From Selaginella tamariscina (lineage: Eukaryota; Streptophyta; Lycopodiopsida; Selaginellales; Selaginellaceae), in contig PUQB01000221.1 in the NCBI GenBank assembly GCA_003024785.1, positions 141,259 through 205,258 of the forward strand: DNA of 64,000 nt, given 5' to 3'. The translations under genes and the position numbers were made by a program. Numbering within the stretch: the stretch's first letter is position 1; every line of letters begins with the position of its first letter. Below, piece after piece: positions 1 to 64,000 of the stretch. The notes under the pieces were generated by a model. That model did no database searches, was not told where the DNA came from, and saw only the letters and a list, made by a program, of their open reading frames with translations.

Positions 1-2660
1 GCCCATGTTTGCAAAGGGCAGCTGGAGAACAATCTCACTCAGCATATCATGTCAAGCAAGCATCGACAAGGTCGAGATGCTGCCCTGGAGCCTGGCCGCC
101 CAAGCAAGAAGCAACGAACAAACGATGCTCCACTTAAAAAACAAGGAACTCTCTTATCTTTTGTCTTGAAAGGTTAGTTTTTATTTTTGGTTTCATTTAT
201 TTTCTTATTCCTATGCTTAAGCTATATTCTAAATATTATTTTCAGGGACTTGGAATGGAGTAGAAGCAGCTCATGCAACACCATCAAATAGCTCATGTAG
301 CCACAGTAAGTGAAAACAATTTACCCACTTTATTTCTGAAAAATATTTTGAGAAAAATAAACATGTGTGTTCATGAGTTCTAGGTTCTAAAAAATATTGT
401 CATGGGTTGTGCAAAAAACATGTATATGAGTTTGTCACTTATGACCTTATGGAGTTTTTGCATGACTCGAAGTGCGCTCAAAGTGGTACCTAGACCCCTA
501 CTACAGAACGACCCTGAAGCTGGAGCATGGCCGAGAGGTGGAGGTTTCAGGCACTTTTTGGCATGATGATTGTCTACGCCCTTGGAATATGGAAATTAGT
601 GCACCAAATGTTCAACCATCCCCAACTTGTCGGACTTTCAGCTAGAGTTGCTAGATCTGCAAAATCTCAGTTCAAATGAGGGGAGCGTGCTGTTGTGCCC
701 GGTATGAGAAACGACTTCATGACAACAGAGGAGTGGCTGCAAAAAAGTCAAGTAGTTAGCTCCTAGAACCGAGATTTGCAAAAGAAAAACTTTGTTCTGC
801 ATGTGAGGAATGTGGCTCTCTCGACTCGCTGCAAGACACTTCGAGAGACTCTACGTGAATCTGTGGTTAGGAAGGAAGTTGGGAAGTTTTGTCATGATAT
901 TATCGAGGCCCACAAGAATGGAAGTTTGATGGAGAGGAGGCCCTCTGGAATCTCATGCTCGATATTGCTCAGAACCTCAACAAAGCAAAGCAGGGATTTA
1001 GATACCACGACACAACGAAGCAGATCTTCCAAGTCATCCGGATATGGGGTGCAACCTGGATGCACAACTTTTTTAGGCTCAATATGAAGGGCCCGGATAT
1101 CAGCTCGACAAAGAGAGCCTCGCTGAAGGCTTCTGATATCGAACCGGTTCAATAATGAGAGCTTTGAAGCCATCGCCAACAACTACAAGTTGAAGATGCA
1201 ACTTGAATTCGGGAGTGTTCCAGTGATGTAGCTAAGGATGAGACTGCGATCAAACAAGCTGTAAGGTGGGACACCAAGCATGACGTTCTACTGGGGTTTT
1301 GCGGGGAAAAGCTGGAAGGTCACTCATGCAAGGAGCAGTTTGAGGTGGAGGCCGGCGATGGAGAGCAGGGCTACTGCAACATTGTTGAGGCTTTTGAGAG
1401 GAATGTGAAGGCCTCATGTGCAAGGGTGTTCATCGTGAACCCTTTGCATTCAAAACTTCCAAATCTTGTTCTGGGAGTTTTACACACTTGCAACAGGTTC
1501 AGATCAGCGATGTTAGAAGACAGTGGGAGCATATTCATATGTTCTAGGAGAAGGGCTTGCGACCAGTTCTTGGGCCTCTCATAGGTCATTCCTCTGATGG
1601 TGATTCCCGCTGCATGTCGTGCATGTTGGAGGACATGCTGTAGGCTTCGAATGTGTACAGGGTGCCGTGGGAAGCCTGGTTCTTATCTGCGGATGTGGGA
1701 GAACATGGTGACTAAGTAACTTCACGATTAAGACTTATTCACAACGGGAAAAAACTTATCAACCCGCTGGATAGAGGGACAAAATTACTCTTTCTCGGAT
1801 AGCAGCTTGCTCATTTGAATGATGTTTGGGTGGTGTTTTCATAGTGATCATGGTCTTCAAGCGTAGGATTGAGGCGAGTTGACAGCCAGAACTGGCACAG
1901 TGCTCAGAGGATTGCGTCGAGAAAGGTTCAAGAGATCCTACAAGCTTTACGAGCTCTAGAGAGCGAGAGACTTGAGAGACCTCTTGGACGAAGGTATATC
2001 TGGATGTGGTTGCCTCCTACATCGATATTTTTCTTTCACATGTGAAAAGCTTGCGAGAGAGGGTCCAATCTGCTGCAAAAGTCTCATTTTTTCTAAGGTA
2101 AATTTGCATTTTGGAAAAATTTTTTAAATTAAATTAATTTTTAATGTATTTTCATGTTATGATGGCTGTGGATAATCCAAAAGAAAAAAGGCAATCTCAA
2201 GCACAACTTTCTGAGCCGGGAGACTTTTCTCAATGTTCAATTGTCTTGCCATTTTGTGTGCTTTTGATAAGGTATATTTTTTAAAAATTAAAAATTGACA
2301 AGTTTTATATTTTTAATATTTAAATTGTGATTTTTCTCAGATACTTTGTGATTTTCATGGCAACCTCCTAGTACTGCTCACAAAGATTGGCTCTGATGTT
2401 TGTGAGAACTTCTTCTCCAAAGTTGGAGGGATGGTTCAGTATGAGCGGTCCTATGATGGCAAAGATATAGTTGACAATGTGGGAGCGATGAACTAGATTG
2501 CTGCGTATGAGGCGGAAGGCGATCTTAGATTCTCAAAGGCTCACTCAAAACAAGAAAATATTTGGAGGAGAGAGATGGAGAAAGTGGTCATAGTTTTACT
2601 ATGACTTGACCCTTTACTTGGAGGTTGATTGTTGTTACCTACTGTACTATGTTGATGGAC
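1..2660 (+). pseudogene. degenerate protein-coding mobile element (transposase-like remnants)
   Basis: Several short collinear coding remnants lie on the + strand, in different frames and with stops. At 4-170 a Cys/His segment with an H-x5-H spacing is followed by a basic stretch, resembling the end of a BED or C2H2 finger. At 880-1155 there is a fragment around FQVIRIWGATWMHNFF. At 1255-1700 a fragment carries RWDTKHDVLLGFCGEKLEGH, VNPLHSKLPNLVLGVLHTCN and, in another frame, VLGPLIGHSSDGDSR. I recall this last block from uncharacterised, repeat-associated plant proteins, but I cannot name the family. An intron-like AT-rich spacer (2100-2340) separates a last piece (2340-2600). The many stops and frame changes indicate a decayed element. 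No terminal repeats were found, and the left end lies outside the window. Confidence 0.45.
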
Positions 2661-2689
2661 ATTAGATTAATGAGAAACAACCCCGCTTA

Positions 2690-4150
2690 GTGCACTTAAG
2701 TGTTTAGGGGTAGGCCGACCGGCTATCTTTAAATGTCGCAAAAAACTCTAAGCGAAGGTAGCACTTACCTTTTAAAAAACCCACCCCCAATTTTGACGTC
2801 CTAGTTAATATGAGTTTGGCATGTTAAATAGGGTTAGGAACACCCCTAGGTTGACCTAACCCACACCTTAAAACCCCCACCCCCTTGGGTAGGGTTTAGG
2901 GGTTAGTGCAAACTCATCTCATTAACTAAGGGGTTGGCATTCCGTACCAGCCCACTTACACATACAGGAAAAGAGGGGGGGGGTCCATCACATAAATAAG
3001 GTAGAGTATGTATGAGTGAGGGTTCCTAGGTTCATGACTGAGTTCGTTACTCTTCTCATGGTGCAAGCTCTAGCTTGTGTCGTCAAGGCACAACCCTTTA
3101 TTGTGCCACCTTAACTTCCATATGACAGGGGTACGTCCCACCTTCGAGTATCTTACCCTTAACGTTAGCAAAATCATGCTTAGGAAGTCTTGTCAGAATG
3201 CACATTCCAAGAGGTAGAGGTTGAGGCTTGTCTCCAACCTCCTCCTCCACATCAAGCCAAGTGTAACACACACGGCCAAGCAAGGCACATCTATGTCCTT
3301 ATCTAATTGTGGGCGTGGGATCTTGTTTGACATGTTCACATTACCTAATTCCTAAGGGTTCACTAAGGGGTTCTAGAGTTGGCATTTAAAAGCCACGTTT
3401 GTGGCACTTGGTGCAACTCTTAAATCTAAGGGCTGACATGATAGACCACATCATGGAAGGTAGTGTCACATGGAGATGTGACACTGGGCTAACGTCATAC
3501 TATACAACGCCCGAGGCACGCCCTTAAGGTTGTGTCATGGGATTGTCACTAAGGGGTTGGATACTCTACTAAACAAGCATGTTTGTACTCGCACTAGGGT
3601 GCTAAGCCTTGGGCATTTTCTCAAGGGAGGTTAGGTCTCGTAACTAGGTGTGCTTTGGCACACTTGGCTAGAGGAGTGTTCTCCTTGGAATCCAAGGTTG
3701 AACAACCTAAACTTGTTAGCATGAGTCCTTTCGTAAAGCACTCGTAAAGTCATGTACTAGGGTTATTCAAACCTAGCCTTAGGGAGTTTGCTTAGCAGAA
3801 CACTCATGTTCGCCAATGGCGCACACTCGTGTCCTCACTAAGACTCCTGGATGAGGGTGATTCCTCAAGGGGTAAGTGACGATGCCTTAACTCTGTCACA
3901 GGGGCATGTGTGAGACAACATCTCCTTTGTGGGGTTAGGGCATGAGCCTGTCTAGGTTTATTGGGATAGAATTCTAAAGTTTACTCGGGATATCCTCTAG
4001 GGTTTGGGAGATGGTCATTCTAAGGGTAGAACTTTAAGTCTTCTGTTTAGCTAGGCATCCGAGTTAGACTCTTTGGGTTATTTTAGAAAATTTAGCATTG
4101 CTCACACCCGGAAGGTCACTTTGCGGCCATGTGTTAACCCTCCGAGTTAA
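2690..4150. other. unidentified repeat-like island without genes
   Basis: This block is visibly less AT-rich than its flanks and has no credible ORF. Short words recur, for example CTAAGGGGTT followed by GG or CT near 2926, 3363 and 3547, and frequent runs of CCC/GGG. The right edge is abrupt, changing to A-rich DNA near 4150. It could be the non-coding part or a terminal repeat of the mobile element to its left. I found no matching second copy, primer-binding site or polypurine tract. Confidence 0.3.
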
Positions 4151-5692
4151 AACACTGACAATATAAAAAGAAATAAGAAATAAATAAATAAAAAGTTCAA
4201 AAGAAACAAGAGAGATCGAAGAAAACTTCTCTCACAAATTGCTTAACTTCTCCAAAACACAACATAAAAACACACAAAAACTCATATAATTCTTTGTATT
4301 TAAGTTTAAGGTATATATACAAAGAAAATATATATTCTCATTATATTTTGATTATTTTATAAACCAATAATAACTTCTCTTGACTATAGAATTAATCACA
4401 CCTATAAATCAATAATAAATTATCCTAATTATAAAATATAAAATTACATTTATACCTCTGAAATTTATCATATTTACATATATACTCCTAAAAAATTTAT
4501 TTACATATATACCCCTTTAAATTATATATATACCCTTAAAAACTTCAATCATAATATTTTAACTTTTAAAATAACAATATTAACTAAAAATTATATTTTA
4601 ATTTATAATAAATTACAAATTAAATAATTGAAGTTTATTAAGTGTTAAATGTCAAAAAATTGTCATAATAAATAATGGAATATTTTAAAAAATAATTATA
4701 TTATATTGTGATATATATGTTTAATAGGTTATATTTTAGACTTAAATATAATAAATATAAATTAATTATAAATTTTTATTGATTTCTTAAAGATGTTTTT
4801 TAATTTTTAATTTTAAAAATTTATGAATTTTTAAATTGAAATTTGAGGGGTATATATGTAAATAAAACTTCTAAAGGTATATATATATAAATATGATAAA
4901 TTTCAAAAATTACCTTATTTATATACCTTAATTACTTTACAATACCATTTTTAAAGATCAAATATACATTCTCAGATTGAAGTCTGTAATTTAAAATTTT
5001 TAAAATCAAAATTTAGAAAGAAATATCCAAAAAAAATTAAAATTAATTATGTAATGCATAAATCTACAGTATATTAATTAAATGCGTGTGTCTATATATA
5101 TATATATATACACATACATATATGGTACTAAAACATTCAATTAAATTATTGTCTTTAAAGAAATTATTTAAAATATAAAGGTTTAGTTTTTTAAAAAGGT
5201 CAGATACGATCCGAACCATTTCTTATCTACAATTATAGTTTGAGTATAAATTTATAATTTACATATCATAGGATATTTATTGTTCATGTATCGAACGAGA
5301 ATATCAATAAGATACATTAATACATGCTCTAATATATTATAACTTATATAATTATAAACAATAACATATGTGTTTGAATTGTATGATAAACATTAGTAAT
5401 CTCCTTCACACACCATATTGACTGACTCCTATCAAAAACATATACAACATACGCAAGTGTACACAGGAAACACATCTGTGTATGTGTACATCCAACATAC
5501 ACATGATGATTAACAAAAATTACAGATATATATTGGCTAATATACACACAGGCACGCGCACACTCCCACATACACATTCATGCATATACATACACAGTAT
5601 AGACCACACAAACACGAGTATATATAATTGAATGCTCTCAAGTTTGAGCCAATTTAATTGATTATATTAACATACCTAATACATTAAGAGCG
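4151..5692. other. AT-rich intergenic region downstream of the SPT6-like gene
   Basis: Strongly AT-rich DNA with short TA runs (5094-5110) and scattered TACA/CACA-rich patches. I see no gene. The end next to 5692 should contain the 3' UTR and polyadenylation region of the minus-strand SPT6-like gene. Confidence 0.5.
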
Positions 5693-8600
5693 TTACCATC
5701 CACTCGATTCTTCAGCCTATTTAATAAATAATAAAATTAGTAAATTAACATTATGACGCTTTTATACCAAACACAACGCATGATCTCTCTCTGCCCCCAT
5801 CTCGTGGAGCTCGTTACTTTATCAAAGTAAAATAATAATATTGCATAATATAACGAAAACCACTATATATTTACATACTATCGGACATAACGATAATAGA
5901 TTGTACGTACATGCACACAAGACACATATACACATAGATCCATACACGAGACGAGAACATAGGCTTGATTATTATAAAAACCAGTATACTAAGAAGAATT
6001 AATTTAAAATGAACGTATATATGTAATTAACTGTATACTCACCTTCATACTTGCATTACCCGCTAAGAGCTCCCCAGCATTTGCATTGCCTGATAAATTC
6101 TGTAAATACCGTCACTCAATCTGTCCGTAATACAAATATATAGAGGTAGTACCTGGTTTTGGGGGCAGTTACGAGTGCCATGCCCTTCTTGTTTACAGAT
6201 ATAACAGATGAGTTTGCGACGTTTGCGCTTGTCATGAGGGCATTCATTGCGCATGTGGCCATCTCCACCACAGAAAGTGCAATCTCCTAACTGCGACGTC
6301 TTGGCGGCTTCTCAGGACACTCTCGTGACATATGTCCCGCTTTACCACATGTATAGCATGTCCCACGCTCTCTTCTTTCTCCACCTCTCCCATTCTGCAT
6401 ACATATATAGTGTCACATAACTACTCCATACACTCATATATGGTTCACATATGCATGTACCTATATAGTATATTCACATGAGTCTGTACACATGTAGGTT
6501 TGTACCAATATATACACATATATATAATGTGTGTACATATGTATGCGTGCAAATATACATGCCTATATGACGTATGTAAAAAAGATACACAAAGATAATT
6601 ACTTGCTGTACACAGTATGTGCGTGTCTGTGGAATATAAGTACACAAGAATATGGATACACACCTGACGGCCAAAGCCACCATCGTTCATGTTATCAGGA
6701 GCTTGAGTCTGCAAATGATTTAAAACAAGTCGTGAGCAACTAATAGTATTTGTGCACACGTTTGTGATATGTTATATTTACATACGGACACATAATACAC
6801 ATATATCTATTTTAACCTGTTCACTAGTAGTTCCCACGGTTGTATCCTTATCGACAGCTTGATTCTGTGATAATATTGTCATCATGATTAGGAGAAGCCG
6901 CTTCGGTAATTTAATTTTGGATTATTCATACTAATTTATAATGACGTAATCTATGAATAAACAAAATTTCATAATGTAAAGTAAAATAGTGCAACCTGAA
7001 GGTTCATATTATAACTAATAAGACGTCAAATGTTATATTGGAAATGGTTGTACCTGTTCTCCCCAGTCACTACCCCATCCGTCGTTACTGGCTGCTTTCT
7101 CGTTAGTTGTATCCTGCAGCTATATCATCATAAGCCATCTCTCTCTCTCTCTCTCCTCTCTCTCTATGCATACATGTGTGCCACGAGTGTGTTATAGCGG
7201 TATAGCAGTAAACACACACACACACACAAACCTTTGGCTCTCCCCACGCCTCATCCTTTGGATTATTGTCCTGTATGGTGGATCATAAAGTTGTAAGGTA
7301 CAAATGTATAATACGGAGTAATGAATGTATTACTAACCATTTGACCCCACCCATCAGCGTTTGCACCATTGTTAGCCACATCCTGCAGAGTACCGGTCAC
7401 ATAGTAAGAACACACACACACACACATATATGAATATGCACAATTGCAGTATTCTCTCACTTACACATGTTTAATCATGTTTCGCATGTCATAATTGTTA
7501 TACAATTACATTAATAACGCCCATTACAAAGAGCTTATTCGCATTGTTAATATCATCCAATGAAAAGATACTTTAAAACTAGTTACTTGCCTTGGAAACT
7601 CCCCAGCCGGAGGTATTCGCATTATCAGTCGCATTATTCCCACCGTCTGCTAATATTTTCACGTGTTCATTTATCAGGATGCATGAGTGCGTATGCATGT
7701 TCAGGAACTAACCGTTCTTGTTTGGGCAATCATGAGACATGTGCCCCTCTAATCCACAAGTATAACAAGAGCTTCTGCGACCACCTATGCATATAACACA
7801 GAGACATATGCATATGTAAATATAGCATACACGTTTGCCATATACGTACCACTACCGCCTTTTCTGGGGCAATCGCGAGACAAATGTCCACTTTCGCCAC
7901 ACAAGTAGCATGTCCCACCTTTACAAAAATAAAAGAAAACCAGCATAAGTTTGTAATTACTATTTATGAATTAAGTTGTGATTAACGAAGGAAATTACAA
8001 AGAGAACTGACTTACCGCCGTCGCTTCCACCGCCCTTATCAGCCTTACTGGGACACTCCCCTGGACCTATGCCCTTCTTCACCGCAAATGAAGCAGGCAC
8101 CACCTTAAATAAGTCACGTAAATCAGCATATACCATAAAAGTACATACAATGTATATAACTTACCACCACCTCTTGCAGGCTTATTTGGGCAGTCTCGTG
8201 ACATGTGCCCCTCCTCACCACACTTAAAGCATGCACGACCTTGACGTAGGCAAGAAAAGAAAAAGAGTGGGCGAAGAGAATCAACAATATACTATATAAC
8301 AGACAAGAGTACATACGATGATCAGCATATAACATTGCAATACATGAGTGTACACAAATATTATGTATATACACAAGAAAAAGGCCTATTATACACGGCC
8401 TCAACGCCCACCCATGATTCTCGTTCATTATTTCATCAAAAAAGAGTTCATGTGCATGTGTTAAGTCTGTTCTCATGTTACACACGAGAAGCTTCTCGTA
8501 CTTATATTTCCTTGTTTTCAATCAGATTTAATGTCTTCAATATTATACTTATTTGTTGTTGGCAACACTATAATGCAACACTTACCACCACCTCTTGGAG

Positions 8601-11600
8601 GCTTATTTGGGCAGTCTCGTGACATATGCCCGTCCTCGCCACACTTGAAGCAACCTTCACGACAAGAAAGTCAATATTACAGCAGGAAGTATATAAAACG
8701 TACTACGTATGTCCCATGCTCTCCTCTCAAGATCTTAAATAAACTCACAAAACAGCGTATAGCAAAACACATACATACATGTACAAAACATAATATGTTT
8801 AGGAAAAAATCTTACCACCCCTTGCAGGTTTATTTGGACAGTCTCGTGACATGTGCCCCTCCTCGCCACACTTGAAGCATGAATTGCCTTTACCATAAAC
8901 GAAGGAGTCAATAATACAAACAGCAGTAGGTAATGTCTGTCTATCTGTTCCTCCCTCCCTCCCTCTCTCGAAATAACACTTACCACCCTTTGCAGACTTA
9001 TTTGGACAGTCTCGTGACATATGCCCCTCTTCGCCACACTTGAAACATGAAGTTCCTTTAGAAAACGCAAAGGAGTCAATAATCCAACAGTTAGTAAATG
9101 TCTGTCTGCCGGTCCCTCTCTCAATCACACTTACCACCTCGCCTCTCTCTTCTCTCATCACCATTTGCCGTCCCCACCCACCACCACCTTAAAATATAAT
9201 AATTAAGTAGGCAATAATTATACTTCATGTACAATTAGTGATACGCATCGGTCCTTTAGCTAGTATACTCACATAGAATAAGGTGTATGACGTCCACACC
9301 ATATACATGTATGTATACGCATATATTAGCTATATTCCTCCGTATATGGATGCATGTATGATGGTTTAATATTACCTTGATTATCCTCACTTGCCCATGC
9401 TCCATTCTTATCGGCCGCATCTACCTTCCATTCATTGACTTTATCATCAGGATCCTCGTTCTGTTTCCAGCCGTCTTCAGTAGCTCCCCATCCAACAGTT
9501 TCCTGTAAAAGCAAGATATAGTAAGTAGTCTGCCTGCACGCGCGCTTGTGCGTGTGTGAGAGAGAAGAGGGAATTGTGAAGCTTAAATAACTACACGAAT
9601 AAACGAACAGATGTATGTGTAGATATCCGCGTGTGCAAATAGCAGATACATATGTATATAGATGTCTAAATAAATTACATGTATATATGGGCATGTGAGT
9701 ATGGCCTACATAAAAGACGTACTTTGTAGCTAAAACGTATTAACAAACAAGCGTATTGTTATACCTGCTACGATGAATTATATTTAATAACATCTATGTG
9801 AAGCTTTTATCTCGATTCGAACATAATATACATCGTTAATATATCCATATGCATTGTACGTATTTTTAAACAGGGTATGCACTTTGATAGATTAAAAAAT
9901 ACCGTATCATTTGCAGCATCCTTATCACCCCATCCATTATTACCATCGTCACCCCATCCATTATTACCATCGTCACCCCATCCGGCATTACCGCCGCCTG
10001 TATCACCACATCCGGTATTATTACTATCACCCCATCCAGTGTTACCACCGTAGTCAGTTTGTTGTGTGCCACCTGCAAAATATTGATAATTATCTAGACG
10101 CAGATAAACACGAAAATAAATGTATAGAAAATATATTATGTGTATAAATGACCTTATGTGGCAGGTATGTACAGTATACTATTGACTGTACATTACCATA
10201 ATACGGTTCTTTTATATTTCAGATCAATGACACAATAGACATTCATTGTCGTGTACAGTTGCATATATTCATGGAAACTATTGATCGTGAGTATTATGCT
10301 ACATCACAGGTATGACACATCTGTACATGCTTGTGCACGCTGCTTGCTACAATGAGCTCAAATATAACGAATATGCATATTCATTACATCGCACCTGTCT
10401 CATTCTCGTTTTTGTTCGGACATTCTCGTATCATATGTCCTTCCTGCCCACAACCACGGCAAGTTCTTGGGCCCCGATTCTCCCCAGGAGGCTTATCGGG
10501 GCAATCTCGGGCAATATGTCCTTCGTTATTGCATATACGGCAAGTTCTCGGGCCTCCTGCACCACCTGCAGTTATAAATGGCAAAATGGCAATGTAAGTA
10601 TATGGTATTATACGCTGCAATAAATATAATAAATTGTTACCGTCGTGCTATTATATAAAGCTTATAAATATTTAGTAGACCAGAAATTAAATTTTGTTAA
10701 GATTAATGCAGCATAAAATATGATAATAATTTAAACGTACTATGTAACAAAACATACATAGTAAAGTTGATGTTAGGTGCTATTATATATACCTCCAGGA
10801 GCCGAGTTCGGACATTCTCGAGCAATATGGCCCTCTTCATTGCATTTATGACAAGCTCGTCCACCAGAGGGCTTCGTCGGGCATTCTCGGGCCATGTGTC
10901 CTTCATCCCCACACAGCCGACACGCTCTTGGACCGCCCCCTATTACCACTGTGATTTATATGAAATAATGATAGTAGGTAGTGAAATAGATATTTCAAGA
11001 CATTAGTAATGATAATATTTAGTCTTTATTTTGTTACTATAATGCTGAATGTGTTATATATATTTTATTTTTATTTTATTTTTATTTTTATTTATTTAAT
11101 TACATTTATTTTATGTATGTATGTATCACAACATTAACCGGTCGTTCTTCTCATGCTATTTATCACATATCACATAACATGGATATAGAATTAGAATTTA
11201 TTACCTCCACCACCAGTGGACTTCTCTGGACAATCTTTTGCAATATGTCCTTCCTTTTGACATTTCCGACATGCTCGTCCACCTGTTATATTTGTAGTTT
11301 ACTTTGAAATTGTGCACTATACAAACTATATAGCGAGGTACAATGATATTAGTGACATATATTAAATGAAATTCTATATAATACGATCCTTGTAATGTCA
11401 TATCATATACAACATACACATACACTTAATATACCTCCAAGACTCTCTTGCTTGATGGAAGCTTCAATGGCCTCGTTAAGGTGCTTCTGAAAAGATGAAA
11501 CCAGCTTCTCAGGGCTATCAAAAATTCTGCCTTTGAACTTGTAGCCTTTGGATGAGATTGTTGCGTATTCGTATGCAGGATTGCCTGTAGAAGACAACAC

Positions 11601-11645
11601 ATATATGTAAATCTAAAAAGATACATAAAATTACATATATATCTA

Positions 11646-11722
<77 letters not shown>

Positions 11723-14700
11723 CGCGCGCGCGCGTGCGTGTGTGTGTTTGACCCAGATATATTTGCATATAATATTTCTACTTTAATTAGACCCACTAAA
11801 CACATTATAGATTGGTATGCATAGGTGGAATATAAACATTAAGTGAACGTGCTTTAACAGAAATAACTGGTACTAGACTGTTTAATCATAAGATGCATAT
11901 ATCCAAAAATAAACGCACAGTAAAAAGCTAGGAAACCTATTTGGAGAAATATAATTTCAAACTATTTTATTCGTGTCCATATAGTTAGATGAGAAGTCTT
12001 ATAGCTGTGCATGCGACTATATATCATTTAAACAATGATAATAATATATATACAGAAATATTACTTATCATATTGCAAAATTATGTATATACGTATATCA
12101 GACCTGTAAGGAAGTAGCAAAAGCTTAAGTCCGCGCGGTCACGGAATATGCACAGGCAGTACGGAATAGTCGCTGGGTTATTTGACTTCTCCGAACGAAG
12201 CCATTCTTCTATCTCTTCGACTGTTCCCTTTTTGTACTTCCGATATTCCATAATCCTTTTTACGTTTTCCACCAAAGAACCGATGAAGGACTGCGATATC
12301 TGTAGATTCATCCCCCTTGTTTACAACACATAGATAAACCATATATATAACAAATGTAGTGAGGATATAACTTCAATCGTATATATCATTAAATATATAT
12401 TCTTTAGAGAATTTAAACATACCTCGTCAAGGTTAGTGAAGTTTCATCCTGAATTCTTAAAAGGCTTCCGATTCGAAGGAGATCTTCCGGAGATTTGGCA
12501 TCTTTTTAGCTTCCATAATATCCAGGTGCAAATTAATAGTATCGGAGGCTTTTATAAGCAGGGACAGAAAAGAAGGCCCTCTGATGCTTGGAAAGACAAT
12601 AGCCTCACCCAATTCTTTCCTCACAAGTTCCTGGCAATAAAAAGAAAGAACGTAAGTTACCATATGTAATATATATGTGTAGGAGGTTCATGCTTATATT
12701 GCCTGTACAATACATATATAAGATGCATTCTCACATTTGAGGTTATATAGATGCAGAACTATGACAAACACATATACATAGAAACGAAGATGAGAATAAT
12801 CAAGTAGTATAAACAAAAATATCTAATTCTTCTGTCAAACTAATCGCGCATACTGCAATAGTCATGTCTACTAAAGTTCGTATAATATAAAGTTCGTAGT
12901 AATAGGAGTGACGTTATATTGACACTAAGATTCTAAATCTTGTATCACCATTACTTAGTGCATCCATCATACTATACGAAATAATTAGGATCCTTACAAT
13001 GTTGAAATTTTAGGTCTAATATCTGAGTTTCATTTTTGGAAGGATTACCTGAGTAGCTTCAGCTCTTGAGATGTTCTTAAACAAGGGATGAACAATTAGC
13101 CGGTTCTTAACAAGCTTCTGCTTCTCACTTTCGATCTTCTTCTGAGTTCTCTCCTTTAAGTAGGATAAATAAGACTTATCCTCTTTGTAATACTCGTCCT
13201 GTTGCTCATATTCTCCCGTGTAGACATCGAAGTCTAAAGACATAAACTCGTTGATCACACCTGTAATATAAATAAGCATACTGATGATAAACATATGAAG
13301 AGATGTTTTTCATATATACATAATATATGCGCATGCATATATATACATGGATTATGTATATCATGTATATACATTAGAGAGACAATAGCATTCTTGCGTA
13401 TGTAAGTACGATTGGCATACCCGTATACCGTATGCATACATACAACCATCACAATACACTTATATATAGATCTTATGTTATTTGATACTATAGACTAATT
13501 ATATCAGGTAATTTCTTTGGATTCATGTTGAACGACACCTTGCTGTTCTCATTGTTGCTGCTCTACGCCTAATGTACATGTGTGTCTAACATGTTACATT
13601 ATATGCATGTGTATGTAACATGCTATACAATTTAAAGAGTAATATTGATACTTAATTCACCTTGGATGGTGCACGCAAGCGAACTGCCTTCACCAAGTTT
13701 TTGTTGTACCTTATCCTTCGGCAATATACCTGAGGCACCTGAACGCAGCAAACGGTATATGTAAATCGGTATACAGACATATTATATAAAAGCCTTTAAA
13801 TTTATATGGTAGAATGCACAGTCATGTACGATTCTGTATATGCATATATGTTTGAAAGACAATCGTAAACTAGAGAAAGCATATGTATAGCCAAGTTTTC
13901 ACGATATATATCATAAATGAATGTGTATACATGTAGATAAAAGTGTAATAGGCAATATAAGGCACGAGCAAATACACTACGTTTATATGTGAGGCCTGTG
14001 TGGGTATAGAACCGTACCTGAATCCAACGCGCACATCCAGCCTCGCTTAAAAAACTTTGTACAGTCACGTTAACAGGCTTGCCAAATTGGTCTCAATAAA
14101 GTAATCTCCTGTAAGCCAGCCCAGAGCCTCCTCGTCGCGTGGAGGTTGAAAATTCGTTCGAATATCTGCGTAGCCTTTTAGCAAGCTGAACTTAATGTCC
14201 TGTAGCGTTTCCACTCCTTTATCTCCTTCAAACACAAGCCCCGTAGCGTATTCCTGGATATATTATCATTAAGGCCTGAGCTGTATGTATTTAGTTAATA
14301 AATAGTATCTCATAGATACACACATATCTTAGAGAGATATGGAATATGCAATATTAACACATAACTTATGCTTTGATGCATATATTATAGAAGCGTCCCT
14401 CCACATATACAAACATGTAACTGTACGCAAGCAAATCATACATATAATATTTTTAACTCCTTCAATGCTTTACCTGAATATCAATCCCGGTCAACACATC
14501 TGGATGCGCACGGACATGCTCAACAGCGGACTCCAAAACAATGCCATCAACACCTTCCTCGCACTGCTTACGCAGAGCATATTCCGCTAGTTTTCTCGCA
14601 ATATCATAAGACTCCGGGTGAATCCTTGTGTCGTCCAAAGGATCCGTTACTTCGTCCACGGCTGAAGCCTGCCCCACTCTCCGTACGCGTAGAAAGGGCG

Positions 14701-17700
14701 CTGAATTCTTAAACACGTTTTCCTTCACTAAATTGCAGCTCAGCAGCATCCTGCGTAGGTCTACGTTGACGTACATATACATGGGTGCATATGTTGCGTA
14801 TGTGGGCATGCAAGGTAAGGATGAATGCAACCACACACACACACACACATATCACAGATAACCATCCATATAGATACAGACATAAACAGACGTATCTATT
14901 ACATGCACGCAAGTATACACCTGACGTAACCAGTTATATAATACAGAAGTAATTGTAGGCAAGACGCAATACTAAACATTATGTTTAATCAAATATTAGG
15001 AACAATAAATACTCACAATCTTGTTAATAAAATGAGTCAGAATACATCTTATGTAACTCGAACACCTTCTAACATTTTCTTAATGGGACTCTTTTAGGGA
15101 AGTAAAAGAAAAAAGAATGTATGTAAATATTACAATGATATATACCATATTATATATAGTATATAATCCAAATTGTATATATTATAACATATACTGAGAG
15201 TAAAGAATACACTAACGATATACCCACGTGTGTATATAACGTTAGATTGCTACCTTCTAGCGCTTAACTTCTGGGCATCTTGAATAGCCCGTTGAAGGAA
15301 CAAGGATTTGCGTTGACCAAGACCTGACACGAATTGCAGTGGTGCCCAATGCCAGCCGTGAACTGCTGCCAGGTTTAAATCAACTCCAACTTGACACGTG
15401 ACACTCACCATCACGTTCTCAAGTGCCTCGTAGAGTTCGTCTTCAGTGACCTGGTTGCAAAAATCGTACATTTCAGCGCACAAAAAGAATTCATACAGCA
15501 GATCTATATGAGCCTATTTCGTGAGAGTACGCTAGAGATTTCATAAACAGGTACAGAAACATATTTATACGTAATGATGTATGTCAGAAAACATATATAC
15601 GCTTGCAAATATTCCGGCTTACAAGGTGTTGAAGAGGGTGCATCTTCAATGATAGAAGTTCCCTCTCAGGACCGCATAAACAAGATAGAACTGCTAGCGG
15701 GTCTGCAGATAGCGACCAAGTGCCATTGCACGGCGAACAAAGACTGCAATACAGATGTACATACAGATATTATCAATATATACATACATGCAGATGTATA
15801 CACACACATATCGACATGCATATGTACCACATATTGTAGTGTAAGTTGATAAATGAAAGAAATATATACGGGGTTAGTACCTGACTCTTTTGGAAGTTGC
15901 ACCGAGGCCATCTGCGAGTTCTCGTACGCAACAGCAATTGACTCGTTCCCGTAAACTACTTCTATACTCGAAGAAGCCTCAGCAATTGCCTGGAAAAGGA
16001 AAAGAAAGGAAAAGATTGTTACTCGCTCCAAGTCATCCAAAAATTTGACTACCTATGTAGATTTATTTATATAAACATAAAACAATAAACACATATATGA
16101 AGTCCCTACGTGTGAGCTACACACAGACATATCAGCAGTACCTCTCGGAGTATTTGATACAGGTATCGGCATTGAGGATTGCTAGCACCAACAACGAATA
16201 TGTCAGGCTTGTGGTCATTTATAAAGTCCATGAGCCGCTTCATCGAATCACATTGCCTCTTTCTATCTTCCTCGGTGAAGGCTTTCGAGCTCAAGTAGCT
16301 TGTGTAAAGTACGTCCTCACTCCTCTTAGACGAGTTCAGCATGACGAATATAGTGGCCTACATTTAATGATTATCGGCAGCAGTTAATATTAGTTATTAA
16401 TGTATATAGATATATTAAACTAATACAATAAGAACTCGTTCCTGTAATACAGTATTATATATATATATGGTACCTGCTTGCTCCAGCAACAAGCTGCAAT
16501 ACGAGGATCTTCATCAGTATCCGGCTTTCGATACGGTGCAGTAGATGCCCAATTCCAAAGCTGCTCAGCACACTTTGATGCTACCCAATCCCGAGCTCTT
16601 GCACCAAGTACAGCCTTAATTTCTTTCTCCATTGTCGGCATAAGAATGTTGCCAAGCACCTCCTGGAGCACTTTCTTCCGCTGTTCAATGGAATAGTTAG
16701 CATATTGATATTATATACTGACCATAATATCCTTGAAACATTTTATGGTTAATGATCGTAATAAATTCGTATACACTAGTTCACCAAGCGGTACACACAC
16801 ACACAATTTGATACACTGTAAGTGCAGAGTTCTCAATATGCTGCTATCGTGCATATTTATAGTACACGGATCACGTTAAATAAAATATATGTTCAGAGAT
16901 ATACAATATGCTGTATACAAAAGAGCTAATAGCATGCAAATACTACAATTGCAGTATATATAAGTTAGACGCTGATAAAACTCTCACAATGAATAAATAA
17001 TCAACCAAATAGACAAATGAACTTGTATAAGACGCCATTTGCATTTAGGCATATATATATACACACCATCTATTCATATGTGTCTATATATATCTGTTTG
17101 TATATCTACTAAAATTATATCATATAAATGCTTGCATTTACATACAAGGATACCTGTTCATTCCATGAGACTGAGAAGGGACTAAACCATTGCTTAGATA
17201 AGCAGCCTCATATTCGTGCTTTAGGCTCTGATCAAACTCTTCAGGCAAGTCAAGTGTAGCAACCAAAAGGCCTTCGTTCTCAGCCTGTTCAATAAGCAGC
17301 CATTGCTCGTTGTCAAACTTCGTCAGTGGCTTCCGTGCTAACCATTTAACGCTTGCGTACGGATGCAGGAGATCAATAACTGTGCCCCCTTTCAACGTTG
17401 GTTTTGTGCTCACTGTAGCATTTTCCTGGCACATAAATCGGAGATGTGCTCGAACTGACGGTTCCATGCTTATCTCAACAGCAGCCTGAAACAAAGGAGT
17501 ACTCTTAATTTATATTTGTATATATATACTACGCAGGCATATAAATATGTTATACACGCATAATATGGTGCTGCATGTATGTCTACGTCCATACACATGA
17601 TATATTTCCATATCTACATATACATGTACCCCTATACATACATACATATGTTTATGCAAGAAAGAAGATACGTATGTACATGTATAGATACGCCACATTA

Positions 17701-17722
17701 GCTTAGCATGCCAGGTATACTT

Positions 17723-17773
<51 letters not shown>

Positions 17774-18585
17774 GGAATATTTTAAAAGAAAATCGTCTAA
17801 GCACTACGTATGGGATAGCCAAACTATCCATTGAGACGTCGCATGCATGAAATTAATATGTACCAGCTCTAATGTGTGAGACGGAACCAAAGAAAGAAAA
17901 CACTTACTATATGTCTTGCGGCAGCTAAAACAGACTGTGGAGTCTTGCGCGTTCCACCCACGACAGGAGCCGCTATCTCCTCGGGATAGACATCTCCATC
18001 ACCAACCTCATGTTTCTGAAGACAAATTCATTAGAAGATACGTTCATGTATGTATATCTACCAACAATACCAGATAAAATAATCCATGTTACAAATATGT
18101 ACATAACATAATGCATAAGGACGCGCGTGCATACATGTTATATGATAGCGTACTGTATGTACCTTGCAAGAGCTGAGTAAGTTCTCGGCAAACTGTCTCG
18201 AGTTCAAACCCAAACGCTTGCAAATGTCCTGCAAGCCTGCTTCTTGCTGTGCATTATGAAGCGAGCGTCGCTTAGGACGTTTAAAAGTCTCGGGTGCATC
18301 AGCAGCTTCGACTGTGAAACGGAAACTGAAGGTCGCATCGACGTCCTTGATGGCCTGTTCTGATCGCGCGTCAGCTAGGTGGTTCGAAAGATCCTGTAAC
18401 ATATTCTTCTGGTCTTCATTTGCTTTCTCTGCCTGCTTATCCAATGCGGCTTGTACCTCCTTCTTCCGCTTTTCCATGAGCAGCCATCTCTTGTCCCACT
18501 GTTCAATAGCCCACAGGTCCTGTTAAAGAAGACAATTTAGTAATTAGATTTTGTATATATACGTGTTTTTCTGTCTGTCTGTTTG

Positions 18586-18648
<63 letters not shown>

Positions 18649-18823
18649 ATATATATATAATATTATATAAAACTGTGAGCTTTTAGCTGGTATATAAGAT
18701 ACGTCATATGGACATGGTATTCTATCTAATGACATGCAATCACTTAAGGATATATATCACGCAGTGTATATATGCATATATAGAGAAAGGTATCACACGT
18801 TACATATTGTAATTTATGTAAGG

Positions 18824-18888
<65 letters not shown>

Positions 18889-20331
18889 GACATACAACTT
18901 GTCCTAGCTAACAGTTCATGCGGGGTACTATAAATAGTTTTGCTATTATTACAAGGATTGTATATTTAAATATGTGCAACCGATCCTGTATTGTAAATCT
19001 GTGGATCTGTATACAAAGTAGTTGTATCATATATGTATGCTCTAAAGCAACGCACGTACACTGATATCACCTTGAATTGACGAAGCTTTGGGTCATCATC
19101 TCCATCTTTCTCAATAAAATGCAGGCATTGCTCCTTACGATACGAGCCGATGAATGGAACCTATAAAACCATAGAAAATAAACACCCGTATACACCCAGC
19201 CTGTTTAGGTACATACATATAAGTCCACACACAGATGCATATGTTCCGTTAGCTGGCAGATCAGTTAATAATTTTCCTGACAGTATTACCTCAACTCTCT
19301 CTTTGTGCAAAAGAGATAAGACATTTCTGATTTGCTGTACAACGTTTTCTTTTTCCTCCTCCAATTTGTCACAACCAAGTTTCGTGTAGATCCACTGTGC
19401 CTCCTCGGCAGCGTCACTATCATCAGGAGCCCCACCTATTTTTCCCAAAAAATCTGTAAACATATACGTTAATATTTGTACATAGAAAAACTATGTTAGC
19501 TTGGTTTATCTATCTATCTATCTATCTATATATTCCGCCCTTTAGCGAGCACAACGCATGCATGTACTACGTGAAAATAAAGAGAACAAACCTGCATCCT
19601 TTCCGGCACGTCAACCTCATTTATCTTTCTCTCCTCTTCGTTGAATAAATCATCGATAAGGCTGACCAAATCAACTTCCTCAAGTTTCTTCTGCTTGATT
19701 CTGCAATAAAACGTTGAAACATCAGGCAAAAACAACGCCACAAATTCTAAATATATTCATTAATAAAATAATAATCTAGCACGTATCAATGTACCACCTG
19801 GGCGACTGGCCAGCGGAGGACTCTTCAGCTTTACATTTCCTTTTCCTGCCAGAAGATGAAGAGGCCTCTTTTGATCCTACATTTTGGAAAAAGGATTAGT
19901 ACCCTGTGTTGTGTAGCATGACAAAACTCACCCGATACCGATGCCTTCGATGAAGACGCCTTCGACCGCTTTACCTGAAAAAGAAAACTTCTCTATAGAA
20001 TTTCGAAGCCAGAAGCAAAAGCAAACTTACAGATTTTCTAGGCCGAGAGCTTGAACCTGTTTCCTTGGAAAGACCTTTCTTTTTTCCACCGCTTTTGTTT
20101 TTAACTGTAAGAGAACAATCTTAAGACCAAACAAACTCGGAGGGTCAACATACCTGTAGCCACTTCTTCCTCGACCTCCTCTTCCATATCACCGGACTCA
20201 TCATCGGAAACTGGAAAAAGACCAGAATTTCTAAGTAAAAATCGAGTTTTTCGCATGACCAAGCAAGAAAACAAGTACATTTTTCAATGAATTTCTAACA
20301 GAACGCTCAAACCTGGAGCGGCGCCTCCCAT
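5693..20331 (-). CDS. SPT6L: SPT6-like transcription elongation factor with CCHC-knuckle and GW/WG tail
   Basis: Histone chaperone and elongation factor that travels with RNA polymerase II in the nucleus. About 46 exons were read. The start at 20331 opens an acidic N-terminus (SDDESGDMEEE, exon 20154-20210). Then come the SPT6 core (EEAQWIYTKLG 19290-19453; VPFIGSYRKEQ 19071-19160; FKRPKRRSL 18163-18519), the YqgF/HhH region (VGVDLNLAAVHGWHWAPLQF 15254-15450; LDDTRIHPESY 14474-14750), an S1 domain (about 13509-14253), IVHPLFKNISRAEA (13049-13260) and tandem SH2 (12423-12630, 12104-12299, 11435-11584). A long tail follows with 15 CCHC knuckles and GW/WG motifs, ending SSGW-stop (exon 5693-5716). 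One intron (7591-7646 exon end) has a GC donor. Single-base slips occur near 19453, 17180, 15680, 14070, 12470-12540, 8058-8061 and 6320. The exon near 13509-13568 is uncertain. Family identity is secure; the tail is unlike SPT6L proteins I know. Confidence 0.93.
6153..11282 (-). other. zinc-knuckle / GW-WG region of the SPT6-like protein
   Basis: Fifteen C-x2-C-x4-H-x4-C knuckles are encoded on consecutive exons. K1 is at 11205-11282, K2-K3 at 10793-10939 and K4-K5 at 10395-10565. K6 is at 8984-9055, K7 8816-8887, K8 8586-8654, K9 8165-8239, K10 8016-8103, K11 7850-7918 and K12 7713-7784. K13-K15 share one exon, 6153-6394. Typical cores are CFKCGEEGHMSRDC and CRICNNEGHIARDC. Between them lie acidic, Gly/Asn/Asp-rich exons with Trp next to Gly: 9903-10072 (four WGD units), 9376-9502, 9135-9187, 7591-7646, 7338-7382, 7232-7270 and 7054-7113. 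Knuckles of this class bind single-stranded RNA or DNA; GW/WG motifs dock Argonaute proteins. Both statements are family knowledge, and their combined use here is inference. Confidence 0.85.
8816..9140 (-). repeat. tandemly duplicated exon-intron units in the knuckle array
   Basis: Exons K6 and K7 are nearly identical, and so is the intronic DNA beside them. Both copies carry AAGGAGTCAATAAT, then an AACAGYAGTARRTAATGTCTGTCTGYC-like tract, a CCCTC-rich run and the same acceptor-to-donor layout (8888-8983 versus 9056-9134). Exons K8 and K9 match K6/K7 closely, with more diverged introns. The knuckle cluster therefore grew by duplication of whole exon-plus-intron units. Confidence 0.7.
11640..11735. 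repeat. compound microsatellite (TCTA/TA/TG/CG)
   Basis: A run of ATCT tetranucleotides passes into (TA)n, (TG)n and a short CG alternation. It lies in an intron of the SPT6-like gene between the SH2 exons at 11435-11584 and 12104-12299. Confidence 0.9.
17728..17767. repeat. (CA)n microsatellite
   Basis: About 20 CA units in an intron of the SPT6-like gene. Confidence 0.95.
18589..18890. repeat. paired (CT)n and (CT)n(CA)n microsatellites
   Basis: Two pyrimidine arrays, 18589-18647 and 18823-18890 (the second ending in CA units), lie in the large intron between exons 19071-19160 and 18163-18519 of the SPT6-like gene. Read on the gene's own strand they are (AG)n. Confidence 0.95.
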
Positions 20332-20830
20332 GCTTGCGAATATGTGGAAGAAGATTATTAGAAGTTCGTAATGCGAATCGCTGAAACCCTAGAGCACCAT
20401 AGACACAGCAAACGGGAAAAATATATGAAGAATGAAGACCTTCATCGGCTTTTGGGCAAGCGCCAACCCGATCTTAGAAAAGACCTGAAACGACATTGTA
20501 AAAATGTGACATTTACAGTGATTTCATGCAACTCTTACCTGTTGCGAGAAAGCCTACAAGGAGACAACACATGTATGAATGAGACAATTTCAACGATTTC
20601 AAGCAGAACCTACCTGATCCTCACGAGAATCGATGGAAAACCTGCCAAGAACCAAAGAAAACCAAAGAAAATGCGATTTTGAGCACCGCAATCTCCTGCT
20701 CTTTGAGAATCGGGAAATAGTGGAGAGAGAGAGTGGAAAAGGCACAAATGCACACACTCCTATGAATGCATCGGTCTCAAATGCCGATCACGCAACAATC
20801 GGTGTACACAGAACCTAAAACCCTAACAGT
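20332..20830 (-). promoter_or_regulatory. 5' region of the SPT6-like gene
   Basis: Upstream of the minus-strand start at 20331. Telo-box-type AACCCTA motifs occur at 20384-20391 and 20814-20822. Two donor-like AG/GTAAG and AG/GTAGG sites on the minus strand (near 20538 and 20612) suggest a spliced 5' UTR. The plus-strand ORFs here have no recognisable protein features. Confidence 0.4.
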
Positions 20831-21103
20831 CTAGCTCCATTCCATAAATGCTAGTTTAGTTAAACCATGAAAGATTCCATATTTACAAATCTAACCCAGA
20901 TTAATAATTACAAATCTGACCATTTTAATTTAACAAGCAGAAAAAGTTAAAGACCACATTTACTTTAACTGACACTAATTAATCTTTTCAATCATATTCA
21001 AGATTACGAGCTTAAACGTTTTATACGGAATATGCACAGGCCTATGTGATTTGACATAACACAGTCGTTGAAATGGACTAGCACATTACCTTAACTTATT
21101 TAA

Positions 21104-22233
21104 GGGTCGTTTCACACTGTACTTAACTTAACTTAAGTGGGCTTAAGTAAGGGAAAATGAATTCATACTCGTTTTAAATTGAGTAGTGACTTAATTTTTT
21201 TAAGGTTTGACTGCTAATGACATTGAATTTGCACAAGCCCTTAACTTAAGAAACCACTTACTTAAGATTTTTTTAAGGTTTGACCACTTACTTAAGATTT
21301 TTGAAGGGTTTAACCATTAAGGGTAATGATTTCATAATATTTCCTTAACTTAATTTATTTTAAGGAAATAGTGCAAAATTAAAAGAAAATTTAAGAGAGG
21401 TGACCTTTTTCACAACTTTTTTATAAAAAATAAAAAATTAAATAATGTGTATTTTTATAATTTTTATTTTTTATTTTAAAGACCAAGTATTCTCAATATA
21501 TTCTTAATATAGTTTCATTCTACCCTAATTTATGTAGGTTTCTTCTGGCCATCACACGTTAACACACATGCATATGTATATATAATATTTTTTATAAAGT
21601 TTTTACTTGTTTAAACATATCCAAAATATATAAAACTTAATTATCTTTAGAATGTACCCAAATACAATATTATATATAAGTATATAATTTCATCTCACCA
21701 TATTTTATATTTTTATAATAATTTTAAATGTTCATCAAAATTAAGGATGCACATATTATTTAAATCATGAATATAATAAATATATTTTAAAGTTTTTATA
21801 AATATTTGTTACAAATTGAAAATTATTTAAAAATATTTATTATAACTTGACATAATAATGTTAAATTAAATGTAGATATGTTAAGTTCATTAAAATAATT
21901 AAGTAATAATCTTAATTTAAATGTAGATATAAAAATATATTATATTAAGGCCAATATTCGAATTCATTGCTCTTAATATTTTATTATAAATATTTATGTA
22001 AATCCATTGCCCTTAACACAATCCCTTATTTTAAGTTAAAAAGTTAAGAGTTGATGAGTGCAAATCAATTGCTCTTAACATAATCCCTTAATTTAAGTTA
22101 AGAGTTAGTATGAATCCAACCCCCTTAACTTTTCTTTGTAAGGGAGAACTAGTGTGAATCAAATGCACCCTTAACCCTTACTTAACTTATACATGCTAAA
22201 TTAAATTAAGCTAAGTGTGGTGCGAAACAACCC
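21104..22233. mobile_element. Tourist-like (PIF/Harbinger-type) MITE
   Basis: The left end begins GGGTCGTTTCACAC and the right end, reverse-complemented, begins GGGTTGTTTCGCAC, giving imperfect terminal inverted repeats. Both ends run on into related TTAACTTAAGT / AAGTTAAGTAAGGG sequence. Each end is flanked by TAA (21101-21103 and 22234-22236), the 3-bp TWA target duplication expected of PIF/Harbinger elements. The interior is AT-rich, full of TTAAG words, and has no ORF, so the element is non-autonomous. Confidence 0.7.
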
Positions 22234-22239
22234 TAAAGA

Positions 22240-25200
22240 TGTTAAGGGTTTAAGATGGGTTTTAATATGAACATAATTCACCATTAATTTTTAACATCCT
22301 GACAAAACATGCAACTTCCTAAATAAATCATTTTTAAGTGACATTAAATAGTCACTTCAGAAATATTGTTATCATTGCAAAAAAAATTAAAGTAACTAAT
22401 TTAGTATGACCCATAAAATTTAAATTTTAAGGTAATGGAAGGAATGCTCTTTAGTTTTAAAATCTTATTACAAATTGCATGGAATTCATAAGAGAGAAGT
22501 ATCAATTATCAATTAACATCATTTAGTCAACTTATTAATAATTGCTTAAAATCTCACTAGTGAACCACATTATACAATTTAAATAATAATACATATTGAC
22601 ACCTCAACTTTAGTACAATTAGCAAACCTTTTTTTATTACTTATAAAACTCCATTAATAAATAAGCAATTCCTCTCATGCAGCAAAAACACATTAATTGG
22701 TTGTTACAAATTCAAATTCTGACCACACGTGACCATTAAAAATGATAAATTTGATGATGTAAGGTAAGACGGTAAGTAATTTGAACCATATTTATACTTT
22801 GTTACTTAATTTTATACCAAAGCTTACTTATAAAACTTGTTATTTCTAATATAAAATTAATCACTCTTACTCTCAAGTTTGATCTTGCTTGTTAGCAATT
22901 ACATGTCAATTGGCATTGAAGTGATGTTATTTAAAATTATTATATAAATTTGATTAATTGTTGAATTTTATTTAAAATGTAAAAGTTTATTAGTGTTATT
23001 ATATGCCAGCAAATTTACCTTATTTAATGAGATTAAAGATTTTTTAAAAACTTTATACCTTCACAACCTTTTATAATATTAAGCTTAATATAAAGTAAGA
23101 TAAAATCAAGAAAAAAATATTTTAATTGCTTCATAAAGTATCACTCATACACCCTAATTTGAAAGAGCAACTCAATCTATACAAAATCATTAATATGCCA
23201 ACATTTACAAAATGTAATAACTATATTGAATTATCTTTATAAAGATCTTAAGGTGTCCTTTGTGTCATTATTTCAAGGAGTTTTACATTAAAGTTTGATA
23301 AAAAAAAAACAATATAGAATTTAGAAACATACAATATCCTTTTGCCAACATACCGACTCTCACGAAGATAAACATATTGGTGCAAATGGAGGTTTGTTAG
23401 TGAGTATCACAATAACTATAAGTGACTTAACTTTTTATGTTATCAACAGAAGAAGTTGCTCCACGCCACATTTTGAACTTTAATGAAACATAATTTTAAG
23501 TTGGTGAAAAAGATAAAAGGTATAAAATGTTTGTAATATGAGGATGTTAAAAAAGTCAATGTGTTTAAAAACAACAGCTGTGAATGAATAATAATGGTGT
23601 GAATAGTTAGTGAAGCAAGCACGTGACTCTCCCAATTTTTATATGTTTCAAATTAAGAAGATGAATATATGGATGGAGTAAATTTAAATTATGTTGCACA
23701 AGAGAATGGCTGGATGAGTGATCTTTTATAAAGTCATTAAGCATGTGAAAGCAAATATACCTAGTGGAGCGAGCCCCATTAGTAAGTTGTTTCTTATTTG
23801 CAACGGTCATGGAACACAACTTGATGATGAGGCTATGTAACTATACTATGATAATGGTATGTTGTTGATATTATTCTCAGCCACATGAGCCATTGGCTTC
23901 AACTTTTAAATCCTTTTATGCACACATGGCCTAAAGGATGAACATTGGCATTGATAAATCTCAGCTCACTAATGAGTATTATCCTTAATTATGTTCAAGT
24001 ACTTTTTAAAATCTATAATGGTGTTACGGGATTAGATTGGGCTTAGCAATATAATCTCTAATTTTTAAGCAATTAAGATCTAGCCATTGGATTTACATGC
24101 AATGAATGATACATTTCTAATAGGAACATAATTTCATGATAAACCAGATTCTGGAGCAGCTTCAACATCAATAACACGTGAAACAAGATGTTTGGGTAGG
24201 AAGATGAGGTTTCACATTCACTTTCACCTAACTTCATTATTAAACAAAGTAGTGTTATTAATATAAATGAGTATTAATTTTCATTATGGAGTTTCTTTAT
24301 TTAAACACAATCTTAAACTGAGATAGAGTCCCCTTGGACTCTTACGAACACAATTTCACAAGGTAAGCACCTATGCACACAAACAAGAGATTCTCACTTG
24401 TTGATATACCAAGATTTAAAATGTGAACTTTGTAGCTGAGAATATCAATCTAAACAAGCCCTTTATGTTCAACATTCTTAATTATTTGCCTATTCTTGAG
24501 TTTGCTGCTTCTTCAACTATGAGACACTGCCAAAGGTGTGCAACAAAACAAGCATATAGGTGGCAAGTTAATACTCTAGAATTTATCAAAGATGTTTGTG
24601 CAAATAAAGAAGCTTGCATCAAAGCTAAGAATAGACAAAGTAAAAACGTGAGGAAAAACTGTACTAAGGAGGAAAAAAACTTATCCAACAGGCACAACAT
24701 ACATCTTATATAGTATATAATTGCATTAAGTATATAAGTATAAACAAGTTGATAACTTATCTATTCAACTATTAAATATCTATAAGTCAGCAATTTTTGA
24801 ATCCTGAATATATCATGAAATATATTATATATATCTTAGAGTTTTCTGTTTGATTCTGTTTACAGTAGCCTTTTAAATTTATAATTAATTAATCATGTTT
24901 ATTATAACTTATATGCTCAATATCATTAAATTTATTGTACCAAACTTGTTTGATTATTTTATACATTTTGTAGATACTGTTTATTTATTTAACATTGCAA
25001 CCCTGATGGTATATCTTACATGCATACTGGTAAACCTCTCTCTCTTGTGTGTGTCTGTTCTTTCGGTGAGTTTAACTCGAGTTCCACTCCAGTGAGCAAT
25101 ACACACTTTATGCAAAAAGAAGTTTAAGTGTTTATGTACTAATTGAATTGGATGTTTATAATGCAATATGTTATGCACACACATCCTTCGTGTGTATATA

Positions 25201-25460
25201 TACACGTAGGCATACGCAAAAACATAGAATTATTAATTATACACAGCGTTACATATGTGTGTGTGAGAGAAAGAGCATAAAATTCCATCTTTCCCATCGT
25301 TTTCCTCAGTGACTTCCGTGAATAATTGCAAAAATCACATATTTGAATTGGAATATTCTCTGCATATACATAGATATTCTAGGATATGGCCTCATCCTAC
25401 CAAACCCTTTAACTATTTCAAATTGGGGGCAAACGGAGCACATTCTTTCTTTCCTGTAGA
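22240..25460. other. intergenic DNA without recognisable genes
   Basis: AT-rich region upstream of the thioesterase gene. Parts of 23390-24720 are less AT-rich and contain open frames of up to 96 codons (24423-24713). These show no domain, no splice-linked partners and no similarity I recognise. The last 200 bp before 25464 should hold the thioesterase promoter. Confidence 0.45.
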
Positions 25461-25463
25461 ATC

Positions 25464-26123
25464 ATGTCACAACAACAACAACAACAACAACAACAACAGG
25501 AATCTGTCACTGGAATTGCTATTTTAGATTTCATAGGATTCAAATTCACCTCCATATCTCCTGACGGTATTCATGGCAAATTCATTGTATCCCAAAATTC
25601 ATGTCAGGTTAGTATATGCATTTGCAAATATGTATATTATATGCATGTGTATGTATAATTATACACACCGCATGTGTATGTGTATGTAGCCATTTGGTGT
25701 TTTACATGGGGGAGTATCAGCCTACGTCGCAGAAGCATTAGGTAGCATTGGAGCTCAAGTGGCATCGGATTTCGAGCGTGTGGCAGGAATCGAACTCAAT
25801 ATCAACCATTTGCATGCGGTACCTATCGGTCAAGAGGTGACCGTGGATGCTGTTCCTCTTTTAAAAGGCCGTCGTATACAGGTAGATACTGTATTTATAC
25901 CAATACATTATATATTATATAATATATATTATAGATATTTTAATAGGTGTGGGAAATTAAGTTTACTGGTACAAAAGAGCCTTCCTCTTCAAGATCTCCC
26001 TCGGAATCGAACCCCGTCACTATTGCCGTCTCAAGAGTAACACTTGTGGTTGGTTTACCAAATCCTTCTAAAGGAGCGTCGTTTAAGGAGCTTATAACCA
26101 CTAAGTTAGTAGCTAAGCTTTAG
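25464..26123 (+). CDS. DHNAT: 1,4-dihydroxy-2-naphthoyl-CoA thioesterase (hotdog fold)
   Basis: Hydrolyses DHNA-CoA in phylloquinone (vitamin K1) synthesis; the plant enzymes act in peroxisomes. Three phase-0 exons, 25464-25607, 25690-25881 and 25947-26123, give 170 residues with no frame errors. After a run of ten Gln (residues 3-12, CAA repeat) come the hotdog motifs: CQPFGVLHGGVSAYVAEALG across the first junction, with the HGG and the catalytic-type Glu of VAEAL, then RVAGIELNINHLHAV, a GRRIQVWEIKF strand and SRVTLVV. The length matches plant DHNAT1/2. The C-terminus VAKL carries AKL, a PTS1-type peroxisomal signal. The gene converges on THG1, with only 164 bp between stop codons. The poly-Gln N-terminus is not usual for the family. 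Confidence 0.93.
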
Positions 26124-26287
26124 ACAGGGATTAATTAGTGGATAATGACGATATAATTGTGTGGAATATTCGTACGGGTTTAATATATATCTTATAAAGT
26201 TTATAATATTTTAACAATGTACTTCTAAATTTGCTATGTTAAGAACAAAAAATAAACATAATAACTTATTAAAGTTTAATTAAAACA

Positions 26288-27525
26288 TCATTTCACCTGA
26301 AGAATGTGAGGATTGCGTTCCCAAAAGCTATCACCAATTATATCGCACTGCTCAACCACAATCTCCATCTTATCGCGCTTGTTCTATTAAAAATATTTAA
26401 GTTTAATCGAAATTGTATATTATTATTAAATATTAACAATTTATTTATTTAATTTAAGCTACCTGTTTCTTATAAACTGAGGAACCCTTGCGGTATAGCT
26501 CTGGGAGAGTGCTGTAATTTATGTTAAACCTAGAAAATAGTAGCTCGTTCTTTTGTTCCGTTTGTGTGCCCTACAAAAACATGTGAGTAAATGCACGGGT
26601 GCATATGGGGCCGCATGACTTATGTGTGTGAGCATATGTATATGTAAATACGACATTTATACATATGGATGTATATCTACATGTGGACGGTTAAATTTTA
26701 AAAATAAATAGCTGCATCTGGATGTACATATGCCCCTGTTATATGTGAGGAAGTCGTATAAAGTAATACACATTTTAAAATGAATAACTCACATACCCGT
26801 AGCTTTTCATAAGCTTCTGAAGGTTCAAAGCCATCTTTTCGAAGACACCAAAAGCATGTATTGTACTGATTATTTATGTGACCTGCAGATAGTATTGCAT
26901 GTATATGGGCATACTCTCTCTCACTCTGTGTGTGTGTGTGTGTGTGTGAAACACTCACAATCGGCTTGCCGCCAAGAAAGATAATCTCGAAGAATCGGGT
27001 CTGTTGGATAGCAGACAGCTCTTCCATCAAAACATGGGGGATATAACAGTTCCTTATCAGGAAAAATCTCGGACCATTTCATTACATATGCTGATGCAAA
27101 TAACGAAACAATAACTGATAACTAGTTTGCTGTATAACATAAGCACGCATTAGATTGAAAAATAGTTCTTAATTAACGTCATTACCTTGCTCTTCGTTGG
27201 AAAAGCGTACTGTTCTTGTGAATAACAAAGCTGCAAAGAGACAGTGTCAGAATGAATCTCTCTCTCTCTCTCTCACACACACGTAATGTATTGTGTACAA
27301 ACATGACATAACCACAGATACACACTTCACCCATACAGATGGTGTGTATGATATATTCAGACACACACACACACACACACACACACAACCTGTATTCATC
27401 ACTCGCACCATATGCAAATACTACATCAGGATGCTCCGTTAAAACCAACTTGGCACACTCATTCATAAGGCGAAGAGCACGCTCGTCATTGGGTTTCTCA
27501 AAACCATGATATTCAGAAAATCTGA

Positions 27526-27564
<39 letters not shown>

Positions 27565-27714
27565 TAAAATGTAAGAAAAATAATTATAAAAAAATCAGCC
27601 ATTGGATTACCTATGAAATCCTCTACCGTCGATTCTGATCACAATCCATGTCGATGGCAGCAATCGATCGTCCGCTTCAAATGTCTTCACATACTCGTAC
27701 TTGCTCTTCGCCAT
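26288..27714 (-). CDS. THG1: tRNA(His) guanylyltransferase (Thg1), single domain
   Basis: Adds the extra G(-1) to the 5' end of tRNA-His. Seven exons were read: 27611-27714, 27390-27521, 27186-27230, 26959-27090, 26797-26882, 26463-26570 and 26288-26383. The protein starts [13 protein letters not shown]. It carries the two metal-binding Asp motifs RIDGRGFHR and AYGASDEYS, then [58 protein letters not shown] and C-terminal [16 protein letters not shown], i.e. a complete single Thg1 domain of about 230-260 residues. No frameshift was found. The start is the first ATG after a telo-box cluster at 27722-27748. Plant homologues I recall are tandem two-domain proteins; this one is not. Confidence 0.93.
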
Positions 27715-27755
27715 AACCAAAACCCTAAATCCCTAAACCCTAATTAGAATATACG
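27715..27755. promoter_or_regulatory. telo-box cluster upstream of THG1
   Basis: AAACCCTAA-type motifs occur three times in about 30 bp (around 27719, 27729 and 27738) directly before the minus-strand THG1 ATG at 27714. Telo-boxes in this position are typical of plant genes for translation and growth. Confidence 0.55.
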
Positions 27756-27769
27756 TCAATATATATAAA

Positions 27770-28022
27770 GAATATTCCTGGTGACAAAGAACCCTAAGGG
27801 CATGGATCTTGGCCCTAAACGAAGAGCAAGAATGTTTTCAATGGACAAGATGCTGCTGTTAATGCGACTTGGTTCTTCACATCTCGTTACAGGCGGGAGG
27901 CTTACGAGAATGACATTCATGTCTTGGATACACTCGTTCGTCAGGGTATGTACAATTGGAATGGTCTCAATTAATCCCTGTTCTTACCTCGCTATTGATT
28001 TTACTGAGGCCCCAATTATGTA
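27770..28022 (+). pseudogene. unrecognised gene fragment head-to-head with THG1
   Basis: One frame encodes NGQDAAVNATWFFTSRYRRE followed by AYENDIHVLDTLVRQGMYNW and stops near 27978. The segment has ordinary codon usage and a lower AT content than its surroundings, and looks like protein-coding sequence. Just upstream the frame is broken, and the start is unclear. I do not recognise the family. It may be a small gene driven from the promoter shared with THG1, or a fragment of one. Confidence 0.25.
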
Positions 28023-31000
28023 AATTTTTGGTGTAATTCTATGGAATTCTGTAATAACACACATAAATATTTAACTATATATATATAATTATGTGCTACA
28101 GGATAATGTACGTGTAAAGTAATCGACGCATTATATCAAATAACCCTATAATTTATTGTGTGTGTGTGTGTGTGCTTATTATATTAATAAAGCATTTCCA
28201 ATAACGAGCATATTTAATAACAAGAAATAAGTTATGATTTTCGTTTTTTAATATTTAATTTAATATTGTGCATTCCTTTGTTTCTTATTAACTAAAACAA
28301 TTTGTAAACCAATAAATATATATTTTAAATTTCATTTAAATAATTAACAAGAAAATAAATATACTAAGAAAACATTTTTAGAATTCACAGATATATGTTC
28401 TATAGCCGTATTCTTTATTTATATTTTAATAACACAAATATATATAAGATTAGTGTTTAAAACACAATTAAATGATTTTTAAGTTAATAACAAGCGTAGT
28501 ACATGATTTTAATTCCTTTTCAATAAGAGATATTTTTATTTATATTAATAACTTCAATTATATTTCTATAAATAACAATTATATTAATATTGTTATTATA
28601 TAACGTTATAATTATTATTGTTATTTTAACATTGTTAATAGTGGAAGCTCCTATATTGTGTATACGTAAATACAAAATTAAATTGTATATAGAGTATTTT
28701 AATATTAGGAAACGCTAATTTTATCCAACAATTTCATATACACATGTGGTAGTTCGTTTTATCTTTGATTAATATGCTTAATCAAGTAAACACTTATATA
28801 ACTTTATATATAAAATGTAAAAAAGAAATTTAAAAATGTTAAATAAAAAAGAATATATTTCACATTAAATTTAGTTTATACCTTTAGCATCAACATCCAT
28901 CATAAAATGTTTTAGTAACTTTTAAAATTTACAAATTTAATCTTTATAACATAATTTTATAATATGTTAATATATTTATAGTTAAAAATACACACACACA
29001 TAAATACATATGTTAAAGTGAAAAAAATGAACAAATAAAAAACAAGTTTAAATTAATATTAAATGTTTGACATAAAACCTATTTAATAAAAAAATAAAAT
29101 TCAATAATACTAATAGAATTTAATTAATGAATAACTAAAAATATGTTAATCAAATTATTAAGATAAGAATGAAACTTATAAGGAATTATATTTTAATGAG
29201 TTTAACTATGGAATTTATATTGTTATAAGTTTAATAACATTTAATACAGCAAAGTAAAATAGAATTGATATTCAAGGACAATAGTTAATATAATATGATA
29301 AAGTTTATTAATTTACATTTTTAAATGATTGTTAATTTTTATTACTACTAAAATCTAGTAATACACAAGTTTTCTTGAAGAAATTAAAATGTTAGATTTA
29401 AATTAAATAATTCTTATTATCAATACTATCATCTCTTTCTAAAAAATTAAATATCAAAATTTTGAATTGTTAAATATATGAAATAAGTAATCCTCATTTA
29501 ATAATAAACTGGTGTACCATATTTTTTTTATTAATTGAGATGCTATACAATTTTAACTCTTTAAAAGAACTTATATATAAACTCTAAAATAAATAATTTA
29601 TTATTTAGAATGGTGTTATACTTATCATGTTAAATTGAATTATATTATTCAAGATGACAATTACATTATTAAAATTCAAAATAAACAAAAAAAATTTTAT
29701 TTATGAACAAAAAACATAAACAATTAAATCTTATATATGAACTAGATATATGAGAAAATATATATTTAGAAAACTAAGTAATATAAGAAGAAAAATAATA
29801 AAGTAACTTAAAACTAATGTTGAACTAGAAAACATTAGTCAATAATTTATTATTTTAATACAAATATTAGTACTATTTAACAAAAAATTAAATATTAATT
29901 TTATACAAAAAGGTATCTTAATAAATATGAAATAAATCATAATATATTTATTATATAATTAACAAATCTTTTATTTTAATTTTAAATTAATATAATTTAT
30001 TTATTTAATTACACAAAAAATTTCATTATTGTAAAGTTTTACATGTTAAAAAAATATTAATTAGGTTTTTTTGCAATATCTATTATTAATTATACGACTT
30101 ATACATTATGTTAATAGTTTCATGTTTAGACAAGGATTTTCTTACTTAATGCTAATTAATTATTAATCTTAACCATTGATAACACTATTTAATTATTATT
30201 TAAAATTTAAGGTTAATAAATTATAAAAAATGTTCTCACCTAAAACCTTCTCAAAAATTTGTGATTGATTAATTTGTAAATAAAATCTATAATTTATCAA
30301 TTTAAAATTGAGATTAATTACTTTATGATTAATTGTGTGGAATACATTTTTATAACTAATCATATAACAAAGTTAAATAATATAAAAAAACTACATCTTG
30401 TAAATCATATAACAAAACTAATAAATTATAAACAACTATATTTTTGAATTGTTTCATTAAAATTTAATATACCTTTTAATAAATTAAATTTATCGATTAG
30501 CAAATGATTAATAAATCATCTTGCATAATGCTTATTAATAAATGATTTTTAAAATCGATGCATTTATACACTTTCTTATCAGTATTATTTACATTTCTTA
30601 AATGTTTTTTTCTTAATGAACTACTCCTTTATAATTTAAACTATTTTTATTAGAAAAAAAAACTATATTAAATATTGAAAATAATTTTAGATTATTAGAT
30701 TATGTAGAGTTTTAATTATTTTTGATTTAAAAAAAATATCTTTTAATGTTTTTATTTATAATGTTTAAAGTCTTAATAAATTTAAAATTGGTTATGGTTT
30801 GACTTTTCATATTTTAATTTATTAGTGTTAAAGTTTGATAGGTTATTTATATTAAAAAGTTTTCTATTTGGGGTTAAATATGTAAATTTTTAAATTTTAA
30901 GTGCATATATATTTAAATTTGAAACTTTTCAGTAATTTGCTTTTATATATACAAATAATAAAGTATGTAATATGTAGTTATTGCATATATATGTTTGATT

Positions 31001-32620
31001 ATTGTTTAAATATAATAATGACATGAGCTTAAAATTTAGTAATAATTTATTTTAATATTTAATATATAAACTAATATGTACAACACATAAATTTCAATGT
31101 GCTTATTTAGTTATTTTTATAATCAATAATCATCAATAGTTAGTGGAGCAATGGTGTGACTTTTTTAATATTTATATATTAATAAATTTTTAAAATATAT
31201 TACTTACAACATTTTATAACAAATCACTAACTGAGTATTAAATTAATATAAAATAAAACATTACATTAAACATACATAGTATATGAATAAAATGTATATG
31301 ACATTGTCATCGTAAATTCCTTTGCAAAGATGTAATAAAAACATGTGTAAAGAGAGATAATTTCTTATTAAATAATTTAATTAAAAAAATTATATAAATA
31401 TTATTGTTGGAAAGATAAAAGTATAAATAATATATAATATGTCGGCATTACTTAAAGATAAACACTTCGTTCAATGGCTTGATAGAACATCTACAATAGT
31501 TCCTTTTTTTTAACATCAAAATGCCGACGGCAACATCGCAAGGACTTGGCATTTTATAATATTTCATGTTATGGTATATTTACAATTAAAATTCATATAA
31601 AATTCACATGAATTATGCAAAGTTTTCATTTCAACATGTTAAATTGAAAATATACATTTATATTATTAATATAATGTCATATTTAATATCTTATAAACAC
31701 ATTTCTCATTAGAATTAAAGAAAACAATTATGACATAATACATCAACGAATTAATAAGAACTAATGTTAGCGTGTATGAATTTATATGAAAAAAAAATTT
31801 AGAATAACTTATATTGATAAGAGGTTAAAAAAAAACATTATTGAAGTAAAACTTGAATTTTGTAAAAAATTATAATTTATAACCTTAATTGAAGTTGTGT
31901 TCTAGATTAAATAATATATAAAATGATTATTTTAAAAGTTATAAATTAAAGCCCACACATATTATATTTAAATTAACAATTTAAATTTTAATACAATTTT
32001 AAACTAATATTTTCAATAACTTTGTTAAAAAAAGTTAATATAATTAATTTATAAATAATTCAACACTATAAGTTCACATGAATTTATGATAAAAGTATAT
32101 ACTATATAAATTTAACATGAGAATTACATGTTATAATCACATGCAATTCTTAAATTTTAATTGAAATATTGATTTTAATTATTATAAAGTTATTTCAATA
32201 TGGAGACTTATATTAAACTTTAGCATTAAGCAAATAATAAAGGGTTGTGCCTTAACAATATATTAATTAAAACATGTATCGATAAAAGAATAATGAACTC
32301 AATTATGAATGTATTAACTTTATTACATATCATATTTAATATATGTGACAGAGCCCTTTTGTTTTCTTATTATGTAAAATGGATTAACATAGAATATTAT
32401 TCTTAATGGGAATATACTTAGTGAGTTTAATTTAAGGGTTGATTATGCCAAACTAACTAAAAACTTAATTAGGACATAGAAATAAAAATGTTAATTTTAC
32501 ATAAAAAAATTTGCAAGACAAAATGTTTTAATATTTGATATAAACATATTACTTTAAAAGAGTTTATTAAATATAATAAATGTTAACGGAGGATAATTTT
32601 GATCATCAAACGTAATAAAT
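28023..32620. other. AT-rich gene desert
   Basis: About 4.6 kb of extremely AT-rich sequence with no open frame of note and almost none of the CA/GA microsatellites common elsewhere in the window. Only a short (GT)n occurs near 28158. No gene, RNA gene or structured repeat could be supported. Confidence 0.7.
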
Positions 32621-32624
32621 ATTA

Positions 32625-34574
32625 GGGGCCTCTGCATCTGCTTCTAAAACCACTTTTATCTCCTTAAAAGTGAATAAATCGCGACCACACTTACTTCTTG
32701 TGCTAAAAGTGCTAAAATTAGTTCTTTTAGGAAAGGGATATTCTTAAAAGAGTCAGAACCGCACCATTCTTTAAAAAAATTCTTTTAAGAGGAATAACAA
32801 GGGAATATTCGCTCATTTATGACAGAAATTTAGAGGAGCATAAAGATCCTCAAGAGGATCTTTAAGCTCTTCTAAGTGCCACGTCAACGACGGCAACAAC
32901 AATATTTAATATAGGGTGCAAGCGATAAAGCTTTTCGCACCACCAAGTGCCGATCATGGATGATTCTCAAGATCAAGCTCAAGTCTTTGAAGCTCAAGGT
33001 CTTGAAGTCATGGTTAGGTGCGTTTCTCAGCAGTTGGGTAGACTTGGGTGGATTTAGCAATCCATCGTTGCAATCGTCCGAGCAAGTGATCAAGGAGTTG
33101 GCCAAGGAGCTGGAGGGTTCCATGGACCTGCCCAGGTCCATGGCCAGGGGATACACAACGGGATTCATAGAGCAGGACACCCTATGGGGATTCCTGGCTT
33201 AGTCTATGCTCATCAAAGCTCCCCAGCGTATTCAAGGAGCTGCTCTGTTTGGAACTTAACAGAGCAGCTCGGCGTTTTTTACTCAGCCAAGACAGATTCG
33301 GAAAGCTCAACTTTTGCTACTGCTCAGCCAGGCAACTCTTTCTTTTCAGCTGCTCAGCGGGGAGCTCTTCTTTCGCTACTACTCACCCAGCAGTTGGCGT
33401 CCATCTAGTGGTGGAGGTGCAAAGTATGCATGCACGATGATGGCATCTCAGATAGATGCTGAAGTGGAGCGGTCGAGCTGAGCATCGAAGGAGTTCGGAG
33501 GAGGATAAAGACGTTGGAATACTTGAAATAGGTACTTGAAATACTTTCTTAGTTTTCAAAACAGCTTATGAGTGTTTTGCACATCCTCCATGTGCTATTG
33601 GCAGAGGTGCTTGTCATGGTGGTAGAGCAAGCTGAGGCCGAGGTTGACCTGGATGTAAAACACAAGAAAGTGCTAATGGTGATGATGACAACATGGTAAG
33701 CCTTACTTAATTTCAAAATAAGTAGATGCATCTCATATTAGGTAAAGGATGGGTTGATGTTGGTGGGAAACGAGTACGTGGAAACAATTGGACTTCAGAA
33801 GAAACGCTTGTGCTCATCAATTTGAAGGAAGAAGAGGACAGAGAGCTACGTGAGCATCCGGAACAATTTCTCCACTTTGTTAAGGCAAAAAAACAGCGGG
33901 AAATTCTGGCCAAAGCCCTAGCAGATAAAACCAACGTTTACAGGTATCTGGCTGTTGGGACAAGCTCATGATAAGATATCGTGATCAATGATTATCATTG
34001 CAGCACTGGAGTTGGGAATTACTAGAGCTTGTCATTGGAGGAGGAAAAGTCTAACCCCAAGATCTCCAATGACTTTCCTCAGTGTTGCTTTGAGGCCTTG
34101 GATAGCTAGTGGAAGGACAGACCAGTCATGGCACCTCGTGCCTCTTCAACTCAAAGAGAAACCAGTAGCAGCAGCTCGAGAGTGAGGTTGATTGTGGTGA
34201 TGGTGACCAGGTTGTGGGGAGCACAGGTAGGAAGAAGAAGGTTGCTGCTCTGGAAGCCACACCAGCATGACATGCGAGAACATGAGGTTACAGTTGGAGA
34301 TTGAAATTCGTCATGTTATTGATTTCATTCCAGAGTGAAGATTGAGTTGAAGCTCACATTATCTGAGATTCAAAAATTTGAATTTGAATTCTACATTTGA
34401 AAATGATAAACAGAAACTGCTAAAAAAATATGTGCAGAAGCGTCACTTTTAAGGCTCTTTTACAATCCTTTTAAGAGAATATTCATAACCTTAAAAGTTC
34501 ATATTAAAAGCTAGTGCGGTTGGGTTCTAAGACATTTCTTTTAAATGCTTAAAAGACTTTTAATCAAGAGCACC
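32625..34574 (+). mobile_element. decayed DNA transposon carrying a trihelix/Myb-SANT-like fragment
   Basis: A higher-GC insert within AT-rich DNA. At 33726-34010 it encodes RGNNWTSEETLVLINLKEEE, then FVKAKKQREILAKALA and, after an apparent intron or frame change, SGCWDKLMIRYRDQ. This is the three-helix layout of plant trihelix and Harbinger ORF1-type DNA-binding domains. Other pieces (32960-33480) are frame-broken. The edges look inverted-repeat-like: GGGGCCTCTGCATC on the left, and GGTGCTCTTGATTA as the right end read in reverse. Both flanks are rich in TTTTAAGAG/CTTAAAAG words. TTA precedes the left end and TAT follows the right end, so the target duplication is imperfect. No transposase was found. 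Confidence 0.5.
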
Positions 34575-34589
34575 TATTTTTCATTATAC

Positions 34590-35105
34590 AATGCGTATGA
34601 TTCACAGGAATCAAAAAAAAGATTCGTAATATAGATTAAATTAAAAACAATAAACTATAAAAATTTTTTAAATCTGAAAAAATGCAATAACTATAGATGT
34701 TAAAATCAATAATAAATAGATCCTCAATTTTACTACACAAATTTTGTAATAATTTTCATCTTAAAAATTAATAAAAGTATTTATAATGTATATATTTTAT
34801 TAAAAATTTTACTGTAGCATATTTAATCTAATTATTTAATAGATCAAAAACATAAAATTCAAGTCATATTATTAGTATATCTATTTCATAAATAAACTTC
34901 TGTTTTATTCAGTTTTACATAAGTATTATAATTAAATAAGTCTTGAGTCACGTCAACTAAGTAAAAGACCCGGCGTTTACGGAGAAAATATGAAAAAAAT
35001 TATTAACTAAAAAAACAGTTTATATTGTTATATAGTTTATTATTAAAGTCTGTCCCTTATATTATAATGTATATGCAATTCAATATATATGATAAATATA
35101 GAAGA
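34590..35105. other. AT-rich spacer
   Basis: AT-rich DNA between the transposon remnant and the membrane-protein gene. Apart from the presumed promoter of the latter I see nothing in it. Confidence 0.5.
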
Positions 35106-37281
35106 ATGAAATCGCTAGATTGGGTTTTGCTGGGTTTTTCTATATTCACAACGATTCCATTTTTATTTGCAAATTTTGTTATTCTGAGATATAGAAAAAG
35201 AAAGTATTTTAGAGCACAGGCGGTGTGGAACTCATTCTTCTGGATCCCTTGCTGGCTTGTTTATCTCTTCTGCATTTGTGACCAATGGGCATATTCCTCA
35301 CCGCAAAGGAATCTTTGCCAGGTATATATGGCTGAAATATGTGTGTGTGTGTGTGTATGTGTATATATATTCTCTTGAAATTTTGTAATACAACATTTAA
35401 CTTATATTTAGTTTTTATTTAAATTTGAAATAACATGAAAATATTTATTTTAATATTGTCTTTTCTCTATTAATTGTATTTAAATTTAAATTTTCTATAG
35501 AATTTAAGGTTAATATAAATATTCAAACTGCATGCAGTTTTGTTTCTTTTGGAATTTTTAATACACAACATTTAATTAATGATTAATCTTTATTTAAAAT
35601 TAAAATAGCATATGTTTTAATATTGTAATGTTTTAATACAAGTCTTTATTTAAATTTGAGATAACACAACATTTAAGTAATATATTTCAAGGTGTACTCT
35701 GTGGGAGTTTTGGATTAAGCTTTGCTTAGGACTGAGTCTCTGGCTAATCTGCATTACATGAGACTACACCGCATGGAGAATATTCTCAACAACGAAGAGA
35801 TCCAAGCTGGAGAGTCTACATCATTTGGATACCTGCTTTAATGCTGCCTTCCCTCCTCGTATGCACAGTTGCAACCCTTGTCCATGCTACTAAATGTAAG
35901 TATTTTTATTTATAATTTTATTAATGTTCATATTAATAATAAATCTTATATTTTGCTTGATTTCCACTTAATACATATATGTTCTAGTAATATACTAGTA
36001 TGCTTGTGCTTCACAGACACGCACACATACTATACATATGATGATATCACATAACCAACAAATATGAAAATTCAATATTAATATATAGATGTGTACCCGA
36101 GCTATGGTTCGTGGTGACGTGGCAGTTTGACCTAGGTTTCTTGCTATGGTTTGTGGTGACGTGGCAGTTTGACCTAGGGTTTGGGAGAAGTATGATATGG
36201 TGCGTGTGCGTGTATACACACGCACACACACACACACAACACATCATACAGCTCCAGGGTATTTTTCATATCATAGGGGTATATCCATGTAATACATATA
36301 TATTTCTAGTAATACACCAGTATACACGCACGCGCACATACACAAATATTATACATATGATGATATCCATAACCAGAAAATATGAGAATCGATTTTACAC
36401 ACACACACCATACATACAGCTCCAGGTACACATAAAATTTTTCATATCATAGGGAATGTCTATCTGGGTATAAAATCAAAACAAGATATGTGCAGATATA
36501 CTCTTATAGATACAATACATATACTAACTGTATATACGTGAGAGACAATATATATATATAATATAATATAGAGAAGAGAGAGAGAGAGAGAGAGAGAGAA
36601 TAATCTGATGATTAGTTTAAACTATAATATTTTGATAATCAAATGAATTAAATTAACCAGGAACGGTGACCACAAGTCCATTCAAAGTCAGGATGGAAAA
36701 AAGCACAGTTTCACAATTCCACCCATATATTTTTCCGGGGTTTGGTATACTTATTCAAGCTGCGTAACCAAAAGGATGCTTAGTAAGAAGGGAGTATGTG
36801 CACACATGTGATTACTGTGTATTGTCATTTCTAGTGTACGCATTAACTGGTGTATCGTACCTCACGCATGAATATGAAAACATGGAAGGCCGCTGTTTCC
36901 TCACCTTCTGTGTGTGTGTGGTCTTCTTTCATTTCTGGATCCACATGACTGGCCCGTCTACCTGTGTTTGTTCAAGCCTGAGTCTGAAATGGAAACATAC
37001 GAAGAGGTACGCACACACACATGTCGTGTATGAGAAGAGAGAGAGAGAGAGCAAGATATATATAATAAAATATATTGCACACACACGCACGCAGCGCACA
37101 CATACACATGATACATGAGTTCGAATTTCTTCAGGAGTTGAGGCGTTCTGGGGCAAAGATCTTAAACTCTTTTGTAGCAGCCAGTGGCCGTATTAACATG
37201 CCTTCATCCGAAGGAGCCATTCTTCATGCCATTCATGAAGCATCCGAAGAGATCTCGGAATTCAAGGTTCCGTGTATTTAT

Positions 37282-37314
<33 letters not shown>

Positions 37315-37528
37315 TATATAAAACCTGCATGATTTGTAATCATATACATGTAGACACACATGATATACATGCATGTGTGGTGTGTATGTATGTTTTGCGT
37401 GCTTACATAGATGCATAAGTAAGAAATTCTTGCTTTTATAGGAAAAGATAAGCATTCTAGAGATGGAGAAATCAAGGCTAGAGATGGAGAAATCAAGGCT
37501 GGAGATGGAGTTGCTAATTGGCAACTGA
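35106..37528 (+). CDS. multi-pass membrane protein, possibly seven-transmembrane, unassigned
   Basis: Proposed exons are 35106-35321, 35692-35895, 36661-36793, 36835-37006, 37135-37266 and 37442-37528. Hydrophobic segments in order include VLLGFSIFTTIPFLFANFVI, WNSFFWIPCWLVYLFCICDQ, WIKLCLGLSLWLICITLRLH, VYIIWIPALMLPSLLVCTVA and FLTFCVCVVFFHFWI, consistent with up to seven passes. The soluble C-terminus has PSSEGAILHAIHEASEEI and ends in a charged coil with a 21-bp coding repeat (EMEKSRL). The WIPALMLPSLL...HATK stretch recalls the middle of plant RGS1 7TM regions, but no RGS domain is visible. Frame slips are needed in exon 2 (near 35758) and exon 4 (near 36940). Function unknown. Confidence 0.55.
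36101..36184. repeat. two tandem 42-bp repeats with TGACGTGGCA boxes
   Basis: The unit GCTATGGTTYGTGGTGACGT followed by GGCAGTTTGACCTAGG occurs twice back to back (36101-36142, 36143-36184) in an intron of the membrane-protein gene. Each copy contains TGACGTGG, a bZIP-type (C/G-box hybrid) core. Confidence 0.75.
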
Positions 37529-37928
37529 AACAATGCCTAAACAAGGCAAGCAAGCTCTCACGTAGAGTTGCCAAATATATAGATAACTTGTATACAACTA
37601 AGGAATGCATATACAACTTAACTGATGAGAGAGAGAGAGAGGGAGAAGAGAGAGAGAGAGATGATTGAAAATAATGTATTCCGTCAACCTATGAGTACAT
37701 GCACGATCCAATGATAAAATTCGTGTGTAAATGTGTGTTCATCAATAATATTAAGCAAGCCATCCACCTGGTAACGCAATATATATCTATATATATATAT
37801 ATCTGTGTGTGTGTGCTAATTACCTATACTTTAATCAAACTATAAAAATCTTATATACACGTTAAATCATATTACCTTATGATTGTAAACTATTATGTTT
37901 AATCAAAATATGTAAAACTTACCTGGCA

Positions 37929-42331
<4,403 letters not shown>

Positions 42332-42517
42332 GACCTAAGATTCAAACGACCGCCATTATAAACATGAAAAACCCTAATCCCCTGTTTTCATATGATTCCC
42401 TGTTTCATATGAACCCTAATCCCCTGTTTATATTCGGATATACCCGTTTTCAAATGAACCCTAAGTAGTATTTCGGATATGCCCTAATCCCCTGCATAAA
42501 CCCTAATGTTTTTATCC
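42332..42517. promoter_or_regulatory. bidirectional ADCS / CFM2-like promoter with repeated telo-boxes
   Basis: Only 186 bp separate the two divergent ATGs. The DNA contains five CCCTAA-core motifs (about 42369, 42411, 42457, 42482 and 42498), three or four of them in a degenerate repeat CCCTAATCCCCTGTTTTCAT. No TATA box is obvious. Short overlapping promoters of this kind can co-regulate both genes. Confidence 0.55.
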
Positions 42518-49086
<6,569 letters not shown>

Positions 49087-50291
49087 CAAGACTGTACAAG
49101 GTACGTGTTACTTAGATATTATTCACTTGTTAACTTATTTAATATTCAACCAAATTGCATACTTAAAATACGATATGATGGTAATGTGAAGCACGTTGGA
49201 CTGTATATGAACTATAAATTAAAAAATTAAATCATTAAATATGAAGTACAAACTGACATTATCTACTGTATGTATATTGTGTGCTTGTGTGTGTTTGATA
49301 TATCAGTTTCACACACACACACCCATATATTGTTTCAGTGTGGACTTTATAGCAAAACTAACGGGGAATGTTCTTATGAAGAGGATTACAGCCATGTTAG
49401 ATGACGTTGCTTAATTTGTCATTTGTTAACGGTGGGGATCATATGGCAACTAACTGACGGGCAGGATGATGTCGGCAGTCACTAATGGCAGAAACTCTGC
49501 AGCGTATACAAGTATTATCCAATATAAACGCGTTTCTGGTAAACTTAATGTATTATATATATATATCATATGTGTGTATTAAAATGTAAGGGATGTTGAT
49601 GTAGAAACGCGATTTTGGTCGGACTAAATCAAACTTATCGAAAGATTCTATAGACAAGTAAGCTTGAGTGTACTATATTTATAAATAAATAAGTAAGTCA
49701 AAAGTACTATATTTATAAATAAATATTCTATACATAACTAATATATATAATAAGCTATAATTCACCAACCTTATGGTATTTTGATTTGTATAATCACCTA
49801 ACGTTAATGTTTAGTTAAGTCAATATCAATAAGTAGCATGTATATACATCGTTGTTTATATCTTTGTTACTTTTTAGTGTTTAAGGATTATAACTTATAT
49901 ATACATGTGTATATATATCCTGCCTTCTATGAGTCTAAAGAGGCGGGTCCTCCCTGTTGTATAAAGACAGAGAATGAAAGCATCCCCTTAACAAAATAGT
50001 AGAAAGATCACTAACAACAGTTAATATATATATAAATTTATTTATTAGTTTAATATACTAAATTAATATAACAAATTTAAGTTCTGCGAACCTGAGTGGT
50101 CCTTTTTTTTTTGTTTCTTTTGTTTGGACCTTATGTCATGTCACTAACGCAAAGACAAGGAAACCTATATAGATAAAAAGATTCCATATCCTGTGGTGTA
50201 TATTCTACACTAGAGTCAATATTGTATATTGTATGTATCTAGTTCGTATATGTGTACCTGTGTGTGAGTGCATGTGTGTTTTGTTCTATAT

Positions 50292-50366
<75 letters not shown>

Positions 50367-50690
50367 GGAGCCTTACATACCTACACTTTTCCAAATCCGT
50401 GTTGGAGCTCACAAACAACATGGTTTTGTCCATATACATACACGCTTGATTACGTTAAACATGATGTAATTAACGGTGTTTAATTAATTTAGTATAGCGT
50501 GTATGACGTGAGGCTAATCAATCTAATATGTGGTGTTGAAACTATCATGGCACGATAATAGAAAATTCAAATAGACATGCCCGCCATAACCATCCAAAAA
50601 GTCTGAGGGGGACCGCATCTGACGGGCACAGTTCAATTGACTGTGGCTAGTATCCAACGGTTGATACTTCCCCTCTCATGTAGAGACTGT
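49087..50690. other. intergenic region with microsatellites
   Basis: Mostly AT-rich DNA between the CFM2-like and LRX genes. It contains a duplicated TAAATAAATA block (49675-49730) and a (TA)n(GATA)n(GA)n array at 50297-50367. A short open stretch at 49340-49413 could be a further 3' exon of the CFM2-like gene, but I could not support it. Confidence 0.5.
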
Positions 50691-50698
50691 TTATAAAA
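50691..50698 (+). promoter_or_regulatory. TATA box of the LRX gene
   Basis: TTATAAAA lies 150 bp before the proposed ATG at 50848, in otherwise mixed-composition DNA. The position fits a TATA element with a 5' UTR of about 120 nt. Confidence 0.5.
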
Positions 50699-50847
50699 AG
50701 TCTTTATAGAAAAGAAGTAGAATGAAAAAGCAAGAGACACTGAGGCTCCCACTTGCGGGATACTCAATTGGCTTTCCTTCCCTTACAATCTAAATCTCAC
50801 ATATCCCATAGAATCCCATAGAATCCCACATTTCAGTCTATGTGAAA

Positions 50848-52197
50848 ATGCGGCTGCTGTTCTTATGTTTTCTATTACTACTTACTACCGTGGTTGTCTC
50901 AGTTGTGGAAGCGAGGACAATTGAAGTACAGAGAAGACTTGAGGAGGCCTCTATAAGGAGCTTATATGATGCCTATATAGCGCTTCAGGCTTGGAAGAAA
51001 GCGATCACAAAGGACCCGCTGAATATCACAGGTAACTGGGTAGGTGACGATGTGTGTAGCTATAGAGGAGTATTCTGTTCCCCGGCTCCGGACGGTTCGT
51101 GTGAGAGGGTCGTGACTGGTATAGACCTCAACCACGGCTACTTGTCCGGGACTCTACCGGACGAGCTCGGACTGCTGACGTACCTCGTGTTGTTCCATAT
51201 CAACACGAACTTCTTCAGAGGAAAGATACCGGAGACGTTCTGTCGGCTCACACATCTGTTCGAGCTCGACCTCAGTAATAACAGATTCACCGGTACGTTT
51301 CCGACCGTCACACTGAAGCTGCCAAGCTTGAAGTACCTCGACGTGAGGTTCAACCTCTTCCAGGGACCGATCCCTCCTAAGGTTTTCCAGATAGGACTCG
51401 ATGCGGTTTCCTGAACAACAACAGGTTTGAGTGTAGTACGCCGGAGACGATAGTGGACTCGACGGCCTCGGTTCTTGTCCTTGCCAATAACATGATACAG
51501 GGGACGTTACCGGCTGAGATGGGGAAGCTGAATGGGACTCTGGAGGAGATTATCTTATCAGGGAACATGTTTACGGGGTGCATACCGGACTCATCGGTAA
51601 TCTTACTCAGCTAACCGTTCTCGACCTGAGTGATAATGAGCTCGGCGGATACATACCGGACTCGTTTCATATATGACGTCACTCGAGCAGCTCAACCTGG
51701 CGGATAACTTGCTGTCCGGACCGGTACCGGAGGGGATATGCGAGCTTCCTCACCTGAAGAATCTGACGCTGGTAGGGAACTTCCTCACACATGTGACACA
51801 ACAGGCATAGCGTTACCATCGAGGGGAGTCAGTTTCGACGACGCAGAGAACTGCATTCCTTATCAGCCGAACCAGCGGCCTACCGTACAGTGTGCAGATT
51901 TCTATTTACAACCGGTGAGTTGCTTCCCAACACCTCTACCGCCGCTTGCTCCGCCGGTATTACCACCACCTCCTCCCCATCGCCACCGCCACCGCCACCG
52001 CCTCCACCGTATGTTTACAAGTCTCCCCACCTCCACCGGTATACACTTACAGATCTCCTCCTCCACCTCCACACGTTTATAACTCTCCTCCTCCGCCTCC
52101 ACCACCGGTGTACGTTTACAAGTCTCCTACACCTCCACCTCCACCGCCGTCTGTATTTATATATGCTTCTCCACCACCACCACCACCACAAAACTGA
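50848..52197 (+). CDS. LRX: leucine-rich repeat extensin (LRX) cell-wall protein, frame broken
   Basis: LRX proteins are secreted, bind RALF peptides through the LRR domain and are anchored in the wall by an extensin tail. Single exon. The ATG at 50848 starts a signal peptide (RLLFLCFLLLLTTVVVSVVEA). LRX hallmarks follow: DAYIALQAWKKAI, NWVGDDVCSYRGVFC, VVTGIDLNHGYLSGTLP, LVLFHINTNFFRGKIP, LFELDLSNNRFTGTFP, SLKYLDVRFNLFQG, then in other frames LNNNRFECSTPETI, GNLTQLTVLDLSDNELGG, TSLEQLNLADNLLSGPVPE and CIPYQPNQRPTVQCADFYLQ. The tail has PPPPVYVYKSP-type extensin repeats ending PPPPPPQN-stop. At least six one-base losses (near 51404, 51590, 51672, 51790, 51975 and 52028) interrupt the frame. 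A GTG six bases upstream of the ATG is not a plant start. Confidence 0.9.
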
Positions 52198-52312
52198 TTC
52201 TTTTTTTCTTTCTAGTTTTTTATTTCTTTCTTTTCTTTGTTTTTTTAACGATTTGGTGAGCAGATATAGATACTGGAATAAAAGCAGTATACTTTCATTT
52301 ATTAGCTTTTCA

Positions 52313-52362
52313 TTCTCTCTCTCTCTCTCTCTATATATATTATATGTGTGTGTGTGTGTGTG

Positions 52363-52396
<34 letters not shown>

Positions 52397-52415
52397 TATA
52401 TGTGTGTGTGTGTGT

Positions 52416-52495
<80 letters not shown>

Positions 52496-52530
52496 ATATA
52501 CACACACACACACACACACACATTTATGGT
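52313..52530. repeat. (CT)n/(TG)n/(TA)n/(CA)n microsatellite cluster
   Basis: Alternating CT and TG arrays, with about 35 uninterrupted CT units in 52420-52486, lie in the 3' flank of the LRX gene. Confidence 0.95.
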
Positions 52531-52889
52531 GTGTGTGTGATGTATATGTATATATATATACCATCTGTATTATAAGATTAGACACCTACACATTGTATAT
52601 ATATAATATATGAATAACATTTCAAGTATATATGGTTAAGATGTTAGTTCACGACTGTTTATTTAGTTTTATCAAATGAGCTATGTATTTATTTATGGAT
52701 AAAAACGTTGCATAATGTTTAAATTTTTATCACTTGAAGAAAAATAAAATAAAATAAATAAATAAATAAATAAACATCAATTATGTTTTACAAATAAAAA
52801 GTTAACACTAGCTTAGTAAACGTTAACCTTTAATTAATTTGTTTTAGTTTAATTTCAATTAATTACCACATAACCAAGAACCCTAAAAA

Positions 52890-56183
<3,294 letters not shown>

Positions 56184-57373
56184 GCGTATATACATCACAT
56201 ATATAGCAATAATTAATTTATTTCTTTTTTCTTTTTTATTTTTTTATTCTTACAGTATGCACTTAAAACTTTAGAATATACATATGTGTATAAAGATATT
56301 GTAAACGTTATTATTCAATATTATATATAGACATGTAAGTAATCGAGAATATAACAGAGAATCTTATATTATATATAAATGCATAAAAGTAATTAATAAT
56401 TATAGCATACACGTATATAAAGAAATTTAAATTTTGAATCGATTTAAATATACATACATATATGATTTATTTATTTATATATTTCATTTATAAATTTTAA
56501 TATAATTTATTAATTTTAAAACAATTATATAAGATTATTATGTGAGTCCGACTATTAAATTATCGTGTGATGAGGTGCCCATAACATTGATTTTTAATGT
56601 ACTTCCGAACTTATATATATATATATACACATTGATCATGTTGCACTATAAGATGCTTCACACCCACACACCCCATATTCATGTTTATATGTTTTGCTCA
56701 AGTGGAGCATAGAGTATGTACTACATAATATCATGTATAAATACAAACATATACTGTACAAATACAACTATGATATAGTATAGTATGCACATGCGTGTTA
56801 CATTTTTGTCAGAATTGAGTATGCATACACAAATTATATTTATACATTTGGTGTGTATATACGTATACATGTATACATCACATATATATACACTGCCTGT
56901 GTGTGTGTGTTTAAGCGTCTTTAAGACGGAGATGTCTAGACACATACATACGAGCTTTGGTGTTGTATATACGACTTCACGTGTACATATATACATGTTA
57001 TTAATTCCTATTTACAGAATGTAGAAAGGTCGGTTTAAATTTTCATTAACTTAATTAACTAGCGAAATACAATGCACACACACGCACACTCACACACGCG
57101 CATAAATGACAGTGCTAACTGAAAGGATAATTATACATACTAAATCATTATTATCTAATCAGATATTTAGAATAGTCATATGTTATAATTATGTCTATTT
57201 TCCATAAACACATGATACACAATTTGATATTTTATCTACATCTATACATATCGCGCGCGCGTGTGTGTGACCAGTAGTCATACACCAGAGGTGATTAACA
57301 TGCAGAAGTGTAATATTTACAAATTAACTTGCAGAGCTTACAAACTTTCATATAATACAATATTGTATTTCAC
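56184..57373. other. intergenic region between convergent genes
   Basis: AT-rich DNA with TACA and TATG-rich patches between the stop codons of the BRAP2-like (+) and SNF2/RING (-) genes. No gene is supported. Both 3' UTRs must lie here. Confidence 0.5.
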
Positions 57374-58045
57374 CTATGAGAAGAGCAATTCAAATTCATT
57401 AAGCCGCAAATTTTGCTTATCAGTCCGTATACAACCTGCAACATCTAGACCAGCTTTGCCTGTTTTGCTCCTGCATGTAAAAAAAAATTAACACACACAC
57501 ATATAGAGAGAGCGAGAGCCATGAATTGATAATACGTAGTTTTATATAAAATGTACCTGGATTCACCGTCTTGGGAACTGGATAATACCGAGTTTGCAAG
57601 GTTACGGCTTCGGAACAGCTTCAATATGTTGGCTTCCACCGAATTCTCTATGTACAGTCTGAAAGAAAGATGTATATATCTGTTTGTGTGTATGTGTGTA
57701 ACTATGTACGTAATGTACATATTTCTACGTCATATTCACACACCCACCCACCCACACACGCACGCGCGCACGCACACAGTTACCTTTTGATTACAACCGG
57801 ACGCTCCTGGCCCATCCTCCAGCAACGTCCTACAGCTTGCTCTTCAAGCTGAAATAAATGAAAGTATGCTTTTATACAGGATTGATTCACAACACGAGGA
57901 GTTAGACTTACCGCTGGATTTAAGCAAGGTTCAAGCTGCATAACCAAAGGATACAAGTTAATAATGACAACGGAGAAAGTATATAATGAGTAAGTTCTTC
58001 TGCATAAGATATTAAATCATATATCATTATAAAGGGAAGTTTTAT

Positions 58046-58081
<36 letters not shown>

Positions 58082-58259
58082 TGTATACCATATGTGTGGT
58101 GTTATGTTACCATGTAAACGTGAGAGGCTGCTGTAAGAGTTATGCCAACCGCTCCAGTTCGAATGGAAAGTAGAAAGACGGTGGTGGGTGACTCCTAAAT
58201 AGTGCACACACAAACATGATCGTACATGCCATTATATATATATATATATGTGTGTGTGG

Positions 58260-58301
<42 letters not shown>

Positions 58302-58525
58302 CCTTTTGAAAGGCTTCTATAGCCTGGGCTCGCTTTTTCATGGGCATGTCCCCACTTATAAACCTGTAGTTTATTCCCTGTTTCTTAAACTGAGCTTTCA
58401 ACCAAGCAACTGTTTGCATGAACTGACTGAATATCAAAACCTGAGCCACAAGGCACAAATATATTACATAATATACATAGTTACACACATAATGTATGCG
58501 TGTGCGCGTGTGTGTAGGTGCGTGC

Positions 58526-58564
<39 letters not shown>

Positions 58565-60214
58565 GCATAAACAACTTTACACACCATATATACAATATAT
58601 AGAATCAAAGAGCATATACACATATACACATACATACACATATCTATCCGACTGCGTGTGCGTGAGTGCGTGCATGTGTGTGTTCACACGTAAGTACCTT
58701 GGCTCCACTGTTTTCAGCTCTTATTGCGGCCAAGTCAGCAAGGAGTGCACGTAACTTGGACTCCATGCGTACGCCTTTAACTTGATTCTCTTCATCCGGA
58801 CTCTCCCCTGCAGATATCGAAGTTGTAGAGGACAGGTCCACGTGGACAGGAACAACTTTCTTTGCAAGAGCTGCCAGGTTGTTAACAGAGACGGGCGTGG
58901 AGCATGTCGGACACACTTGCACTCCAACTCCCAGTGCCGATATAACACACTCCGAACAAAACCTGCAAAATAATGTGTAAGTACGTGTGTATTAGCGTAT
59001 GCGTGTGTGTGTCTCTCTCTCTCTAACACACACGCACGCACACACACACACACACACTTAGGGAGGGGCTCTACATAGAAAAAAAACGCATTTAAATATA
59101 CATCATATAGTCCAAACAACATGTCATATTTCAAAGATGTACACACATACAGAACCCATCTGTGTAGCTTTCATGTGTATGTGTTTATGTACAAGTATAC
59201 TAAACTTCTATCTCTCTCTCTCCACAGAAGCATTAATACAAGAGAGTCGCGCTAAAATGTATATTTATATATCTACATAGACGTATTACTTTAAATGTGT
59301 TTACTATTCATAAATACACAGACAAAGTAGTAATTATGAAGTAATTAAGTATTTAAAGATTCTTACCAATGACCACAAGGGGTCTTTGTAGGACATTCCA
59401 TGAGTTCCGAACATATTCCGCACTCTCCAATCTCTTCTGTTTCTGTCATTGTGACCATCCCGGGATCGACATATGTACCTGTACTCTCTTTCTTCTCTAT
59501 AGGCACTAATTCCTCATTAGACACAAACCCTCCACTGCACAGCCTGCAAATGTATAATGCATATTCACATAGTATGCGTGCGTGCGTATATAGAGAATAT
59601 ATATCCAACAGTGGGACAAGTTTAGCAACATTTAGTCTGTGTAGCTTGCATATGTACAGGTATACTGAACTTCTCTCTCTCTCTCTCTCACGCACACACG
59701 CCGCGCACGCACGCGCGCACACACACACACACAGTACCTCCGGAGCGGCAGAAGAAGTGACATGATCTGCAGAATATTCTTGCTAACCACGGTAGGACCC
59801 CAGGAACGGAATTGCTCGAACTTAGTAATGACTTTGTTGTAAACGGCATCATAAACGGCTCTTTCTTCCGGTGTAAAACTCACCGGAATATCCTGCTCAG
59901 TCTTCGGCGGTAGCAAAAAGCTCCCTCCCGTTAAACTTCTGTTGCTTGGTATGCCGCACCATTATCTGTACGATATATAATATAAATTTGATTATATATA
60001 CATATTATATATATATATATATAGGAGACCTGTGTGTGTGTGACATCAATATGGTGAAACTATACCTTGTTAAGAGTCCATAGGAGTGCTGTTTGGTCAT
60101 CATTCTTGCAGTGACGCTCGTATGGACGTCCAACTCTTCTTCTGAATATGTTCTTATTGTCCAGCGGTTCCAGTTTAAGAAACAAGAACTGTCCATTATA
60201 CGTTGCAATTAGAA

Positions 60215-60248
<34 letters not shown>

Positions 60249-63200
60249 ACGTGGTACTCTAATGTTAAGCATAACAATTTAACTTAAATATGATAATCAC
60301 ATTGGCTATAATTCTGTTAATGAATAAAATCACAAAAATAAAACTCACTTGGCCGTACAAGTCGTAAATACTGGTGTTGATCGGTGTTCCCGTACAACAC
60401 CAACGTCTGTTAGCTTTAAGCTTAGCACAAGCACGAGAGTGCAAGGGAGCTGGATCTTTAACCTGTCTCAACAAAATAGAAAGAAGAAAAAAACAAAAAC
60501 AACACAAAAAAGAAACATATATAATAAATAAAGAAGAGGTTAGTCAAAACCAATGAGGTTAGTGAGAAGATTAGTATTAGATTACCGGGGTGTAATTAAG
60601 CCTGTGAAAGATCAGCAACTTTTTTAATCTCTCCGTTTAGGTGATGCCCCAGAGTGTGTAAAAGCACTTACAGTGTGCGACTCATCCAGGACAACTCTCC
60701 ACCAGTTCACGCTCAGTAGCGGGCAAAACTGCTCTGCAAAGTCTGACCCGTGCCTTGTTGCCTGTGTTGCCTTGCTGAAGTCACTCCCCAGTGTTGCATA
60801 TGTTGTTATCACCTGGTAATGACATAAGAAGTTCATCTTCTCTCTCTCTTTCTGTGTGTGTGTGTGTTAATTATACTTTTACTCACAATGTCGTATTTAG
60901 CAAGTTTCTTTGGGTCTCGGATCCTGGAATAACAAATCGTTATCATTACATACAATAAATGCGTCGTGTCTACAAATGTACCTATATATTGCGTGTTTTA
61001 TGCATAACTTAACTTGTAGTAAATGTTTATATATAGAGATGAGTGTGTGTGAGTGTGTGTGTTAGACATAAGTACAGGTTAAGGAACACACACGTGTGTA
61101 TGTGTACATGTACATGTATTGCTTGTATGCATAGATAGACATACAATAATGAACTTGCCTCTTTGAACCATGATACATGTAAATACTTCGGTTGCAAGCA
61201 GGGTCCAGTTTGCTTTTCACCTCATTTGCCCATTGACCAACTATTGATACAGGACACACAACTACACAAAATAAAACTTAAGTTAAAAATGCATAAATTA
61301 TTTACACACACACACACACACACATTCTCACTATAGTAAAATATGCTTGTATTAACTATGCCATGAAACTTACCAAGTGTCCCCCTTGATGACAAAGGTG
61401 TGTCACAGTGTTCTGCTGGACAGGGATTTGCAAGAATAAGAGCCAGAACCTGGAAAGCACCATAATTTGAATTAGAGTGTTTGTGTGTGTGTGTGTGTGT
61501 GTGTTTATGAGTGTGTGTAATATGCAATATGTGACAGATTGCTACTGGTATCTATTATGTTGCTCTAGTATAGAACACACACACACACACCCACACGTAC
61601 ATAGACACAGACACACGCACACGGCACGCAAATTCTACTAACCTCAATTGTCTTGCCAAGACCCATTTCTTCACATAAGAATCCCACCACGAATATCCCC
61701 TTCTTTGTACTCCATCAGATGGGACAACGAAGGCGAGTACATCAACTGTGCTTTCCCCAGTGGAGAATGCAGAGGTTGATAATTCACACTCAGAAGTCCA
61801 CCTTAATAAATAAAATATTGTTAACCCAATATATCAAAGAATAAAGGTAACTGCGTTCTCTCTAATATATAAATTCACAATACTGGATAAACAAACACAG
61901 ACACACGCACACAAAAGATACGTATATACAATAACAAACTAATTTTGTAAATTATGTATACTATTACATAGTATTCTTATGCTATATATGCACACACAGG
62001 AAGAGAGATACACATGAGTCTGAGAGTTATTTAAAACTACACATCCAGCACATAGATGCATATCTTACATGTAAATGTTGAAAGTTAATGCATATTCACT
62101 CAGCACGCACACACACACACACACACACAGTATACCTGGTCGACGTTCAGAGTCGAGCATGAACTGCAGAGACTGAAGCTGATAAGGGCGGAGAGGCACA
62201 GTCAAACCGGAGGGCTGCATGGCCTCAGTGTACACATTCGACTCGAGGTCCCTAAGAAGATCAGAGAAGGACATCCACTCGGTGTTGCTCTCCCCCCACT
62301 GCCGCATCTCTTCTACCTCTTCAAGGTGCCGCTGCAGATACAGGTCGTCCGGGAACATCTCCTTTAGCATTTCATTCAGTATGATGAGCTCTTCTCCTCT
62401 CTCCTTCTTTAAGAATATTCGAATATCCACTGTTGCCAGCTCGTTGCTGATCAGATCCGGCGTTATTGAAATCACCACCTGAAGCTGCCCTTGTGCCTCA
62501 TTAAGCCTGCAAAAGAAAAAGAGTAAAGATAACAAACACACACACACACACACACACACAGAGAACACATATATCTCTGAAGCTAAGATATATCAATGTT
62601 TATATGAACGTATCTATCAATCTATGAACGATATGCCTATATACAAATACAAGTGTAAAAAAAAAACTTACGCAAGCTCATCAAGCAATGCTTTATAATT
62701 ATGAGTACGGAATGAGAAAAGCGGGCTGCTCTCTCCTTCAAAGCCATCAGCTTGTAAACGCAAGTCCTTCCCCTCTGCAACTGTAGGTGCATTTGACGTA
62801 AGTATATATACCTTTATACCACATATACATATATATAGAGCATGTGTATGTATATTAACATTCAATACAAATGACATCCTCGTATTCTTTTTAAACAACT
62901 TATGAAAGAATCCTATCTTTCTTATATTTATACTGTACATACCTATACACGCGTACATACGTGTACGTATTGTGTGGTATATATATATTTGAACAAAGAG
63001 GCATACCCTTTTGCATAAACACATCAAGTGCCATTCTGTCCAGTGACGCATCCAAGAAAATGCCTGCCTCTTCAACTTCAACAGGAATACGAACCTTCCC
63101 GAATTCAAACCACCTGTCACATAAACCCATAAACCTCTCATATATATATGTGTGTGTGTGTGTGTGCGCGCGCGTGCGTGCGTGCTTACACAGGATCAAG

Positions 63201-63506
63201 GGAGGGATCTTTGCGATCTCTGCTACCGGCCATGGCAGAACCACAGGTTTGAAAGCAAGGAGGCACATCGCAAAAGAGAAACTGGTTATCGTCATCTGGG
63301 TTAGGGCAGCTGAAATCCAGTTGATGATTAGCAAACAAGCTAGTACCCAGAGCATCATAGTGCTGGTCGGATGGCATAATCCTGGGTTTCTTTTCAAGGA
63401 AGAAGAAATCATCGCTGTCGATCACATCCAAGGACCTGAAATCAGAATACGAAGCAATCTGTTCACTGCCGGAAGCAATCCGCTTCAAATTCTCCTCTAT
63501 CGTCAT
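57374..63506 (-). CDS. RAD5/SHPRH-class SNF2 ATPase with inserted RING finger
   Basis: Chromatin-remodelling or DNA-damage-tolerance ATPase with a RING E3 module in the nucleus. About 20 exons were read, from 63190-63506 to 57374-57470. The start at 63506 (MTIEENLKRIASGSEQ) follows an in-frame upstream ATG at 63557 that could also serve. Landmarks are PLRPYQLQSLQFMLDSERRP (62136-62506), motif I RGG-LCEEMGLGKTIE (61643-61801), VCPVSIVGQW (61159-61261), motif II VVLDESHTV (60672-60812), RRWCCTGTP (60349-60462), C3HC4 RING CGICSELM...CGHWFCSECV...CPTC (59367-59543 joined to 58698-58962), motif IV KVLIFSQFMQTVAWL, FISGDMPMKKR, motif V TGAVGITLTAASHV and motif VI QAVGRCWRMGQERPV. One-base insertions occur near 61690 and 59915. 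One intron uses a GC donor (61158). No HIRAN domain was recognised. Confidence 0.9.
58235..58300. repeat. (TA)n(TG)n microsatellite
   Basis: TG array preceded by TA units, ending beside the exon donor at 58302 of the SNF2/RING gene. Confidence 0.95.
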
Positions 63507-64000
63507 CAATCCAATCCAAAAGAATGCGAGATTAACGAAATCAGACCTCAAGAACACGAAAATCCAGCAGAAAAAATGCAGCTACCAGTAAATCCAGTGC
63601 ATAAATCCCGAAGATTCTACATCCAAGAACCCTAGATCGAGCAACAAAGAATGCTGGAGACCGCCCGACAGAGCGATCTTTCTCAGGAACCCTAAACCAT
63701 ACCCACTTGAAGTCGAGGAACGTTGTCCACGTGGCGATGATCCAACTGAAGTGAATTTTCCCGGCGTTATGAAATCGGATTCCTGATCCTACAGTTATCT
63801 TGGCACATTAATCCCTAACAGATCAACACGTGGCCAGTTCCCAGCAGTCTATCCCTGCCCTAACAAACTTATGTCCGTTTCAGCTGAATTTGTACTAATG
63901 CTTATTTAGTTACAATATGACCACTTAAAAGAGCAGTTAACACAACATCATTACGCTCAAACGGCATGCATTCAATTAAATCTCTGGCATTTTCCAAGAG
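63507..64000 (-). promoter_or_regulatory. 5' flank of the SNF2/RING gene
   Basis: AACCCTA motifs occur at 63629-63635 and 63690-63697 upstream of the minus-strand start. The flank is less AT-rich than most intergenic DNA here. No other gene is visible up to the window edge. Confidence 0.4.

Follow-up and report, generated by a model that had tools for sequence, protein, structure and literature searches.

A predicted divergent SPT6 paralogue of Selaginella tamariscina with a C-terminal tail of CCHC zinc knuckles and GW/WG motifs

Introduction

Plant SPT6L (Arabidopsis AT1G65440), which is the conserved plant SPT6, joins an SPT6 core to a C-terminal GW/WG tail resembling an AGO hook (PMC10991848, PMC11127964), and the passages on SPT6L in these two sources mention no knuckles. 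The hook-bearing GW tail is described for streptophyte SPT6L, which is held to be the oldest plant polymerase-associated protein with an Argonaute hook (PMC10991848); in the tests made in Arabidopsis, the tail was dispensable for both development and RdDM (PMC11127964). SPT5L/KTF1 is likewise an elongation factor paralogue that carries an AGO hook and stands beside a general copy, but its core family is SPT5, and it is described as confined to angiosperms (PMC10991848). In Tetrahymena, the GW-repeat protein CnjBp associates with the Argonaute Twi1p (PMC2636879, PMC5666084). The gene described below shares GW repeats with CnjBp and core and tail type with SPT6L.

CnjBp also has zinc knuckles, and to our knowledge it lacks an SPT6 core; nor do we know of knuckles in SPT5L/KTF1. 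Tandem CCHC knuckles with the GHMSRDCP-type spacing (zf-CCHC) seen in our gene are found in CNBP, GIS2 and the plant CCHC array proteins, which we take to be the families most like it in this respect. CNBP/GIS2-type proteins are small and stand-alone, whereas the knuckles reported here are exons of an SPT6 gene.

Gene organization and zinc knuckles

In the window, by which we mean the whole 64,000-nucleotide stretch of S. tamariscina DNA that was analysed, a minus-strand SPT6 gene runs from an ATG at 20331 to a TAA at 5693, and its exons continue beyond those for the tandem SH2 domains (Table 1). Exon-by-exon reading gives a tail of 21 exons, from 11282 down to 5693, encoding in order K1–5, a GW block, K6–12, a second GW block, K13–15 and AEESSGW-stop. 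The 15 CCHC knuckles thus fall into groups of five, seven and three with GW/WG blocks between them, bearing out an earlier note on this DNA that had described an SPT6 carrying both knuckles and GW motifs in this arrangement. In the window copy, splice sites are intact for all 21 tail exons, and 19 are open and phase-consistent; the two exceptions carry frame breaks, one inside K10 and one separating K13 from K14, and beyond each of them the phase was reset by hand.

Table 1. Features of the knuckle SPT6 gene in the window
Feature	Position	Strand	Remarks
SPT6 body	11434..20331	-	23 exons read by hand, ATG 20331 to end of tandem SH2 (11434, phase 1); certain exon boundaries uncertain
Knuckle exon K1	11205..11282	-	Phase 1-1, splice AG/GT; zf-CCHC
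Knuckle exon K2-K3	10793..10948	-	Phase 1-1; zf-CCHC
Knuckle exon K4-K5	10395..10565	-	Phase 1-1; zf-CCHC
GW exon 1	9903..10072	-	Four GWG in repeats
GW exon 2	9376..9502	-	VGWG, DGWK, EWK, AWA
Knuckle exon K6	8984..9055	-	Phase 1-1; tandem exon-plus-intron duplication; constraint test
Knuckle exon K7	8816..8887	-	Exon reading; tandem duplication; constraint test
Knuckle exon K8	8586..8654	-	Exon reading; tandem duplication; constraint test
Knuckle exon K9	8165..8239	-	Exon reading; tandem duplication; constraint test
Knuckle exon K10	8016..8103	-	Frame break in window copy; open in C463 copy
Knuckle exon K11	7850..7918	-	Phase 1-1; zf-CCHC
Knuckle exon K12	7713..7784	-	Phase 1-1; zf-CCHC
GW exon 3	7591..7646	-	Exon reading; GC-AG intron follows
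GW exon 4	7338..7382	-	Exon reading
GW exon 5	7232..7270	-	AWG
GW exon 6	7054..7113	-	DGWGSDWG
Linker exon 7	6817..6864	-	Without tryptophan
Linker exon 8	6664..6708	-	Without tryptophan
Knuckle exon K13-K15	6153..6394	-	K13/K14 frame break in both copies; K15 zf-CCHC
Linker exon	6043..6099	-	Exon reading
Last exon, AEESSGW-stop	5693..5716	-	Exon reading

Fourteen of the knuckles fit CX2CX3GHX4C unbroken, the fifteenth being K10, which is open in a second copy of the gene (contig C463). Pfam zf-CCHC matched K1–5 (E = 2.2e-34), K6–9 (1.9e-35), K11–12 (1.1e-15) and K14–15 (3.2e-8); of the 13 knuckles submitted to this search, all but K10 and K13, 12 pass singly and K14 fails. With its CX2CX4HX4C repeats and zf-CCHC matches, the tail holds a CCHC zinc knuckle array. 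K6–K9 were built by tandem exon-plus-intron duplication (116-nt units, 63–84% alike), and because the differences among these four duplicated exons comprise 7 silent codon states and a single replacement (p = 3.6e-5 relative to the fraction of silent sites), these 4 of the 15 knuckles are selected at the protein level. CNBP-type CCHC knuckles have here multiplied as phase 1-1 exons were duplicated. There is no support for their recent acquisition from a different knuckle gene in the genome, the closest other knuckles, on C358, being 39% identical (best 150 of 1453 candidates scored), and a retroelement Gag origin is unlikely because the knuckles are spliced, phase 1-1 and within the SPT6 gene. 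Our search of an open-access library turned up no paper describing an SPT6 with knuckles. The tail may be described as a variant on the known SPT6L-type GW tail, with putative AGO and RNA binding.

SPT6 core and paralogues

The earlier assignment of the body to SPT6 stands: HTH_44, YqgF, HHH_7, HHH_9 and SH2_2 occur in that order, all above Pfam cut-offs, and the body matches PDB structures of SPT6 (best 5.9e-92), while the Pfam search of the body gave no match to an S1 domain. The first SH2 domain lacks the beta-B5 phosphate-binding arginine (IVFPSIRG, as compared to IIRPSSKG in human and in the conserved Selaginella copy described below). The equivalent residue in yeast Spt6, equated with this position by motif, is R1282, which has a phosphate-binding role, and the tandem SH2 has another phosphate pocket, with yeast K1355 and K1435 (PMC5599234). 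Since the first pocket is without its arginine, the classical recruitment to Pol II may be less strong for the knuckle SPT6, which weakens the coupling to Pol II elongation proposed in the earlier note; the SH2 divergence could also reflect relaxed constraint.

Two other kinds of SPT6 gene are present in the assembly: C948 carries a conserved SPT6L whose GW tail is plain (locus L045), and C545/C749 a copy having just one GW. The C948 gene has the same core and a conserved SH2 pocket, but its 79-residue tail has no knuckles; 6 of its 8 tryptophans lie beside glycine, and it ends in SW-stop after a hand-placed phase-1 intron. A search with the flank of this C948 gene returned 63–97% matches on other contigs, the flank itself not being among the matches listed, and nothing is inferred from it. 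Of these SPT6 genes, the knuckle copy has diverged furthest: its core is 30.3% identical to human, as compared to 35.5% (C948) and 31.6% (C545), and 49% identical to that of C948. A tree of five sequences, one of them an unverified Arabidopsis sequence, places it beside human and outside C948, C545 and Arabidopsis (73% bootstrap, long branches). We read the knuckle SPT6 (contigs C529 and C463) as a probable divergent extra paralogue of S. tamariscina. It can be called an SPT6L in the sense of an SPT6 with a GW tail, but probably not in the sense of the plant's ordinary SPT6L. The link of C545/C749 to the genome is looser than that of the others and consists of similar composition and similar simple repeats.

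Interpretation of the tail

The best explanation, to which we give slightly less than an even chance, is that this divergent SPT6 paralogue, with its knuckle and GW tail, serves as a transcript-bound candidate Argonaute platform. Its core would continue to act as elongation factor and histone chaperone on the polymerase during transcription, and nascent single-stranded RNA would be gripped by the knuckles as a multivalent arm. The acidic GW/WG blocks that separate the knuckle groups would supply docking peptides for Argonaute, so that small-RNA complexes would be concentrated on the transcript. Retention of the conserved SPT6L would leave the knuckle copy free to specialise. Argonaute genes are present in the genome (50 Piwi-domain matches over 15 contigs, with PAZ, ArgoL1, ArgoL2 and Mid in one).

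A possible but less likely alternative keeps the same gene and protein but sees in the tail general co-transcriptional RNA handling with Pol II (annealing, export or unfolding of G-rich RNA, as in CNBP/GIS2), the GW motifs being a silent inherited remnant of the SPT6L hook. The dispensability of the Arabidopsis tail (PMC11127964) favours it and weakens the earlier Argonaute-recruitment reading. Also in its favour, the knuckles tested are constrained, and the number of GW repeats varies between copies, GW exon 1 differing from its C463 counterpart by an in-frame 24-nt unit plus 3 nt. Between the two copies, tail exons differ at 17 of 1793 aligned sites and introns at 45 of 3834; 8 of the exon substitutions lie away from gaps. 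Four of them change an amino acid and are confined to GW or linker exons, which again favours this alternative; the other four read as silent, of which one (in K10) is discounted as lying beyond the frame break. The substitutions are too few to inform on the tail as a whole, for which the two-copy comparison shows no constraint. Against a silent remnant, the GW/WG motifs are undecayed: the tail after the tandem SH2 is GW/WG-rich, with 12 of its 14 tryptophans adjoining glycine, a number reached once in 10000 shuffled tails (mean 4.76), as compared to 6 of 8 in the C948 tail. In the second GW block, just 4 of the 6 exons contain tryptophan, and the GW piece submitted to Pfam matched no family. 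A further GW-like stretch at ∼9186–9130 is incompatible with the splice phase and was excluded from the tail.

That the gene is a decaying duplicate seems improbable. Frame breaks affect 7 of 44 exons in the window copy (2 in the tail and 5 of the 23 in the body) and 18 of 44 in the collinear C463 copy, and the fast-evolving core and lost SH2 arginine would also suit a pseudogene. However, for 40 of the 44 exons one copy or both are open; the remaining four (E15, E18, E21 and K13-15) are broken in both, but differently, the K13-15 breaks lying at about the same place. Because the second copy is broken mostly at other sites and so many exons are open in one copy or the other, we read the breaks as probable assembly errors; since K13-15 is broken in both, neither assembled copy has K14, K15 and the final two exons in frame with what precedes them. 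Decay is also hard to reconcile with the strong silent excess in K6–K9 and the intact tail splice sites of the window copy.

It is very improbable that the knuckle and GW exons belong to a downstream gene of their own, driven by a separate promoter. Knuckle arrays do occur as separate open frames elsewhere in the genome, but we reject this reading because just 151 bp separate the last SH2 exon, which exits in phase 1, from K1, which enters in phase 1; moreover, K1 contains no ATG, and the C948 copy also has a GW tail after its SH2 domains. The claim that all these exons form one gene is thereby upheld. Contamination by another organism's DNA, suspected from the composition of the window (35% GC, as compared to 48% at the C948 SPT6 locus) and from a 77% GC contig in the assembly, is hardly credible and was rejected because interspersed repeats from the window's first 4.4 kb occur on 35 contigs besides C529 and C463 and also on C948 (79–85%), tying these contigs to one genome, and 3 of the 9 stretches of C948 that were examined resemble the window in composition.

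Returning to the Argonaute platform, its fullest form, which we consider unlikely as a whole, is that Selaginella SPT6 split as angiosperm SPT5 did, into a general SPT6L and a silencing-dedicated SPT6 whose SH2 domains would have been released from Pol II linker phosphates and whose tail would both capture nascent RNA, through 15 knuckles, and dock Argonaute, through the GW motifs interleaved with them. If true, this would be a transcription-coupled small-RNA platform in a non-angiosperm lineage, SPT5L being described as restricted to angiosperms. A plant that keeps a plain SPT6L together with a second SPT6 bearing an elaborated hook and an RNA-binding-type array would be a natural experiment on the function of the hook, and the tail provides a clean example of exon duplication adding a multivalent tail to a core transcription factor.

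Architecture of the tail

We read the SPT6-like gene exon by exon on the minus strand from its ATG at 20331 to its stop at 5693, and found that the tail 3′ of the tandem SH2 domain comprises 21 exons. An earlier note had claimed a tail order of five knuckles, a GW block, seven knuckles, a second GW block, three knuckles and a terminal SSGW-stop, which this reading matches throughout.

Tail features of the SPT6-like gene (K, CCHC zinc knuckle)
Feature	Coordinates	Strand	Basis
K1 to K5	11282-10395	minus	exon reading
Two GW exons	10072-9376	minus	exon reading
K6 to K12	9055-7713	minus	exon reading
Six exons, GW/WG in 4/6	7646-6664	minus	exon reading
K13 to K15	6394-6153	minus	exon reading
Linker exon	between K13-15 exon and last exon	minus	exon reading
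Last exon, AEESSGW-stop	5716-5693	minus	exon reading

Phase 1 is shared by the end of the last SH2 exon (11434) and the start of K1 (11282), with 151 bases between them; no ATG was found in K1, and the GW tail of the SPT6L gene on contig C948 likewise lies directly 3′ of its SH2 domains. These three observations bear out the proposal that SH2 domains and knuckles belong to a single gene. All nine unbroken knuckle exons 5′ of K13 are entered and left in phase 1, and the K13-15 exon is entered in phase 0. A motif count gives 14 intact CX2CX3GHX4C units in the tail; the K10 unit is divided by a frame break. The four knuckle pieces submitted to Pfam all matched zf-CCHC (E values 1.9e-35 to 3.2e-8), while no family was matched by the GW piece or the three single SPT6 exons run together with them. 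As single stretches, 12 of the 13 knuckles submitted passed alone (K14 failed; K10 and K13 were left out). Glycine adjoins 12 of the 14 tail tryptophans, compared to a shuffled-tail mean of 4.76, and 12 was reached once in 10000 shuffles. Separately, several other contigs have stretches that are 75-85% alike to a piece of the K8-K9 intron (8414-8564), perhaps a short transposon remnant.

Second copy and frame breaks

A second copy on contig C463 is collinear with the window over gene and flanks at 94-98% identity. At 9903-10072, one in-frame GW repeat unit of 24 nt and a further 3 nt distinguish the two copies, a repeat-number polymorphism within the GW block. In the assembled window copy the reading frame is interrupted in two of the 21 tail exons (in K10, and in K13-15 between the K13 and K14 knuckles) and in five of the 23 body exons; the C463 copy is broken in 6 and 12, respectively. 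E15, E18, E21 and K13-15 are broken in both, so that neither assembled copy keeps K14, K15 or the last two exons in frame; we restored no frame in our reading. Because 40 of the 44 exons are open in at least one copy, and the copies differ from each other at the remaining four, we tentatively read the breaks as errors left in a long-read assembly whose alleles had not been merged.

Coding constraint and growth of the knuckle array

Between the copies, tail exons show 17 differences in 1793 aligned sites and tail introns 45 in 3834, with 21 in 3727 and 39 in 4962 for body exons and introns; on these counts the copies are too close to decide whether the tail is protein-coding. Away from gaps, the tail exons carry eight substitutions: four alter the encoded residue and are confined to GW or linker exons, and four read as silent, although the one in K10 sits beyond the frame break and is not to be counted. 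Across a 17-codon core of the duplicated exons K6-K9, there are seven silent codon states and one replacement (p 3.6e-5 against the silent-site fraction); at the sequence level, constraint as protein is evident for these four knuckles tested. The 116-nt units of exon and intron flank are 63-84% alike, and the array therefore grew by tandem exon duplication. An open frame elsewhere in the assembly (L041:1501-1767) also has near-identical tandem knuckles, with a KQCFNCGADDHFIRDCPKLKDK-like unit occurring four times.

Three SPT6 loci in the assembly

An SPT6-core search of the assembly (300.7 Mb, 1391 contigs) retrieved the window contig (C529) and C463, one further locus on C948, and two loci, on C545 and C749, that are 98.4% alike across 4.3 kb. 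The C948 gene is the conserved SPT6L: aligned to human SPT6, its tandem SH2 reaches 138 bits, compared to 64 bits for the window gene, and its tail is GW-rich and knuckle-free, ending in SW-stop. The C545/C749 gene ends in a tail in which Y, D and R abound and GW occurs once; this may be a natural loss of the hook. Core identity is 63% between C948 and C545, 49% between C948 and the window gene and 44% between C545 and the window gene; to human it is 35.5%, 31.6% and 30.3% for C948, C545 and the window gene, respectively. In a five-sequence tree the window gene groups with human, separate from C948, C545 and Arabidopsis (bootstrap 73%), a weak placement with long branches and an approximate Arabidopsis sequence.

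The first 4.4 kb of the window contain interspersed repeats that recur on 35 contigs other than C529 and C463 and, at 79-85%, on C948, which also carries a 96% match to a repeat near the C463 copy; these common repeats place the window contig and C948 in one genome. The ties of C545 and C749 to it are limited to similar simple repeats and a similar composition. Two interspersed repeats within 1-4400, at 1-2590 and 2587-3842, are abundant; the C463 copy is longer by ∼6 kb between 1741 and 1770, where an insertion specific to one allele is the probable cause.

Other loci

A plus-strand leucine-rich-repeat open frame with LRRNT_2 (50812-51411) resembles an LRR-extensin. Elsewhere in the assembly, rbcL (L021:1090-2469) lies on a 692-kb contig in a stretch of 54% GC, and departs from other plants at conserved sites, with residues such as H in place of Y, P in place of L and S in place of F. 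These residues resemble C-to-U RNA editing sites left unedited, as in unedited Selaginella plastomes, and are in line with a Selaginella genome. Contig C908 (L022; 77% GC, with a RuBisCO-large-like match) is likely a bacterial contaminant.

Proposed working

Beyond what we regard as established, namely the architecture, the constraint on the four tested knuckles and the setting among paralogues, we suggest that the SPT6 core would travel with a polymerase, nascent RNA would be held by the knuckles and Argonaute would dock on the GW/WG blocks. The assembly encodes Argonautes: Piwi-domain matches number 50, across 15 contigs, and PAZ, ArgoL1, ArgoL2 and Mid are matched in one. There are also 17 matches on 11 contigs to DUF3223, a domain of the Pol V largest subunit.

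The first SH2 domain reads IIRPSSKG in human SPT6 and the C948 gene, and IVFPSIRG in the window gene. In PMC5599234, yeast R1282, which we equate by motif with the human and C948 arginine, lies in the pocket taking the Pol II linker phosphate; R1282H binds the doubly phosphorylated linker 12-fold more weakly yet alone gives no phenotype, and the other SH2 pocket, for pS1493, matters more. Because the window gene lacks this arginine, its recruitment to Pol II may be weaker, though not necessarily lost.

The main rival is that the hook is silent. In Arabidopsis, an SPT6L lacking the GW/WG repeat still rescues development as well as SPT6L occupancy and DNA methylation (PMC11127964), and the hook of the window gene may therefore be silent too.

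SPT6L with an AGO-hook is described as ancestral to streptophytes, being already present in Mesostigma and Chlorokybus (PMC10991848). The words CCHC and knuckle are absent from that paper's main text, and among the open-access matches listed, no title or abstract start describes an SPT6 with zinc knuckles.
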